Both the position numbers and the translations under genes were made by a program. The notes below the pieces were generated by a model. It was not told the origin of the DNA and made no database searches. It saw only the letters and a list, made by a program, of their open reading frames with translations. This document shows, in pieces, positions 1 through 64,000 of a stretch of DNA of 64,000 nt (the first letter of the stretch is position 1; every line of letters starts with the position of its first letter). This stretch comes from Crocosphaera sp. (GTDB taxonomy: Bacteria; Cyanobacteriota; Cyanobacteriia; Cyanobacteriales; Microcystaceae): the NCBI RefSeq assembly GCF_030064895.1, contig NZ_JASJEB010000005.1, positions 1 to 64,000 of the forward strand, given 5' to 3'.

Positions 1-116
1 GGACAAGTCAGAGCCGACTCCCTTGGATGAAGCAGGAAGTAAAATAAACTCAAACCAAGTTATCATGAGCCTAAAAACTTGATGGGTAAGTTTGAGTAAG
101 TTTTATATAGCGGAGT

Positions 117-2153
117 CTAAAACAGTAAACGATTAGGATGAACATCGACGGTTCTAGGGAGTATTTTTTGATTGGCACAGCCTTCTGATGAAGTACAATT
201 ATCTTCATAAAGGGCTAACTCAAACCAAAATGTTGTACCGATTCCCACTTCACTAATCAAATTAATTTGACTATGATGTTTATCAATAATATTTCTAACA
301 ATTGATAGTCCTAAACCTGTTCCTTCAAGGGTATGAACTCGATTTTCTACACGGAAAAAACGATCAAAAATAGCCGCTTGATCTTCGGGGGCAATACCAA
401 TACCGCTATCAGAAATTTCTACTCTAACACAAGATTTATCATTAAATTGTTTTGATTTAGTTTTAAAATAATAAGCACGAATGACAATTATCCCCCCAGA
501 AGTAGTAAACTTTAGAGCATTGCCAACTAAATTAGTCATTACCTGTAACAATAAATCATAATGTCCTAAGATTAAAGGTAAATTTGATTCAACTTCTTTC
601 TTGAAAGTTAACTGCTTATCTTTGGCATTCAATTGATAACTTCTTAGAGTTTGTTCGATTAATTGGGATATATCTACCCCATTCAAATGATAGGTTTTAG
701 AAGATTCTAAACGGGATAAATCTAAGACATCATTAACTAATCTAGTCAGGCGATCAGTTTCATGATTTGCAGTTTCTAGAAATTCTTTTTTTTCTGTTTC
801 TGTTAAGTCTTCTCCAAATTCTGAGAGGGTTTCTATAAAAGATTTAATGTTAAATAAAGGGGTTCTTAACTCATGAGATACATTGCTAATGAATTGACTT
901 TTAGCTTCGTTTAATTCTACTTCACGGGTAATATCTTGTACCGTCATCACTATTCCTTTCAGGGTTTCTCTCTGTTTATCAAAAACTTGAGTTAACAAAA
1001 CTCGCACAATTCTTGATATAGGTTGGCTGATATTAATGCGATATTCTCCTGGGCTAATCCTGGGTTGTAAAGCTTGATTTTCCGAGGTTTCATCGGATTC
1101 TAATTCATCAGAAACAGTCGTACTTTGCAGCATCATTTGTTCTAAAGGAAGTTGTAACTGCTCCGTCAATTCTGAGGGTAAAAGTTCCAGTATATTTTGA
1201 CCAATGACATTTTTCCCATCCCAAACAAACATCCGTCTTGCTGTGGGATTAACTAACAATAAGTTGAGATCAGCATCTAATAAAATTGCCCCATCAACAA
1301 TAGTAGAAACTAAGGTATCTAATTTCGCTTTTTCTGCCGTTAATTCCTCTATATTTTGCTCTTCATAGCGTTCAAGACGTTTGGCCATTTCATTGAAACT
1401 AAAAATTAATTCCCCTAATTCCCCACCAAAGGGAAGATTAATTCTTTGTTTAAAGTTTCCAGCTGCAATATTTTTAACCCCCACTAATAATTCTTTAATA
1501 GGAAGAGTAATCGTTAAAGCATTAAAAACTGCCCCTAAAATGACCATAGCCCAAATAGCAACAAAAACAGCGATGGTAACATCACGGGTTAAATTAGAAG
1601 AATTAACCACTGTTGCATTGGGATTAATACCAATAGCTAAAAACCCTAAATTTTGCCCTTCATGTTTAAGAGGAACGAAAACATCCGTTACTTCCCCGTT
1701 GGGACTTTGATGTTGTCTAACTGAGGGTAAGCTATGGTCGTCGGAGGAAAAAGTAGGCAGTTGTAAACGACGTTCAATAGTCAAGGAATTTTGAACTTCA
1801 GCCGATGAATAGGGGATACCAAAGAAAATTTTTCCTGTGTTATCAGTGTAAATGATGTAACGAATACTGGAGGTGCTTTGATAAAAACGACTGGAAAAAC
1901 GAGCAACTTCTGTTAAATTATCTTCAGCAACCAGAGGGGCTACATTAGAAGCGAGTAATAACCCCAAATCTCTACCAAAGCGCGTATCATTTAGTTGCGC
2001 GTCCCTCTGAATGGTATTAACTGCCCAAAAGGTTAAACCACTCATAAATAAGGAGACGGCCAGAGTAGCAACCGCCATTAACTTGGTTTGCAGGGTGAAT
2101 TCTGACCACCAACGTCTGAGAATCTCTTGAATTTGGGATAGGAGGTGAAACAA
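117..2153 (-). CDS. nblS: NblS/Hik33-type membrane sensor histidine kinase
   Basis: Membrane histidine kinase of 678 aa, the expected length for cyanobacterial NblS (Hik33/DspA). This family senses high light and other stresses, signals to RpaB-type regulators and controls photoprotection and phycobilisome turnover genes. Visible order: TM helix about 25-47, an extracytoplasmic domain of about 145 aa, a second TM about 195-218, HAMP, a PAS-like region about 280-400, then HisKA with SHELRTPL (phospho-acceptor H427), an N box (NLVGNALKF), DSGIGI and GTGLGLSIV. The HAMP-PAS-HisKA order and full-length match make this a confident call. It stands alone on the minus strand; the upstream gap to the antiporter holds only repeats. 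The ORF on the opposite strand at 1381-1710 is a shadow. Confidence 0.93.
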   Translation of the reverse strand: MFHLLSQIQEILRRWWSEFTLQTKLMAVATLAVSLFMSGLTFWAVNTIQRDAQLNDTRFGRDLGLLLASNVAPLVAEDNLTEVARFSSRFYQSTSSIRYIIYTDNTGKIFFGIPYSSAEVQNSLTIERRLQLPTFSSDDHSLPSVRQHQSPNGEVTDVFVPLKHEGQNLGFLAIGINPNATVVNSSNLTRDVTIAVFVAIWAMVILGAVFNALTITLPIKELLVGVKNIAAGNFKQRINLPFGGELGELIFSFNEMAKRLERYEEQNIEELTAEKAKLDTLVSTIVDGAILLDADLNLLLVNPTARRMFVWDGKNVIGQNILELLPSELTEQLQLPLEQMMLQSTTVSDELESDETSENQALQPRISPGEYRINISQPISRIVRVLLTQVFDKQRETLKGIVMTVQDITREVELNEAKSQFISNVSHELRTPLFNIKSFIETLSEFGEDLTETEKKEFLETANHETDRLTRLVNDVLDLSRLESSKTYHLNGVDISQLIEQTLRSYQLNAKDKQLTFKKEVESNLPLILGHYDLLLQVMTNLVGNALKFTTSGGIIVIRAYYFKTKSKQFNDKSCVRVEISDSGIGIAPEDQAAIFDRFFRVENRVHTLEGTGLGLSIVRNIIDKHHSQINLISEVGIGTTFWFELALYEDNCTSSEGCANQKILPRTVDVHPNRLLF

Positions 2154-2314
2154 GGCTAACTTAGTTCAAGATTTTTTTGCTTTTATTATCGCCACATAGG
2201 AGAGACGTAATCTCCCTCTTTTATGTTCTCATCTTACCCTATGTCTAGGGTAGTCTCCAATCAATTCTTTCAATATATTTTTTGATGCTTTCAGTAAAGG
2301 CAGCTCCAATTAAT

Positions 2315-2355
2315 CCTTCTGCCTTCTGCCTTCTGCCCCCTGCCTCCTGCCTTCT
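2315..2355. repeat. tandem heptamer repeat (TGCCTTC type)
   Basis: Five to six near-perfect copies of a 7-nt unit (CTGCCTT/CTGCCCC/CTGCCTC) lie between the antiporter stop and the nblS start. This is the short tandemly repeated repetitive (STRR) class common between cyanobacterial genes. The antiporter stop codon directly abuts the array. Confidence 0.8.
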
Positions 2356-4455
2356 TCAAGAATGAGGTTGTCCAAATAAGACTAGAGAACAACTTAATTT
2401 TTTGAGAACTTCTGTAGTAATATCACTCACGGCTAAACCACCTACGGTACGACGACGAAAGGATCTTAAAATCAACAAATCAAACTGATGAGAAGCGCGA
2501 ATAATTACTTGTGCAGGATCATCATGAATTATCATTTTTATTTGATATTTTTCTGATAATTTGTATTCAGTGATTAACCGCAATAAGCTAGTTTTAAATT
2601 CTGCAATTTGGTCTTGTGGTGTTTGGCGATCGCAGATATGTAAGAGGGTTATTTTTCCTTGGTTAGAATCAGCAAGTAGTTGAGCAAATTTAATGGTTTC
2701 TAAAGTAACTTTACTTAAGTTTTTGATCGGCACTAAAATTCTGTTTAAGTTGACAGGATTATCCAACAAACGCATTACGGCAACAGGACAATGAGACGAC
2801 CAAAATACAGTATCTAAAATTGTTCCAAATAGTCTCGCTTTTAAGCCGATATTTTCACTCCATCCCATGATAATTAAGTTAGCATTTTTTTCTTTTGCAC
2901 TGCGACTAATTCCTTGAGCAACGTCATCATCAATACGAATAATAGGTTGAGCATCTACTTCAAATTCTTGACTAATTTCTATTGCTCGCTCCAATAATAT
3001 TTGACCTTGTTTAAGGTTTCCATCTACTTGTGGATCATCCATGTGAACACCAGCATTAGCAATACAAACCGGAACAATAATCCCTGATTCTTGTTTAGCT
3101 AATAAAGAACCCATTTCCAGCAAATCTCGTTGAGTATAGGGATTATAAATAGGTATAACTACAGTAAAATGATCATTCTTTGTTTCAGTTTGTAATTGGG
3201 GCAACCATTCTTCTAAGGTATTTTCTATACTTCTATCTTCTTCATTTTCTCTTGTTTTTGGTAACGGCAATTTTGTGGCGAACTGTGCTGTTAAGACTGG
3301 TCCTAAAATAGAGGTAATTAACATTAACACAATAATGCTATTAAAAATAGTTTCGTTGAGCAATCTTTCCCCTGCTGAATTTTGAACCTGATAAGCAGCT
3401 AAAGCCGCAGCTAAAGTTGCAGCAACTTGAGGTAATGACAAAGACCACATAGTAAGTGATTCAGCCCAAGTATAACGATAAATAAACTTAGCAGCCGTTG
3501 CAGCCAGTAATTTAGCAACTATCAAACCACCAACAATACCAATTACTAAAGGTAGTTGAAATTCAATAGTCTTAATAAAAGCTGGAATGTCTAACAATAG
3601 TCCCATTCCTATAAAAAAGAAGGGAATAAATAACGTTCCTCCTACAAACTCTACCTTCTCTTTAACAGGACCATTTCCTACCACATCATTTACAGCTAAA
3701 CCAGCCAAAAAAGCCCCAACAATTTTATCAACATTGATTAATTGTGCGCCTATAGCAGCTAGAAAAACAGCTAATAAAACAAATAAAAACTGATTACTTT
3801 CCTCATCACCACTGCGCCTAAAGTATTCTTTCCCTAACCAGCGAAAACCAAAAAGAATAATAACAGAATATAATCCCAAAGAAACCAATTGAATAACTAA
3901 ACTAACCGCCGAAAAATCTCCACTATGAATAGAAACACAAATAGCTAACACTAACAAAGCAGCAATATCAGTAAAAATAGTTGCTCCAATAGTAACCATC
4001 ACAGCTTGATTCTTAACCATTCCTAAGCGTTGAACAATAGGAAAACCTAACAAAGTGTGAGAAGCTAAAAGGGAACCAATTAAAATAGAAGAATTCCAGC
4101 CATAACCAAAACGAATACCAACATAAGTTCCCATTAATAGGGGCAAAAAGAACGTCAAACTACCAAAAACTAAAGAGCGTTCTTTTGTTTTGCGAAATTC
4201 ATCCAAATCTATCTCTAAACCTGCCACAAACATGAGATAAATTTTACCAATATCGGAAAATAATGCGATACTCTCTGAATCAGCATCTAACAGATATAAG
4301 CCATCTTTTCCTAAGACAACACCAGCAAATAGTAACCCCACTAAACCAGGAAGACGTAACCGTTCAAAAATAGGCGGTAACGTCAAAATAACTAATAATA
4401 AGATTGTAAAAGAAACTAAAGGATTATTGCGTAAAAGAGATAACAAATTTTCCAT
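2356..4455 (-). CDS. CPA2-family Na+(K+)/H+ antiporter with two C-terminal Usp domains
   Basis: Integral membrane cation:proton antiporter, 699 aa. Residues about 1-395 form roughly 12-13 hydrophobic helices with CPA2 hallmarks: GLVGLLFAGVVLGKDGL near the N-terminus, LIGSLLASHTLLGFPIV, and VGAFLAGLAVND. Residues about 425-560 and 565-699 are hydrophilic and look like two tandem UspA-like alpha/beta domains (for example VNLNRILVPIKNLSKVTLETI opens the second). This antiporter-plus-Usp layout is common in cyanobacterial NhaS/NapA-like proteins, where the soluble part is thought to regulate transport. Substrate ion cannot be decided from sequence. The ATG start is followed at once by the first helix. 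Upstream at about 4490 lies an IS-end-like motif separating it from sbtB. Confidence 0.88.
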   Translation of the reverse strand: MENLLSLLRNNPLVSFTILLLVILTLPPIFERLRLPGLVGLLFAGVVLGKDGLYLLDADSESIALFSDIGKIYLMFVAGLEIDLDEFRKTKERSLVFGSLTFFLPLLMGTYVGIRFGYGWNSSILIGSLLASHTLLGFPIVQRLGMVKNQAVMVTIGATIFTDIAALLVLAICVSIHSGDFSAVSLVIQLVSLGLYSVIILFGFRWLGKEYFRRSGDEESNQFLFVLLAVFLAAIGAQLINVDKIVGAFLAGLAVNDVVGNGPVKEKVEFVGGTLFIPFFFIGMGLLLDIPAFIKTIEFQLPLVIGIVGGLIVAKLLAATAAKFIYRYTWAESLTMWSLSLPQVAATLAAALAAYQVQNSAGERLLNETIFNSIIVLMLITSILGPVLTAQFATKLPLPKTRENEEDRSIENTLEEWLPQLQTETKNDHFTVVIPIYNPYTQRDLLEMGSLLAKQESGIIVPVCIANAGVHMDDPQVDGNLKQGQILLERAIEISQEFEVDAQPIIRIDDDVAQGISRSAKEKNANLIIMGWSENIGLKARLFGTILDTVFWSSHCPVAVMRLLDNPVNLNRILVPIKNLSKVTLETIKFAQLLADSNQGKITLLHICDRQTPQDQIAEFKTSLLRLITEYKLSEKYQIKMIIHDDPAQVIIRASHQFDLLILRSFRRRTVGGLAVSDITTEVLKKLSCSLVLFGQPHS

Positions 4456-4488
4456 TTAGGTTAATCTTAGCTGATTACTTTAATCATT

Positions 4489-4545
4489 TTGACATACTCC
4501 CCCATTAACCGCTACGCAGTATAACAGGGGATTAGTAATCTGCTG
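4489..4545. repeat. IS200/IS605-end-like remnant
   Basis: The stretch begins TGACATACTCCCCC and closes with CAGGGGATTAG, so the C-run and G-run can pair across a 27-nt loop containing CGCTACGC. TGACATACTCCCC followed by a hairpin is a familiar boundary of IS200/IS605-family elements in cyanobacteria. No tnpA or tnpB remains. It sits exactly at the downstream edge of the G+C-richer sbtA-sbtB block. Recognition is from memory of such ends, so confidence is limited. Confidence 0.4.
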
Positions 4546-4554
4546 TTTTTGAGT

Positions 4555-4890
<336 letters not shown>

Positions 4891-4940
4891 TTAAACTAAA
4901 TAGAAATTTGAGTAAACGGCAGCATTCTGTATTATGGCAC

Positions 4941-5042
4941 TTATCTAGTGCAGCGTGGTGAAAATAACCCACCAGTCTCCAAAGGCTCAAACCCTTACCA
5001 ATCAATACTTTTGCCTTTTGCCTTTTGCCTTTTGCCTTTTGA
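4941..5042. repeat. dispersed repeat plus TTTTGCC heptamer array between sbtA and sbtB
   Basis: The left part (4941-5003, starting CTAGTGCAGCGTGGTG) is about 80 percent identical by eye to 46799-46858 in this window; both contain AATAACCCACCAGTC and CTCAAACCCTTACC. The right part (5007-5042) is five tandem copies of a 7-nt TTTTGCC unit. The spacer then continues with a small GC-rich palindrome around GCGGCACTAGCCGC near 5047-5065. No gene is supported in this spacer; short ORFs here are not credible. Confidence 0.6.
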
Positions 5043-5118
5043 CTTCCGCGTAGCGGCACTAGCCGCCGCGTTGGTCTTTGGGTTGGGGGAACACAGGCAC
5101 ACTGCGACCCCTCCCAAA

Positions 5119-6237
5119 TCAGCCGCCAAGTGCCTGAGCCAGACCGATAAAGAGCGGTATTCCGATGGCCAGAGCAACCGGTGTACCGACGGCTGTGGAG
5201 GAACCAATATAGGCGGAGGGGTTAGCTGAAGGAATCCCCGCTCGTAAAGTGGGAGGACCTGAGATGTCGGAACTAGAGGAGGCGATAACGGCTAGGATTA
5301 CTACTCCGCCAAGGCTAAATCCGGTGAGATAGTGTGCAATCAGTCCCAAACCGAAGGCAATAAGTCCATGTAATAACGGAGCTATAAAAGCATAGATGGC
5401 GTACCATTGACCGACTTTCCGTAGCTCGCCAATCCTTGCAGTGGCTTCCATTCCCATTACCAGCATCAATATGGAAAGTAACCCACGGAAGGGGGGAGCA
5501 AAGAAGTTATCATAGACGCTGTCAGGCACGGTTACCAAACCTAGAGCGAGGCCAAGTAGCAGTGCGGATAGGGCTGAACCCTGAAGACTTTCCTTGATAA
5601 TGGGCCATATTTTCACCTTCTCGCTTTCGCGCTTAGGATACCCCTGTGCAGTAATGCTAGTAGTGCTAGCAGTGCTATGCTCTCCGTAATATTCTTGTTC
5701 GCCGTAAAATTCCTGCTTGCTACGATACTCCTCTTCAGCAATGCGCTGCTTTTTCTTGCTGGAATAAACACTGGCTAAGACGATAGCAGTCACGAGTGCT
5801 GGTATGTCCATGAAGGGATAGAGTGCTGCTGCCCAAGCTTCGTATTCGATACCTTCTGTTTCCATTAGGGTTAGGGCTGCAGCGAGGGTAGAACCACTCA
5901 CCGCACCAAATAAGCCTGATGTGGCAATGGCATCTAGGGTTTTGACCTTCGGCATTTTGGCCAGGGTGTAGCGACCGATGAAGACTATTAATATCCCTGT
6001 TACCACAGCTAAAAAGGCGGGCAAAAGCATCGCCGCAAGGTTGGCATTACGAATGGCAATACCGCCGCTCAAGCCAACTTTGATGAGCAGCATGAAGACA
6101 ATAAACTTATAAACAGCATCGGGAATTTGCAGTCTACTATTGACGGCTGCAACAACCATCCCACCAATTAGAAAGCCTAGTGTGGGGGACTGCAACTTGC
6201 CTAAAAAGAGCGTCACGAAATCAGATAAAAAATCCAT
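5119..6237 (-). CDS. sbtA: SbtA, sodium-dependent bicarbonate transporter
   Basis: High-affinity Na+/HCO3- symporter of the inner membrane and part of the carbon-concentrating mechanism. At 372 aa it matches the usual SbtA length. Two inverted sets of helices are separated by a hydrophilic loop (about 170-215: charged and Ser/Thr/Tyr-rich with EEEYRSKQEFYGEQEYYG), the position of the regulatory loop in known SbtA. Family-like segments include SGLFGAVSGSTLAAALT and SSSSDISGPPTLRAGIPSANP. The ATG is preceded by AAGGAG at good spacing. Transcription would run sbtA then sbtB. A perfect 16-bp inverted repeat 48 nt upstream is a likely control site. The gene is visibly richer in G+C than the antiporter and nblS, and HIP1 sites are absent. 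Confidence 0.94.
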   Translation of the reverse strand: MDFLSDFVTLFLGKLQSPTLGFLIGGMVVAAVNSRLQIPDAVYKFIVFMLLIKVGLSGGIAIRNANLAAMLLPAFLAVVTGILIVFIGRYTLAKMPKVKTLDAIATSGLFGAVSGSTLAAALTLMETEGIEYEAWAAALYPFMDIPALVTAIVLASVYSSKKKQRIAEEEYRSKQEFYGEQEYYGEHSTASTTSITAQGYPKRESEKVKIWPIIKESLQGSALSALLLGLALGLVTVPDSVYDNFFAPPFRGLLSILMLVMGMEATARIGELRKVGQWYAIYAFIAPLLHGLIAFGLGLIAHYLTGFSLGGVVILAVIASSSSDISGPPTLRAGIPSANPSAYIGSSTAVGTPVALAIGIPLFIGLAQALGG

Positions 6238-6284
6238 ATTGTAATTTCTCCTTAATTATTTCTTAGGGGTCAGGAGATAACAGA

Positions 6285-6332
6285 ATAGAGTTAAATCAAT
6301 TACCCTTTTATTTCTCATTGATTTAACTCTAT
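6285..6332. promoter_or_regulatory. perfect 16-bp inverted repeat upstream of sbtA
   Basis: Arms ATAGAGTTAAATCAAT (6285-6300) and its exact reverse complement (6317-6332) flank a 16-nt spacer, starting 48 nt before the sbtA ATG. The inner halves give TCAAT-N16-ATTGA, reminiscent of LysR-type sites such as those of CcmR/NdhR, which controls sbtA in other cyanobacteria. It could equally be a leader hairpin. What is seen is the exact symmetry; regulator identity is inference. Confidence 0.6.
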
Positions 6333-6711
6333 CTCATTTTGTCCATAAAAGCTCAAAAAAATCCAAAAATTTGAGAAGTATTATTTTATTTAATTGATAA
6401 TTTAAGCTTATGATTTCTAGCTAAGTCATAGGCTTTACTGAATTAACCGTGTTTCAAGAAAAAAATTAAGGATTGATGACATTATGGTTGTTTATCCTTT
6501 CGTTTCCTTGACTATATTTTCCATAGTTAACTAAAAATAAATATTTATTCCTCTATTAACTTCCCTTTATTTATGATCCCAAACAAATTATTAAGTTTTA
6601 TGGATAAAATATATTTTGTAGCGAATGTTACAGAATTATTTGTTATAAATAGTAATGAGGGTGAAATAAACCAAAGAAGAAATCACCATAAGCAATGGGA
6701 GTTTAAAAATT

Positions 6712-6909
6712 ATGTCTACCCAACAACAAGCAAGAGCGTTAATGATGCGTCATCATCAAATGGTCAAAAATCGTCAACAATCTATGTTAGGACGCGCGGC
6801 CGCTGAAATTGGTGTTGATGTTGAAAAAGATTATTGGACTACCATTCAAGGTAAACCCTGTTCTGGTTTCCGTAGTTCTTATGATCGTTGTCATGCTGCG
6901 ATGAGTTAG
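6712..6909 (+). CDS. small conserved-looking cyanobacterial protein of unknown function
   Basis: A 65-aa basic protein rich in Gln, Met and His at its N-terminus (MSTQQQARALMMRHHQMV), then an AAAEIG helix and a C-terminal part with two Cys. No signal peptide or membrane segment. A GGGAG ribosome-binding site lies about 11 nt before the ATG, and a strong rho-independent terminator follows at 6974, so it looks like a stand-alone transcription unit. I do not recognise the family and assign no function. An overlapping reading frame from 6573 was rejected because it has no ribosome-binding site and starts in the promoter-like AT-rich stretch. The 474 bp between sbtA and this gene hold the divergent promoters and the inverted repeat. 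Confidence 0.75.
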   Translation: MSTQQQARALMMRHHQMVKNRQQSMLGRAAAEIGVDVEKDYWTTIQGKPCSGFRSSYDRCHAAMS

Positions 6910-6973
6910 TAATTTTTAATGTTTTTTCTTGATCATAGTAACTCAATGAAACTATTGCAGTATCGACAATCAT

Positions 6974-7001
6974 AAGGTGTTCTTAAGGAGAAGGACACCT
7001 T
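6974..7001 (+). terminator. rho-independent terminator after the 65-aa gene
   Basis: An 11-bp stem (AAGGTGTTCTT with AAGGACACCTT, one G-U pair) and a 6-nt loop are followed by ATTTTG. It is 65 nt downstream of the stop codon at 6909. Confidence 0.75.
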
Positions 7002-7205
7002 ATTTTGATAATGAAAATATTTATAGTATTTTCATTATTATTTATCGGAATTAAGACAAGAAAATTTTTTCCAAGATAAAAATACGATTATTTAATTTAT
7101 CTTAATAAAAAGTCACTTTTAAAGAATTTATATTGGCGAGAAGATCAGGTTTTGCAGCTAAGATTATTTGATAAAATATAGATAATGATTTAGGAAAATA
7201 TAATC

Positions 7206-7625
7206 ATGTTATTAACTATAAAAGCTAAAGCAGTGTTTATAGCATCTTTGATAGTTGGTATTTCCTTAGCCTCTTCACCAGTCGCTTCTGCACAAGAAGG
7301 TCCTTGTCTAGGAATTTCCGATAAAAATCCTTATCCTTCCTATGAATCAACCATAAATCCCTTTCCAAGAAACCAATTACCTCCAGGTATTTTTGGTGGT
7401 GAATTAGACCAGGGTTTAGTGAGGACATGGAATCCAAATTCAAATGTTAATTTACGTCAACAAGCTAATACGAGTAGTCAAGTATTAAGAAATATTAGCG
7501 ATCGAAGTGTAATACCACTATATGGTGGATATTACTCTGAAGATAATTATTGGTGGTGGTTTACAGAATATGAAGGGAAGAAAGGATGGATTAGATCCGA
7601 TTATGTATGCGGTGATCCTCAATAA
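7206..7625 (+). CDS. secreted protein with bacterial SH3-like domain
   Basis: A 139-aa exported protein. The N-terminus is a typical signal peptide (basic start, hydrophobic core, ASA cleavage region near residue 29). Residues about 70-135 match a bacterial SH3 (SH3b) domain: NVNLRQQANTSSQVL, then a run of aromatic residues YWWWF and a closing GKKGWIRSDYVCG. Such domains usually bind peptidoglycan or act as extracellular ligand-binding modules. There is no catalytic domain. The Cys near residue 34 and in the C-terminal VCG could form a disulfide. It stands alone; the 296 bp upstream are AT-rich after the 6974 terminator. Role beyond cell-envelope binding is unknown. Confidence 0.75.
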   Translation: MLLTIKAKAVFIASLIVGISLASSPVASAQEGPCLGISDKNPYPSYESTINPFPRNQLPPGIFGGELDQGLVRTWNPNSNVNLRQQANTSSQVLRNISDRSVIPLYGGYYSEDNYWWWFTEYEGKKGWIRSDYVCGDPQ

Positions 7626-7656
7626 TGCGATGCGATTGAGGCAGATTTCAGATTAA

Positions 7657-7773
7657 GACATCTCCCCAGAGCAGTACGCTGGTGCTTACTACTGGATTGG
7701 TTTTGACTATATTTCAAACCTAATTCAGTTATTTGGTTTAGAGGATAAAAGTCATCTTTGCTGTGGTGGATAG
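7657..7773 (+). pseudogene. decayed fragment of an AAA-like (AAA_35-type) STAND ATPase gene
   Basis: The frame starting at 7657 reads DISPEQYAGAYYWIGFDY, continues with a hydrophobic stretch ending LFGLEDK and stops at 7771. This matches the region [22 protein letters not shown] of the 1383-aa protein encoded at 56109, in spacing and hallmark residues (EQ..Y, aromatic run, FGLED). An in-frame stop precedes it at 7654 and there is no start codon, so only about 39 codons remain. The remainder up to the permease start at 7912 shows no further recognisable coding. Called by eye; a translated search would confirm it. Confidence 0.5.
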
Positions 7774-7911
7774 TGATAAATCGGTTATATTAAGGGAATG
7801 TTACAAATTTATGATAAAGTAATCCCTGTTTAATCCTATTCATCTTTGAGAACATTATTGAGCCAACTTACGTCTATAAGACCAATACCAGCCTGATCGG
7901 GCAATCGTATA

Positions 7912-8949
7912 ATGACACAATTACACCACGCCTTTACTCTATTCCTCAGTTTGCTGGTGGAAGCTTTCCCCTTTTTGCTGTTAGGGGTATCCTTATCAAG
8001 TGCCTTACTCCTCTTCATAGATGAGGGAAAGTTAATAGCAACTATTCCTAAAAATCCCTTATTAGGGGCGATCGCCGGTAGTTGTATCGGTTTTCTTTTT
8101 CCGGTGTGTGAGTGTGGAAATGTGCCAGTAGCGCGACGGTTTCTTCTACAGGGACTGCCCAACTCAGCAGCTATCGGTTTTTTATTAGCAGCCCCCACAA
8201 TTAACCCGATTGTAATTTGGTCAACCTGGGTGGCGTTTCGGGGTCAACCAGAAATTGTTTTTTATCGCATTCTTTTCTCTTTGATCATCTCCATTGCTAT
8301 TGGTTGGATTTTCAGTGTACAAAAAGATCCCCGTCCCATGCTACAACCTTTATTGGCCAAACGGATCACCATGTTATCCCGTAAACCCAAGTTTGCCCGT
8401 TCCAGAAAACAAGAACCAAGCTTAAAAGAGTCGATGTTATTACAGTCGGGGACATTTTTACTGGGAAGCGATAAAGGTCCAATGCGACTAGATGAAACAT
8501 CAGTGGCAACATTAACCATGAGTTCCGATCAATCATCGGTTCTGAATGGACGTTTAAAATTATTTCTGGAAAATGTTACCCAAGAACTGAGAGAATTAGG
8601 AGGGATGTTAATTGTAGGCAGTGCGATCGCGGCTTGTCTACAAGTCTTTGTTCCTCGCGAGATTGTTTTGAGTTTGGGACAGGGAAGCATTAGTTCAATC
8701 CTGGCCATGATGTTATTAGCGGCCATTGTTTCTATTTGTTCAACAGTAGATGCATTTTTTGCTTTATCTTTTGCCTCAACTTTTACCACGAGTTCTCTGT
8801 TAGCATTTCTGGTGTTTGGGCCGATGATCGATATTAAAGCTGTTGGTTTAATGCTTTCAATTTTTCAACCCAGAATGATAGTTTATTTATTCGCACTGGC
8901 CGGACAGTTAACCTTTATCTTGGCTTTGTTTCATAGTTACTTTCTCTGA
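7912..8949 (+). CDS. UPF0718/ArsP-type permease
   Basis: A multi-pass membrane protein of 345 aa with about 8 helices. It carries the family motif FPVCECGNVPVARRF around residues 63-77, with paired Cys, and the mirrored STVDAFFALSF in the second half. In this permease family (DUF318, including the methylarsenite exporter ArsP) Cys residues in the first motif can bind soft ligands; the actual substrate here is unknown. A loop of about 70 hydrophilic residues (about 145-215) separates the two helix sets. It precedes a TIGR03943 protein on the same strand, a pairing also seen in Gram-positive bacteria, suggesting the two form one transport or metal-handling unit. HIP1 sites occur inside the gene. 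Confidence 0.8.
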   Translation: MTQLHHAFTLFLSLLVEAFPFLLLGVSLSSALLLFIDEGKLIATIPKNPLLGAIAGSCIGFLFPVCECGNVPVARRFLLQGLPNSAAIGFLLAAPTINPIVIWSTWVAFRGQPEIVFYRILFSLIISIAIGWIFSVQKDPRPMLQPLLAKRITMLSRKPKFARSRKQEPSLKESMLLQSGTFLLGSDKGPMRLDETSVATLTMSSDQSSVLNGRLKLFLENVTQELRELGGMLIVGSAIAACLQVFVPREIVLSLGQGSISSILAMMLLAAIVSICSTVDAFFALSFASTFTTSSLLAFLVFGPMIDIKAVGLMLSIFQPRMIVYLFALAGQLTFILALFHSYFL

Positions 8950-9109
8950 AATACCTGTCTTAAGTAATGGAGAATGGATAAGTCGAGTGTAGAATAAGGA
9001 AATATTAAATTCTAAATTCTTATCTCTCCTGTAAAGGATCGGTTTTCGGCCGAATTAATTCATTATCAATTGTCAATTATCCATTGATAAAAGAGGTCAA
9101 ATAATCTTG

Positions 9110-9931
9110 ATGAATGTACTATCTAAATTGAAACTTACTCCTAAGCTAAAGCTTTTTTTACCAGGTTTAGATATCTTAGCTATTCTCGCTTGGGGTGTTC
9201 TACTCTTCAAATATTGGGTAACCCGTCAGCTAAGATTATTAATCCACCCTAACTATAATTTGCTGGTTCTTGCCACTGGTATCCTCTTAATTATTTTGGC
9301 AGGTATCAAAGCTTGGTTATGGGTTCAAACCCTGCGTCAAAAGGGTAATAGTGGGGAAACCGTGGAACATATCACTATTTTTCCCCCAGGATGGGGTAGT
9401 AGTTTCTTGATTATTTCTGCGATCGCTGGTTTTATTATTCCTCCGACCATTTTTGATAGTCAAATGGCTTTGCAACGGGGTATTTCAGGAACTTTACCCA
9501 TCACCCAAAGCGAAATTCAAAGCTTTGCCTTGAATATTAAACCAGAAGAAAGATCGCTAATCGACTGGATCAGAACCCTTAATGCTTATCCCGAACCGGA
9601 TGCTTATAAAGATCAAAAAGCCAATATAACGGGGTTTGTGGTTCATTCTCCTTTACTCCCTGAAAATTATATCTTATTGAGTCGTTTTATTATTACCTGT
9701 TGCGCTGTGGATGCTTATCCGGTGGGACTTCCTGTTAAGTTAGAACGAGATCGTAGTAATTATCCTCCCGATACTTGGCTACAAATAGAAGGGGAAATGA
9801 TGACGGAAACCCTGACTATTGATAGACAAACTATGCAACAAACACGGGCGCAAAAACGACAGTTAGTGTTATCGGCTAATAGTATTACGACTATTCCGAC
9901 TCCTAATGATCCTTATGGGTATTCTAATTAG
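9110..9931 (+). CDS. TIGR03943-family membrane protein, partner of the permease
   Basis: About 273 aa. Two to three N-terminal hydrophobic helices (about 15-35, 50-72 and 95-115) are followed by a soluble domain of about 150 aa with the family-like segments TGFVVHSPLL, FIITCCAVDAYPVGLPV and WLQIEGEM. The CC pair is conserved in this family. The start is set at the ATG at 9110, 13 nt after AGAGGT; a TTG directly before it also keeps frame. The UPF0718 permease lies 160 bp upstream on the same strand. Function is not established; the pairing implies export or metal homeostasis. Confidence 0.78.
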   Translation: MNVLSKLKLTPKLKLFLPGLDILAILAWGVLLFKYWVTRQLRLLIHPNYNLLVLATGILLIILAGIKAWLWVQTLRQKGNSGETVEHITIFPPGWGSSFLIISAIAGFIIPPTIFDSQMALQRGISGTLPITQSEIQSFALNIKPEERSLIDWIRTLNAYPEPDAYKDQKANITGFVVHSPLLPENYILLSRFIITCCAVDAYPVGLPVKLERDRSNYPPDTWLQIEGEMMTETLTIDRQTMQQTRAQKRQLVLSANSITTIPTPNDPYGYSN

Positions 9932-9972
9932 TTATCAGTGATCAGTTATCAGTTATTACTTCTCTATATAAA

Positions 9973-11478
9973 ATGATGAATAAACTTATATTAAAAGAAC
10001 CAATTGATAGACTCTCTGTATTATTAATTGGAGGGTTTAGTGTCCTCATTGCTGGTCTAATGATTGGGGATAAACTTTGTGGGGAAAATTGTTTTTTAAG
10101 AAAAGGTCCCCAAGTTGAAAAGTTTAGTTGGCAAGAACAAATTATTAGTAATAAAGATCGGGCGTTTATTTTGACTTTTGATCGTCCGATGGACAAAGAA
10201 ACAGTGGAGAAAAATTTAGTTATTGATCCCCCTCTTCCTGGTAAAGTAAGTTGGGCTGGCCGTCGTTTAGCTTACACAGTAGAAGCTCCTGTTGCTTATG
10301 GACAAACCTATACGGTTCAGTTAAGCGAAGCAAAAGAAAAATTTCGGGAAAATAATCAACAAGGTCAAGAAATGGAACCCTTTGTAGGAACATTTCAAAG
10401 TCGTGATCGCGCTTTAGCTTACATAGGAACTCAAGGGAAAGAAAAGGGTAAACTCGTTTTTTATAACATTACCCAACAACATAAACGTATGTTAACACCA
10501 CCTGATTTAGTGGTAATGAATTTTGAATTTTATCCCGAAGGCGATCGCATTTTATTTTCTGCTTATCAGGAAGGTTTAGGTATTGATGGACTGCGAAAAT
10601 TGAAACTTTATACGGTTACTACTGGGGTTATTAATGGAGTGGAAGATAGTAAAAATAATCCTCCTGGTAAAATAGAAGAAATTTTAGATAACGAAACTTA
10701 TCAAAATAATCAATTTGATCTTTCTGCTGATGGTGAAACTATTGTTATTCAAAGAGTTAACCGAGAAAATCCGGCTGACTTCGATTTATGGATAGTTAGA
10801 AAAGGAGAAAAACCAGAAAGGTTAAAGGTAACAGGTGGTCATTTTGAAATCACGCCTGATAATCAAGCATTAGCTGTTGCTAGGGGTGAAGGGATTGGAA
10901 TTTTACCATTAGAACCGGAATCAGAACCTTTAGACTTTTTACCTAAGTTTGGTCAATTATTGGATTTTTCTCCTACAGGAAATTCAGCCGCGATGGTTGA
11001 TTTTAATACAGATAACGCGAATTTGCGTTACACAAGATCATTATTCTATGTTAATAATCAAGGCATTCAAAAAGAACTTTTAAACACAGAAGGATCCATT
11101 GTTGATTGTCAATTTACTCCTACGGGAAATCAATTATATTGTTTACTTACCGAACTATTAGAAGGAGAAGAATATCGAGAACAACCCTATTTTGCTAAGT
11201 TTGATATTAAATCAGGAGAAGTTATGCCCTTAGCTAAATTATCCGATTATCAAGACATCAAACTTAGTTTATCTCCTGATGGATTAGCCTTATTATTTGA
11301 CCAAGTTTTAACCAGTGATGATCCTCGCTTAAAAGATAATTTAACTAATAATTCTGGTCAGGCGATCGTAGGGGGAAAATTATGGTTATTAATTCCTCCC
11401 ATTAACAATAACCCTGATAGTAAACCAGACTTAAAAGAGTTGCCTTTAGTTGGTTTTCGTCCTCAATGGCTACCTTAA
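9973..11478 (+). CDS. membrane-anchored Ig-like plus TolB-like propeller protein
   Basis: A 501-aa protein with one N-terminal TM helix (about 14-32) that serves as an anchor or uncleaved signal. Residues about 50-135 look like a bacterial Ig-like domain of the SbsA/Big_5 type (FILTFDRPMDKETVEKNLVI is the typical opening). From about 140 to the C-terminus there is a TolB/YncE-like beta propeller with repeated blades such as FEFYPEGDRILFSAYQ, FDLSADGETIVIQR and LSLSPDGLALLFD. The likely role is extracytoplasmic binding or scaffolding; no catalytic motif is visible. It starts 42 bp after the TIGR03943 gene and may be co-transcribed, although a TTATCAG-type repeat fills the gap. Two adjacent ATGs are possible starts. 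Confidence 0.65.
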   Translation: MMNKLILKEPIDRLSVLLIGGFSVLIAGLMIGDKLCGENCFLRKGPQVEKFSWQEQIISNKDRAFILTFDRPMDKETVEKNLVIDPPLPGKVSWAGRRLAYTVEAPVAYGQTYTVQLSEAKEKFRENNQQGQEMEPFVGTFQSRDRALAYIGTQGKEKGKLVFYNITQQHKRMLTPPDLVVMNFEFYPEGDRILFSAYQEGLGIDGLRKLKLYTVTTGVINGVEDSKNNPPGKIEEILDNETYQNNQFDLSADGETIVIQRVNRENPADFDLWIVRKGEKPERLKVTGGHFEITPDNQALAVARGEGIGILPLEPESEPLDFLPKFGQLLDFSPTGNSAAMVDFNTDNANLRYTRSLFYVNNQGIQKELLNTEGSIVDCQFTPTGNQLYCLLTELLEGEEYREQPYFAKFDIKSGEVMPLAKLSDYQDIKLSLSPDGLALLFDQVLTSDDPRLKDNLTNNSGQAIVGGKLWLLIPPINNNPDSKPDLKELPLVGFRPQWLP

Positions 11479-11559
11479 ATATTTGTCACACAGTTGCTGA
11501 GTTTAATTAATATCATTCTTCAAAATGGCACAAGATGTGAGCCAAAAAGTTATACAAAG

Positions 11560-11577
11560 ATAGTATTATTATACTAT
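11560..11577. terminator. weak hairpin between convergent genes
   Basis: A perfect 7-bp AT-rich stem (ATAGTAT/ATACTAT) with a TATT loop sits between the convergent stops at 11478 and 11600. It could end either transcript, but stability is low and no T-run follows. Confidence 0.3.
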
Positions 11578-11599
11578 TTGGCAATTTTTGCAACATTAC

Positions 11600-13021
11600 C
11601 TAATTTTTACTCCAATATTTGAATAATTTAGGTAAATACCAACCAATTACTCCTGATATAAAAGCGGCGAGAATACTTAACAAGACAAACCAGGTGAATG
11701 GATGAACTTTTTCTCCAGATAAGGATATGGGATTTTGTGGTGTTACTTGACCCGAACTAGAAGCAATTATTCCGCCAATTGTTATTGCAGCACCAGCAGA
11801 AGAAATGCTCGATTGTAGTTGACGATCTCGTTCGGCTTGATCTATCTCAACAATACCACGAATGGAATCAATAGCTCTTTCTAATAAACTGGTTCCTTGG
11901 ACAAAATAGCTTAAATCGGCTTGAATTTGTGCTTGAAAAGTTTTGCAATATTCATTAGAGAATTGTTCTAGAAAAGCTAAAGCTTTTGGTTCACTTAATT
12001 CTAGTTCTTCTCGAATAAATTGTATTGTTGTATTGTAATTATCAGTATGGATAAAAATACTGTTGCGGCGAAATTCTAACTTTCGCAAAAGTTGAGCATA
12101 TTTAACACTTTGCTTCGTTAGCTCTTTAAGCTCATTTTTAAGTAATTTAAGATCATCAATAGTAAGGAGATCGCCAGAAGAGATATCTGTAAATATTTTA
12201 TTAACTGATTGCTCTACATTTTCATATTCTTTATAAATTTCCTGATAAGTATATCGACTATTGTGAAATTCTCTGATAACTTTATTACGAAAGAAAAGCA
12301 AGTCAACTAATAAATCGGAAGCAGTCTCTAACTTATCAAATGTTGCAGGATCTTGAAATAGCCATACTAAAACATGACGATAATTTTCTTTTGATTGAAT
12401 TAAGCCATATTCAAAGATCGGACTACCTAATAAATCTCCTTCAAGGTGAAATATAGGACATTGCGTTTTATCGATAAAAAAAGCTTCCAGGCATTCATCA
12501 GCTAAATGTTTTAAATATTTACGACCTAACCTTTGTTGTTCCTTATCTATCCAGGCTGTAATTATTAAAGTTTGTCCTAAATTACTCTCAATAGAATCTG
12601 GTAATAAGCAGGAATTAGGATTAAACTCTTTCAGAATTGAAGTTCTAGTTTTTATTCTGGTATTCTCAAGTTTTTGCAGATCTGGATTAGGAAATCCTAA
12701 AGAAAAACTCAAACCATAACTATCATCAAGTTGAACAGGATAAACGAAACCCTCTAACTCAAATGCTTCATTCTGATAATTAATTTTAGCATTTATAGGT
12801 AAGTCAGCCTCATTAGACTTTAGCAGATTCAATTTTTTGCAATTAAGCTCCTTCTCTTTTAAATCTAGTGTTTCTTTGATATAAAATTGAGGAAAAATAA
12901 CGTCGTGACATTTATCCCATAATAATTTTTCATTTAATTTCTCTTTACTGCCAAGGTTAGGAGTTTTAAATAAATGAAAAGCATATAAAGAAACTTGCGG
13001 GGAATAGATAATTTCAGCCAT
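11600..13021 (-). CDS. unknown coiled-coil protein with C-terminal membrane anchor, third gene of the CHAT cassette
   Basis: A 473-aa protein of no family I recognise. The first 220 residues look globular (several beta-rich segments, ILTAWIDKEQQRLGRKYL). Residues about 255-380 are helical and charged, likely coiled coil (KLLKNELKELTKQSVKYAQLL). A small-residue stretch SSISSAGAAITIGGIIASS (about 410-428) and a strong TM helix (about 443-468, WFVLLSILAAFISGVIGWYL) end the protein, so it is tail-anchored. It starts 12 bp after the stop of the 122-aa gene, itself close behind the TPR-CHAT gene. That tight packing suggests one operon in which this is the membrane-bound partner, substrate or effector of the protease. 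Function is inferred only from context. Confidence 0.6.
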   Translation of the reverse strand: MAEIIYSPQVSLYAFHLFKTPNLGSKEKLNEKLLWDKCHDVIFPQFYIKETLDLKEKELNCKKLNLLKSNEADLPINAKINYQNEAFELEGFVYPVQLDDSYGLSFSLGFPNPDLQKLENTRIKTRTSILKEFNPNSCLLPDSIESNLGQTLIITAWIDKEQQRLGRKYLKHLADECLEAFFIDKTQCPIFHLEGDLLGSPIFEYGLIQSKENYRHVLVWLFQDPATFDKLETASDLLVDLLFFRNKVIREFHNSRYTYQEIYKEYENVEQSVNKIFTDISSGDLLTIDDLKLLKNELKELTKQSVKYAQLLRKLEFRRNSIFIHTDNYNTTIQFIREELELSEPKALAFLEQFSNEYCKTFQAQIQADLSYFVQGTSLLERAIDSIRGIVEIDQAERDRQLQSSISSAGAAITIGGIIASSSGQVTPQNPISLSGEKVHPFTWFVLLSILAAFISGVIGWYLPKLFKYWSKN

Positions 13022-13033
13022 AAAATTCCCTGA

Positions 13034-13402
13034 CTAATTATTATTTTCTTGAGAAACTTGAGATTTCTGTGCTTGAGTCTCCTCTATTTTTTTCTCAATT
13101 TCATTTATTAATTCTGATTCTGGCAAAGAAATATTGGATATCCATTGTTCCTGATCAGCTTGATTACCACCCTTGTGTCTTATTGCTCTTGCTCTTAAAC
13201 TTCTCATTCTTAAACTTTCTCCCAAGGGTTGATGATTGGCACACCAGTCTACAATAGCATCAGCGATCGCATCATCAGATTGATCGTTTTTCAACTTTTT
13301 TAGGGTTTGGGAGAGTTGTGATAAGTCTTGTATAGCTTGTGAATCTAAATTTTCATTCGTTAATAAATCACAAAAACCTATAAATATTTGACGATCATTC
13401 AT
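13034..13402 (-). CDS. small unknown protein between CHAT protease and membrane protein
   Basis: A 122-aa soluble, mainly helical protein. Its N-terminal half (NDRQIFIGFCDLLTNENLD) is followed by a negatively charged stretch and ADAIVDWCANHQPLGESL, then basic LRMRSLRARAIRHKGGNQ and a Glu/Gln-rich tail. The start is placed at the ATG at 13402 because GGAG lies 9 nt upstream; a TTG at 13417 would add five residues but has no such site. It is sandwiched in the CHAT operon (50 bp after the protease, 12 bp before the membrane protein). It could be an adaptor or a protease substrate; no family is recognised. Confidence 0.65.
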   Translation of the reverse strand: MNDRQIFIGFCDLLTNENLDSQAIQDLSQLSQTLKKLKNDQSDDAIADAIVDWCANHQPLGESLRMRSLRARAIRHKGGNQADQEQWISNISLPESELINEIEKKIEETQAQKSQVSQENNN

Positions 13403-13452
13403 TAGAAAATACTCCAAAATTACTGACTGGTTTAATTATATTTATTTATAAT

Positions 13453-16320
13453 TTACTGTCCGATGGCACAAAATGCAGCCCAATAGATTGGTTTAGCATA
13501 AGGTTGCTCTTTGTCTGCTGATTTGACCTCTCGTTCTAGTTCTTTTTGTCTGTCTGGATCTAAGTTAAATTGTTGCATCCATTCTAATACATCTGTCTTG
13601 GTAACTGAACGTAACCATAATTGAGCAGAATTAAGGGCTTGGGCAACAGATGGATGATCTAATACTATCAGATTCTCGTAAAACTTAATCATTAAAATTG
13701 CCGTGGCAGTATCGCTGACAGCCCATTGACTAGCAACGATACTAGGGCTACCCGCCACTAAAAAGCCACTAGGTAACCCAATATATTCATCTCCACCACT
13801 TTCAGGATTAGTTAAACCCGTTTCGCAAGCAGAAAGGGTGACTAATCGACAAGGAGATAAATTCAAAGTGAAAATTTCCTTTAACAGCAAACATTGCTGT
13901 AAGTCGTAATTTTGTTGCTCAGTGGATTGAATAAAGCGTGAAGGTTCCGTTGTCGATTTACCTTCAACCTCAGATCCTGATAGTATCAGAGGTGAACTTA
14001 AAGGTGCTGCAAAATTGAAATAGCTATGGCAGGAGAAGTGAATAAAATTAGCTGCTTGTAACTCTTTTTGTGTTTTCTTTTTCTTCCATGCCGCTTTAGT
14101 CGCATTTTTTTCCTCCAAGACAAAGGAATCATCAAAATATTGCTGAATCGCTTTCACTTCCACACTGGCAAAATTAAGATCCTGGGTTGGGTTTTGAATC
14201 GCAAACAAACCTCGATCCCTATCCCCTGGAACATCAGCCTGAGAGCGTTTTTGACTTAGCTGCAATAGCTGACAACTAGGAGCATAGCGAACACCATCAG
14301 TAAACTTATCCAATAAACATTGATCCACATCAATCGGTAAGGCATTGAGGGGTAACAGGTGCAGATAGCTATGGGGAACTAAAATCAGTTGATTGCAGTT
14401 GTCGGGAATTTTCTCCAGTATCGACTTAAGTTGCAGCAGGTTAGCTAACTCTTCGAGACGAGATTCCAAGGTATTACCCCAATGATAATATTTATCCTGA
14501 TGGTAGTCTGCAAAATAGTCCCGTTGCCATTGATCTAATTGCTCTCTTTCTGCGGAGGTAAACTGCCAAACTTCAGCTTGTTGACTGTTCTTGGTGATTA
14601 AAAAAGTATAGAATCCCTGATCTGTAAGATACCATTCAATAATTGCCGTGCGATCGCCGATTTGGTCAATAATTTCTGGGTAACGAATCGGTTGAACCGC
14701 CTGAGTTAGAGCATAAGCAGGATCTAATTCAATAATTTCTTCCAGCACCTGATCGAATTGTTGCTGTAAATCCTCTAAGCGTGTCCTTAACTGCCTAGCA
14801 TAGAGTTGATTTAAATTAACGCCAGTATCCTTAGTAACTGCCTCACTTTGGATCTCGTCAATTGCTTCAAGATCGTCATCCTCCGTAAACAAATTATCTA
14901 TTACATTATCAACTATAGATTTAGATTGTTCTGCCCCATCCTCTGGAATATTATCCAATTCCTGCTGCTTGGCTAAAATTTCTCCCTTCAAGTTGTCCAA
15001 ACGTTGCAGAACTTCTTTACTAATTAGATTGGATTTATTATCCAAGTCGGAAAAAAGCTGCACCAGATTTCGCGCTTTACTTCGCTCTACATATTCCAGT
15101 GCCAACTTTGGTTGATCGTTATTAAGACAAGCTTGCACAGTTTGAGTATAAATATCAATCGCCTTGCTTATAATCTCACTACGATGCTGATCGCTACTCG
15201 CCCAGCTACAACTAACCTCTACCGCTTGAATCGCTGCGGTATAACCTTCTATGGCTAACTGCCATTTTTCCTTGTTAAACGCCGCATCTCCCATATCTCG
15301 CCCAGACTGCAAACGCCTTTTAGGGAAAGCGGTGGGAGCAAATATCTCCAGAGAAGCACGAAAATAACTAATTGCTCGATCTAGATTTCCTAAATCACGA
15401 TATACAGTAGCCAAATTATATTGAGTCATCGCCCAATTTTCAGGAAATGATTCTCGGGTGTCTATTTCTAATGCAGCTTCTAAACAAGTAATCGCTTCTG
15501 GGTATTTACTCGCTTTACAATATGCGATTCCCAAATTATTTTGAGTACCTGCCCACTTTTCAGGAAATGATTCTCGGGTGCCTATTTCTAATGCATTTTG
15601 GTAATGTTTGATCGCTAAGTCAAACTTTTCTTGATCATAATAAACATTCCCCAGATTATTTTGAGTCATCCCCCAATCTTCAGGAGATGCTTCACGGGTG
15701 CGTATTTCTAATGCATTTTGGTAATGTTTGATCGCTAAGTCAAACTTTTCTTGATCACGATAAACACTCCCCAGATTATTTTGAGTCATCCCCCAAGATT
15801 CAGGAAATGATTCTCGGGTATATATTTCTAATGCATTTTGGTAAGATTTGATCGCTAATTCAAGGTTTTCTGAGCGATCGCCTCTTATTCGCTCTGCATT
15901 AAGAATGCCTAACTGATTCTGAAGCATTGCCCATGCTGTGGGAAAATTAGAGCGAGTAATATACTTAATCAAGACTTCACCTATGGCAATAGCAATCTCA
16001 AGCTGACTAGCACGATTTCCTCTGGGAAATTCGTAAATGTATGTGCTAAGCGTCAATAGCTTATTGAGCAAAATGAGTTTTTGCTTACCACCCGACTGTC
16101 GTATTTTTAATTCAGCCTCTTCACGTACCATCAAGGCGAAGTTATCGGTTAGCTTTTCCTGATACTGTTCTAGAAGTTGATCAACAGCTTCCTGACTTTT
16201 AAGACAAGCATCTAAAATGCGTTGCAAAACGTCACGAGAACTAATCTCATGATTTCGTTTCTGGGGGTCAAATCCTTTCGACTTCTTCGACTTCTTCGAC
16301 TGCTTAGAATTTTGCGACAT
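13453..16320 (-). CDS. TPR-CHAT caspase-like protease
   Basis: A 955-aa cytoplasmic protein. The N-terminus is very basic (QSKKSKKSK). Residues about 130-330 hold 40-residue tetratricopeptide repeats of the MTQNNLG-VY..-KFDLAIKHYQNALEI type, at least four nearly identical. A helical linker follows (about 400-560). The C-terminal third is a CHAT domain with both catalytic residues in place: the histidine in IHFSCHS (H765) and the cysteine in LVTLSACETGL (C832); the domain ends WAAFCAIGQ. CHAT proteases are separase/caspase relatives; TPR-CHAT proteins act in type III-E CRISPR (Csx29) and in gasdermin-type cell death in other bacteria. Here it leads a three-gene operon. No signal peptide. Substrate unknown. 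Confidence 0.85.
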   Translation of the reverse strand: MSQNSKQSKKSKKSKGFDPQKRNHEISSRDVLQRILDACLKSQEAVDQLLEQYQEKLTDNFALMVREEAELKIRQSGGKQKLILLNKLLTLSTYIYEFPRGNRASQLEIAIAIGEVLIKYITRSNFPTAWAMLQNQLGILNAERIRGDRSENLELAIKSYQNALEIYTRESFPESWGMTQNNLGSVYRDQEKFDLAIKHYQNALEIRTREASPEDWGMTQNNLGNVYYDQEKFDLAIKHYQNALEIGTRESFPEKWAGTQNNLGIAYCKASKYPEAITCLEAALEIDTRESFPENWAMTQYNLATVYRDLGNLDRAISYFRASLEIFAPTAFPKRRLQSGRDMGDAAFNKEKWQLAIEGYTAAIQAVEVSCSWASSDQHRSEIISKAIDIYTQTVQACLNNDQPKLALEYVERSKARNLVQLFSDLDNKSNLISKEVLQRLDNLKGEILAKQQELDNIPEDGAEQSKSIVDNVIDNLFTEDDDLEAIDEIQSEAVTKDTGVNLNQLYARQLRTRLEDLQQQFDQVLEEIIELDPAYALTQAVQPIRYPEIIDQIGDRTAIIEWYLTDQGFYTFLITKNSQQAEVWQFTSAEREQLDQWQRDYFADYHQDKYYHWGNTLESRLEELANLLQLKSILEKIPDNCNQLILVPHSYLHLLPLNALPIDVDQCLLDKFTDGVRYAPSCQLLQLSQKRSQADVPGDRDRGLFAIQNPTQDLNFASVEVKAIQQYFDDSFVLEEKNATKAAWKKKKTQKELQAANFIHFSCHSYFNFAAPLSSPLILSGSEVEGKSTTEPSRFIQSTEQQNYDLQQCLLLKEIFTLNLSPCRLVTLSACETGLTNPESGGDEYIGLPSGFLVAGSPSIVASQWAVSDTATAILMIKFYENLIVLDHPSVAQALNSAQLWLRSVTKTDVLEWMQQFNLDPDRQKELEREVKSADKEQPYAKPIYWAAFCAIGQ
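15540..15865 (-). repeat. near-identical 120-bp tandem repeats inside the TPR region
   Basis: Consecutive 120-nt units encode the 40-residue TPR unit. Blocks such as ATTTCTAATGCATTTTGGTA and TTGATCGCTAAGTCAAACTT recur unchanged in neighbouring units. The DNA-level identity, beyond what protein constraint needs, points to recent unequal exchange or gene conversion. Confidence 0.8.
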
Positions 16321-16620
16321 AATTAACCAACTGACGACGCAATGTCATATCAAACCTTTTACTAGAGTATCATGGACTTTAACAGCCCTTCGGGCGAGGC
16401 AGGAGGCAGGGGGCAACCCACCCCTAACCCCTCCCAGGAGGGGAACAGGAGGGAAGATTTTTAGTTAAAGTCAAGCCCATCTTGGTGCGCTTTTTGCCTC
16501 GCCCAACTGGGTTTAAGTCCCCCACCAAAATCTGCGATTTGGTGGTCTCGGGTTAGATGCGGGTTAAAATCCCCATCTATACCGGCCTCCTGCCTCCTGC
16601 CTTTCAACTCCTGCCTTCTT
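16321..16620. repeat. repeat-filled spacer between CHAT gene and leuC
   Basis: No gene is supported here. The stretch holds GGCAGGA/CTGCCTC heptamer arrays at both ends (about 16396-16412 and 16585-16620), a C-rich CCCCTAACCCCTCCCAGG block, and a perfect hairpin at 16522-16545 (CCACCAAA/TTTGGTGG, 8-nt loop). The 64-aa frame across it is built from these repeats and was rejected. Confidence 0.6.
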
Positions 16621-18024
16621 TTAACTAAGTTCTCGTATATCCGAGACTGTCCCATTCACCGCAGCAGCGACAACCATCGCCGGACTCATTAACAAAGTTC
16701 GTCCTGTGGATGATCCTTGACGGCCTTTAAAGTTACGATTAGAGGAAGAGGCACTAATTTGATCCCCTTGTAACTTATCGGGGTTCATAGCCAAACACAT
16801 AGAACATCCGGCTTCACGCCATTCAAAACCAGCTTCGACAAAGATTTTGTCTAACCCTTCTTTTTCGGCTTCTACTTTTACCCGTTCTGAACCCGGAACC
16901 ACAAATGCTTTGACCCCATTGGCTACATGATGGCCTTTTGCAAACTTAGCAGCTTCTCTTAAGTCGCTAATGCGTCCATTGGTACAACTCCCAATGAAAC
17001 AGACATCAACTTTTGTCCCTTTTATGGGACTTCCAGGGGATAACTGCATATAACTGTAAGCTTCTTGGGCGATCGCGCGATCGCCTTCGGGTAAACTTTC
17101 AGGGGTGGGAACGGGTTCGCTGATACCAATACCTTGACCGGGTGTAATACCCCAAGTTACCGTAGGTTCGATCTCAGCAGCATCGAAGGTAACAATATCA
17201 TCGTACTCTGCATCGGCATCAGAAGCCATACTACGCCACCAACTAACCGCTTTTTCCCATTCGTCTCCTGTGGGGGCAAAGTCTCGCCCTTTTAAGTAGT
17301 CAAAAGTGACATCATCGGGGTTAATATAGCCACATCTGGCCCCACCTTCGATGGACATATTGCAGACAGTCATCCGTTCTTCCATAGACATAGATGCAAA
17401 GGTGGTTCCGGCGTATTCGTAGGCGTATCCTACACCCCCTTTAACCCCGAGTTTACGGATGATATGGAGGATGACATCTTTAGCATATACCCCCGGTGGT
17501 AAAGTGCCATTAACTTCGATTTTACGCACTTTTAGCTTGGATAGGGCAAGGGTTTGGGAGGCTAAGACATCTCGTACTTGAGAGGTTCCGATGCCAAAAG
17601 CGATCGCCCCAAAGGCCCCGTGGGTGGAGGTATGGGAGTCACCGCAAGCAATGGTCATTCCGGGTTGGGTAAGTCCTTGTTCCGGGGCAATGACATGGAC
17701 AACCCCTTGATTCCCGGAACCGATATTATAGAACCGAATACCGTTATCTTTGGCACTATTTTCTAATGCTTGTATCATCTCTTCTGCTAGGGTATCAACA
17801 AAAGGACGGGCCTGGTTTTCGGTGGGGACGATATGATCAACGGTGGCCACTGTGCGATCGGGATACATGACTTTGAGTCCTCTTTCCCGTAACATGGCAA
17901 ACGCTTGGGGACTCGTGACTTCGTGGATCAAATGCAGTCCGATGAAGAGTTGGGTTTGTCCTGAAGATAATATTTGAACGGTATGGGTATCCCAAACTTT
18001 ATCGAAGAGTGTTCCTTTACTCAT
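16621..18024 (-). CDS. leuC: 3-isopropylmalate dehydratase large subunit
   Basis: LeuC (467 aa, normal length) isomerises 2- to 3-isopropylmalate in leucine synthesis, acting with LeuD (not in this window). Aconitase-family features are intact: N-terminal [42 protein letters not shown], and the Fe-S ligands C in SCTNGR and in [12 protein letters not shown] (three Cys in all), plus the substrate loop [12 protein letters not shown]. The start ATG matches the family N-terminus. Two adjacent HIP1 sites occur near 17068. It stands alone. Confidence 0.97.
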
Positions 18025-18168
18025 GGATGTTTCTGGCTTTTCTTTATCACGCTATCTTTTTATTATGAAGGGTTTTAGGGATTTGTTGACGACTTTTAAG
18101 CCATGATTTAATTTTTGTTCATTGTTGTTAGGTTGAATTTTGAGATCACTGTTAACATCAAGGATAAG

Positions 18169-18327
18169 CTATTCATAATGAGACCAAACAGAAACAACTT
18201 TAATTACTCTGGTTTCGTCATTTTAATAAGATTTATTATTGACGGGAACATTTAAGTCTTTGAGAATTCTATCAACTCGTGTGATACTTTTTCCTTGTTG
18301 ATAAGCAATGGAATTTTCAATATATAA
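18169..18327 (-). pseudogene. remnant of a small protein gene upstream of leuC
   Basis: On the minus strand an ATG-less frame reads ENSIAYQQGKSITRVDRIL, continues to NNKSY and a stop, and then resumes in the same frame as NDETRVIKVVSVWSHYE and a second stop. The protein-like composition across an in-frame stop suggests a decayed short gene. The closing segment resembles ends of small toxin-like proteins, but I cannot name the family. The rest of the leuC/SLH spacer (18025-18352) shows only AT-rich promoter-like DNA. Confidence 0.3.
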
Positions 18328-18352
18328 CTAAAAAAAGAGGAGTCCTAAAACA

Positions 18353-19024
18353 ATGTTAAAAAAAATAGCGATCGCAGCTACTGCGGCCACCTTTTGGATG
18401 GGTTTAACATCAGTGAGTTCTGCACAAAAATTCACAGATATTAAAGACAACCCCTACGAGTCTGAAATTGACCAAGCAGCCAATATGCTAATTATTTCCG
18501 GGTTTCCTGATAAGACTTTTCGTCCTGAAGAAACTGTAACCAGAGAACAGGCCATTTCGATGATTATTGATGGACTTCAGACATTAGTTGCGGTCAATAT
18601 TAATGAAAAACCTAACCGTCGTCTGCGACCTTTTCTAGATGTAGATGATTCTCGTTGGAGTGCAGCTAAAATTAATTGGGCGCAATGGAATATTATTCCG
18701 GAAGGAACAGCGACAGGAAATTTTAGACCTACTGACTATATTACCAGAGCAGAATTATTAGCTTTTCTTCGTCGTTCCGCAGAACTTCTGAAGGCGAAGT
18801 TAGGGCGAGAAACTGTTTTAACGAGTAATAAAAAAGAAGTTAAGTTTAGTGATGTTTCAGGGTATAATCAGCAATTAACCTTACAAATGTCTGCCTATTG
18901 TGGTGTTGCTTCTCCTCTGAATGAAAAGGGAACTAATTTTGCTCCTAATGAACCTGCGAAAAGAGACTATACAGCAGCCGCAATTTTAAGAACTATTAAT
19001 TGTGTTAGAAACGATTATAACTAA
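18353..19024 (+). CDS. secreted S-layer homology (SLH) protein
   Basis: A 223-aa exported protein made almost entirely of three SLH units after a signal peptide (cleavage near SSAQ, residue 24). Units: FTDIKDNPYESEIDQAANML with GFPDKTFRPEETVTREQA (about 26-80), FLDVDDSRWSAAKINWAQW with NFRPTDYITRAEL (about 90-145), and FSDVSGYNQQL with NFAPNEPAKRDYTAAAI (about 165-215). SLH domains bind pyruvylated secondary wall polymers or peptidoglycan. GAGGAG precedes the ATG. Its architecture matches the C-terminal half of the protein at 21869, so the two are paralogs 3 kb apart on opposite strands. No extra functional domain is seen. Confidence 0.85.
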   Translation: MLKKIAIAATAATFWMGLTSVSSAQKFTDIKDNPYESEIDQAANMLIISGFPDKTFRPEETVTREQAISMIIDGLQTLVAVNINEKPNRRLRPFLDVDDSRWSAAKINWAQWNIIPEGTATGNFRPTDYITRAELLAFLRRSAELLKAKLGRETVLTSNKKEVKFSDVSGYNQQLTLQMSAYCGVASPLNEKGTNFAPNEPAKRDYTAAAILRTINCVRNDYN

Positions 19025-19275
19025 CCACAGGGTTTGAATTAAAGCATCAATAAATTGGTGGGTTGTGGTGCATTTATTTGGCATTTAACCCACCCTTAAT
19101 ACTAAATCCGCTTTAGATAGTAGACAATCATTTTGATGAGCAGAGGAAGCAGGAGAGGCAGAGGAGGCAGGGGGAGACAGAATATTACTCTACGATAATA
19201 AGCAGATTGGGTATAACACCTTCCAGGAAGGGAAAAGTATGGTAAATAATTAACCTAAATAATTAAGATTAAGTA

Positions 19276-19983
19276 TTAATTTTGCCAAGCTCCTTGTTCC
19301 CTTAAAATTAGTTTTTCTCCTTGATAAACGAGAAGTAGGCCATCATTTTTAACAATATAACGATAGTTACCATTAATAAATTCGTAACCCAAAAATCGGC
19401 AAGGGGTGACACCATCGGCACAAGTTGTATGGATAGTTTTACCAACTAATTCTATACTGTCTCCTGTATTAATATTAATGCCTTGGTATGAGACATTATT
19501 ACAAGTAACTGCCCCTTCAATACAGTTAGAACGAAGAACAATATTTACATTTTCAGTCCTTAATCTTTGGATGCTAACACTATCATAAATTTCAACATAT
19601 AAATTATAGGTTGCATTGCCTCTTGTTCCCCCCACAATAATTTTATAGTCCCCATTCATTGGTAAAACAAGACCAATATCTGTAACTTCTTCTGTAAGAA
19701 TAGTATTATTAGGAGAAACTAAATCAAAGACAGCATTATTTTCCAAAGAAGTTAAAGAGATTTTCATAATTTGTGACTGGTTAGCCCTTAATAAATAAAT
19801 ATCCCTTGTTCCCCTAACCACAGAATCATTAACCGTAGTTGAAATTTCACCGCGATTAAATTGAATGCGTGTGGTGCGATCTCTTTGTGTAATAATATTG
19901 ATTGAAGGTTGTGCTTGAATAGAAGTTGGGTTTAAGCTTGAACAAAGAAGACATAAACCCAACAATAATTTTAAAGATTTCAT
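19276..19983 (-). CDS. secreted protein with PPC-like beta domain
   Basis: A 235-aa exported protein with a signal peptide cleaved near IQAQ (residue 25). Residues about 35-135 look like a bacterial pre-peptidase C-terminal (PPC)-type beta sandwich: QIMKISLTSLENNAVFDLVS, LPMNGDYKIIVGGTRGNATY. The C-terminal part has four Cys (SNCIEGAVTCNN, TTCADGVTPCRF) spaced to form disulfides. No protease or enzyme motif. Its start is 2 bp from the stop of the aldo/keto reductase, so the two are probably co-transcribed (reductase first). Role unknown. Confidence 0.65.
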   Translation of the reverse strand: MKSLKLLLGLCLLCSSLNPTSIQAQPSINIITQRDRTTRIQFNRGEISTTVNDSVVRGTRDIYLLRANQSQIMKISLTSLENNAVFDLVSPNNTILTEEVTDIGLVLPMNGDYKIIVGGTRGNATYNLYVEIYDSVSIQRLRTENVNIVLRSNCIEGAVTCNNVSYQGININTGDSIELVGKTIHTTCADGVTPCRFLGYEFINGNYRYIVKNDGLLLVYQGEKLILREQGAWQN

Positions 19984-19985
19984 AA

Positions 19986-20927
19986 TTAGTTATTGCTTAA
20001 TGAACTAAGTTTTTTAACATCTTCATCACTGAGTAACCAACCCATTGCCCCTGCATTTTCTTGCGCTTGTTTAGCATTTTTTGCACCAGGAATAGGGATA
20101 ACATCACCTTGAGCAATTAACCAGTTAAGAGCAACTTGAGCAGGAGTTTTGTCGTATGTTTCTCCTAGTTGTTTTAATTGATTAATAACTGGTTCAATTT
20201 TCTTTAAACCTGATGCAGAAAATTTAGGGTCAATTTTTCTGGCACCTATAACTTCTTCTTGTTTTTCTGGGGTATATTTTCCTGTTAATAATCCTTGGTC
20301 TAAAGGACTATAAGCGAGAATTGTCACTCCCAATTCACGGGCTTTATCTAAGATACCATTCTTTTCTATGGTTCTAGTTAATAAAGAATAACGCACTTGA
20401 TTAACCGCCAAAGGAACATCATAAGTGGCTAAATAATCATAAGCTTGCTGCATTTGTTTAGCGGAATAATTACTAACTCCAACAGTAAGAATACGACCTT
20501 TTTTTACCTCTGTGGCTAAGGCTTTCATTAAGGTTTCTTGTCCCATGAAAAAATCAAAGGGCATATGCACTTGATATAATGCAACTTGATCGACATCTAA
20601 TCTGTCTAAACTAGCGGTTAATGCTTCGGTAACTGCATCCCGATTAAAACGCCAGGGTAAGGGAAAATATTTGGTGGCTATTTGCACCGGTTGGCTGTTT
20701 TGTTTGAGAAATTTACCGATTAGTTTTTCGGACTCTCCTAACCCGTAAACCTCTGCAGTATCAAAAAAGGTTGCACCGGCTGCTACGGCTGCATTAAAGG
20801 CTTGTTGTACGTCTGTTTCGCCATAGTTGGAACCGTAACCCCAAAATAAATTATCTCCCCAGGCCCATGTCCCGATACCTAAGCTAGGAAGTTGAATGTT
20901 TCTCACGGATAGTTGATTGCTTTGCAT
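19986..20927 (-). CDS. aldo/keto reductase
   Basis: A 313-aa NADP(H)-dependent oxidoreductase of the AKR TIM-barrel superfamily. Motifs: GIGTWAWGD near the N-terminus, FFDTAEVYGLGESEKLIG containing the catalytic Asp and Tyr, IATKYFPLP (catalytic Lys), YQVHMPF (active-site His region), and the cofactor-binding tail IPIPGAKNAKQAQENAGAMG. Length and order are typical of plant and cyanobacterial PLP-reductase/general-stress AKRs; substrate cannot be named. The ATG is followed by MQSNQLSVRNI. The downstream secreted-protein gene starts 2 bp later. Confidence 0.9.
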   Translation of the reverse strand: MQSNQLSVRNIQLPSLGIGTWAWGDNLFWGYGSNYGETDVQQAFNAAVAAGATFFDTAEVYGLGESEKLIGKFLKQNSQPVQIATKYFPLPWRFNRDAVTEALTASLDRLDVDQVALYQVHMPFDFFMGQETLMKALATEVKKGRILTVGVSNYSAKQMQQAYDYLATYDVPLAVNQVRYSLLTRTIEKNGILDKARELGVTILAYSPLDQGLLTGKYTPEKQEEVIGARKIDPKFSASGLKKIEPVINQLKQLGETYDKTPAQVALNWLIAQGDVIPIPGAKNAKQAQENAGAMGWLLSDEDVKKLSSLSNN

Positions 20928-21102
20928 AGATTCTTTGATGACGGTTCGTTACATTTATTTACATTATTTTAAAACATCTCAAGTTTTCTTGAAGGAGGCA
21001 GGAGTTTGAACATTGGAAAAAGATAAGCTGTTAAGGGTCTAAATTATGACCCGACAATGAGAATTTGTATTATAAACTTATTAACTATTTAATTTTAGTC
21101 CT

Positions 21103-21675
21103 ATGGTTGCTCTATCTAAATCTTCTCCTCTCACTCCTGAAGAATATCTGGAATGGGAAAAAGAACAGGAAATCAAACATGAATATATAGCTGGAGAAAT
21201 TTTTGCAATGGCTGGTGCTTCTGATACTCATGTTACTATTTCTCTTAATATTGCCTCTTTATTACGAAATCACGTAAGAGGATCAAATTGTCGAGTATAT
21301 ATCAGTGATATGAAAGTAAGATTAGAAAAGTTTAATCGTTTCTTTTATCCTGATGTCCTAGTTACTTGTGATTTAAGAGATCAAGAAACAAACAATTATA
21401 AATGTTATCCAAAACTAATTATTGAGGTTTTATCGGACTCCACAGAAGCGTTTGATAGAGGAGATAAGTTTATTGATTATCAAAGCTTAGAAACTTTAGA
21501 AGAATATGTGTTAATTAATACTAAACTCAAGCGAATTGAATGTTTTAGAAAAAATGAGAAAGGTTTATGGGTGTTGGAAGTTTATCATGCAAACTGCACT
21601 ACTTTTCTGCTACAAAGTATTAATTTTAAGGGATATTTAACAGAAATTTATGAAGATGTTATATTTCAGGAATGA
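21103..21675 (+). CDS. Uma2-family (DUF820) putative endonuclease
   Basis: A 190-aa PD-(D/E)XK-fold protein of the Uma2 family, expanded in cyanobacteria. Visible landmarks: TPEEYLEWEKEQEIKHEYI, GEIFAMAGAS, then YPDVLVTCD (the D of PD), LIIEVLSDSTEAFDRGDK (E-x-L core) and YVLINTKLKRIECFRK. Activity and targets are unproven; the family often occurs as many copies per genome. Stand-alone gene with no obvious partner. The downstream spacer to 21868 carries CCCCGTCT-type repeats and a C-run/G-run hairpin at about 21835-21865. Confidence 0.85.
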   Translation: MVALSKSSPLTPEEYLEWEKEQEIKHEYIAGEIFAMAGASDTHVTISLNIASLLRNHVRGSNCRVYISDMKVRLEKFNRFFYPDVLVTCDLRDQETNNYKCYPKLIIEVLSDSTEAFDRGDKFIDYQSLETLEEYVLINTKLKRIECFRKNEKGLWVLEVYHANCTTFLLQSINFKGYLTEIYEDVIFQE

Positions 21676-21868
21676 CAAATAAATATAGGAATCAGTAATA
21701 AAAAGACTACATAAGCTGTTGTGCATTTAAACCACATATCATTAAGTTAAGCAACATATTATAAAACCCTCTCCCCGTCTCCCTTTCCCCCCGTCTCCCC
21801 GTCAGTTTAGTATAGTAAATTAGATGCTTAACATCGCCCCCCTTATTAAAGAGGGGCAGGGGGGATTA

Positions 21869-23110
21869 CTAATTTTTATTAGCTTGTTGTGCCTCAGCTT
21901 GAACACATTCTAAAACTCGGACCATAGCGGCCACAGTGTAGTCACGGGTTGCTTTTTCGTCGGGTCTAAAAGCGGTTCCCCGTTCATTCATAGGGGTCGC
22001 TACACCACAATAACTAGACATTTGAGTGATAACTGAGTTCGCCCAACTCCCAGAAGTATCAGAAAAGGCGATCGCTTCTTGGGTTTGTTGTAGTTCTCGT
22101 GGTAAGTCTAAGCGATTTTTCAGATGGATGGCCATACGACGCATGGTATCCATTAACTCAGCCCGACTAATGGGTTCACCTGGTTGTAAAGTATTATTAG
22201 GGTTGCCAATATTGAGGAAATTCCACTGGGCCCACTTAATTTTTTTGGCACTCCAACGGGAATCATCCACATCTTTAAAAGGAACAACATCTCTTTCTGG
22301 GGTAGCATCTAAATCAACTTTATAGACGGTTCCAATGCCATCAACCGCCATAGAAATCAACTCTTCGCGGGTCACAGGTTGGTCAGGACGGAAGGTATTA
22401 TCATCAAACCCAGACACTAAACCCATTTTAACCCCTTTGTTGATTTGGGCTTGGTAAACGTTGTTGTTAGTATCTGTAAAACTAGGTTTAGAAGCGGTTT
22501 GGTTAGGGGAGGTACTGTTGCCCGGTGAGTTATCAGCGATGTCACCACCTGCTGCGATCGCTGCTTGAGAACCGCTAAAATAGAAGTGGCCTAGAACTTT
22601 ATCTTTATAGGTGCGTTTGGTGAATTGCCAACCAGGATAAAGGTTAATTTTCATGAACCCTTGGGCCATTCCTTTGGTGCTACCAAGGACAATTTCAGTG
22701 TAACCTGCGCTTCTGGGACTTCCTACTAAGACTAATTCTCCACCACGGGGAACCACACGCAATAAATAGTCTAAACCGAGATCATTACCGTCGAGACGAA
22801 TGGAATAACCGTTACTGTCTGTAGAACGACGACAAATGCCGGTAAAATCAAAATTGAGTAATAAAGGTTCGATTAAGACGGGGTTAGCACCATTTTCTGC
22901 CCAACAGTCTCTTTTGTCAGGAACTTGTTCGATAACTAAAAGGTCATATTTTCCTTCTCCGTAGGGTCTAGCAACGGCGATAACTTTACTTTGATCTAAA
23001 GCAGTCTCGCTGAAAGTGGAAGCTTTAACGGGAAGATTGACGGGAATTAAACTACTAAGGGTAACAGTTGCTAAAGTAGCTAATTTTAGGGGTAATCTAG
23101 ATATTTTCAT
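21869..23110 (-). CDS. DUF3747 plus triple SLH exported protein
   Basis: A 413-aa secreted protein. Signal peptide about 1-30 (PVKAS). Residues about 35-170 are the cyanobacterial DUF3747 domain (ALDQSKVIAVARPYGEGKYD, CWAENG, GICRRSTDSNGYSIRLDGND, YPGWQFTKRTYKDKVLGHFY). A Ser/Thr/Asn linker follows, then three SLH units (GLVSGFDDNTFRPDQPVTRE, DVDDSRWSAKKIKWAQW, MNERGTAFRPDEKATRDY). The SLH part pairs with the shorter SLH protein at 18353. The likely role is attachment of an envelope protein to the cell wall; DUF3747 function is unknown. It stands alone, and the 182 bp upstream show no strong signals other than the repeats from 23255. Confidence 0.88.
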   Translation of the reverse strand: MKISRLPLKLATLATVTLSSLIPVNLPVKASTFSETALDQSKVIAVARPYGEGKYDLLVIEQVPDKRDCWAENGANPVLIEPLLLNFDFTGICRRSTDSNGYSIRLDGNDLGLDYLLRVVPRGGELVLVGSPRSAGYTEIVLGSTKGMAQGFMKINLYPGWQFTKRTYKDKVLGHFYFSGSQAAIAAGGDIADNSPGNSTSPNQTASKPSFTDTNNNVYQAQINKGVKMGLVSGFDDNTFRPDQPVTREELISMAVDGIGTVYKVDLDATPERDVVPFKDVDDSRWSAKKIKWAQWNFLNIGNPNNTLQPGEPISRAELMDTMRRMAIHLKNRLDLPRELQQTQEAIAFSDTSGSWANSVITQMSSYCGVATPMNERGTAFRPDEKATRDYTVAAMVRVLECVQAEAQQANKN

Positions 23111-23249
23111 GTTTTAAACTATAAGGTGATGTTCTAGGGTTTCTAGAATAATAGCGAAAGACAATCCCATTCATCGCTTTTTGTAGACCGATTTCAGGGG
23201 AATGGAGTTCCATTTATAGCAGTTTTCAATTTAGTGTGGGAACCTGAGT

Positions 23250-23303
23250 TCGGAGTTAGGAGTTCGGAGTTCGGAGTAGGGGTCAACGGCCGTTGACCCC
23301 TAC
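23250..23303. repeat. GGAGTTC heptamers plus perfect 28-bp palindrome
   Basis: Four copies of a 7-nt GAGTTCG/GAGTTAG unit run into a perfect palindrome at 23276-23303 whose half is GTAGGGGTCAACGG. The identical 28-bp palindrome recurs at 35526-35553 and a diverged copy at 38895-38922. The rest of the 23111-23519 gap (about 200 bp to the ATPase stop) holds a short frame from 23293 without a ribosome-binding site; I see no supported gene there. Confidence 0.8.
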
Positions 23304-23519
23304 TTTGTTGGTGAAAGAATCAGTGTTTGAAACTTCTGATTTTGATGAAATGAAAACTGCTGTTAATAGAATTATGACAAAGCTGCTCAATTTTGAGTTG
23401 ATGGGAGTGACAATTATTAAATTGCCTATTCATTATCAAAATTTTCTTGAAAATAAATTAAGTTTTAAGATGTGTCATTTCATTTATCATTCGTGAGGAA
23501 ACTGGTATAAGCTGAATGC

Positions 23520-25589
23520 TTAAAATAAATAATTAACTTCTATTATTTCTGTATATTCAAATTCATTAGGACTTTGTTGAACTAAGGGATAATCAACACC
23601 ATGAAGACAAATTGTATCTTTTTCGCAGTCTGGTTTCGGTGAATGATAGACTAGAACATATTCTTTTCCCACATAATTATTTGTTTCTTCTTGTACTTCA
23701 CCACGCCATTGAGTTTTGGTTACTAAAATAATTAATTGATTGGCTAATTTAGGAATTGATTTGGCTACTTGTCTACGATAAATTTCATCTAAACTACCAA
23801 AAGGAGAGTCCATAACAATAGGAAAGGTACTACTATCGGGACCCATTAAAGTATTTTTTTGACTCCAGTTTCTCACACTATCAATAATTCCCCCAATAAA
23901 GGAAAGACTTAAAATTTGATTTTCTCCTGTTGAAGCGGCGACATTAACAGCTTTTCCTGATGTATTTTCGATTAAGTTTAACTCATAATTTTCGCTGAGT
24001 CTAGGAATATAGGGAGTAAAAGAAATAGAATTAAAAATAGCTTGAACTCGTCTTTCTAAAGAGATACGAAACTGTTTTTCTAGACGACTTCTAACTTCAA
24101 TTAATCGTTTTCTTGCTTCTCTAGCTGCTTCAATTCTTCTTTTGGCTAAAATTTGTTTTGCTTCTTTTAGTTTTTGTTTATTAATCTCTTTATCTAAGGT
24201 TTGTATTTCTTTTTCAACAGTGGTTAATTGTTGTTTAATTCCTCCTTGTTCTAGTTGTAATTCTCGAATTTTTTGTTTGATTTTGTCTAAATTTTCTTGT
24301 GATTTTCTAATCTCAGCATCAGGATAATCACGAAACTTTTGATTAATCTCGTCTAATTCTCTTTCCACTTTAGATAGTTCTAGTCTAGATTGTTCAAGTA
24401 TAGCTTGTTTGTCATCCACATTTTTCCAAAAATTAATCACCTTTTCTTCTATCTCACTAACTTGAGATTCTAAGCGGATAGCTGATTCTTCAATAGCAGC
24501 GATTCCAGCTTTATTCATCCATTGTTTTACCTCTTCATAATAAGAATTTCCTTCGATTAATTCTTGACCACAAATACAGATTTGACGCTTTAATAACTGT
24601 TCTACAAATTGTTGTTTAATTCCACTGGGTAATTCTCCTCGTTGGCGTAAATCTGTAATTATTGCATTAAATTTAGGAATAACACGGTTTAAAAGTATGA
24701 GATGACCTTGATTAGAAATAGCATTTTTTATCTGTTTCTTGGCATTTCTAATCTGATTTATTAAATCATGTTCTTGTTTTTCTAATTTTATTTTTAAGTT
24801 TTTTATTTGTTCGTTAGCACTTAAATCAATTAATTTTTTTGATAATTTTTGTTGTTTTAATTCTTCGGATTTTATGGTTTCTATAATATGTTCTTGTGTT
24901 TGTTGGAAGTTATTTCTTTCTTCTTCTAATTTTGTTTTTTCTTCAAGCTTTTTCTTGATATCAATATCTCCAATTATTTTTAGTTCACCTTCTAATATTT
25001 TTTCTGCTTTTTTCAGATGATCAATGGAACGATCCAATACATTTACGCCTAAAAGTTCTTTTGTATCTTCAGCAATACCACTCTTATCATTACTACGAAA
25101 AATATGATCAATATGTTCGCCATCAAAAAAGAAATATTGATGTAAACTTTCTGGTAAAATTCGGTTAATAATATGCTCAGGTTGTTGTGAAGGAGGATAC
25201 CAACGACCATCTTCTGTTGCTACTAACATAAATAATTTATTTTCACTGTATTGAATCTTCCCATTTTGATCTAAACAAGCGTAACATTTTCGTTTAACTT
25301 GATAACGTTTATGTTCATGTTCAAAATAAATTTCTACCCAACACTCTACAGATGTTCCTATTTCAACCTGCATAATTGCCCGTTTATTAATTAATAATTG
25401 AGGGGCAATAAAAGCAGCCGTAAACTTCTCGTATAAAACCCAGGTAAAAGCGTTTAATAATGTAGTTTTACCAGACCCATTATTTCCATGAATAATGGTG
25501 GTATTTTCTTCATCAGAGGCAAGAATAATCTCTGGAGTTATGCCATAAAATTGTCTAAAATTGCATAATTGAATCGATAATAATTTCAT
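23520..25589 (-). CDS. DndD/SMC-like AAA ATPase
   Basis: A 689-aa soluble ABC-type ATPase with split head and long coiled coil. N-terminal Walker A IHGNNGSGKTTLLNAF (about 35-50), then LHQYFFFDGEHIDHIF (about 148-163), which resembles the DndD-type FFFDGE motif. Coiled coil spans about 190-300 and 355-490, around a central CICGQEL hook. The C-terminal head has STGENQILSLSFIGG, Walker B FPIVMDSPFGSLDE and ILVTKTQW. This is the architecture of DndD of DNA phosphorothioation systems and of related defence ATPases, but no dndB, dndC or dndE neighbours are present. A 58-codon ORF ends in the start codon of this gene (ATGA overlap). I infer a stand-alone nucleic-acid-linked ATPase, possibly defensive. 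Confidence 0.8.
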   Translation of the reverse strand: MKLLSIQLCNFRQFYGITPEIILASDEENTTIIHGNNGSGKTTLLNAFTWVLYEKFTAAFIAPQLLINKRAIMQVEIGTSVECWVEIYFEHEHKRYQVKRKCYACLDQNGKIQYSENKLFMLVATEDGRWYPPSQQPEHIINRILPESLHQYFFFDGEHIDHIFRSNDKSGIAEDTKELLGVNVLDRSIDHLKKAEKILEGELKIIGDIDIKKKLEEKTKLEEERNNFQQTQEHIIETIKSEELKQQKLSKKLIDLSANEQIKNLKIKLEKQEHDLINQIRNAKKQIKNAISNQGHLILLNRVIPKFNAIITDLRQRGELPSGIKQQFVEQLLKRQICICGQELIEGNSYYEEVKQWMNKAGIAAIEESAIRLESQVSEIEEKVINFWKNVDDKQAILEQSRLELSKVERELDEINQKFRDYPDAEIRKSQENLDKIKQKIRELQLEQGGIKQQLTTVEKEIQTLDKEINKQKLKEAKQILAKRRIEAAREARKRLIEVRSRLEKQFRISLERRVQAIFNSISFTPYIPRLSENYELNLIENTSGKAVNVAASTGENQILSLSFIGGIIDSVRNWSQKNTLMGPDSSTFPIVMDSPFGSLDEIYRRQVAKSIPKLANQLIILVTKTQWRGEVQEETNNYVGKEYVLVYHSPKPDCEKDTICLHGVDYPLVQQSPNEFEYTEIIEVNYLF

Positions 25590-25762
25590 TGAATTACATC
25601 TTTAATAATTTGAACTATATCATCATTAATATTTCTTGGTGATCGCTGAGATAATTTACTTTTTTCTAAAGCCAAAACTCGTTCAATAATCTGATAAATT
25701 TCTGGTGATGCAGTGGTAATAGGTTCTTGAACTTGACTAACATTAACATCTTCATCCATCAT
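25586..25762 (-). CDS. 58-aa ORF translationally coupled to the DndD-like ATPase
   Basis: A short acidic reading frame (MMDEDVNVSQVQEPITTASP at its start, NDDIVQIIKDVIQ at its end) whose TGA overlaps the ATG of the ATPase gene as ATGA. The 4-nt overlap is typical of coupled partners. The sequence predicts two amphipathic helices separated by a Ser/Arg-rich turn (KLSQRSPRN). No family is recognised; it could be an adaptor or regulator subunit of the ATPase. Two consecutive ATGs (25762, 25759) are possible starts. The 303 bp upstream to the next gene hold GAGTTCG heptamers (about 25858-25892) and a bidirectional terminator. Confidence 0.55.
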   Translation of the reverse strand: MMDEDVNVSQVQEPITTASPEIYQIIERVLALEKSKLSQRSPRNINDDIVQIIKDVIQ

Positions 25763-25999
25763 TACTAATCGCTAATTTATTTTTTCTATAGCATCACAAA
25801 AAATGCTTAGGACACATATAGCATTTCCCATACTTGTAAGGTACAGAGTTTTCTAGTTTTAGGAGTTCGGAGTTCAGAGTTCGGAGTTCGGAAGCGCGAT
25901 ATTAGGTGTACCTCATGAGTCAGAGAAAAGCTATAAATAAAATTTCCTAAAAATAATCTGTAAGGCTATATCCCCCGATTATTACACAAATAACAGAAA

Positions 26000-26038
26000 A
26001 TCCCTATTAAACAACATAAAATGTTATCAAATAGGGAT
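26000..26038 (-). terminator. terminator hairpin after the TrbI-like gene
   Basis: Perfect 9-bp arms (ATCCCTATT and its complement AATAGGGAT) enclose an AT-rich 21-nt loop, 28 bp beyond the stop at 26066. On the minus strand the stem is followed by TTTTCTG. On the plus strand a T-rich tract also follows, so it could work both ways. Confidence 0.6.
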
Positions 26039-26065
26039 CTTTTTCTTCTTTTTTGCTATTGACTT

Positions 26066-26803
26066 TTAAAAGAAACCTAAACGATAGCCACTATTTTGAT
26101 AGTTGGTGTTCTGTCTGTTGGAATCTAGAGACAAATTAGACTGTAAAGTAAGAACAAAATCTTGCGCCGGTTCAATCGCAATAACAGTTGCTTCTCCACC
26201 GCCAATAATTCCAGCTTCTGGTAAACCCCATCCAGCCAAAGTTCCTACCGCGGCCCCGGCTAATACTTCTAACGCATCAATGCGACGATCGCCTGTCACT
26301 CCTGCAATAATAGCGGCGGCCCCGGCCCCGGCTACCGTACCCCCTAAAATTTCTACCACACTCGCCCCTTCTCGGATGGTTTCAGTTCGAGTCACCACTC
26401 TAGATGTAGCATTAAAGGGATATCGTTGACCATTAATAATGATTTCACGGGCAATAAATTGAGATCCGCCACGAACCGGTCTAATTTCTCCGTTAACTTC
26501 GCTACCAGCCGGAACTAATACGTTGCGGTTATTGTCACGGATGGTTGCTGCGGTTCTCAGGGTGATAGGTAAGGTTTCTTCTGGACTGACCAAAATTCTT
26601 TCCCCGTTTTCAAACTGCATGGGAATGCGGGTTCCAGCAGGAATGGTAACGCTGGTGTTGACAGGAGAGTTGTTTTGAGGGGGACTTGGTAATAATTGCG
26701 CGCTTGCCGGTTTTAAGTTAGAAAATGGCGAAATTGCTGTAATTCCCATTAATAAGGCGATCGCACTAGCTATTCCTGATTTACCATAGTTTAAGTTCAA
26801 CAT
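26066..26803 (-). CDS. exported TrbI/VirB10-like beta-barrel domain protein
   Basis: A 245-aa secreted or membrane-anchored protein: signal-like N-terminus (about 8-36, ending PASAQ), a Pro/Ser/Asn linker, then SVTIPAGTRIPMQFENGERI, NVLVPAGSEVNGEIRPV and a Gly/Ala-rich stretch (VAGAGAAAIIAGVTGDR, GAAVGTLAGWGLPEAG). The PAG-T-I and PAGSEV-G patterns resemble the beta-barrel part of TrbI/VirB10-like proteins, and cyanobacterial homologs are often labelled so. No other secretion genes are nearby, so a conjugation role is unlikely. It is probably an envelope protein of unknown task. Confidence 0.6.
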   Translation of the reverse strand: MLNLNYGKSGIASAIALLMGITAISPFSNLKPASAQLLPSPPQNNSPVNTSVTIPAGTRIPMQFENGERILVSPEETLPITLRTAATIRDNNRNVLVPAGSEVNGEIRPVRGGSQFIAREIIINGQRYPFNATSRVVTRTETIREGASVVEILGGTVAGAGAAAIIAGVTGDRRIDALEVLAGAAVGTLAGWGLPEAGIIGGGEATVIAIEPAQDFVLTLQSNLSLDSNRQNTNYQNSGYRLGFF

Positions 26804-27208
26804 AATATACCCTCACGTTTTGAAGTCAGAAGTCAGAAATCAGAAGTTTTAATTCAACTTAATTTCATCATAGAACAAAGTTTTATAGGATGTCAGTCCC
26901 ATAATTAAAAATAAAGTTCCTTTCTTAAGTGGAAAAAAGGGGAAATCTTTAACGAAGTCAGAAGTAAGAAAATAGGAGTTTAACTCATGAATGAATCCGT
27001 TACAGTTATAGCACTAAGCATTTTGGTTAGTAGGTTTTTTTGTTCCCTGTTCCCCATTCCCCGTTCCCTTTCACCAAAGTCTATATGTCCTAACTATTTT
27101 TTGTAGTGCTACAGGTATGACTTGGTAGAAGTCCTGAAAGGTATTGAAAACAAATTTGAAAAAATAGAGATAAAGTTTGAGAAACTAACCACAATTTTGG
27201 AAATCACC
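26804..27208. other. gene-free spacer with GAAGTCA repeats and a coiled-coil gene fragment
   Basis: The left part has GAAGTCAGAAGTCAGAAATCAG heptamers (about 26820-26845) and a CCCCATTCCCCGTTCCC tract (about 27048-27070). At 27122-27210 a plus-strand frame reads VEVLKGIENKFEKIEIKFEK, like the start of the small coiled-coil proteins common in cyanobacteria, but it then runs antisense into the protease gene. I treat it as a remnant, not a gene. Confidence 0.4.
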
Positions 27209-30034
27209 TCAATTGACTTCTATTTCACTAGAAATAACAAGGGCATAATCTTGAGGCCCCTCAGGAATATCAGATCCAATTACAGTGATTGTCCATTCTC
27301 CGATTTCTGGAGACTTTACTACAACACCTTCAACATTGTTAATCTCATCAGGTTTTCCTTGTTGCTCAAAATCATTACCCAGATATAATCTGCCTGTAGG
27401 ACTAGTTAATCTTAAATTCAGATTATTGACCAGTCCTTCTCCGGGATAATCAGTGTAGACTAAAGTCACTTTAAGCGGTACCACTGAACTTTTAATCATT
27501 AATTGATACCGACGAGATTCGTCTGTTCTTAATCCTTCCCACTCATCAATAAACTTTACTTTTGTAGAAGAGGGAGGATTAAGAACTAGAGAAAGATTAA
27601 TCCTACCCCATCCTTGTTCATTATTAGGCCATTGGTCAGAGGAAGGATGTTTATAGCGATAATTAATCAGTTGAGCAGAGTGAATTAGAATCCCTTTGAC
27701 CAACGCAGAACTAGGATTGCTGATTTTCTGTTGTTCTCGCAAATATTGTCGCACTAAAGCTGCAGACCCTGCCACCAAGGGAGTTGCCATTGATGTCCCC
27801 CCCATGTACATATAATGGCGTTTTGCTGGGGTAAATGCACCCCAAGCAAAATGATTACTAGCAATTTGGGAAGAACGGGTTGATAAAATAAAGGTTCCAG
27901 GGGCAATCACATCAGGTTTATAACGACCATCTTCACAGGGACCTCGACTGCTAAAAGCAGCAATATCATCAATACAGTCGGCCATTTTGTCTGATTTAAT
28001 AGGGTCATAGGGAAACTGATCTGGCCACCATTGACCATAGGTATCAGAAAATTGAGCATGGCGTTGATTTTCTGAGGCACCAACGGTTAAACAGTTTTTA
28101 GCAGTGCCAGGGGAATTAACACTTCCAGGATCAATTCCCATTGTTGAAGAATTCTGTTCTCCATCATTACCTGCAGCAACCACCACTAGAAAATCTTTAT
28201 GCTGCCAAACAAATTGATCTAATTGAAAAGCACGTCGATCGTATTCCCCAAAATTGCTACGACCCCACGAATTGGAGTGAATTCGCGCCCCTTGATCATA
28301 GGCTTCCTGAAAGAGGTCTTTTAAATTCAGTGGAATGCCATATAGACCTGATTTAGGTGGCATTTCCCCATAAGTATTAATATACCATAAAATTCCTTGA
28401 AGATTCCACTGAGGCATTTGTTCAAGGGCTTGAAAAATTAACTTTGCCTTTGTTGCCATTCCTGTTGGTTTAACAGAAATTCCTAGTTCTTCTGCAAATG
28501 TTCCATCTCCTAATGCACTACCAGATACATGGGTCCCATGTCCTGAATGTTGGTCAATGGGGGGATCTTGATGACCAAAATTTGATATATATTCTTCACG
28601 CAGCAGGGTGGTAGGAACAATGGGATAACTTCCCAGAAACTCAACCCTATCTTTAAAGTCCGGGTGTATTGTCTCTATATCTCCTGTATCTAGTCCTGTA
28701 TCTGCGATCGCAATTTTTTCTCCTTGTCCCGTTAAGTCTAAATCAGTGGTTTGGGGATCGGGATTGGACGTAATAACTTTTTCAGCGATAATATAGCGTG
28801 CTTGTTCATTAAATAGTCGAGGAATAGTTTCTTCTTCTAAGGATTGTAATCCTGTTAATTGAGCAATATTTTCAAAGGATTCTAAGGCATTGGCATCTTT
28901 GCTAACATCAATCACTAGGGTTGTTTTGCCTGGACGGTTGGCAATACGAATTCCTTTATTTTCTAATTCGTTCGCCCCTTGATTGCGGTCATCTTCCGTA
29001 AAAAAATCAGCAATTAAAATTCCTGGTACAGTATTTTTCTTACGGCGAGTGTTTGATTGGGAACTCGCTGCTTTGATTCTAGCTTGGGCGATTGCTTTTT
29101 TGAGTTCTTCTTCTGTGGCATTAACAGGCGTTTGATCGATATTTTGTAAGTTTTGAGGATTAACTCGAATTCTGGGAATGTAAGGTTTGATGTTTTCAAC
29201 CCCTTCCACATTGTCCTTGATTTGTTGAATGATGTCCTGATTAGGAACAGAGACAACAATTTCTCTACGACCAATGGGACGTAAAATAGTAGTACCTAGA
29301 TTCTCGATCTGAACTTTCCAGTCATCAAGAATAGGCATATTGAAGTAAATAACTTGATCTCGCATAGTTCCTTTCTTGAGCTTGAGTTTAAGATTTGTAC
29401 TAGATTCAAAGTCGGAACGGATTTCCATTGAGGATAGGATTTCTATGATATAACCTGGATAAAGTTCTTTTATCTTGGCTATCATACTAAGGTTAACTGA
29501 AACTATAACAAAATGCTTATAGGAACGGATAATCCCTATTTCAGGAATTATAGTCCTAACTTGGTCTTCAGAACAGTAAATTCGACACCTTTTATATAAT
29601 CTGGCTGAAATTTTTTCTATCGCAACATTAAGTAAATCTGACTTGTAAGGTGGCTTCTCTGTAATTTTTTCTAAAACTTTTAATTCGTATTCTCCCCCCA
29701 GTTCATTCATCCACATCAAAGCCTTTTCGAAATCAGACTCATCTGAGGGAGCAAACAATGTCACTATTCTTTGAATTGTTTCAATATAAAATCTAACTGT
29801 TCGGCTCAAACTATTAAAATCATCTAATTTAATATTCTTTTCGCCACGAACTTTATCCAGTGTTTTCACTGATTCGTCTAGACATTTTCCCATTGCAATT
29901 TGATCTTGTTGATTTAGATCCCCTGGTTGCTCAATAACTTTTTGATAAATTCTTTCCAATATTTCACGCTGTTCATCAGCTATTATCTCAATTTCTTTAG
30001 GAGGCGAAGCCAAAGTTTTTTTGATCATAATCAT
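27209..30034 (-). CDS. cytoplasmic subtilisin-like (S8) serine protease
   Basis: A protein of about 941-956 aa. The S8 domain (about 445-830) has a full catalytic set: Asp in AIADTGLD (D460, counting from the ATG at 30079), His in GHGTHVSG (H514), Asn in VVVAAGNDGEQN and Ser in GGTSMATP (S763). The C-terminal ~130 aa form a beta domain like the P/PPC domains that follow many subtilases (LVYTDYPGEGLVNNLNLRL). The N-terminal ~440 aa are soluble, helical then mixed, with two ferredoxin-like segments, and contain no signal peptide, which is unusual because most S8 proteases are secreted. The start is uncertain: ATGs at 30034/30028 open a more natural N-terminus (MIMIKKTLASPP) than the one at 30079. 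It follows a kinase and a receiver on the same strand. Confidence 0.85.
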   Translation of the reverse strand: MIMIKKTLASPPKEIEIIADEQREILERIYQKVIEQPGDLNQQDQIAMGKCLDESVKTLDKVRGEKNIKLDDFNSLSRTVRFYIETIQRIVTLFAPSDESDFEKALMWMNELGGEYELKVLEKITEKPPYKSDLLNVAIEKISARLYKRCRIYCSEDQVRTIIPEIGIIRSYKHFVIVSVNLSMIAKIKELYPGYIIEILSSMEIRSDFESSTNLKLKLKKGTMRDQVIYFNMPILDDWKVQIENLGTTILRPIGRREIVVSVPNQDIIQQIKDNVEGVENIKPYIPRIRVNPQNLQNIDQTPVNATEEELKKAIAQARIKAASSQSNTRRKKNTVPGILIADFFTEDDRNQGANELENKGIRIANRPGKTTLVIDVSKDANALESFENIAQLTGLQSLEEETIPRLFNEQARYIIAEKVITSNPDPQTTDLDLTGQGEKIAIADTGLDTGDIETIHPDFKDRVEFLGSYPIVPTTLLREEYISNFGHQDPPIDQHSGHGTHVSGSALGDGTFAEELGISVKPTGMATKAKLIFQALEQMPQWNLQGILWYINTYGEMPPKSGLYGIPLNLKDLFQEAYDQGARIHSNSWGRSNFGEYDRRAFQLDQFVWQHKDFLVVVAAGNDGEQNSSTMGIDPGSVNSPGTAKNCLTVGASENQRHAQFSDTYGQWWPDQFPYDPIKSDKMADCIDDIAAFSSRGPCEDGRYKPDVIAPGTFILSTRSSQIASNHFAWGAFTPAKRHYMYMGGTSMATPLVAGSAALVRQYLREQQKISNPSSALVKGILIHSAQLINYRYKHPSSDQWPNNEQGWGRINLSLVLNPPSSTKVKFIDEWEGLRTDESRRYQLMIKSSVVPLKVTLVYTDYPGEGLVNNLNLRLTSPTGRLYLGNDFEQQGKPDEINNVEGVVVKSPEIGEWTITVIGSDIPEGPQDYALVISSEIEVN

Positions 30035-30226
30035 ATTAATTGGCAAACAATCTACAGAGAATCTAGAATGAGGAAACATCCCATTTTCGTACGCTCATCA
30101 CTCAAAGCCACGACAGACAGGTATTTAAGTCACGTTTAAACGGTTAAGTTATTTTTATTGGGATATCCCCCAGAATATACTATATACCCAACGACATTCT
30201 ATCTTTAATTTTATCTAAATCTAAGC

Positions 30227-30634
30227 CTAACTTAACATTTCTTTTACTTCTGCAAGAAGTTGACCAGGTAAAATTTCGATTTTGTGGAGAAACTTCCTTT
30301 TAGGATTATTTTGAATTTCTTGTTCTATCTCTTGATCATCGATTTTAGAAAGGTTACTTAAAATAATAATAGGTAAACTCTTATTTTCTTCTATTATTTT
30401 CTTATAAAAAATAATCCCTGTTCTTAATCCTCTCTCAATACCTTTTTCTTTTGATAATTTCCCACCTCGCATCATAATATCAAGAATCAGTAATTTTATT
30501 TCTTCTTGACGCTTATCAAAGTATTCTAAAGCATCATCAATATTTTCAGCTAATTCAACTTCATAGTTAGATAACTTTAGTTCATTAACATATACCTCCA
30601 TTCTTACTGGTTCGTCATCTACAATTAGAATCAT
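30227..30634 (-). CDS. stand-alone response regulator receiver
   Basis: A 135-aa CheY-like receiver with no output domain. Features: MILIVDDEP (acidic pocket), LLILDIMM (phospho-acceptor Asp about residue 53), IIILSNL (switch Ser), and a basic KRKFLHK segment with the conserved Lys. The loop after the Asp is longer than usual (RGGKLSKEKGIERG), seen in some atypical receivers linked to GAF kinases. AAGGAG precedes the ATG by 7 nt. It lies 19 bp after the kinase stop and 148-192 bp before the protease, so it should be the kinase's target and may act by contact, plausibly on the protease. Confidence 0.85.
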   Translation of the reverse strand: MILIVDDEPVRMEVYVNELKLSNYEVELAENIDDALEYFDKRQEEIKLLILDIMMRGGKLSKEKGIERGLRTGIIFYKKIIEENKSLPIIILSNLSKIDDQEIEQEIQNNPKRKFLHKIEILPGQLLAEVKEMLS

Positions 30635-30653
30635 TTTATATCTCCTTGATTGA

Positions 30654-32987
30654 TTACTGTTTAGGTGGGTGTTTAGGTAAGAGAAGATGAAACTCTGTCG
30701 GATCTCGATTATACTTTAATATTAAATCACCTCCTAATTGTTTCATAATATTTTTTGAAATTGACAAGCCAAGTCCCGAACCTAATACGTCCATTTCTTG
30801 TGCTTGCCGACTACGAAATCCCTGTTGAAATATTCTATCACAATCTTCTTCATTTATTCCAATGCCCCAATCTTGGAATTTAATAATGAAGAGTTCTTTT
30901 TTTTCTTCAACTTCTAAGAAAACTCTAAATTTATTCGGATCCTTTTTTAGAGAAGTAGACAATTCTTTAGAGTATTTAATTGCATTCACAAAAAGATTAG
31001 AAACTACTTGATTTAGCTTTGTTCTATCTGTAGAAATTTTAATCATATCAACGATTTTAGGATTGTATCTTATATTTTTAGGAGAAAGTTTAAAATTTCT
31101 AAATGTAGGACTTAATTGATTAATAGTTTTAACAATGATATCTCTAACAACATTCGTTCTGGCAAAGCGTAATTCGCGAGCATTGGATGTTCCTAGTAGA
31201 TATTCTATTTCTCCGACCTGATTGGCTAAACTTTCCGCATCAGCCAATATATCATTTAATTTAACAATAATATAATTTTTATCTTGTTTGTCAATCTCCT
31301 CAATTTGATCATTAACTTTATGACGTAACAAAAAATCAGCATTACTTTTTATACCAAAAATGGGAGATTTGAATTCGTGCATACTTTTATCAATCATCCC
31401 TGCTTTTAGTCTTTCTAAAAAATTCACAGAATAATCTATCAAGCTCTTGATAATTTGGATGTCCTCTTCATAAATATATTGTCTATATATTTTTTCATAA
31501 CCAACTTCAATAGTTCCTATTACTAGATTTGTCGAAGGTTCAATCATAGGAATAAACGCTCTAATTAGATCATAATGTTTATATTTATGGTAAATTTTAT
31601 CATCAAATCGATCATCAAATTTATCAATCACTTCTATTTTTCTCTTTTGAACAATATCTGATTGAATATCATTATCTTGTAACAAATGAGAAACTTCTTG
31701 CTTAAATTCTTCCTGAGCTTTTTTTGATATAAAATGTCCAGCGACATATTCACTTTTTATAGTCGTTTGTTCAGAATTAATGAGAGAAATATTAATCCAT
31801 GTAAATTTTAAAATATCAGTAATAGTAGTAATTATAATCTTAATAATTTCCTCGTATTTTTCTGCTTTTAAAATTTTTTTTTCAATTTTTCGTAGTTTCC
31901 GAAATTTTTGTTCAGATTCAATTATTTCTAAACGAATAGCAGCAAAACGGGCTAATAACCAAAGACGTTCCCTATCATTTTCGGAAAAATAATTTGTTTT
32001 ATTACTTTCTAGATTAATCAAACCAAAACATTTTGATCCGGATTCAATTTTTTGACCAATTCTAACAGGAAGATCATTAACTACAATAGGAATATCTAAC
32101 TCTGAACAAGTATCTGGGTTATGTTCAATATAGATATCATATAAACGAGAATTTTTCAGATCGTTAACCAATATAGGTTTTTCGTCTTTAATCGCTTTAC
32201 CTGTGATTCCTATTCTATCAGTTTCAATCTTCTTTTTTCGTATTTTTTTTGATGAACTTCTATAGTCGGTTTTTTTATTTCTATTAGCTGTTTCTAGCTG
32301 ACCTGTTGTATGCTTTAGTTTGCTTACCCATACTTCTGTTAAACTGACTAATTGTATAGCTCCTTTTTCCACATAATTCCATACTTCGTTAGCTTCAGAT
32401 TTTTTGATCATTTCTAGCATGATATTGATTAATTTTTGTAATTTTTGTCTATCTTCAGATTCCAATTTATAAATAGCAGATAAAGTACAAGTACCCAATA
32501 TTTTTAATATTTCTCTTTTTGCCTTGCTCAAAGTAAATGGGGACTTGTTTTCTTTAATTAATATATCAAGTAACCCAACAAATCTATCTTCACTTCTTAA
32601 AACAATTGTCGCGATAGAATTCCATTTTCTTCTTTCAATTTCTTCCTGTGACACTAATCTAAAATTTATTTTTCTAATATTTTTAATATAAAATACTTTA
32701 TTTTTTTTTGTGTAATTATTGAAGTCAAATTTGCGCTTAATTGTAGGATGATTTAAGTCGAGTTCAATTTTTCTATATTCATCATCTACTCCGTGGGAAG
32801 CATAACCAATTGACAATTTTTGTTCTTTGTTATTTAATACCCATAAAATACAACTATCCACATTTAAGATTTCACAAATCTTATCAGGTAATTTTAAGAG
32901 AAATTTATGAGGAGATAGAGATGCTAAATCATCCGATAGCTGACTTAACTTTGTTAGTAAAGATTGATTGTTAATAGTATTGTTCAT
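30654..32987 (-). CDS. soluble multi-GAF sensor histidine kinase
   Basis: A 777-aa cytoplasmic histidine kinase without TM helices. Three GAF-like modules can be traced: about 25-175 (KLPDKICEILNVDSCILWVL), about 190-350 (GAIQLVSLTEVWVSKL, DKIGITGKAI-like segment, ENDRERLWLLARFAAIRLE) and about 365-520. The kinase core has the H box MHEFKSPIFGIKS, N box VSNLFVNAIKYS, DWGIGINEED and GSGLGLSISKNIM. It lacks the Cys motif of typical phytochrome chromophore attachment, so the ligand is unknown. AAGGAG lies 10 nt before the ATG. It heads an apparent three-gene unit with a receiver and a subtilase. No HIP1 sites occur from 28.7 to 33.6 kb. Confidence 0.85.
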   Translation of the reverse strand: MNNTINNQSLLTKLSQLSDDLASLSPHKFLLKLPDKICEILNVDSCILWVLNNKEQKLSIGYASHGVDDEYRKIELDLNHPTIKRKFDFNNYTKKNKVFYIKNIRKINFRLVSQEEIERRKWNSIATIVLRSEDRFVGLLDILIKENKSPFTLSKAKREILKILGTCTLSAIYKLESEDRQKLQKLINIMLEMIKKSEANEVWNYVEKGAIQLVSLTEVWVSKLKHTTGQLETANRNKKTDYRSSSKKIRKKKIETDRIGITGKAIKDEKPILVNDLKNSRLYDIYIEHNPDTCSELDIPIVVNDLPVRIGQKIESGSKCFGLINLESNKTNYFSENDRERLWLLARFAAIRLEIIESEQKFRKLRKIEKKILKAEKYEEIIKIIITTITDILKFTWINISLINSEQTTIKSEYVAGHFISKKAQEEFKQEVSHLLQDNDIQSDIVQKRKIEVIDKFDDRFDDKIYHKYKHYDLIRAFIPMIEPSTNLVIGTIEVGYEKIYRQYIYEEDIQIIKSLIDYSVNFLERLKAGMIDKSMHEFKSPIFGIKSNADFLLRHKVNDQIEEIDKQDKNYIIVKLNDILADAESLANQVGEIEYLLGTSNARELRFARTNVVRDIIVKTINQLSPTFRNFKLSPKNIRYNPKIVDMIKISTDRTKLNQVVSNLFVNAIKYSKELSTSLKKDPNKFRVFLEVEEKKELFIIKFQDWGIGINEEDCDRIFQQGFRSRQAQEMDVLGSGLGLSISKNIMKQLGGDLILKYNRDPTEFHLLLPKHPPKQ

Positions 32988-33224
32988 TAGCGGAGTCTCC
33001 TTTGACCAAGTTTTCTGGTACGAAATACCCGAAGTTGACGATTTCTGATCAGTTTAGTTTATTCACTTTGAGCCAATTAATTTGCTTCCAGTCATTTAGC
33101 TGTTCCGAAAATCACATGATGTAGTCCATATCCCAGTATATGTTCATATTTTCACAAGTAGAACTTATATGTAACATTTGTTTAAAGATGAATGCCTCTA
33201 AGTAATTCAGAGATCGCTACTACC

Positions 33225-34121
33225 CTATTCATTAATAACAACTTTTGGTTTAAGAATTTGATGAGTATCTTTAGAAATAATTTGACTCATTCCTAAAAAT
33301 TCTCCCACTTCGTTATTAACCTGAATAATGTGACTATTGCTAACATTATTAATAGTATCAATGGCAATTTTTTGTCCTTGACACCAACGTTTACCTTCTT
33401 CTAGAGAAAGAGTAATACTGGGCAAATGTTTTAGTAGTAATTCTGGTTTATTTAAAGAAAATTTTTCTTGTTCAATTTTTTTTTCTAACTCTTCTAATGT
33501 GAGAGTTTCTGATAGCATCATGCCACAACTTTTAGTCCTGGTTAATGCTGCTAAGGTTCCTCCAACTCCCAATTTTTCCCCCATATCTCTAGCGATCGCT
33601 CGAATATAAGTCCCTGGCCCACATTCAATATTAACTACTAATTCCGCAAATTCCTCTATGTAAAAATCTAAAACCTCAATTTTGTCAACTCTAACTTTTC
33701 TCACAGGAACTTCCACTGTTTCCCCTTTTCTTGCTAACTCATATAATCGTTTCCCATCTCTTTGAATCGCGCTATAAATAGGGGGTATTTGTTCAATTTC
33801 GCCTAAAAAATCGTTTAATAAGGGTTTAATGTCTTCTATAGTTAAATTAGAGGTAGATTGACTTTTAATAACCTCTCCTTGAAGATCATCAGTTGTGGTT
33901 TGCATACCGAAGCGAATAGTAGCTTTATAAGCCTTATTTTCTGGTAAAAAAGGTAAGAGACGAGTTGCTTTACCCACTGCGATCGGTAAGACTCCTGTTG
34001 CTGCGGGATCTAGAGTCCCTCCATGGCCTACTTTTTTGATGTTTAACAGTCGTCTAACTTTAGCAACACAATCATGAGACGTAAACCCGAAAGGTTTATT
34101 TAAAGGGATAAATCCAAACAT
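33225..34121 (-). CDS. truB: tRNA pseudouridine(55) synthase TruB
   Basis: Makes pseudouridine-55 in the T-psi-C loop of tRNAs. About 298 aa. Motifs: MFGFIPLNKPFGFTSHDCV, KKVGHGGTLDPAATGVLPI with the catalytic Asp, FLGEIEQIPPIYSAIQRDGKRLYELAR, GPGTYIRAIARDMG and GGTLAALTRT. The start is moved to the ATG at 34121: the extra 12 codons upstream from a GTG are encoded by a TAACTGG repeat and are not part of the family. The C-terminal PUA-like region is short. Monocistronic; divergent from the chorismate lyase gene. Confidence 0.95.
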   Translation of the reverse strand: MFGFIPLNKPFGFTSHDCVAKVRRLLNIKKVGHGGTLDPAATGVLPIAVGKATRLLPFLPENKAYKATIRFGMQTTTDDLQGEVIKSQSTSNLTIEDIKPLLNDFLGEIEQIPPIYSAIQRDGKRLYELARKGETVEVPVRKVRVDKIEVLDFYIEEFAELVVNIECGPGTYIRAIARDMGEKLGVGGTLAALTRTKSCGMMLSETLTLEELEKKIEQEKFSLNKPELLLKHLPSITLSLEEGKRWCQGQKIAIDTINNVSNSHIIQVNNEVGEFLGMSQIISKDTHQILKPKVVINE

Positions 34122-34220
34122 AGGATAACTGGTAACTGGTAACTGGTAACTGTTCACTGATAACTGACCAAGGTTTTGCTATCATAAAAATTAAAGAATA
34201 GTAAAGTTTTATTAAGAACC

Positions 34221-34826
34221 TTGACAGCTAACTTGAAACCTTATCATAAAAGCACTTTAGCCCATCAGTGGCACGCCTTAGACATTGTTTGGGAAGGAGA
34301 TCAAGACGTAGTTAAGCGTGGACTTCCCCATGATACCTTATCCCCTGCGTGGCAAATTTTACTGTTGGGAGATGGTTCCCCTACCCGTCATTTACAACTG
34401 TTGACCACGGAAAAAACAGAGGTTGATCTCATTGATATGTCTCCCATTGGTAGCGAAGACGACGGGGCCCCACCCCAAGTTGAGATTGTACCAGAACCTC
34501 GTTTAAGACGACAGGTTTGGTTACGGACAGCATCGGGACAAAGATTAGCTTATGCGACTTCTTGGTGGGATGCTAATCATGTGGATGAGTATTTACAAAA
34601 TCGTTCTTTACCCATTTGGGACAGTTTATCACGGTTACATACAGAGTTATATCGTGATATCCAAGGGGTTTATTATGGTCATTCTCCAGTATTAGAACAA
34701 GCATTTCAAGAAAAGGGACCTTTTTGGGGAAGACATTACCTATTTTGGCACGATCGCAAACCTTTAACTCTAATTTACGAGGTATTTTCCCCTTATTTAC
34801 GCAAGTATTTAGGACCGATGAGTTAG
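34221..34826 (+). CDS. chorismate lyase family protein (plastoquinone head-group)
   Basis: A 201-aa UbiC-like protein. Characterised cyanobacterial members convert chorismate to 4-hydroxybenzoate for plastoquinone. Family-like segments: PAWQILLLGDGSPTRHLQLL, EPRLRRQVWLRTASGQRLAYATSWW and the C-terminal GRHYLFWHDRKPLTLIYEVF. The start is TTG at 34221; no better ATG lies upstream and the family N-terminus fits. The stop codon and last serine codon are made by the first unit of a GAGTTAG/GAGTTCG repeat array. Divergent from truB with a short shared promoter region. Confidence 0.85.
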   Translation: MTANLKPYHKSTLAHQWHALDIVWEGDQDVVKRGLPHDTLSPAWQILLLGDGSPTRHLQLLTTEKTEVDLIDMSPIGSEDDGAPPQVEIVPEPRLRRQVWLRTASGQRLAYATSWWDANHVDEYLQNRSLPIWDSLSRLHTELYRDIQGVYYGHSPVLEQAFQEKGPFWGRHYLFWHDRKPLTLIYEVFSPYLRKYLGPMS

Positions 34827-34981
34827 GAGTTCGGAGTTAGGAGTTCGGAGTTCGGAGTTAGGAGTTCGGAGTTCGGAGTTAGGAGTTCGGAGTTCTAATA
34901 CTTCCCACACTCCCCACACTTCCCACACTCCCCACACTCCCCACACTCCCCACACTTCCCACACTCCCTACACTCCCTACA
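34821..34981. repeat. two adjoining tandem arrays (7-mer then 9-mer)
   Basis: From 34821 to 34896 GAGTTAG/GAGTTCG heptamers repeat about ten times. From 34901 to 34981 there are nine units of 9 bp (CTTCCCACA or CTCCCCACA, the last two CTCCCTACA). The first array supplies the stop codon of the chorismate lyase gene; the second ends 2 bp before the DUF1993 stop. Confidence 0.9.
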
Positions 34982-34983
34982 GC

Positions 34984-35496
34984 TTAATGATTATGTGCGC
35001 CCAAATAATCACCTTTGCCTATTTCAACGCCACAATGACGGAGAATATTATAAGCAGTGGTAACGTGAAAGTAAACATTAGGAAGGACAAAAGACAAAAG
35101 GAATGTTTGTCCATCAAAGGTGAGGGTGTTTCCTCTCATGTCTAGTTCAATTGTTTTCTCTTCTGTGCCATCAATTTGTTCTGGAGAAAAAGTTTCTAAA
35201 TAGGTAACGGTTTGTTTAAGGCGATCAATTAGTTCAGGAAAACTGGTTTCATTATCCTCCATAACTGGGGCCTCAACACCAGCTAGTTTAGCAGTTCCCC
35301 GTCCGGATATATCTGAAGCAATTTGTATTTGTCTGGATAGGGGAAACATATCGGGGTAAAGACGAAAGCTGATCAACACTTCAGGGTCAATTTTTTTCGC
35401 TTCAGCATGGGCTGCACCTTTTTCTAAAATCCCTATTAAGTTATTTAAACTACGAATCATCGGTTGAACACCAGCTTGATACATGGAAACTGTCAT
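34984..35496 (-). CDS. DUF1993 family protein
   Basis: A 170-aa soluble helical protein of the DinB-like DUF1993 family: MYQAGVQPMIRSLNNLIGIL, then LISFRLYPDMFPLSRQIQIASD and FLLSFVLPNVYFHVTTAYNILRHCGVEIGKGDYLG. The last motif, with YFH and the C-terminal GDYLG, is characteristic. Members resemble four-helix metal-binding DinB proteins, but no activity is known. Convergent with the chorismate lyase gene across a repeat array. The identical 28-bp palindrome (35526-35553) lies just upstream of its start. Confidence 0.88.
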   Translation of the reverse strand: MTVSMYQAGVQPMIRSLNNLIGILEKGAAHAEAKKIDPEVLISFRLYPDMFPLSRQIQIASDISGRGTAKLAGVEAPVMEDNETSFPELIDRLKQTVTYLETFSPEQIDGTEEKTIELDMRGNTLTFDGQTFLLSFVLPNVYFHVTTAYNILRHCGVEIGKGDYLGAHNH

Positions 35497-35525
35497 GATG
35501 TTGCTCTCAACTGTTAACTAATATT

Positions 35526-35553
35526 GTAGGGGTCAACGGCCGTTGACCCCTAC
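35526..35553. repeat. perfect 28-bp palindrome, second copy
   Basis: Identical to 23276-23303: half-site GTAGGGGTCAACGG and its reverse complement without spacer. It lies between the divergent DUF1993 and amidase genes. Confidence 0.85.
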
Positions 35554-35652
35554 GGAAATGTCTAGCTCAATCATTCCTAGTCTACATTTTCTGCTACCCA
35601 AATTTAGCAAATTCGCTAAAATAAGTTGATTAATTTAGTTATCAAGGAAATT

Positions 35653-37425
35653 ATGTCAAAATTGTTAGGTTTAACCGTTATCAGCTTGCTTAGTTTTCAA
35701 AGTAGTATTATGTTTGCTTCGGTGGCAAATGCACAACAACCTTTATATTTGGCTTATCCTCCTAAAAATCATAAAACCACTTCTGATAAAATATTCTTGA
35801 TTGGTAGTGCTTCACCTCAAGGAGAGGTTACGGTTAATGGACAAAAAATAGAGCGCAGTAAACAGGGACATTTTGCTCCATCTTTCCCTTTAAAATTAGG
35901 TGCTAATCGCTTTGTTTTACGCCACAATAATGAAACTATTAATCTGACAGTCACCCGTAATTCTACAATCCCAAATATTCCTCAAGGGGGCGGTTTTGCT
36001 AGTAATTCTTTGACTCCGAATCGAGCAATTTCTGTATTGCAAAATACTCCTGTATGTTTTGGTGCGATCGCTTCTCCTAATGCTGACGTTTCTGTTACTA
36101 TTGCTAATCAAACTATTCCTTTATTACCACAAAATAAATTAGTTGAACTTCCTCCTAATAATTCTATTCTTACTGATTCTAACGAACCTATTATTAACTC
36201 GGTTACTAAATATCAAGGTTGTACAAAATTTGATAGAATTGGTAACTTAGGAACGCCTAATTTTCAATTAAAAATAAATAATAAAACTATTGCTCAACAA
36301 GGACAAGGTAAAGTTAATATTCTCAATCCTAATCAATTAAGAATTGTTGAAGTTATAGCCGATGCTGGTGTTGCTAGAACGGGACCAAGTACCAATTATT
36401 CTCGTTTAACTCCTTTACCTAAAGGAACCACTGTATCAGTTATTGGTGAAGAAGGTGAATGGTTACAACTTGATTATGGTGCTTGGATAAAGGCAAATGA
36501 GACAAAAATTGTCCCTAATTTATCCTCAGCAAAAGCAATTATTAAGAGTGCAAAATTTGAAAAGAATACGGAAGAAACTAAAGCTATTTTTCCTTTAACT
36601 TTACCTGTTCCTGTTTCTCTTCATCAAATGGGTAATAAGGTTACATTAACTTTATACAATACTACTGCTCAAACTGATACGATTTTTTTAGAATATGAAC
36701 CCTTAATTAAAAGTTTTTCTTGGCAACAAGTTAGTCCAGGCAAAATTGAATATTATTTTGAATTACATTCGGAACAACAATGGGGATATGATCTAAACTA
36801 TGAAGGAACAAACTTGATTTTTACGTTACGTCATCCTCCCAAAATTGAGAGTCAAAATAATCAGCCTTTGAAAAATGTCAGAATCCTTTTAGATCCTGGC
36901 CATGGGGGTAATGAACTGGGCGCAAGAGGACCTAATGGTTATCCCGAAAAGTCTGTTAATTTAGTAGTTTCTAACTTATTAAAACAAGAATTATTAAAAC
37001 GAGGGGCAACAGTTTATATGACAAGAGAAAGTGATAAAGCTGTTTCTTTACGAGACCGTATGAAGATGATTGATGAGATTAAACCGACCATTGCTTTATC
37101 GGTTCATTATAATGCTTTGCCTGATAATGGAGATGCTATTAATACCGCAGGAATTGGAATGTTTTGGTATCATCCTCAAGCGGAAAATTTATCGAAATTT
37201 CTGCATGATTATTTAGTAGAAAAAGGGCCACGTCCTTCCTATGGAGTCTTTTGGAATAACTTAGCTTTAACCCGTCCCCATACCTCACCTTCTGTATTAT
37301 TAGAATTAGGATTTATGATCAATCCTACGGAGTTTGAATGGATAACAGATGCACAACAACAGCAAAATTTAGCTGTTCTTTTAGCTAATGGAATTACAGA
37401 ATGGTTTAGTGAAAAACAAGATTGA
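35653..37425 (+). CDS. exported N-acetylmuramoyl-L-alanine amidase with SH3 domain
   Basis: A cell-wall hydrolase of about 590 aa that cleaves the stem peptide from MurNAc. Signal peptide (cleaved near ANAQ), an N-terminal beta domain with KIFLIGSASPQGEVTVNGQ, an SH3b domain about 245-300 (VIADAGVARTGPSTNYSRL, GEWLQLDYGAWI), an AMIN-like region, and a C-terminal Amidase_3 domain (about 410-590). Zinc ligands are visible: LLDPGHGG (His), YPEKSVNL (Glu), ALSVHYNA (His), and the catalytic Glu in SVLLELGFM. Start at the ATG at 35653, which has AAGGAA just upstream; an in-frame TTG at 35626 is less likely. Stand-alone gene. Confidence 0.9.
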   Translation: MSKLLGLTVISLLSFQSSIMFASVANAQQPLYLAYPPKNHKTTSDKIFLIGSASPQGEVTVNGQKIERSKQGHFAPSFPLKLGANRFVLRHNNETINLTVTRNSTIPNIPQGGGFASNSLTPNRAISVLQNTPVCFGAIASPNADVSVTIANQTIPLLPQNKLVELPPNNSILTDSNEPIINSVTKYQGCTKFDRIGNLGTPNFQLKINNKTIAQQGQGKVNILNPNQLRIVEVIADAGVARTGPSTNYSRLTPLPKGTTVSVIGEEGEWLQLDYGAWIKANETKIVPNLSSAKAIIKSAKFEKNTEETKAIFPLTLPVPVSLHQMGNKVTLTLYNTTAQTDTIFLEYEPLIKSFSWQQVSPGKIEYYFELHSEQQWGYDLNYEGTNLIFTLRHPPKIESQNNQPLKNVRILLDPGHGGNELGARGPNGYPEKSVNLVVSNLLKQELLKRGATVYMTRESDKAVSLRDRMKMIDEIKPTIALSVHYNALPDNGDAINTAGIGMFWYHPQAENLSKFLHDYLVEKGPRPSYGVFWNNLALTRPHTSPSVLLELGFMINPTEFEWITDAQQQQNLAVLLANGITEWFSEKQD

Positions 37426-37581
37426 TATTTATTAACTGGTCATTTCATTTATCATTTATCATTCGTTTGGAAGTAGGATTGAAACCTCTCCCAAACTTCT
37501 TTCTCCCTAACGGGAGAAGCTTGAAACCAAAATGAAAGATGTTCAATTTTCAATGTTCAATGTTTGGTAACTGATAACTGA

Positions 37582-37619
37582 ATCTCTAGTAAACTTGATA
37601 TACTAGAGATAAAGTTTAC
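37582..37619. promoter_or_regulatory. two overlapping inverted repeats before moaA
   Basis: ATCTCTAGTA (37582-37591) pairs exactly with 37601-37610. GTAAACTT (37589-37596), which shares its first bases, pairs exactly with AAGTTTAC (37612-37619). The two dyads overlap and cannot both fold in RNA, and they end 21 nt before the moaA ATG. They could be operator or attenuator elements. Confidence 0.45.
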
Positions 37620-37640
37620 ATCTTGCTTAACCCCTAAATC

Positions 37641-38630
37641 ATGAATAGAGTTGATTATCTTCGTATCAGTCTTATCGATCGCTGTAACTTTCGCTGTCAA
37701 TATTGTATGCCGGAAGGTGCAGAATTAGACTATATTTTACGTCAAGAATTACTCACTCATGAGGAAATTATTACTTTATTAAAAGAAGTATTTATACCGC
37801 TAGGATTTTCTAAATTTCGTTTAACAGGGGGTGAACCTTTATTACGACCTGGTATTGTTGATTTAGTGCAGGATATTGCTTCATTATCTGCAACAGAAGA
37901 CTTATCTCTGACAACAAATGGCTTTTTATTGTCATCCTTGGCTAAAGATTTATATGATGCAGGATTAAAGCGGATTAATATTAGTTTAGATTCTTTAGAT
38001 CCCGATACTTTTAAGAAAATTATTGGTCATAAAAACGCCTCTATATGGCAGCAAACTTGGTCAGGTATTCAAACTGCTTATGAGGTAGGTTTTGACCCTT
38101 TAAAATTAAATGTTGTGGTTATTCCTGGGGTCAATGAATCGGAAATTGAAGCTTTAGCAGAATTGAGTATTGATAAAAATTGGCACATTCGTTTTATCGA
38201 ATTTATGCCTATTGGTAATGCTGAATTATTCAGCGATCGCACTTGGGTTCCTTCTGAAGAAATTAGAGAAAAAATAAGACAAAAATGGGGTTTAATTGAA
38301 AGTAATATTAAAGGAAATGGACCAGCAGATGTCTTTAAAATTCCTGGGGCCAAAGGTACTTTAGGGTTTATTAGTCAAATGTCAGAATGTTTTTGCGATC
38401 GTTGTAATAGAATGCGTCTATCTGCTGATGGTTTATTACGGCCTTGTTTATTAAATGAAACAGGACAAATTGATCTCAAAAATTTATTAAGAAAGGGAAC
38501 CAAAACAACAGAAATAAAAGAAAAAGTTGCTCACTTATTATCTATGAAACCAGAGATTAATTATAAACAAAGAGAATCAGGAAATGATACTGGAATTTAT
38601 AACCGTACCATGTCCCAAATTGGGGGATAA
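37641..38630 (+). CDS. moaA: GTP 3',8-cyclase MoaA
   Basis: Radical-SAM enzyme that begins molybdenum cofactor synthesis from GTP. 329 aa. The N-terminal 4Fe-4S site is [14 protein letters not shown] (CxxxCxxC); the SAM-binding region has [12 protein letters not shown]; the C-terminal cluster site is [21 protein letters not shown]; and the conserved C-terminal Gly-Gly is present (SQIGG). All required residues are there. Other moa/moe genes are not in the window. Upstream overlapping dyads may regulate it. Confidence 0.96.
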
Positions 38631-38760
38631 TAGCAGTTTTCAATTGGGTGTATCAAAATCTAGATTTAGTGAAGGTGGGGTGGGAAATGTGGGAAGTATT
38701 TTTCTTTGAGTTTGTAATCTATGCAAATGATATCATTTTCATCAACTTAGACTATCAACC

Positions 38761-38796
38761 TGAGTTCGGTGTTAGGAGTTCGGAGTTCGGAGTTAT
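38761..38796. repeat. GAGTTCGG heptamer cluster after moaA
   Basis: Four GAGTTCG/GAGTTAG type units, the same family as at 23250, 25858 and 34821. The 38631-38887 spacer otherwise holds only short unsupported frames. Confidence 0.7.
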
Positions 38797-38887
38797 AATT
38801 TTAGCAACGAAATCATTAGGGTTTGAGACTTGTCAATTTTGCCAATTCTCTATCAATTTCCTTATGTCGAACTCAGGTTATCAATGT

Positions 38888-41800
38888 TTATATTGTCGGG
38901 TTCAACTGCCGTTGAACTCGATGTTTTTTTTGTTTAATCAATAAATAACTACAGGGAACAAAATAAAGTGCGAGTAAAGTTGCCCCAAAAATACCTCCAG
39001 CAATAACAACAGCTAAGGGTGGCCAAAATCCGCCTCCTCCTAATAATAAAGGAACAAAGCCAATGGTGGTGGTAAAAGTTGTAGTTAAAACATGACGAGT
39101 GGAATGTAAAACCACTTCTCGAATGGCGCGAGGATTGCCTAATTTTGCTTCAGGATCGTCTTTAATAGCGGTTAAAACAACGATAGAATCATTAATTGCC
39201 ACTCCCACCAGGCCAATTGACCCAATAATAGCCATAAAACCGAAAGGATAGTCAAATAACCAGAGTGAAAATAATCCCAACCCCACCGAACAAATTCCCA
39301 CCACACCAATAACGCCGGCTAAACGAAACGATCCCAGAGATAACACCAAGGTTGCAACCATGATAATAGTTAACCCACCAACCAAGGATAATAAACCCCC
39401 CACTGCATTATTTCTTTCCGCTGCTTCTCCGCCAATTTCTAGGGTATAACCATTAGGTAAAGCAAAATTAGCATTTTCTAGGCGTTTTTCAAAGTCTGAC
39501 AAAACTTGAGAGGGCAATACTCCTGTTTCGATGAATCCTTGAACAGTATTAACTCGTTTTCCGTTGCGTCGGGTAATTTGGTTAATTTCCGGTAAAAGGG
39601 TGACATTCCCCACAGAGGTTAAGGGTATTGACTGTCCATTTGCAGTTAAATCTAGGGACCGAATGTTATCTAAGTCTCCCCTTTGTAAACCATCCACCCG
39701 AACTCTGACGGGTAATTCTTCGGAAGATTCGATGATAGTTCCCCCTGTAACCCCTTCTAAATTGGAATTTAACTGAGTCGCAATAGTAGCATTACTAAAT
39801 TGGGTTAAACGACTTTTTTCTTCATCTATTTGTAACCCCAATTTGGCTAAATTCTCACTGAGACTATCACGGGTATGGGTAATATGGTTAACTTGGCTAA
39901 ATTCTTTCCTTAATTTTTCGCCTAAATCGCTTAAAATATCTAAATTTGAGCCATATACACGAACTTCAACTGGTGCATCTACTGGAGGCCCTTGTTCCAG
40001 GGAACGCACTAATACCCTAGCATTAGGGTATATTTGATCGAGTTGGGTTTGTAGAATAGGAATTAAGGTACGAGAAATTTCAGGAGATTCTGTTTCTACT
40101 AAAGCTTGAGCGTAATTTGGCTCATTTTTCCGTCCTTCAACCAAATTATAGTAAAATCTGGGCGCACTTCGACCAACAAACCAGTGAACATTTTTCACCC
40201 CTTCGTGTTCTAAAATCAACTGACGCGCTTCTAAAACTTGATCACGGGTTTGACTGAGGGGAGTAGATGCAGGAAATTCTAACTCCAGATTAAATTGATC
40301 CCGATCTGCTGGAGGGAAAAACTGTTCTTGTAGGGTTCCTGCTTGCATAAAACCGATTATTGGTAAGAAAAGGGCTAAGAAAATGCCTAAAATGGGATAT
40401 TTAAACAGTTGATGTAAACTCCAGCGATATTTTCGGGTTAACCATCCCCAAGAAAATCCTTGATTCAACCATCGCAAGGGTAAAAAAGAAGAGGAATGGA
40501 AATTTTTGGGGCTAAAATGAGCCGCAATAGCAGGAATAATGCTTAAAGAGATTAAAAGTGAGAAAATTAAGGCAATAATAACGTTAATACCAATAGTTCC
40601 TACAAATTCTCCTGATGGCCCTGGTAATAAGGCAATTGGTAAAAATGCGCAAACGGTGGTTAAAGTGGATGCAAGTAAGGGAATAAAAAGATAATTTACA
40701 GTCTTTTTAATCGCTTTAGTGGGATTTAAGCCCGTTTTTAAACGATTTTGTACTTCATCCACCACCACAATCGCATTATCGATTAATAACCCTAACGCAA
40801 CAATTAATCCAGTGATGGACATTTGATGTAGGGGAATATTTAACCATTGCATCCCTGCAAACACCATCAACCCTGATAATGGTAACGCGATCCCGACAAT
40901 TAAGGCTGATCTCCAGCCCATCATTAATAATGTTACGGCGAATACACAAGCTGCACCGAGTAAAAGATTGAAAATTAAACTGGTAAGGCGATTTTCTACA
41001 TAAGGGGTTTGATCAAAGATTATATTAACCTCTAATCCCCTGGGAAGGGTTTCCCGAAAGCGATCTAAGCTTTGATAAACTTGTTGGGACCATTGATCTA
41101 TGCGTTGATTGGATCGCACTAATAAAGCAATGGCGATCGCTGGATGTCCATTAATAATGGCAATATCTGAGGGAGGTTGCTGTATTCCTTTACTGACTAA
41201 AGCAATATCTCCCACACGGGTAATTTGACTAGAAAGGGAAGATTGTAGAGGTATTTGTTTAATTCTTGCTAAACTGTCTAATTCTGTATCAACTTCTAGC
41301 AATAACTCATTTTCAGCATTTCTCAGTTGTCCTGATGCTACTTTAGCGTCACTTTCTTCAATGGTTTGAGCAACTTGTTGTGGGGTTAACCCTAAACTAG
41401 ATAGTGCAATGGGGTTAATTTCTACTAAAATCTCTTCATCGGGTTCTCCTCGTAATTCTACGTCTTCTGTTCCCGAAATTGAACGTAATTCGTCTTCTAA
41501 CATCTTCGCACGACGGCGTAAAATGGCATAGTTAGGATCATTATCCTGTTCCCAGGTTACACCAATTAACATGGCGTAAGCTTTGATTTTTATTTCTTCA
41601 AATTCGGGTTCAGTTGCATCTAGAGGCAGATCAACCTTAGCATCATTAATTTTATCTCTAATTTGGGACCAAATTGGCTCCACTTCGGTAACTTCATCCT
41701 GTAATTCTACAGTAATGAAAGAAAGTTCACTTTGAGAAACGGAGTCTAAGGTTTTAATTTCCTCAATTTCTTGCAATTTATCCTCTAGTTTCTCGGTTAT

Positions 41801-41980
41801 TAGGGATTCCACTCTTTCCGCATTAGTTCCTGGCCAAAAAGTGGTGATGGTTGCAACCCGTGATATCAGTTCAGGATCTTCCATTCTCGGAAGTAGTTGA
41901 AAGGAAGATAAACCAACAAAAAGAATTAGGAGAATTGTTAGGATTAATAAGCGTAAATTTCGATAAAAGATAGTAGCCAT
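38888..41980 (-). CDS. RND efflux transporter, inner-membrane pump
   Basis: A 1030-aa RND permease (AcrB/HAE1-like superfamily) that exports substrates using proton influx together with a periplasmic adaptor. N-terminal TM (about 8-28), large periplasmic loop (ATITTFWPGTNAERVESLI, DPNYAILRRRAKMLEDELRS), six central helices, a second loop, and six C-terminal helices. The TM4 relay reads ALGLLIDNAIVVVDEV: one of the usual two Asp is Asn. The duplicated half has GVAINDSIVVLTAI. The last residues (HRVQRQLNPTI) are encoded by a diverged copy of the 28-bp palindrome, so the C-terminus has been remodelled by a repeat. The adaptor gene lies upstream across a GAAGTCA array (41976-42019). No outer-membrane channel gene is nearby. 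Confidence 0.92.
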   Translation of the reverse strand: MATIFYRNLRLLILTILLILFVGLSSFQLLPRMEDPELISRVATITTFWPGTNAERVESLITEKLEDKLQEIEEIKTLDSVSQSELSFITVELQDEVTEVEPIWSQIRDKINDAKVDLPLDATEPEFEEIKIKAYAMLIGVTWEQDNDPNYAILRRRAKMLEDELRSISGTEDVELRGEPDEEILVEINPIALSSLGLTPQQVAQTIEESDAKVASGQLRNAENELLLEVDTELDSLARIKQIPLQSSLSSQITRVGDIALVSKGIQQPPSDIAIINGHPAIAIALLVRSNQRIDQWSQQVYQSLDRFRETLPRGLEVNIIFDQTPYVENRLTSLIFNLLLGAACVFAVTLLMMGWRSALIVGIALPLSGLMVFAGMQWLNIPLHQMSITGLIVALGLLIDNAIVVVDEVQNRLKTGLNPTKAIKKTVNYLFIPLLASTLTTVCAFLPIALLPGPSGEFVGTIGINVIIALIFSLLISLSIIPAIAAHFSPKNFHSSSFLPLRWLNQGFSWGWLTRKYRWSLHQLFKYPILGIFLALFLPIIGFMQAGTLQEQFFPPADRDQFNLELEFPASTPLSQTRDQVLEARQLILEHEGVKNVHWFVGRSAPRFYYNLVEGRKNEPNYAQALVETESPEISRTLIPILQTQLDQIYPNARVLVRSLEQGPPVDAPVEVRVYGSNLDILSDLGEKLRKEFSQVNHITHTRDSLSENLAKLGLQIDEEKSRLTQFSNATIATQLNSNLEGVTGGTIIESSEELPVRVRVDGLQRGDLDNIRSLDLTANGQSIPLTSVGNVTLLPEINQITRRNGKRVNTVQGFIETGVLPSQVLSDFEKRLENANFALPNGYTLEIGGEAAERNNAVGGLLSLVGGLTIIMVATLVLSLGSFRLAGVIGVVGICSVGLGLFSLWLFDYPFGFMAIIGSIGLVGVAINDSIVVLTAIKDDPEAKLGNPRAIREVVLHSTRHVLTTTFTTTIGFVPLLLGGGGFWPPLAVVIAGGIFGATLLALYFVPCSYLLIKQKKHRVQRQLNPTI
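38895..38922. repeat. diverged palindrome copy inside the RND 3' end
   Basis: GGGTTCAACTGCCGTTGAACTCG is a diverged form of the palindrome at 23276 and 35526 (core TCAAC..CCGTTGA). It lies within the coding region and supplies the final residues of the RND pump. Confidence 0.6.
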
Positions 41981-42094
41981 TTTTTGAAGTCAGAAGTCAG
42001 AAGTCAGAAGTCAGAAGTTTAATTGATGAAAAATCAAGATCAGAAATGTAATTGATAAAAAATCTATAACTGTTAACTGTTCATTGTTCATTGT

Positions 42095-43438
42095 TTACTC
42101 TTCACTAATCACCGTTTGTCCTGGTACAATTCGTTGAGTTCCTTGCGCAATAATGCGATCGCCTGGGTTAATGGTTCCCCTGACTAAAACTCGGTTACTT
42201 TCGGTGTATAAAACCTCTATATCTCTTTTTTCAACGATTTGTGTGCTATTTTCTCCTTCAACAACCACATAACAAGACCATAAACCGCGATCGCCTTTTA
42301 TTAATGCTGTAGTCGGTAACCAAAACCCTGATTGAGAGATGGTTTCACTCACATTTAAACGAGCGATCGCACCTTTAGGAACTCGAAACGCGGCACTAGA
42401 TTCTAGGGTTAAAATGATAGTTTGAGTACGGGTAGCAGCATCTACTTCGGGTAAAATAGCGGAAAGATTAGCTATATAATTTTTATTATTAATTAAGACA
42501 GAATATCTATTTTTTTGCCTAATTGTGGATATTTTTTCAACGGGAATACCAATTCTTACCTCTAGCTTACTATTTTCCACCAATTTAACAATTGACTGTC
42601 CTGTAGAAACCACTGTCCCTTCATCAATCAACTGTTGCGCAATAGTTCCAGAGTAGGGTGACTTGAGGTTACTTTTGTTTATATCTAAATTTATCCGTTG
42701 AATACTAGCTTCTAATTGTTTAATAATCGCTTGTTGTGCATTAATCTTTTCTATTCTGGTTCCTGCTAATAGCTCATCCAGACGACTCTGCGCTTCGGCC
42801 AACTGTGCAGTTAAAGCATTACTATTAAAAGAAACTTCGTCAAGTTGTTCGAGAGAAATTGCACCCTCTTGATAAAGATATTCTCTTCTTTCTCTTTTTG
42901 CTACTTCTAAACTCAATCTTTCTTGTATTTGCTGAACAATAGCTCTTGCTGCATTAATTTCCTCTGGTCTAGCACCCCGGTTTAATTCGGCTAAAATAGC
43001 TAATTGTTGAGATTTTTGCGCCTCTAACTGCAATTTCTCTGTTTCTAGCTGAGAAGTATCCAGTGTGGCAATAATTTCTCCCTCGGCAACCATATCGCCT
43101 TCATCTATATACAAGTTAACTACTTTTCCCCCTCTTTCAAACCCCAAGGAACTTTCCCTTATGGTTGCTGTCTCTCCTGTATAGGTTCTTTCAATTGAAT
43201 AGCGAGAAATTGGGGCAATTTTAAGGGTTTTGACCTTTAAAACAGTAGGAGAAGTTGCCGAGGGTGATTTAAATTGAGTTGTTTCTTGGGGACGATACTG
43301 ACTCCCCACCATAAACCCTGCTAACATTAATCCTCCACCCATGATGATCGTAAGGAGTAAATTCCTAAAATTCATCTTTTTTGCGGTAATAACAAACGAA
43401 TTCTCTTTAGTAGCGGATTTATGCCATGCTTTACTCAT
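42095..43438 (-). CDS. RND periplasmic adaptor (membrane fusion protein)
   Basis: A 447-aa MFP/HlyD-type protein. TM anchor about 27-48 (LLLTIIMGGGLMLAGFMVGS), a lipoyl half (GFERGGKVVNLYIDEGDMVAEGEIIATLD), a long alpha-hairpin (about 130-245, with EYLYQEGAISLEQLDEV), the second lipoyl half (NLKSPYSGTIAQQLIDEGTVVSTGQSIV), a beta-barrel and a C-terminal membrane-proximal domain. It links the pump to an outer-membrane channel encoded elsewhere. Transcribed before the pump gene, 114 bp apart. A shorter start at MNFRNLLL (about 43375) is possible. The shared promoter with the divergent PadR gene contains a 19-bp perfect dyad. Confidence 0.92.
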   Translation of the reverse strand: MSKAWHKSATKENSFVITAKKMNFRNLLLTIIMGGGLMLAGFMVGSQYRPQETTQFKSPSATSPTVLKVKTLKIAPISRYSIERTYTGETATIRESSLGFERGGKVVNLYIDEGDMVAEGEIIATLDTSQLETEKLQLEAQKSQQLAILAELNRGARPEEINAARAIVQQIQERLSLEVAKRERREYLYQEGAISLEQLDEVSFNSNALTAQLAEAQSRLDELLAGTRIEKINAQQAIIKQLEASIQRINLDINKSNLKSPYSGTIAQQLIDEGTVVSTGQSIVKLVENSKLEVRIGIPVEKISTIRQKNRYSVLINNKNYIANLSAILPEVDAATRTQTIILTLESSAAFRVPKGAIARLNVSETISQSGFWLPTTALIKGDRGLWSCYVVVEGENSTQIVEKRDIEVLYTESNRVLVRGTINPGDRIIAQGTQRIVPGQTVISEE

Positions 43439-43484
43439 GATCTTAAACCTATATATCAGGTTTTGTATTATAGTAACTAACTAT

Positions 43485-43535
43485 ATATACAACTTGTTGA
43501 ATACACTTTTAATGTATATTCAACAAGTTGTATAT
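43485..43535. promoter_or_regulatory. PadR-type operator, 19-bp perfect inverted repeat
   Basis: ATATACAACTTGTTGAATA (43485-43503) is matched exactly by its reverse complement at 43517-43535 across a 13-nt spacer. It lies between the divergent adaptor and PadR genes. PadR regulators bind such dyads at their own and target promoters, so it should control both units. Binding is inferred from position and symmetry. Confidence 0.7.
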
Positions 43536-43599
43536 GTCAAGGAGACTTTTTTGCAAATCTTGTTATTGGGTGAAAAAAACCAATAATTGAGTTAAATTG

Positions 43600-44172
43600 A
43601 TGATAAAAACCGAAGAAAAAGCAATGGCATTAACTCACACGATTTTAGTTACTATAGCGACCGAACCCCATACAGGGTATGAAATTTGGAAAAATTTTGA
43701 AGAGACATTGAATTGTTTTTGGAAAGCGAGTCAACAACAAATTTATCGAGAATTAGGAAAAATGGAACAAAAAGGATTAGTTAATTCAGAAATGATTTTT
43801 CAACAAGGTCGTCCTAATAAAAAACTTTATTCAATTACAGAACAAGGAAAAATAGAATTAGAAAAGTGGATAAGTTTCCCATCTGAACCCACAGTTATTC
43901 GAGAAGATTTATTAGTTAAAATTAGAGCCGGATCTTTAGTAAATCCAGAAATTATTCTGCAAGAACTAAAACATCGTCGTCAAATTCATCAAGAAACTTT
44001 AACCCGTTATCAACAAAAAGAAAAAGATTATTTAAAGAATATTGATAGTTTAACTCCATCGGATTATTGTCTTTATTTAACCCTGAAAAGAGGAATTATT
44101 TATGAAAATGAATGGATTGAATGGTGTGACGAAGCTTTAGAATATTTCAGTAGTTTAAAACTAGATTCTTGA
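43600..44172 (+). CDS. PadR-family transcriptional regulator
   Basis: A winged-helix repressor of about 190 aa. N-terminal domain: ALTHTILVTIATEPHTGYEI, WKASQQQIYRELGKMEQKGLV, QGRPNKKLYSITEQGKIELEKW, the classical PadR pattern. The C-terminal Vir-like dimerisation helices follow (LLVKIRAGSLVN, LKRGIIYENEWIEWCDEALEY). Start at the ATG at 43600; a start at MALTHT (43624) is possible and a TTG lies directly before. Divergent from the RND adaptor-pump operon, so probably its ligand-responsive repressor. Its 3' end overlaps the bioD 3' end by 12 bp in convergent orientation. Confidence 0.9.
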   Translation: MIKTEEKAMALTHTILVTIATEPHTGYEIWKNFEETLNCFWKASQQQIYRELGKMEQKGLVNSEMIFQQGRPNKKLYSITEQGKIELEKWISFPSEPTVIREDLLVKIRAGSLVNPEIILQELKHRRQIHQETLTRYQQKEKDYLKNIDSLTPSDYCLYLTLKRGIIYENEWIEWCDEALEYFSSLKLDS

Positions 44173-44835
44173 TAATTCTGATGTGAACTGTAAATTAGTA
44201 GCAACATGAGCTAATGTAGAAATATCTTCAATATTTTCTAAATAAGGAATCATTCCCAAAATAGGAATTTTGGTCAGAGACTCAATCAAAGAAATAGGAG
44301 TAAAATCAACAATTTCTTGCTCAGATATAGGTTGAAAACAACTTAAAATAATCCCCTTTAAATTAACATTATGTTGACGGGCCAAAGCAACATTAGCAAC
44401 CGTTTGAGCGATCGCCCCTAACTTAACAGGAACCACCAAAACCGTCTCTAAACCCCAGTTTCCTGCAATATCAGCCACAGTTAACTCCCAAGTCACGGGG
44501 GACCCTAACCCACCCAGTCCCTCCGCTAAAACGAGCTTTTTACGCTGCTGTAAATCATTTAACCCCTGCTGTACCAGATCCAAAGGAATAGGACGGTTTT
44601 CCCTTTGTGCAGCCACAGGAGGGGCGACAGGGGTATCATAACGTAGGGGGTTGACTATCTCTAGATCGGGGAATAATTTTTGATAGTGTTCGCGATCGCC
44701 GATCCCAGTTTGTATTAATTTAATCAACCCTAACGACTCTATGGGGTGATGGGTTTGCCAATAAGCAGCTATTGCGGAGGTAACAACAGTTTTACCTATT
44801 TCGGTATCAGTCCCAACGATAAATAAGGTGGTCAT
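44161..44835 (-). CDS. bioD: ATP-dependent dethiobiotin synthetase
   Basis: BioD (224 aa) closes the ureido ring in biotin synthesis using ATP and CO2. Motifs: FIVGTDTEIGKTVVTSAI (Walker A variant, GxxxxxGKT), GLIKLIQTG (the catalytic Lys of KP-type, here KLIQTG), VLAEGLGGLGSPVT and VVPVKLGAIAQTVANV. Family length is normal. The rest of the bio pathway is not in the window. Convergent overlap with the PadR gene. Confidence 0.93.
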   Translation of the reverse strand: MTTLFIVGTDTEIGKTVVTSAIAAYWQTHHPIESLGLIKLIQTGIGDREHYQKLFPDLEIVNPLRYDTPVAPPVAAQRENRPIPLDLVQQGLNDLQQRKKLVLAEGLGGLGSPVTWELTVADIAGNWGLETVLVVPVKLGAIAQTVANVALARQHNVNLKGIILSCFQPISEQEIVDFTPISLIESLTKIPILGMIPYLENIEDISTLAHVATNLQFTSELSRI

Positions 44836-44898
44836 GTTCCCAATTAATAATTAACAATTAACAATTAATAATTAATAATAGTTGATCGGAGGAAGTTA

Positions 44899-44953
44899 CT
44901 CCCCGTCTCCCCGTCTCCCCGTCTCCCAGTCCCCCAGTCCCCCAGTCCCCCCC
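44899..44953. repeat. CCCCGTCT/CCCAGTCC octamer array
   Basis: Three CCCCGTCT units followed by three CCCAGTCC units in tandem, between bioD and the SDR gene. The same family occurs near 21772-21803. Confidence 0.85.
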
Positions 44954-44960
44954 TAAAAAT

Positions 44961-46430
44961 TTAATCTAGGTTTAAAGCTGCGATCGCTTCTTTTATTTGT
45001 CCCTGATTTGGTTTGTCTTCTTCGCAGACTTCAAAGGTTTTTTGAGAAGCTGTTGGCCAATGTAGCAGTTGTAAACAAAGATCGGCGATCGCATCTCGAC
45101 TAACTTGGCCTTTTAAGTTATCTCCTTGCTCAAAAAATAAGGCTTTATCCCCAGGTTTCTCGGTTAAAGCGCAAGGACGAATAATCGTATAATTTAACCC
45201 ACTCTGACGTAATACGTCTTCTCCTTTCAACTTCCAGGTGAGAATACCACCCAGTTGATCGTTCATTTTTACAGCCGGGGGTTGTTCTTCTAAATTTATA
45301 TCAGATCGACCGGGACGAGTAACACCGGCAGAACTAATTAAAATAAATTGTGGGGTGTTAACTTTGCGTCCGTAAGCTTTAATATTACTAACATCTAAGC
45401 GAAATAAACCAGGAGAAAATTTCGGGTTTAAACCCCCATCGTACTCGAACTTTGTTTGCATTAACTGCATAGAATAGATACAACTGGGGTCAAACTTTCC
45501 CATTTCTGGTACGGTTTTGGCACGAAAGACCGGTATCAACTCAGAAAAAGGAATACGTACCGTTGTCGGGATGTTAGAAAAGGTATCAAAAGAGTAACTA
45601 TAACCAACACCATCCCATTTCCCTTCGCAACGAATGATAAATTTATAGCGTTTACCGTCTCCTTCTACTCTTAATTCTATGCCTTCATATTCAGACAGAT
45701 CCACCGGAGGAGTTAAATTTTTCGTTCTAACCGAAGCAAAACCCCCATTATTAGCGATGGAAACGTTTCCTGAAAACACCGCTTTATTTTGTTCTAAACG
45801 CATATTACTTTCACTAACCCCTCCCATCACCACATCATCTACTGCACCCCAAGTCTCTTTTATTGCTTCTGTGGGATGACTAAAATCAAATAATAATTTG
45901 GTATCGGATCTCAGATATTTTTTTACTACCTCCGTTAAGTTTTTCATGCCTAAATATTCCACTGTTTCAGGAGTATCCACAACTTGTGGCATATAAAACT
46001 TAATTCCCTGGTAATATTTATCACGGTTAGGGGTGTCTCCTTCTACCGGTTGTACACGGGTTCCTACACAAGAAATAACGGCCGAAACATTTTCTAATAG
46101 TCTGGGGGTCAAGGTTTCGGGACGGGTAACGTCTCCCTGAACAAGTTCCACTTTCTCATCAAAAAGGGGTTTAGCTGCTTCCATATCCCGTACTAAGGCA
46201 CGAACATAATAATTTTGTTCTAATAAAAGACGAACCACACGCTTACCGACACCTCCTGTGGCTCCGGTAACTAAGATCATACTCATAGTTTCATTATTTA
46301 GGTTAACTGAAGGGCGATCGCTTGGCTGAAATAGTTTTTGCAGATCACTAACAAACGGAATCAATTCAAAATAGTTTAAGGTGTTTAGAAAACGCCCTAA
46401 GTCCCATGATTTACGTTCTTGCTCACTCAT
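44961..46430 (-). CDS. SDR protein with nested CIA30 domain (HCF173-like)
   Basis: A protein of about 489 aa. The Rossmann fold starts ILVTGATGGVGKRVVRLLLE and runs to about residue 170. It is interrupted by a CIA30 domain (about 170-335: LLFDFSHPTEAIKETWGAVD, VVMGGVSESNM, GFASVRTKNL, IPFSELIPVFRAK) and resumes with ILISSAGVTRPGRS, WKLKGEDVLRQSGLNYTIIRP. This nested layout is that of plant HCF173, which promotes psbA mRNA translation for photosystem II, and its cyanobacterial relatives. The start is set at the ATG at 46430 (MSEQERKSWDLGRFLNTLNY); the 32 codons upstream run through an IS-end-like sequence. No clear ribosome-binding site was seen. Confidence 0.85.
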   Translation of the reverse strand: MSEQERKSWDLGRFLNTLNYFELIPFVSDLQKLFQPSDRPSVNLNNETMSMILVTGATGGVGKRVVRLLLEQNYYVRALVRDMEAAKPLFDEKVELVQGDVTRPETLTPRLLENVSAVISCVGTRVQPVEGDTPNRDKYYQGIKFYMPQVVDTPETVEYLGMKNLTEVVKKYLRSDTKLLFDFSHPTEAIKETWGAVDDVVMGGVSESNMRLEQNKAVFSGNVSIANNGGFASVRTKNLTPPVDLSEYEGIELRVEGDGKRYKFIIRCEGKWDGVGYSYSFDTFSNIPTTVRIPFSELIPVFRAKTVPEMGKFDPSCIYSMQLMQTKFEYDGGLNPKFSPGLFRLDVSNIKAYGRKVNTPQFILISSAGVTRPGRSDINLEEQPPAVKMNDQLGGILTWKLKGEDVLRQSGLNYTIIRPCALTEKPGDKALFFEQGDNLKGQVSRDAIADLCLQLLHWPTASQKTFEVCEEDKPNQGQIKEAIAALNLD

Positions 46431-46433
46431 CGA

Positions 46434-46740
46434 AAAATTGGGTCTGAAACCCCGTCCTTTTAGGACGGCTTTACAATCCCCTAACGGGAGCGAGTTTTGA
46501 AACACCGATAAGGCCGAGACTCGCAAACTCGTTTAAAGTCCCTTCCCACAACACAACTAAGATGTCCTGTCTAACAGCACCCAACCAATTGGGTTTACAG
46601 ATAGTCCGAACTAGGGAGGTATTCGGAAGTGTGTGCTAAGCTGTGTCTCAATGTGGTATTCACTTCTTGCGTCACCTAGATTGGTCTAGGCAATCCCTGC
46701 ACTTTCAGGGCAGGGTTGGTGAAAATCTGCTCTTAAGCTT
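46434..46740 (-). mobile_element. IS200/IS605-like remnant or MITE end
   Basis: A stretch of about 300 bp without a credible gene, immediately upstream of the SDR gene. Read on the minus strand its end is a 7-bp hairpin (CCGTCCT/AGGACGG, about 46455-46471), then GGGGTTTCAGACCC, preceded by CTCCCGTTAGGGGATTG. This resembles the right end and reRNA/omega-RNA portion of IS200/IS605 tnpB elements. The other side has CCCTGC/GCAGGG able to pair (about 46695-46715). No tnpA/tnpB frame survives. Recognition rests on memory of such ends. Confidence 0.4.
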
Positions 46741-46770
46741 AGATCGTTAATGATTTTTTAATCACTAACT

Positions 46771-46858
46771 AATCATAACAACAACAGCAATCAGGTTGCT
46801 AGTGCAGCGTAGTGGAAATAACCCACCAGTCCCAACAGCCTCAAACCCTTACCAGCCG
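46771..46858. repeat. two adjoining dispersed repeats
   Basis: 46771-46803 (CATAACAACAACAGCAATCA then GGTTGCTAGT) matches 53847-53879 with four differences by eye. 46799-46858 (TAGTGCAGCGTAGTGGAAAT, AACCCACCAGTC) matches 4941-5003 between sbtA and sbtB. Each contains a small stem, for example AGCAA/TTGCT. Confidence 0.6.
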
Positions 46859-46904
46859 CTAAGTTATTCTGCGATCACTCCGAACAGAAAAAGGTGAAAA
46901 ATCT

Positions 46905-46973
46905 TTCATTTATCTTTCATAATCGTTCATATAAACTTCATGTAAAGATCATTCAATAATGTTTTTCTATTAG
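46905..46973 (+). promoter_or_regulatory. phased TTCAT direct repeats, Pho-box-like
   Basis: TTCAT occurs at 46905, 46916, 46926 and 46937, that is at 11, 10 and 11 bp spacing, in the pattern CTTTCAT-N4-CTTTCAT. It is followed about 27 bp later by a TATTAGATAA-like -10. Such phased repeats are the signature of OmpR/PhoB-family activator binding. It lies upstream of the P-loop protein and ABC exporter. Confidence 0.5.
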
Positions 46974-47021
46974 ATAAGCAAAAACTTGAAACCGTTTACA
47001 ACAAGTTTAGAGGTTACCCGT

Positions 47022-48113
47022 ATGAATCTTTATCCTTTTAAGTCTGAAAGCCTTAACCAGATGAAAGCTGCTTATAGTACCCGTCGTGTTGACTTGAGTA
47101 AAATTGCTACGATATTAAATGGCAATCTACACCCTCAAGTTGGGGATTTAGTTTTAGCAAAAATCGATAAAATTGGTCAGCATACTCGTATTGAGTTGGC
47201 TACAGGAAGAAAAGCGCAATTATTCCCAGGGGATGAAATTATTGTTAGTTATGGTAACCGTTATGCTCCGGATCAATTTGAAGCTATGATACCCGAAGAT
47301 TTATCCCCTTGCCATTTAGTAGCAGCGGGCGGTTTAGCCTCAAAAATGTTGTCAAAACATACTAAAATTTCTTCGGCGACTACCATTACACCTTTAGGGT
47401 TACTCGGGGATGATAATGGAAAACGAATTAATCTCAAAGATTGGACTTTACCTGCTACCAATTATATTGGTCAACTTCCCCCAACCATAGCAGTTGTTGG
47501 CAGTTCCATGAATTCTGGAAAAACCACTACTGTTGCCAACTTAATTAAAGGTTTACATCTATCCGGGCTAAAAGTTGGGGCCGCAAAAATTACAGGAACC
47601 GGTGCAGGGGGTGATATTTGGTTAATGAAAGATGCAGGGGCAAACCTTGCTCTTGATTTTACGGATATGGGGTTTCCTTCTACCTATAAACTCTCTTTTG
47701 AGAAGGTAGAAAGAATTTTTCTCACCTTAATCCATTATTTGGCAGCCCAAGAAATGGATGTCATCGTTTTAGAAATTGCCGATGGTTTGTATCAAGAGGA
47801 AACCGCAGCATTAGTGTCTTCTTCTATATTTTGTCAACGAGTTCAAGCAGTTCTCTTTGCTGCTAATAGAGCGTTAGAGGCAACTGCCGGACAACAATGG
47901 TTAAAACAATACCAACTACCTTTATTGGGAATTAGTGGAACCCTTACCATGTCTCCTTTAGCCATGAAAGAAGCAGTGACAGCCACAGGATTGCCCATTT
48001 TTACCGGTCAGCAACTGCAAAAAGCTGCCATAGAACTGATTTCACATCCAAAGACAATTAATGACCCGTTTACCACAACGTTAGGAGATAACAAGACATT
48101 TCAAATGTGTTAA
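47022..48113 (+). CDS. P-loop NTPase, DUF1611/MobB-like
   Basis: About 363 aa, soluble. An N-terminal ~120-residue beta-rich region (VGDLVLAKIDKIGQHTRIEL, LFPGDEIIVSYGNRYAPDQF) precedes a P-loop domain with Walker A VVGSSMNSGKTTTVANLI, KITGTGAGGDIWLMKDAGA and DVIVLEIADGLYQEET (Walker B-like), then GISGTLTMSPLAMKEA. This resembles DUF1611 and MobB-type GTP/ATP-binding proteins; the substrate is unknown. The start is the ATG at 47022, with AGAGG 9 nt upstream; the TTG at 46986 is less likely. It is followed by an ABC exporter 174 bp downstream and preceded by phased TTCAT repeats. Confidence 0.75.
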   Translation: MNLYPFKSESLNQMKAAYSTRRVDLSKIATILNGNLHPQVGDLVLAKIDKIGQHTRIELATGRKAQLFPGDEIIVSYGNRYAPDQFEAMIPEDLSPCHLVAAGGLASKMLSKHTKISSATTITPLGLLGDDNGKRINLKDWTLPATNYIGQLPPTIAVVGSSMNSGKTTTVANLIKGLHLSGLKVGAAKITGTGAGGDIWLMKDAGANLALDFTDMGFPSTYKLSFEKVERIFLTLIHYLAAQEMDVIVLEIADGLYQEETAALVSSSIFCQRVQAVLFAANRALEATAGQQWLKQYQLPLLGISGTLTMSPLAMKEAVTATGLPIFTGQQLQKAAIELISHPKTINDPFTTTLGDNKTFQMC

Positions 48114-48169
48114 TTATTCTCTTAATTGTCTTATGGTGAAATGAATAAAACAAGACCCCTCCAGACCCT

Positions 48170-48232
48170 AGGGTGGGCAAATTTAGAGATTTATCTGGAC
48201 TACATAATCAAGTAGAAAACTTTGCCCATCCT
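48170..48232. repeat. 12-bp inverted repeat between P-loop and ABC genes
   Basis: AGGGTGGGCAAA (48170-48181) pairs with TTTGCCCATCCT (48221-48232), one G-T pair, 39-nt loop. It may be a dispersed palindromic repeat or a processing or attenuation hairpin within the transcript. Confidence 0.55.
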
Positions 48233-48287
48233 ACAAAACTGCTTTTTAATGTTCTCTTAACCAAAACGCTGATTGTGAACTGAAGTA

Positions 48288-50003
48288 ATGAACAAAACAA
48301 AGACTCCTCCAGCTATTTATGGCCATCGAAAATGGCTATTAATTAGATTGATTATTAATGGGTTTGCCCAAACCTTAGCCACCCTAGCTAACGCAGCGAT
48401 CATAGAAATGACATTTGATCGTCTGATTATTGATCATCAATCTCATAGCTTTGGACTATTTATCTTACCCATTATCCTTGCATTATTGGCCGCTATTGGG
48501 GCCATTGCATGGTTACGAATGACAGAACGCATCGATGCGGAGTCCCTTGGACAAGATTATGCGGATGAAATTCGTTTAACGTTGTATCGTCAGTTAAGTC
48601 GTCTTAACCCCAGAATTTTGCAAAACCGCAGTCAAGGGGCTGTTTCCCTCCGTTTTGTTGGGGATTTAAACGCTTTGCGACAATGGGTTAGCTTAGGGTT
48701 AGCCCGTTTAACGGTTACGACTACTATTACCCTAGGGGTGATGTTGGTGTTAACTTTCATTAGTTGGCCGTTAGGGTTAAGTGTGAGTGGAGTTTTAACT
48801 ATCGGGCTTTATATATCTCTCAACTGTGGACAACAACTGCAAATCAGAGCAAAAGAAGCTCGTCGTTATCTGAGTCGATTGGCTGGTAATATTAATGAAA
48901 AAGTTGCAGCGATCGCGGTTGTACAGATTTTTGGTCAATCCCACCGTGAAGAAAAACGGATTGCCCGTCAAAGTCTTCAACTCAAAGAGGCTAGAATCGA
49001 ACGGGCTAAAGTGGCCGGACAGTTACAAGGGGTTATGGAAGCTACCGCTTCTTTAGCGTCTGCTATGGCTTTATTTGTGGGGGCAATGGAAGTGTCTGCC
49101 GATCGAACTACACCAGGAACGGTGGTTGCTGCCATGAGTCTTGTGGGGTTATTAGTTCCCCGTCTGCGAGAGTTGGGACGAGTGCAGGAATATTGGCATA
49201 ATTTTCGAGTATCTTACGATAAAATTGAGGAATTTCTAGATATTCCTAGCTTAATTACTGAAAATACTCATGCACCTGATTTAATCGTTAAACAAGGACA
49301 TCTGGCCTTTGAGTCAGTGAAGGTGGCTGAGGTATTATTTGATATTACGGTTGAGGCGAAAGCAGGCAAAGTGGTGGCTTTAGTCGGTCCGAATGGTGCC
49401 GGAAAATCCACCCTTTTAGGGTTGGCTGCTCGTTTATTCGATCCAGATGGGGGTAAGATTCGTTTAGATGGGCAAAATTTAGCTAATTATAGTTTATCTT
49501 CTGTTCGTCAAGCGATCGCTATGGCTGGACCAGATTTACCCCTACTCAGAGGCAGTATTAAACGAAATTTACTGTATCGTTGTCCTGATGCGTCTCCCGA
49601 AGAAATTAGTAGGGTGTGGCAACTGTGTGGTATCTATGAATTATTGGCTGAGTTACCTCAAGGAGAGGACACGAAAATATCAGAAGGGGGTAAGGGTTTA
49701 TCTTCTGGACAGCGACAACGCATTGCTTTAGCTAGGGCAATATTAGGTAATCCGGCGGTTCTATTATTAGATGAAATTGATGCTAATTTAGATGTAAAAT
49801 CTTCTGCTATTGTTGATCGGGTTATTAATAATTATTCGGGAACTGTTTTATTAATTACCCATCGTCCTGAACGTTTAGCGAATGTTGATATCATTTGGTA
49901 TTTAGAAAATGGACGGTTATTAGAAGCAGGAGAGGCTAAAAAAATGTTACAAAATTATTCAGTTACTCGTTTATTTAATTCCCAGAAATTGTTAACACAA
50001 TGA
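48288..50003 (+). CDS. ABC exporter, fused permease and ATPase
   Basis: A 571-aa half-transporter of the type I exporter fold. TM helices occupy about 1-290 (LIINGFAQTLATLANAAI, LFILPIILALLAAIGAIAWL, VTTTITLGVMLVLTFISW). The nucleotide-binding domain starts about 335: Walker A ALVGPNGAGKSTLLGLAARL, signature LSSGQRQRIALARAIL, Walker B AVLLLDEIDANLD and switch LLITHRPERLA. The catalytic Glu after Walker B is present. Works as a homo- or heterodimer; cargo unknown. It probably belongs with the preceding P-loop protein and is expected to be co-regulated by the TTCAT repeats. Confidence 0.9.
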   Translation: MNKTKTPPAIYGHRKWLLIRLIINGFAQTLATLANAAIIEMTFDRLIIDHQSHSFGLFILPIILALLAAIGAIAWLRMTERIDAESLGQDYADEIRLTLYRQLSRLNPRILQNRSQGAVSLRFVGDLNALRQWVSLGLARLTVTTTITLGVMLVLTFISWPLGLSVSGVLTIGLYISLNCGQQLQIRAKEARRYLSRLAGNINEKVAAIAVVQIFGQSHREEKRIARQSLQLKEARIERAKVAGQLQGVMEATASLASAMALFVGAMEVSADRTTPGTVVAAMSLVGLLVPRLRELGRVQEYWHNFRVSYDKIEEFLDIPSLITENTHAPDLIVKQGHLAFESVKVAEVLFDITVEAKAGKVVALVGPNGAGKSTLLGLAARLFDPDGGKIRLDGQNLANYSLSSVRQAIAMAGPDLPLLRGSIKRNLLYRCPDASPEEISRVWQLCGIYELLAELPQGEDTKISEGGKGLSSGQRQRIALARAILGNPAVLLLDEIDANLDVKSSAIVDRVINNYSGTVLLITHRPERLANVDIIWYLENGRLLEAGEAKKMLQNYSVTRLFNSQKLLTQ

Positions 50004-50005
50004 CC

Positions 50006-50854
50006 TTAATCATAATTTTTATTCAAAATTAAATTCATCGCAGCTTTGGAAATTTCTGAATTACTGTGATTAACTCCTTCTACTTCAATTAATTGCCATT
50101 GAAAATCAATATTGTCTTCTATGGCAATGTTTCTTGCTGTTTCATAAAAAAAACGTCCCCTTACTAATCGATTTTTTCCTTGTTGATTGGCTTCAGGAGT
50201 TTTACGTAAATGTTGATCATTTTCATCTGTATCTTTTGTTCCTAAGAGAATTATTAATTTTTTCGTTAATATCTGTTTTAACTTATCTTTTTCAATTCCT
50301 GAATTACCTAATCCATAGGGAAAAGATATATTAAAATTGGGCATTGTATACCATCCAGAATTCGCTGCGATCGCTGTTTTAAATCTTGCATTTGGATTAA
50401 ACATAACTAATCGATGGACAAATTGCCCTCCGGCTGAATGGCCATAAATTGTATAGTTTTCTGTTTCTAAATTTTGATTAATTTTAACCGCATCGAAAAT
50501 GCATTCAATGGTTGTAAATGTCCATTGATTAGGATTAATTGATTTTCCTGAACGTCGAAACATATTACCCTGTTGATAATGGCGACTTTTGGGATAATAT
50601 TGTTTAGAAAATTCGGGAACTAATAAAATAAAATCATTTTGTTTTGCATAATTAATCCAAACATCTCTATATTCTCTAGCATTTCTTTCTACACCATGTA
50701 AAACAAAAACAATAGGCGTTACTTTTGTAAGGTTTAAAGGAAAATAAGACCAAACTGTAATTGGTTTTTCTAGGTTTCCTTGGTAATCAGTAAATATAAA
50801 TTTTCCTTTTCCTGGAATTAATTGAGTAATTTTAATCGATTCATTTACTAACAT
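50006..50854 (-). CDS. alpha/beta hydrolase (PHB-depolymerase/esterase-like)
   Basis: A 282-aa serine hydrolase fold: PIVFVLHGVERNAREYRD (oxyanion region), the nucleophile elbow YGHSAGGQFVHRLV (G-H-S-A-G), an Asp region LLGTKDTDENDQHL, and a late VEGVNHSNSEI His. It resembles extracellular or cytoplasmic esterases annotated as poly(3-hydroxybutyrate) depolymerase-like. No signal peptide. It ends 3 bp from the convergent ABC exporter stop and lies 41 bp after the receiver gene on the same strand, so it may belong to the two-component operon. Confidence 0.8.
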   Translation of the reverse strand: MLVNESIKITQLIPGKGKFIFTDYQGNLEKPITVWSYFPLNLTKVTPIVFVLHGVERNAREYRDVWINYAKQNDFILLVPEFSKQYYPKSRHYQQGNMFRRSGKSINPNQWTFTTIECIFDAVKINQNLETENYTIYGHSAGGQFVHRLVMFNPNARFKTAIAANSGWYTMPNFNISFPYGLGNSGIEKDKLKQILTKKLIILLGTKDTDENDQHLRKTPEANQQGKNRLVRGRFFYETARNIAIEDNIDFQWQLIEVEGVNHSNSEISKAAMNLILNKNYD

Positions 50855-50894
50855 TATAATATATAAAAGTCTAAAATTTAGAAAAAATATTAAT

Positions 50895-51251
50895 TCAAGA
50901 AAGAGATAAATTAACTTGTTCTAATAGATCTCGAAAACGAAACGGTTTCTCAATATATTTTTTGACATTAAATGCTTGTCCTTTGCTTCTAGTTTCTTCT
51001 TGATCCCAAGCAGTCATAATGAGGACAGGAATTTGATTTCCTTTGTTCCTTAATATTTCCAAAAAAGTCCAACCATCTATTACAGGAAGTCCTAAATCAA
51101 GAAGTATCAAATCAAATTCTTTATTTTGAGTCATAGACAAGGCTTTTTGTCCATTATTAGCAATAAAAGTGACAAAACCTTGTTTTTTTAGCCCTTTTTC
51201 TATAAATTGTGCTAAACGGGGTTCATCTTCAACAATTAAAATATGACACAT
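50895..51251 (-). CDS. receiver-only response regulator
   Basis: A 118-aa CheY-like protein: ILIVEDEPRLAQFIEKGLKK, FDLILLDLGLP (phospho-Asp about 53), VLIMTAW (switch Thr) and KYIEKPFRFRDLLE (conserved Lys). It is clearly related to the receiver of the adjacent OmpR-type regulator (FDLMLLDLGLP, KPFRFEELL), suggesting duplication followed by loss of the DNA-binding domain. It may buffer phosphate or act by contact. Confidence 0.88.
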   Translation of the reverse strand: MCHILIVEDEPRLAQFIEKGLKKQGFVTFIANNGQKALSMTQNKEFDLILLDLGLPVIDGWTFLEILRNKGNQIPVLIMTAWDQEETRSKGQAFNVKKYIEKPFRFRDLLEQVNLSLS

Positions 51252-51373
51252 TGAGCAATAATATCCTAAGTTTAGACGCTGGAGTATCTTTAGTCTAACT
51301 CTTTATGGATGAAATAAATTTCAAGATTTAATGAGAATTTTATCATTTTTCTTTCAAAAAATAAATCCACAAT

Positions 51374-52054
51374 TCAAATCAACTCGCTATCTATCCATCG
51401 ATAACCAATACCTCTAACGGTTGCAATTATATTTTTACCCAATTTTTTGCGTAAATAACCAATATAAACATCCACAATATTAGAACCAGGATCATAACTA
51501 TAACCCCAAACATGATCGAGTAATTGTTGACGTGTCATAACTTGTCCCTTATGAGAAATAAAAATTTCCAGTAGCATAAATTCGGTATTAGACAACTCAA
51601 TTAATTGATGATCAAGATACACTTGACGACTCCGCAGATCAAGAACAATATTTCCTGATTGTAACTTCATGGGGACAGGGGTAAAGTTATTAAGATTATT
51701 GCGTAAACGTAAACGTATTCTTGCTAATAATTCTTCAAAACGAAAAGGTTTAGTTACATAGTCATCTGCACCTCCTTCTAACCCTGCAACCTTATCTTTT
51801 ATATCATCTCTTGCTGTCAGAATAATAATAGATAAATTCATACCTTGACCCCGTAATTCTTCTAAAATAGTCAAGCCATCTTTTGAAGGTAGTCCTAAGT
51901 CTAATAACATTAGATCAAATTGTTCACTAAACGCCATGTCTAAGATAGTTTTTGGATGAGAAGCAACCTCAACAGTAAATCCATTTGCTTCTAAACCTTT
52001 TTTTACAAAAGCAGCGATTCTAGGTTCATCTTCAGCCAGTAAAATTCGATTCAT
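51374..52054 (-). CDS. OmpR-family response regulator
   Basis: A 226-aa DNA-binding response regulator. Receiver about 1-120: ILLAEDEPRIAAFVKKGLEA, LLLDLGLPSKDG (phospho-Asp about 51), IIILTARDD and VTKPFRFEELL. The winged helix is about 125-222: LQSGNIVLDLRSRQVYLDHQ, LSNTEFMLLEIFI, TRQQLLDHVWGYSYDPGSNI and VDVYIGYLRKKLG. It is encoded after its kinase (40-bp gap), whereas most such pairs have the regulator first. Related to RppA/NrsR-like metal or redox regulators, but the signal is unknown. Confidence 0.92.
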   Translation of the reverse strand: MNRILLAEDEPRIAAFVKKGLEANGFTVEVASHPKTILDMAFSEQFDLMLLDLGLPSKDGLTILEELRGQGMNLSIIILTARDDIKDKVAGLEGGADDYVTKPFRFEELLARIRLRLRNNLNNFTPVPMKLQSGNIVLDLRSRQVYLDHQLIELSNTEFMLLEIFISHKGQVMTRQQLLDHVWGYSYDPGSNIVDVYIGYLRKKLGKNIIATVRGIGYRWIDSELI

Positions 52055-52093
52055 CAGTTTTTATTTCCTTATATATTCTAGATTTGATGGTTT

Positions 52094-53566
52094 TTAATAG
52101 TCGATGTCAGGTCTATCATTTGTGGGTAAAAAAATAGTAAATTTAGAACCTTGATCAACTTGACTAACACATTCTATTGAACCTTGATGCGCTTCTACAA
52201 TGGCTTTTACAATTGATAAACCTAATCCAGATCCTTCCATTTTATCCTCAGAATTTCCTTGAAAAAATCGTTCAAAAAGATATTCTTTATCTTCATCTTC
52301 TATGCCATTTCCATTATCTTTGATCCAAATTTGAATATCATTTCTATCTTGATGAGAACCAATAATAATGGTTCCATTTTCTTTTGTATGTTGTACGGCA
52401 TTTTGAGCTAAATTCATTAAAGCTTGAGTCAGTCTTTGACGATCGCCAATAATTTTTGCAGTTGCCTTATTTTCTAATAACCATTGACGAGATCCTAACC
52501 CCATAGCCTTATGATAAATTTCTTCAGTAAAAGCGGGTATATTTATAACTTCTTTTTGGAGAAAATCAGGTCTTTCTGACTTCGCTAACAATACTAAATC
52601 ATTAACTAAACGATTCATTCTCTCAATTTCATCTAATACTAATGTGATGGTTTCTTCTTGTTCTTGGGGATCATCTCCCATTAATTCTAAATGTCCTTGA
52701 ATAATGGTGATTGGGGTTCTTAATTCATGACAAATATCATTCAAGAAATGACGTTGACTTTCAAACGCATTCTCTAAACGATTAAGCATTTTATTAAAGG
52801 TATTAATAAGATCATAAATTTCTCCCGAACCCTCTAGAGCAAGACGCTGGTTTAAGTCAAATTGTCCAATTTCATTAGCAACTTTTGTTAAAGATTTTAG
52901 GGGTTTTAAAATTCTTCCAGAAGCTACCCACGCTAAAATAATAGCAAAGATTAATCCTACAAATAAAACCTGGATAAATATCAGTAAAATCTCAAACGCT
53001 TCTTCTCGTTCTCCAACATTATAATGAACTGCGATAAAAACCCCTGCAATTTTGTCATTAATAATAATTGGTTTCAGTGAATATTGAAAATAATCTAAAT
53101 ATGAATTGAGTTGTTTCGGTTGTGTTATTGATAGGTTATTAAACTCTGTCCAAGTTTTCATTAAGGCTGATTCTTTTTGAATTTCTTTCGGTAAAAAACC
53201 AGGGACAGAACGATAGAAGCGATTATTAACAATTGTAATCAAGTAATTATCATCTTCAGGATTAGATTGAGATAAAAATTTATCTAAAATGGTTTCCAAT
53301 TGAGTTGAATTAGGATCATTTTGTAAGTCATTGGAATGTTCTACTAAAAATTCCTCAAAATTTTCGACTTCTTTTTTTAAGTCTTCTTTGACCCTGATAT
53401 TAACTTGATGAAAAACCAGTTGATAGACAATCGGAATTGCAATTCCCGTAAATATCAACATTAAACTAGCATACCAAAGCAAAATTTGAGAACGTGCTTG
53501 CCATAACACACTTTTAGACAAGGTTTTTTGTAGACTCAGTAAGTTAGTTAACAAGCTGATGATCAT
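52094..53566 (-). CDS. membrane sensor histidine kinase
   Basis: A 490-aa histidine kinase. TM1 about 30-53 (LLWYASLMLIFTGIAIPIVY), an extracytoplasmic sensor of about 140 aa, TM2 about 190-213 (LLIFIQVLFVGLIFAIILAW), HAMP (SGRILKPLKSLTKVANEIG), the HisKA box DICHELRTPITIIQGH, N box LAQNAVQHT, DNGNGIEDED and GSGLGLSIVKAIV. The class is like CusS/RppB/ManS sensors in layout; the stimulus cannot be called. First gene of the operon kinase-OmpR regulator-receiver. Confidence 0.92.
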   Translation of the reverse strand: MIISLLTNLLSLQKTLSKSVLWQARSQILLWYASLMLIFTGIAIPIVYQLVFHQVNIRVKEDLKKEVENFEEFLVEHSNDLQNDPNSTQLETILDKFLSQSNPEDDNYLITIVNNRFYRSVPGFLPKEIQKESALMKTWTEFNNLSITQPKQLNSYLDYFQYSLKPIIINDKIAGVFIAVHYNVGEREEAFEILLIFIQVLFVGLIFAIILAWVASGRILKPLKSLTKVANEIGQFDLNQRLALEGSGEIYDLINTFNKMLNRLENAFESQRHFLNDICHELRTPITIIQGHLELMGDDPQEQEETITLVLDEIERMNRLVNDLVLLAKSERPDFLQKEVINIPAFTEEIYHKAMGLGSRQWLLENKATAKIIGDRQRLTQALMNLAQNAVQHTKENGTIIIGSHQDRNDIQIWIKDNGNGIEDEDKEYLFERFFQGNSEDKMEGSGLGLSIVKAIVEAHQGSIECVSQVDQGSKFTIFLPTNDRPDIDY

Positions 53567-54478
53567 TTATAATTACATCCTACAACAGTTTCTTGATGGG
53601 CTTAATTGTATTGATGTTTTTTAAGGATGTCAATCCCATTATTAGTAGAAATAAGTAGAAATAAGTGGTATAAACCTAGTCCATCTTTAAACCTGGAGTT
53701 TTGAGATAGGATCAGGTATGATGCTCTCAAAGTCAAATTAAGTAAAACTTATTAAATTGTCAGAAAATTCTTGGTCAAAAGTGGCATAAATTTTTGAGTA
53801 ACCTTTTCAGCAAAACCTAATTATTATTATTTTTTAATTATTAATTAACCATAGCAACAACAGCAACCAGATTGCTAGTCCCTTAGAGTTTTCCACGCCT
53901 TCCTTGAGATTGCCTAGAGTTGCGCTGAATAATCAATTTCAGACATCTTGCTCCCTTGGTTCTACTTGAGGAAATATAAGCCTCTAGCTTGGTTGCTGTT
54001 ATTGAGAGTTAACGAGACAGACATAAACTTATACAGGGTATTCTCCTTTGAACTTGTTGTTTTACCTTGCTAGTTATCTGCCAGGGAAGCTTTGTTTATT
54101 AGCTTCATCTTCAATCTAACATCTTACTTTGACATCTCCTAGTTTTCGCAATCAAACTTTACATTACAGGGATCAAGAAAATATTGGTTGTTTTTTAGGT
54201 ATTTATCTTTAATTAGTAGATCATAGCTTATAAATTTTTCGATAATGTTGCTTCTACTTGAACATCAAATACTGTAAGTGAACTACCCCAACTATATATT
54301 AGAACTCTTGCAAAAATATTTTATGCTATGATTAAAGGCTATTTGTTTGATAATTTAACAAATTAATTAGCCAAATCGTAGTTGTAAAGTCCGGCTATTA
54401 AGTTTGCTCTTAATCCAAATATAATGTAACCCTCGATTGAACTAAGCTTAAAGTCCAGGTATATTGGAGAGCGAGTAA
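53567..54478. other. 912-bp leader region before the TIR operon
   Basis: No protein gene is supported. It contains the AACAACAGCAA repeat (53847-53879) shared with 46771. AACAGCAACCA (53859-53869) is exactly complementary to TGGTTGCTGTT (53990-54000), so the 142-nt segment between could fold as a closed RNA domain. Either a transposon-related remnant or a structured RNA is possible. The last 150 bp are AT-rich and promoter-like, ending in GGAGA 8 nt before the GTG start of the TIR gene. Confidence 0.45.
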
Positions 54479-56104
54479 GTGCCAACTGCTACCGTATTAA
54501 CTATCCTAAAACCGACACCCATGACCTCATCTAATCCAGACTTATCGCCCGCACCACTCAATATATTTATTTCTTACTCTCATCGTGATGAGAAACTACG
54601 GGAAACTCTAGGACTTCATCTTTCGTCATTGCAACGGCAGGGAGTGGTTAAATCCTGGCATGATCGAAAAATTAGCGCGGGTATGGAGTGGGCACACGCA
54701 ATTGATGAAAATCTCAATTCAGCCAAGATTATTCTGCTGTTGATTAGTGAAAACTTTATCGCCTCTGACTATTGTTATGATATTGAAATGAAACGGGCGA
54801 TCATACGCCATGAGGAGGGGGAAGCGCGGGTGATTCCGATTATTTTGAAGCCAGTAGATTGGAGTGGTACTCCCTTCGGCAGGCTCCAAGCATTACCTAA
54901 AGATGCGAAGCCTGTGACGACTTGGAGCAATCGGGGTGAGGCATTTTTAAATATTACTGAGGGGATTAAAAAAGTGGCTAGGGAAATAGCGATGATTATG
55001 CCAAAAAAACAGCCTGCTGTTATCAATCAACCTTCAGCAATTCCCAATGCTGTGGAGTTGACTAAAATAAACGGCCAAAAACAGCTTAATATTCGTGAAA
55101 CGGATATTTCTGTAGTGGAAAGTTATGGTAACTTTTACATTGTCAGATCTCGACTGGAAAAGCGTTGTTATGAAGAAGTATTAAAGCCTGGGATGCTGAT
55201 TCGCATCAAGTCTCCCGACAAGATGGGAAAATCTTTTATGATGAGTCGGGTTTTAGATTCTGTCATTCAGAACGGATATCGCACAGCCATTATTGATTTA
55301 CGAGAAGTGAACCAACAAATTCTTTTAAATATCAATCAATTCTTGCAGTGGTTTTGTGCTTATGTAAGTGACCAATTAAATATCGATCAAAGTCCTGAAG
55401 AGAATTGGAAAAAGTTTCTGGGAGCTAACCCTAATTGCACAAAATATTTCGAGAAGTATCTCCTTTCTAATACGGATGAGCCACTGGTGATTGCGATCGA
55501 TAATTTTGATTGTATTTTCGATCACCCTAATATTGAGACTGATTTTTGCGGCTTGTTGCGTGGCTGGTTTGAAAAAGTGAATACCAATAAGGTGTGGGCA
55601 AAGTTACGCCAGATTATTGTTTATTCGCAAGAATCCTATGGAACTAAAGATATTAACCAATCCCCTTTAAATGTTGGCTTTTCAATTGAACTTGACGAAC
55701 TAGATTCATTACAAGTATTAGCTTTAGCTAATGCCTATGGACTATCGTGGACTGAGGTAGAAACGGAAAAACTTATGGATATGATCGGGGGACATCCCTA
55801 TCTAGTCCAAATGGCCCTCGACCGGATTGCACACCAAGATATCGCTCTTGACGAGTTATTAAAAATTGCCCCTACTGAAGAAGGAATTTATGGGAAATAT
55901 CTGAACGAACGGCTGCAGCGTTTGGAAGAAAATCCTGATCTCGCAGAGGCAATGAAGCAAGGAGTAAATTCCGATTTTCCCGTTAGCTTGGGAGGCAAGG
56001 AAACGTTTAAACTCGATAGCATGGGATTGATTAAACGACAGGGTAATGATATCGTACCGCGATGTAATTTATACCGCTTTTATTTTAGAGACAGATTGAG
56101 GTAA
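54479..56104 (+). CDS. TIR-STAND protein (TIR domain plus AAA-like ATPase)
   Basis: 541 aa. TIR domain about 28-165: [60 protein letters not shown] followed by the catalytic-position Glu (E103), then PIILKPVDW. The second part (about 215-530) is an AAA-like domain of the AAA_35 type found in cyanobacterial STAND proteins: [14 protein letters not shown], Walker A-like [15 protein letters not shown] (K251), Walker B-like [14 protein letters not shown], and [19 protein letters not shown] domains of bacterial defence proteins cleave NAD+ or make signalling nucleotides. The start is GTG with GGAGA 8 nt before; ATG at 54521 is an alternative. The next gene starts 4 bp downstream, so the two are an operon. 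Confidence 0.85.
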
Positions 56105-56108
56105 TAAT

Positions 56109-59100
56109 ATGGCTCTTGAATCATCTGTCGATGGGTTAGCGGTGGGGACTTCTTTCTATCACCTCAAGGGGGGAAGTTTGCCTGCTGATGCGCCAAGCTA
56201 CGTAGAACGGCAGGCTGATAGAGAGCTATATAAGCGTCTCAAAACAGGGGAATGCTGTTATATATTTAACTCGCGGCAGATGGGTAAATCTAGCTTGCGA
56301 GTCCACGTAATTCAGGAGCTACAGCAGGATGGGGTTTTTTGTGTCACTATCGATCCACAAACGATTGGTACGCAAATAGAGCAATCCCAGTGGTATGGCA
56401 GTATTATCTATAGCCTTGTGCAAAGTTTTGGTTTAGAAGATCGCTTCGATTTAGAAACTTGGTTGGAAGAACGAGAACGAGTTAAACTTTCACCTGTGCG
56501 CTGCTTAAATGATTTTATTTCTCAGGTTTTATTAACAGAAATTTCTCAGCCTATTGTCATCTTTGTCGAAGAAATTGATAGGCTGCGAAGCCTTAATTTT
56601 GAAGTTGATGATTTTTTCCTACTAATTCGTTCCTTCTATGAAAATCGCGCCCACGATTCAAAATTCAAGCGGCTATCTTTCGCCTTGATTGGCGTTACTA
56701 CACCAAGAGATCTGATTAGCGCACACAATCATTCTGTCTTTAATATTGGCGTGGCGATCGAGATGAGCGGTTTTCGCTTAGAAGAGGTAAAAGATTTACA
56801 CATTGGCTTAGTCGGAAAAGTTAACAAGCCCCAATTTGTTTTGGCTGAAGTTCTGAAATGGACAGGCGGACAACCTTTTTTAACGCAAAAATTGCTCGGT
56901 TTAGTGCTTCAAGCAGCAGAAGCAAAGAATCCAGATTTATCTGAAGCAGATATTGCAGCAGGGATCGAACAAATTGTTCAAAACGGTATTATTAATAATT
57001 GGGAAGATCAGGATGTACCGGAGCACCTCAAAACCTTACAAGATCGTGTATTTCACAGCGACGAACGGCTGCGGGGACGGTTGCTGGGGATGTACCAACA
57101 GATTTTAGCTAGTGGCAGCATTGAGGCTGATGAGAGTTACGAGCAACTGCAATTGCGGCTGACGGGTTTGGTGGTGCAGAGAGAAGGCAAGCTACAGGTT
57201 TACAATCCGATTTATGCAGCAGTCTTTAACCAGCAGTGGGTAGTTCGCGCCTTGGCAGATTTGCGCCCTCGTTTTTATGCGGAGGCGTTTCGGGCTTGGC
57301 AGGAGGCGCAAGAGAAGCAGAAAGAGTCGTTTTTGTTGCGGGGGCAAGCACTTGAGGATGCGGCAGCTTGGGCTAAGGGAAAGCGGCTGAGTACAGAAGA
57401 TGATCATTTTTTGGATGCTAGTCAGGAACTAGAAAAACAGGACATTCAAAAAAAGTTAGCAGCGGAAGCACAAGCCAATGAGATTTTGACAGCGGCACGA
57501 AAACAGGCAGAAGCGGAATTGGAAAAGAAGAATCAGAAATTGGCAGAAATCCAGGAGGCACAACAACAGGCAGAAGAGGAATTGGAAAGGATGAATCAGG
57601 CATTAGTGAAAAACAAAGCGGAATCCGCCAAAATTATCAAAAAAGCGAATCGGCGCAATAGGTTTAGTTTGTTAGGAGCCGTAGGAGCCATTGCGATTGC
57701 CTCTGTTGCTGTACCAATTTCCCTCATGGCAGTAAACCGTCTCAAAATAGTGCAGCAGAATCTCACAACAGCCCAAGAGGAAACAGCACGGTTAGAGAAG
57801 GACAAATCACAACTCGTTAAGGATAAGAGCGAACTAGAGATCAGTTTTCAAAAAACGCTGGAAAAGGAAAAAAATGCCAAAGCAAAGGCAAAAGAAGCTC
57901 ATAACAGAGCCAGGGAAGCCAATCAAAAATTTAATGAAGCCCAGGCAAAATTGACAACAGCCAATCAAAAAGTGCAACAAGCAGAAGCTGATTTAAAAAT
58001 TTCTCAAGAAAACTTGAGAGATACAAGACAAGATAGACAAAAAGCTCTTAAACAGTTAAACTTAGCCAAAGAAAATTTAGACAAAGCCAAATATGAGCAA
58101 ACCCAGGTAGAAAATCGGTTAAAGTTAGCTCAAGATGGATTAAAACAGGCTTTAGTCGCCCAAAGACAAGCCCAAGAAGTAACGAAACTAGAAAGAGATG
58201 TGTTGACTTCAGTGCAACAGTTTGAAGCTGGCAAAGAAATAAGTGCTTTACTGTTAGCCATGAATACTGGACAAAAATTGAATACATTAGTGCAAGAGAA
58301 TACTTCTTTGAGAGATTATCCGACAGTTAGTCCTATCTCAGCCCTCCAGATGATCCTTAACAGGATTTACCAACAAAATCAATTTATGATTGAAAGTGAT
58401 ATCAAACAACTTAATCAAGTAATTTTCAGTCCAGACGCAAAGCAACTGGCTACGGCAGGAGATGACGGCATAATCCGCCTTTTTGATTTGTTCGGAAAGC
58501 CATTGTATACATCAGAGAAACGTCCAACTGGAATCAATAGTCTCAGTTTTAGTCTTGATGGAAAGTATATTGCTAGTGGTGACAAGAATGGTCAACTGTG
58601 CCTCTGGGAATTGTCTCAAGACAAATTAGTCCTGAGAGAATGTCAAGAAGCGCATCAAGGTTGGATCAATAGTGTTAATTTTAATCAAGAATATCTGGCT
58701 ACAGGAGGCAAAGATGGAATCGTTCGCCTCTGGAATTTGAAGAGCGAGAAAATTCGAGAATGGTCAACCAATCAAAGTGAAGTTGAGACTGTCCATTTTA
58801 GTCCAGATGGCAAGCATATTGCTACTGGAGGAAATGACGGCAAAATAAGCTTCTGGAAATTATCAGGAGAGAAAATTCGAGAATGGAAAGGACATGAAGG
58901 TCGAGTTAGAAGTATTGATATTACCGTTCAAGAAGGCCAACAATATTTGGTTAGTGTCGGCAATGATGGCATGATTCGTCTTTGGAACTTATCAGAAGAG
59001 AAGATTCCTGATAATGAATGGCGAGCACATAAAAGTCAGATTAAGAGCGTCAGTTTTAGTCCTGACGGCAAAATTCTAGCGACTGTAGGACAAGATGGCA

Positions 59101-60260
59101 TCCTAAAGTTATGGGATCGTTTAGGACGACAGTTAGCTCAATTAAAGGCAGACATGACAGGCAGCAATAGTGTTAGCTTCAATCCCACTCCAGAAGCGCA
59201 ACGCCTAGCCTCAGTTGGAAATGATGGTACAATCCGTCTCTGGAATCTATCAAGGGAACTGATTGTTGAATTTAAATCTGGTGACTTAGACGAAATCAGT
59301 AGTGTCAGGTTTGATTCAGAAGGAAGGTATATAGTTACAAAGGAAAAGAATGGCACAATCCGTCTAGGCAACTTATCTAATTATCAGTTGCAACCTTTTG
59401 TCGAGCAACAAAGTAGAGCAGCATTTCGTTCCCAAAAACAAGGTTTAGTAACTTTTGGGACAGATGGACAAGTTCGGTTATGGGATTTATCTCGAAACTT
59501 AACCAGTGCACCAATAGCTCATCGTGATGCGATGAGTCTAAATTTCACTCCCAACGGAGAATATCTAATAATTCTTACATTAAATAATCTATTTCAAGTT
59601 TGGGACTTAGAAGAGAAAACATTAATTACAGAATTGCCAGGATACCCACCTCAAGATATTGCCAGTATCGATTCCGATTCGGAAGGACTTACAATAGCAG
59701 TAGCAAGAAAAGATGGAAACATTGAAATTCTAAGTCTTTCAGGTCAAAAATTAGCTCAGTGGGATAGCCATCAAGGAGAAATTACCAGCATCAGTTTTGA
59801 TTCTAAGGGAGAACGCTTGGCGACGGCGGGAAAAGATGGGAGCATCCGACTTTGGAGTCGTTCTGGTCAGGAATTAGGCCAATTAGAAGGCCATCAGGGT
59901 CAAGTTAACAGCCTTAGTTTTAGTCCAAATGGACAGCGACTGGCAACGGCCGGAGAAGATGGCAGGGTCAGACTTTGGGTGGTGCCGTCAGGTCAGCAAC
60001 TCGCTCAACTTGATGTTTTACAAGGTTTTGATAATGCTGAAATTGAAAGTGTCAATTTTAGTCCTAATGGAAAGCTGCTAGCAGTTGCCTTTAATGTCCA
60101 AGAAAAAGCCCTACCACCTGAAGGGAAAGTATTAGTGTGGCATACTGAGGAATTGAGGGATTTATTAGCCCGTGGCTGTCACTGGCTCTCATACTACTTA
60201 GTCCGCTATCCTGATAGTCAAAACCTCTGTCCGAAGGAAGCTCAACTTAAAGGTTGGTAA
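56109..60260 (+). CDS. AAA-like/coiled-coil/TM/WD40 STAND protein
   Basis: 1383 aa. AAA_35-type domain about 15-390: [20 protein letters not shown], Walker [15 protein letters not shown] (K60), the [20 protein letters not shown] segment, Walker B-like [30 protein letters not shown]. Then charged coiled coil (about 430-515), one TM helix (about 518-540, [19 protein letters not shown]), a second long coiled coil (about 545-695), and from about 765 onward about 14 WD40 repeats, enough for two seven-bladed propellers ([20 protein letters not shown]; several end in RLWNL). The last ~30 aa are non-WD. Blades 8, 10 and 11 are degenerate. It starts 4 bp after the TIR gene; GAGG serves as the binding site. 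It would act as a membrane-tethered sensor switch. Confidence 0.88.
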
Positions 60261-60342
60261 TAATTCAAACCCTATATCCTGGTTTATTGTAGATTTTAAT
60301 CTTTCGTCAAAATTTAAATTGAAAACAAAGGAGTTAGTAAAA

Positions 60343-62856
60343 ATGGCAATTTTTTGGAGAAAACTACTTATACCTAATCAAAAATATACCTGGTCTTTAC
60401 TCTTAGGAATTATGGTTTTCCTCACCTCAGCGGATACATACCGCCAAGGGATTTCCCAAGATATTCCTAATCCAGAAGAAGCCTCTCAGAAGGCAGAAAA
60501 ATTTAGTCCCGAACAGCTAACCTCTGTCGAAATTGATGAAAAACTACGAGATCGTTTACGCTTTGATCCGAGATGGCAGCCAATCTTACTGGCTGTCCGA
60601 GACGATATCGATACTCTTAAATGGACTAAGACAAAAGTAGACAATCTAAAAAATCCTATCTGGAAGCGTTACGGCGCAAAAGTCTATCCCCTATTAGACT
60701 ACTACACTCGCTTTGGAGATCCCCTACGTCAAAAGTATGGTCTTGCTGGCATTCGTAGTTTAGGTAAACCTTATACTACTCTCTGGCTGAGTAAGCAGTT
60801 ACAACTCAACCGAATTATTTTAGCCGGAAGTTATCAAACGTGGAACTTTTCTGAAAAAGAATTGGCTTTTCTTGACTTTTTTCCAAGTAAAGAACTCTTA
60901 GAAAAGGAGTTTGGGCTAAATGAGCCAAAGATACGCCAGAAACTGATCAAAATAGCCAAAGAAAATTTGCAGCCTAAAACATATATTTACTACTATGAGC
61001 AGCTAAATCATAATTTTCTTATTGAATTTTTAGGATATAATTACAACCAAACATCGGCTGATTCATCATTTGATCCTAATTCTGAACCGGCCCTAAAAAA
61101 ATGGGATCAATATGAAAGACTAACAGCTTTGGGTAACAACCAAATTCAAGAGATACTGAGTTATTACCGGAACTTGTCAAAGAACAGTCAGGAAGCTCTT
61201 CTAGCTTCCCGTTTGGGAGAGATTAAAGCCGGCGAAATTCATCAAGCGGGTAAAACTTTATTGCAAAATCTTGCCAATGACCAGACTTCCCCCTATCGAC
61301 TTTGGTCTATTGCTGAGTTAGATAGGCATGGCGACCCTCAAGGTTCGGCACTTCTTGAAAAAATCCTTAATGGAGAGCTTAAGGAACTTTATAGTTTGAC
61401 TACCTTCGCCGGACATAGTTTTTTCATCCCTACAGAATTTCGCCCTCGTTTTGCTAACGATTTACCTGGCGCTCATGCCTATCTTTTATTGGTAGCAATG
61501 GCTCATAAATATCCTCAATCGAAGTTCATCAAAGGCTGCCGTGAATATGGAGATTTAACAGGATCATCCTACTTTGGTGGAGAGCCTCGCAGTAAGGAAA
61601 TCCAGAAGCGTAACGCTTCCAAAACCCCCGCCGAAAAAGTTCAAGGTTGGCAACAATGGCTTAGTCTCTATGGAGATCATCCAGGTGCTGATGATGCAAC
61701 CTACCATCTTGCTAAAAGCTTACAGGAACAAAATGATAGCTTAGGAGCAATGCGCCAATGGCTGAAATTGATGACGCAACACCCTGGAGATTGGGATGTG
61801 TCTGACTATGCTTGGCCTTATGTACGAACTCTTTTGGATGTTGGATTGTCTATCGAACAGCTTGAAATTATTCTCGAAGAAAACCGTAATAAAGCTATTA
61901 CTCCTCTACTTAAATATGCTTTAGCAGTTCGACAGGCACGGCTACACAACTACGCTCAGGCTTTACAGCTGTCTAATGGATTGGATTTAACAAAAATGTC
62001 TACCGAAGTTTTGGGAAGCTATTACGAACCTGCTCGCCAATACTACCTCAGAGGTGATTTAGCTCAACTTCAGACACAAATGCAGGCCATGTTGACAGAA
62101 CAACGCCAACGGTGGCAACGATTACGTAATTGGCAACAAGAAAATACACCAGAATCTCGCTATCGTATAGCCTCCAATTGGTCTAATTTCGGAGGTTGGA
62201 AGAATGGGTATCTTCCCTTCTGGGGTCAAAACCGCATTAACCACCTGCCGATCTTAGACTACGGTTGGTGTAGTGAATATTGGGCTTGCGATTTGTATCA
62301 ACGAGACGGGGATACAGTGAGATCTTTATACCAAAACGCTAGTCAAAACGCAGTAGCACTGTCTTTCTATGAAAAGATTCTTGCCGATCCTCAAACACAA
62401 CCTAAAATACGGGAAAAAACCCTTTACATGATTGCTTCTACTTTACTAACGCAGTGGGAGTGGCATCCCCCAGAAGAAACTCTAGCTATTCATCCTCTAC
62501 CCGGGGTTTCAGGTGAGCCATCGGCTCAAAAAATTTGGCAAGCTGTTAACCTTCGTGAAGTTCAAAAACAAGCTTATCAAAGCGATCCACCAGATTACGA
62601 CTTGCTCCGCAAAGCCACAAAACAATGGGAGGAAGCTCAAGCACAAGCTCTCAAAGCCATCCCCCTAGACTATCAAGAGCGGATCGACCAAATCATTGCT
62701 CAACTAAAAAAGGAGTTTCCTCAAAGTTCCTACATTGATGACCTGCTATTTTCCAGTTACTTTCTGAGTCGAAAGCCTAGTTATCTTCAGGAAATTGTTA
62801 AAGAATATCCTAACGGAGATCGTGCTACCGATGCAGCTAAATTTTTGAAACAATAG
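60343..62856 (+). CDS. membrane-anchored helical-repeat protein, third gene of the TIR operon
   Basis: About 837 aa. One N-terminal hydrophobic segment (about 15-38, WSLLLGIMVFLTSADTYRQG) acts as an anchor or signal. The remainder is alpha-helical with TPR-like pairs in the second half: DDATYHLAKSLQEQNDSLGA, MRQWLKLMTQHPGDWDVSDY, AVRQARLHNYAQAL, SFYEKILADPQTQ, and PQSSYIDDLLFSSYFLSRKP at the end. The early part (RLRFDPRWQPILLAVRDDID, FGDPLRQKYGLAG) is unfamiliar. The start is the ATG at 60343 with GGAG 9 nt upstream; a TTG at 60319 also keeps frame. It lies 82 bp after the WD40 gene on the same strand. I infer a partner or substrate-binding component; no enzyme motif seen. Confidence 0.7.
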   Translation: MAIFWRKLLIPNQKYTWSLLLGIMVFLTSADTYRQGISQDIPNPEEASQKAEKFSPEQLTSVEIDEKLRDRLRFDPRWQPILLAVRDDIDTLKWTKTKVDNLKNPIWKRYGAKVYPLLDYYTRFGDPLRQKYGLAGIRSLGKPYTTLWLSKQLQLNRIILAGSYQTWNFSEKELAFLDFFPSKELLEKEFGLNEPKIRQKLIKIAKENLQPKTYIYYYEQLNHNFLIEFLGYNYNQTSADSSFDPNSEPALKKWDQYERLTALGNNQIQEILSYYRNLSKNSQEALLASRLGEIKAGEIHQAGKTLLQNLANDQTSPYRLWSIAELDRHGDPQGSALLEKILNGELKELYSLTTFAGHSFFIPTEFRPRFANDLPGAHAYLLLVAMAHKYPQSKFIKGCREYGDLTGSSYFGGEPRSKEIQKRNASKTPAEKVQGWQQWLSLYGDHPGADDATYHLAKSLQEQNDSLGAMRQWLKLMTQHPGDWDVSDYAWPYVRTLLDVGLSIEQLEIILEENRNKAITPLLKYALAVRQARLHNYAQALQLSNGLDLTKMSTEVLGSYYEPARQYYLRGDLAQLQTQMQAMLTEQRQRWQRLRNWQQENTPESRYRIASNWSNFGGWKNGYLPFWGQNRINHLPILDYGWCSEYWACDLYQRDGDTVRSLYQNASQNAVALSFYEKILADPQTQPKIREKTLYMIASTLLTQWEWHPPEETLAIHPLPGVSGEPSAQKIWQAVNLREVQKQAYQSDPPDYDLLRKATKQWEEAQAQALKAIPLDYQERIDQIIAQLKKEFPQSSYIDDLLFSSYFLSRKPSYLQEIVKEYPNGDRATDAAKFLKQ

Positions 62857-62947
62857 ATTTGAGAACCGGATTTAGTATTATTAGTTCACTGTTTACAGTT
62901 TTGGTAAAAATTACTATAATTGAATTGGAAGACTAAAAATACTACCC

Positions 62948-64000
62948 ATGTTAACTTTCAATCCCAGTTTAACCCCATCACTCCAAGAGAGTAGCTTACT
63001 GACAGACTTGTATCAGTTAACTATGGCTGCTTGTTATGCAGGGGAAGGTATTGCCGAAAAAAAAGCCAGTTTTGAGCTATTTGTGCGCAGTTTACCCGAT
63101 AATTTTGGCTATCTGATCGCAATGGGACTGGCCCAAGGTTTACAGTATCTAGAAAATTTACGTTTTACAGCAGAACAGATCGATTATTTGCAAAGTACAG
63201 GCATTTTTGACCATGTAACCCCTGAGTTTTGGTCATTGTTGCAAAACCAAGGTTTTACGGGAGATGTTTGGGCTGTTCCCGAGGGAACCGCTATCTTTGC
63301 CAATGAACCGTTATTGCGAGTTGAGGCTCCTTTATGGCAAGGGCAAATAGTCGAAACCTACCTTTTAAATACCCTGAACTATCAAACTTTAATCGCCACC
63401 AGAGCAGCGAGAATGCGCGATATAGCAGGAGAAAAGGCAATTTTGTTGGAATTTGGCACAAGACGTGCTTTTAGCCCTCAAGGGGCAATTTGGGCGGCTA
63501 GGGCAGCTTTAGCAGCCGGTTTTGATGCAACTTCTAATGTTTTGGCCGCCAAGGAACTGAAGCAGCAACCCAGTGGTACTATGGCCCACGCTTTGGTGAT
63601 GGCTATTAAAGGCTTATCTGGCAGCGAAGATGAGGCGTTTATGGCTTTTAATCGTCACTTTCCAGGTGCAACTTTATTAATCGATACCTATGATACCGTA
63701 ACTGCAGCGCAACGGTTAGCTGAAAATAGGGAAATAGAGGTTAAAGGGGTTCGTTTGGACTCTGGAGACTTGGGAACCTTGTCCCAAAAAGTGCGATCGC
63801 TACTACCAAAGGTGAATATTTTTGCCAGTGGGGATATTGATGAATGGGAGTTGCAACGGTTGCGAGCAGAAAACGCTAGTATTGATGGGTATGGGGTGGG
63901 AACTCGTTTGGTGACGGGACAACCGGTTAATGGGGTCTATAAATTAGTAGAAATAGACAACATTCCCACCATGAAACAATCTAGCCATAAAATGACTTAT
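62948..64000 (+). CDS. pncB: nicotinate phosphoribosyltransferase, 3' end beyond the window
   Basis: 351 codons are visible with no stop, so the gene continues past 64000. It makes nicotinate mononucleotide from nicotinate and PRPP in NAD salvage. Family features: LLTDLYQLTMAACY at the N-terminus, SFELFVRSLPDNFGYLIAMG, LLEFGTRRAFSPQGAIWAAR (catalytic region), MAHALVMAIKGLSGSEDEAF, TLLIDTYDT, VKGVRLDSGDLG and GVGTRLVTGQP. The start ATG at 62948 fits the family N-terminus. It follows the TIR-STAND operon on the same strand after 91 bp. A HIP1 site is present at 63797, after a 13-kb gap without one. Confidence 0.95.
   Translation, partial: MLTFNPSLTPSLQESSLLTDLYQLTMAACYAGEGIAEKKASFELFVRSLPDNFGYLIAMGLAQGLQYLENLRFTAEQIDYLQSTGIFDHVTPEFWSLLQNQGFTGDVWAVPEGTAIFANEPLLRVEAPLWQGQIVETYLLNTLNYQTLIATRAARMRDIAGEKAILLEFGTRRAFSPQGAIWAARAALAAGFDATSNVLAAKELKQQPSGTMAHALVMAIKGLSGSEDEAFMAFNRHFPGATLLIDTYDTVTAAQRLAENREIEVKGVRLDSGDLGTLSQKVRSLLPKVNIFASGDIDEWELQRLRAENASIDGYGVGTRLVTGQPVNGVYKLVEIDNIPTMKQSSHKMTY

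Follow-up and report, generated by a model that had tools for sequence, protein, structure and literature searches.

Paired AAA_35 ATPases with a TIR domain and a predicted transmembrane WD40 protein form a recurring cyanobacterial module that may act as a split STAND receptor

Results

Three co-directional genes on an accessory insertion

The window analysed is a stretch of 64,000 nucleotides of a Crocosphaera sp. contig (NZ_JASJEB010000005.1, positions 1 to 64,000). Three open frames, designated A, B and C, lie on its forward strand, in the common orientation that an earlier interpretation made from the letters alone (the sequence-only reading) had described. Gene A (54479-56104, 541 aa) has a GTG start and is separated from gene B (56109-60260, 1383 aa) by 4 bp, as that reading stated. 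Its figure of 82 bp for the gap between B and gene C (60319-62856, 845 aa) is right for a start at the ATG at 60343, but the gap measures 58 bp if the first possible start, the TTG at 60319, is used.

All three genes are located on an accessory insertion of about 8.7 kb (54212-62895, edges approximate). Apart from A, B and C, it contains a single frame of at least 80 aa, an antisense one of 83 aa. In six further genomes of the genus, these flanks enclose 21-867 bp. A search for mobile-element repeats in 52000-63000 detected just WD40/coiled-coil repeats and short chance-like matches, and a target-site duplication was not established. On the forward strand, neither the A/B nor the B/C junction has a terminator-like site. 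No Rfam family was matched in the window at its gathering score; one sub-threshold hit (26 bits against a gathering score of 80), to a family of human lncRNA, was ignored. For a conserved noncoding block to the left of the insertion, RNAalifold predicted long hairpins on either strand, in which 1 and 2 pairs are compensated, which makes this block an RNA candidate only.

The insertion sits upstream of the core NAD operon pncB-nadD-nrtR-nadE. A promoter-like TTTACA-17-TATAAT sequence (62892-62920, forward strand) at its right edge is part of a block upstream of pncB that is conserved in all nine aligned genomes of the genus; this conservation is the evidence for it, as the promoter scan overall performed no better than chance, and the element belongs to the NAD operon, not to A-B. 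Transcription may read through from the insertion into this operon. A conserved tie between the TIR gene and the NAD operon was considered and rejected, since pncB occurs without A-B-C in the compared stretches of 8/8 other genomes of the genus, seven of which keep the whole operon (it is interrupted in G001). Neither pncB nor nadD nor nadE was present at any of 78 named cyanobacterial A loci.

Gene A combines a TIR domain with an AAA_35 ATPase

The Pfam families matched in gene A are AAA_35 and TIR families and nothing else, confirming the proposed fusion of a TIR domain to an AAA_35-type ATPase. The TIR domain covers about residues 26-168 (TIR_2 at 29-136, E 2.1e-15) and matches the PADLOC ThsB model PDLC00420 at residues 28-181 (E 1.6e-58). 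E103, which had been singled out before as a TIR residue, is the glutamate in 'SDYCYDIEM', the conserved TIR S..C...E segment, and aligns with the glutamate within 'SDWCWDE' of the Cat1 TIR (structure 9mud), a catalytic residue in Cat1. In the structure model, the TIR part is only moderately confident (block pLDDT 49-83). It matches the plant TIR 7xoz (RPPT-TIR) with Z 14.8 and rmsd 2.9 over 132 residues, and E103 is in place; as far as the fold shows, the objection that a TIR pocket would not form is not borne out. The A-type NTPase and winged helix follow at residues 213-537 (AAA_35, E 9.2e-120), with a Walker A motif whose G250-K251 is invariant in the A-type alignments.

Gene B is a predicted transmembrane AAA_35 protein with WD40 repeats

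The architecture assigned to gene B on the basis of sequence (AAA_35, coiled coil, one predicted transmembrane helix, WD40) was recovered. Its B-type NTPase and winged helix occupy residues 21-375 (AAA_35 at 21-374, E 4.6e-33), and G59-K60 of the Walker A motif is invariant in the B-type alignments, one of which comprised 44 of 50 B partners, six short ones being excluded, plus B of the window. A first long helix is predicted at residues 429-516. A second one, predicted as a helix or coiled coil from 524 to at least 599, is opened by the single strong hydrophobic segment, the predicted transmembrane helix at about 524-542. WD40 propellers extend from about 755 to 1350. The count of about 14 blades put forward earlier fits the length of this region; it is plausible but short of proven, because just nine WD40 stretches pass the E-value limit.

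NACHT was matched by Pfam neither in gene A nor in gene C and was absent among the best 25 of the 56 families matched in gene B, which do include AAA_35. Likewise, vWA/MoxR families were listed neither for A, C, the start of pncB and the four upstream genes nor among the best 25 of the 56 families of B.

Both ATPases resemble NLR and CED-4 cores in their models

The modelled ATPase of A matched CED-4 with Z 17.4 (rmsd 3.9, 286 residues) and PaBY2304 with Z 20.3 (rmsd 3.8, 295 residues). When the whole A model was used, the plant TIR-NLR RPP1 was the best multi-domain match, two domains being aligned (Z 18.6, rmsd 14.8, 419 residues). For the ATPase of B, the corresponding values were Z 16.9 with PaBY2304 (rmsd 5.6, 308 residues), 15.1 with RPP1 (rmsd 5.3, 295 residues) and 14.9 with CED-4 (rmsd 5.6, 298 residues); the B model also matched Avs4 (8dgf, Foldseek E 4.9e-6). 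Aeropyrum ORC2 reached Z 17.7 for A and 15.2 for B and, since these scores lie within 1 Z of those for the NLR-type matches, fold alone does not separate STAND/NLR from ORC/Cdc6 proteins. As judged by the models, both ATPases are thus NLR/CED-4-like (and ORC-like) cores consisting of a P-loop NTPase and a winged helix.

A and B are linked across cyanobacteria

AAA_35 comprises two clearly separate subfamilies, A-type and B-type (324-521 versus 86-132 bits). A single scan of the genome collection yielded at least 563 confirmed relatives, and the own genome of the window holds 15 AAA_35 matches. In an evenly drawn sample of 12 other genomes of the class, each at least 98% complete, A-type genes were present in seven. 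Fifteen of the 20 A-type genes in this sample were followed downstream by a B-type gene in the same orientation, with 109 bp or less between the open frames in 11 pairs and 658-1512 bp in four, while five A-type genes had no linked B. The named loci gave 58/78 with B downstream on the same strand, a proportion biased upward because the ranking used similarity to a query alignment with paired loci in it; part of the choice favoured long A proteins and part short ones, and one filler stretch, L140, was dropped. The A-B gap was 300 bp or less in 38 named loci, and the genes overlapped by 1 or 4 bp in 11. B was by far the commonest neighbour family (54 loci, the next family 11) and was counted downstream in 58 loci and upstream in one; in L105 and L154, B precedes A on a shared strand, and it also comes first in the fusions. 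Without a linked B were 13 of the 78 named loci that have at least 2.5 kb downstream, and four of six A-type genes of the own genome, two of these close to a contig end. The expectation that A and B are adjacent in other genomes was therefore borne out, and by sequence comparison the two genes are a recurring cyanobacterial module. A-B pairs were found on all three plasmid records inspected (of 80 plasmid records), and a search of 50,697 phage records for A (E 1e-5) had no hit. Paired AAA_35 ATPases also occur beyond cyanobacteria, on at least one Abditibacteriota plasmid.

Partner distances were compared for 68 of 72 pairs, four being outside the length or alignment limits. The Mantel correlation between A and B was 0.736; 2000 permutations gave 0.004 +/- 0.081 with a maximum of 0.303. 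Shared ancestry can raise such a correlation. B was also reshuffled among pairs of the same genome (five genomes, 13,824 arrangements). The observed value of 0.520 was reached in a fraction of 1.4e-4, i.e. by two arrangements including the true one. Of 15 rows, 11 were fitted best by the true partner. In 35 of the 68 pairs, A and B had corresponding nearest neighbours. In two natural fusions, L118 and L123, a B-type and an A-type AAA_35 lie within one frame, which suggests contact between A and B. Judged from these distances, A and B partners coevolve, within genomes too.

Outputs and sensor-type domains are exchanged on constant ATPases

Among 79 A proteins, a set ranked by likeness to A of the window, Pfam identified TIR_2 in 43, CHAT in 19, Pkinase in 14, Guanylate_cyc in seven, Trypsin_2 in four and Peptidase_C14 in one, the counts overlapping where one protein has two domains. 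GGDEF-like outputs, recognised by eye, and HTH-like outputs occur on A-type relatives too. In relatives this ATPase is joined to a CHAT, kinase or cyclase domain, which makes TIR as output specific to the locus. The nearest named-locus relative of both window ATPases (L179; A 68%, B 63%) illustrates this, as its A begins with a CHAT-like domain (by eye) in place of the TIR domain. B proteins vary at the other end: WD40 was found in 20/45 C-termini, six of ten B proteins scanned singly contained CHASE2, Peripla_BP_6, PG_binding_1, VgrG3-like_C, GAF or CHAT, and GUN4 and PAS were also among the sensor-type domains. From domain content, outputs on A and C-terminal sensor-type domains on B are interchangeable.

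A hydrophobic segment past residue 360 was present in 56 of 72 B proteins, some of which are cut by contig ends; in a few of the 56, the segment is located outside 450-540. Lysine and arginine residues were more numerous before than after the segment in 44 of the 56 proteins, less numerous in five and equal in seven (p 6.6e-8). Hydropathy and this charge bias suggest that the WD40 propellers of B are probably on the outer side of the membrane. However, GUN4 (L011) and CHAT (L183), which are expected to be cytoplasmic, sit behind a predicted transmembrane segment, and L119 and L121 (periplasmic-binding) as well as L104 (GAF) have no segment above the hydrophobicity threshold.

A gene for an HSDR_N-type nuclease occurs in 11 of the 78 named loci, in ten of them between A and B (two of the 11 genes were assigned by Pfam, the others by blastp). 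Judged by eye, A is CHAT-like or caspase-like in all 11 loci; the Fisher value of 1.9e-8 ignores relatedness and takes CHAT and C14 members as non-overlapping.

Gene C is probably a passenger

Neither Pfam nor PADLOC matched a family in gene C. TIGR02795/YbgF was hit weakly (21.6 bits, cut-off 90.1), and a search of solved structures revealed nothing useful (best E 0.45). The membrane anchor formerly ascribed to C was not upheld, as the best 19-residue hydropathy is 1.07 and a signal peptide is equally likely. Homologues exist in 46 of 388 genomes of the class, the own genome counted. A or B was next to them in none of 20 neighbourhoods inspected and C was found at none of the 78 named A loci, so that a conserved three-gene layout was not observed and C was rejected as a third component. 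It is probably a passenger on the A-B insertion.

Discussion

With a probability of roughly 0.55, A and B constitute a split, paired STAND/NLR-like receptor in a conflict response, in which B senses, A executes by means of its TIR domain and C is a passenger. The switch of two ATPases envisaged by the sequence-only reading, one a WD40 protein in the membrane and the other a TIR protein, is strongly supported by the comparisons for the A-B unit, but not for C as a member. The ATPase of B would be cytoplasmic, with one helix crossing the membrane and the WD40 propellers binding or monitoring a partner or trigger. A would be a soluble NLR-like nucleotide switch with a TIR enzyme. Triggered B might engage its cognate A via the ATPase modules, upon which A would oligomerise and the clustered TIR domains would turn active on NAD+, leading to NAD+ depletion or a cADPR-type signal and probably to a conflict or cell-death response. 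The direction of signalling from B to A, oligomerisation, NADase activity and the defence role are inferred. A context of the conflict type is provided by the accessory insertion, the pairs on plasmids and the loci with HSDR_N-type nucleases.

It is conceivable, and is proposed here tentatively, that paired AAA_35 ATPases represent a distinct transmembrane 'two-component' class free of phosphotransfer, in which B converts an envelope signal into a state of its ATPase, and the cognate A reads this state and fires one of many plug-in outputs (TIR, CHAT, caspase, trypsin, kinase, cyclase or GGDEF). Such a class would parallel paired NLRs in bacteria, with the sensor in the membrane, and would serve mainly in conflict. 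A rival and rather doubtful explanation is a signalling chassis without immune function that connects an envelope or redox/tetrapyrrole signal to any output, the TIR copy being an abiotic-stress regulator or cell-death switch. Such a role would suit the CHASE2, Peripla_BP_6, PG_binding, GAF, PAS and GUN4 domains on B, the kinase, adenylate/guanylate cyclase, GGDEF-like (by eye) and HTH-like outputs and the high copy number (15 AAA_35 matches in the own genome). On the other hand, the outputs of the 79 A proteins (ranked by likeness to A of the window) are predominantly TIR, CHAT, trypsin and caspase domains, the HSDR_N-type nuclease stands alongside CHAT-like A, A-B occurs on plasmids and the site is empty in congeners.

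The strong match to the ThsB model raises the question of a Thoeris-like ThsB-type TIR, fused to the ATPase by chance and signalling to a ThsA-like effector elsewhere. This is unlikely, as PADLOC identified no ThsA among A, B, C and the start of pncB, and this type of ATPase also carries outputs other than TIR. A STALD search of the own genome gave no match, and its control gave none either. Very little speaks for a three-gene defence operon with C as a working part; strand, short gaps and the common insertion agree with it, whereas the neighbourhoods of C homologues and the named A loci do not. Most improbable is a tandem AAA_35 duplication linking A and B without joint function: the genes share a Pfam family with several copies per genome, but the subfamilies are clearly separate, A usually precedes B (B is downstream in 58 loci and upstream in one), and the distances are not independent, partners coevolving and fusing.

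The split-receptor reading invites comparison with known systems. In plant paired NLRs, a sensor and an executor divide the work, and the sensing part is an LRR. As far as the available parts of the sources on CHS3-CSA1 describe (PMC11298796, PMC9528088), these pairs are, like A-B, two linked STAND-type receptors with TIR among the outputs. A and B are likewise two linked and coevolving STAND-type receptors. By contrast, B is predicted to be transmembrane and has WD40 instead of LRR, A and B are in tandem and often overlap while plant paired NLR genes are head-to-head, and the outputs extend to protease-, kinase- and cyclase-type domains; the relation to plant NLRs is at the level of fold only.

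Bacterial STAND/NLR receptors have mostly been described as single proteins. The logic of effector, STAND ATPase and sensor is shared with Avs and bacterial NACHT proteins, which in the accessible part of PMC10907252 are usually one polypeptide, whereas A-B splits output and sensor over two ATPases. Moreover, one A-B ATPase has a transmembrane helix, and the ATPase is Pfam AAA_35. The Rst TIR-NLR is said to have a single-gene layout. It resembles gene A in joining a TIR domain to an NLR-like ATPase proposed for defence (PMC9122126, the portion available), but A-B has a partner ATPase with transmembrane helix and WD40.

The VMAP ternary, EACC1 and TRADD-N systems of Kaur et al. (2020, 2021; PMC7159879, PMC8195603) similarly have a constant core, are frequent in cyanobacteria and, in the parts consulted, carry fast-varying effectors such as TIR, kinase, caspase, GUN4 and CHASE2. 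They are built around vWA/MoxR/VMAP, caspase or adaptor domains, and AAA_35 appears in neither main text. Cyanobacterial WD40 genes are often found beside kinase genes or with a kinase in the same gene, and beside caspase genes, and one cluster of prokaryotic WD40 neighbourhoods includes a CHASE2 sensor, according to the sections available of PMC5587647; that source covers seven cyanobacterial species by annotation words, 'AAA' and 'TIR' are absent from its text, and these sections mention no ATPase pair. The loci in which A is CHAT- or caspase-like and an HSDR_N-type nuclease gene is present may be likened to protease-nuclease antiviral pairs, although in the part available of PMC12799240 the trypsin-paired nuclease belongs to the MBL-fold hydrolase superfamily and is linked to Avs, Lamassu, Hachiman and DRT, and the window has neither of these two parts. 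A description of the AAA_35 pair was not found in the literature searched, most subscription journals being outside its scope; judging by titles, AAA_35 is seldom used there as a domain name.

If the split-receptor reading is correct, a widespread family of separate, coevolving and in some cases fused sensor and executor ATPases, the sensor being transmembrane, would extend the paired-receptor principle of plant immunity to bacteria. The natural domain swaps on A and B would then be a ready set for dissecting signal transmission, and hundreds of proteins annotated as 'AAA-like domain-containing' (at least 563 relatives) would be given a role.

Results

Gene A (54479-56104) encodes TIR and AAA_35 domains according to Pfam and is separated by 4 bp from gene B (56109-60260), for whose product AAA_35, long helices, one predicted transmembrane segment and WD40 repeats were identified by Pfam and prediction. 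Gene C (60319-62856) matched no Pfam family. The genome itself comprises 5.5 Mb on 188 contigs. As judged from the sequence, Walker A is intact in genes A and B, as is E103 of gene A, the Glu in SDYCYDIEM, whose counterpart by alignment is a Glu in the Cat1 TIR.

AAA_35 matches fell into two classes, A-type with 324-521 bits and B-type with 86-132 bits. In an evenly drawn sample of 12 other genomes of the class (completeness at least 98%), seven of which contained A-type genes, 15 of 20 A-type genes had a same-strand B-type gene downstream and 15 of 21 B-type genes were paired in that way. The gap between the frames was at most 109 bp in 11 of these pairs and 658-1512 bp in four. Since each genome holds few genes of either class among thousands, the probability of such adjacency by chance would be near zero. 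Natural fusions were also detected, in which one protein contains B-type, cyclase and A-type AAA_35 (L118, 4318-7032) or B-type followed by A-type AAA_35 (L123, 4712-7066). The sequence-only reading had proposed a three-gene operon; adjacency and fusions show A and B to be a pair.

At 78 loci with relatives of gene A, a set biased by the query, a same-strand B gene lay downstream in 58 (within 300 bp in 38, with a 1- or 4-bp overlap in 11) and upstream in one, 13 lacked a B gene over 2.5 kb or more of available sequence, and six were cut off by a contig end. B was by far the commonest neighbour family (54 loci), followed by a 208-aa gene (11 loci). Within the Crocosphaera genome, a second pair was found on another contig (C144; L011, 6252-10156), where a TIR-AAA_35 gene overlaps an AAA_35-GUN4 gene. 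Four of the six A-type genes of this genome had no linked partner, two of them being near a contig end. The same genome encodes a response regulator-PAS-B-type AAA_35 fusion (L018, 8216-10411). Among the matches listed, the 78 loci were cyanobacterial. Matches were present in 80 plasmid records, and all three inspected contained pairs. A plasmid record of Nostoc sp. TCL26-01 carries two A-B pairs in tandem adjoining a NACHT gene, and in Nostoc sp. HK-01 the pair is close to restriction genes. On an Abditibacteriota plasmid (L278, 5968-10354), a TIR-AAA_35/AAA_35-PAS-GAF pair is bordered by xerC genes on both sides, which extends the A-B pair beyond cyanobacteria.

The distances between A ATPases correlated with those between B ATPases (r 0.736 over 68 pairs; permuted 0.004 +/- 0.081, maximum 0.303), and the nearest neighbours of A and B coincided in 35 of the 68. 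As a control for species history, B partners were exchanged solely among pairs from one genome (13,824 arrangements over five genomes). With 0.520 compared to a mean of 0.336, the actual pairing was matched by 1.4e-4 of the arrangements (two, itself included), the true partner fitting best in 11 of 15 rows. These sequence distances show coevolution of A and B partners.

The two partners differ in their attached domains, which are outputs in A and of sensor type in B. Among 79 A proteins, TIR_2 (43), CHAT (19), Pkinase (14), Guanylate_cyc (7) and Trypsin_2 (4) were detected, along with Sigma70_r4_2 (4), GerE (2) and Peptidase_C14 (1). WD40 occurred in 20 of 45 B proteins. When ten B proteins were scanned singly, six revealed a second family (CHASE2, Peripla_BP_6, PG_binding_1, VgrG3-like_C, GAF, CHAT) and four none. 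Both ATPases closest to those of the window (A 68%, B 63%) were found at one of the 78 loci, in Pseudanabaena sp. ULC068bin1, where the A protein starts with a CHAT-like domain; the TIR closest to the window TIR (68%) belongs to another, in Synechococcus sp. Tobar12-5m-g. Domain composition shows modular A and B proteins with the ATPase pair as the constant core and the output as the swapped part. In addition, a stand-alone 149-aa TIR protein, 62% identical to the gene A TIR, adjoins a TPR protein (L017, 9269-9718).

A hydrophobic segment past residue 360, mostly at 450-540, was present in 56 of 72 B proteins. Comparison of K/R in the 15 residues on either side gave an excess before the segment in 44, a deficit in 5 and a tie in 7 (p 6.6e-8), which predicts a topology with the ATPase inside and the C terminus outside. 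This fits the CHASE2 and peptidoglycan-binding B types. Misfits are GUN4 (L011) and CHAT (L183), which are also located behind the predicted transmembrane segment. Nor do the periplasmic-binding types L119 and L121 and the GAF type L104 agree, in which no above-threshold segment was found.

The models of gene A (mean pLDDT 77.6) and gene B residues 1-600 (82.9) suggest NLR-like cores. Over both domains, gene A matched the plant TIR-NLR RPP1 with Z 18.6 and rmsd 14.8 (419 residues), a deviation indicating that the domain arrangement differs, and CED-4 with Z 17.4 and rmsd 3.9 (286 residues); its TIR matched plant TIR 7xoz (Z 14.8, rmsd 2.9, 132 residues). Values for gene B were Z 15.1 and rmsd 5.3 (RPP1, 295 residues) and Z 14.9 and rmsd 5.6 (CED-4, 298 residues). 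The top match of both was the archaeal ATPase PaBY2304 (Z 20.3 for A, 16.9 for B), and since Aeropyrum ORC2 (17.7 and 15.2) scores within one Z of the NLRs, the fold alone cannot tell STAND from ORC/Cdc6 proteins.

Gene C had been included in the proposed unit, a part of the claim that found no support. It was absent from all 58 relatives searched at E 1e-20 (tally 1/59, the one being its own genome). Across the class it was present in 46 of 388 genomes, its own included, 26 of the 46 belonging to one genus. None of 20 gene C neighbourhoods contained A, B or NAD genes (E 1e-6), and none of the 78 A loci contained gene C. By its distribution, gene C is therefore probably no part of the A-B system. 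In genome G073, a TIR-AAA_35 gene of the window TIR type by eye is followed, after 658 bp, by a B-type gene with WD40 (L258, 3472-8199), and a gene C homologue lies on a different contig.

The flanks of the three genes, with edges at ~54198-54211 (left) and ~62886-62895 (right), are near neighbours in other genomes of the genus. The separation is 21 bp in G008 and 867 bp in G005, and four further genomes show 50-284 bp. Sequence comparison thus identifies A-B-C as an insertion of ~8.7 kb. In G007 and G001, the right flank alone could be aligned, and some stretches extend just 1.6-3.6 kb upstream of pncB. G+C is 38-46% in the insertion compared to 28-34% in the flanks, with pncB (44.5%) as an exception. 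The insertion directly precedes the conserved promoter-like block of a complete pncB-nadD-nrtR-nadE NAD synthesis operon (62948-64000; L021, 12949-17308). pncB was present in 9/9 genomes of the genus; in the others the operon occurs without A-B-C alongside, its order being broken in G001. At the same site, G005 has two short genes, toxin-antitoxin-like by eye (L176, 13269-13945), and insertions may be frequent at this position. A strongly conserved noncoding block at 53845-54207 (87% mean column identity in seven genomes, invariant core of ~60 nt) had no Rfam match at threshold. Long hairpins were predicted on either strand, and the block is a candidate structured RNA.

Discussion

The nearest working analogy of the A-B pair is the plant paired NLR. 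B would signal to A, A would oligomerise, and the TIR output would act as NADase in defence. General signalling might be assumed instead because of GAF, PAS, CHASE2, GUN4, cyclase and GGDEF-like parts. A conflict role is supported by the output types, plasmid carriage, the insertion and an HSDR_N-type nuclease gene, and has a slight edge over signalling where the TIR copy is concerned. The nuclease gene was found at 11 of the 78 loci (L210, 9050-9679; L212, 9201-9827; L216, 9078-9704; eight further loci). In 10 of them it separates A from B, and in all 11 the A protein had, by eye, a CHAT-like or caspase-like domain. Such loci resemble protease-nuclease pairs, as far as these are described in the part of PMC12799240 considered.

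Of five papers containing the word AAA_35 in the literature searched, one employs it, judging by titles, as a domain name, given to an accessory domain that is rare among sigma factors of cyanobacteria. The term is absent from the main texts of two papers on conflict systems (PMC7159879, PMC8195603). No PADLOC 2023 family matches the gene A ATPase. The A-B pair is classified as a new variant among STAND-type systems, set apart from Avs, bNACHT, Thoeris and VMAP. Cyanobacterial WD40 genes frequently adjoin kinase and caspase genes, according to a survey whose sections considered here make no mention of AAA (PMC5587647), and part of this neighbourhood signal may be the A-B module.
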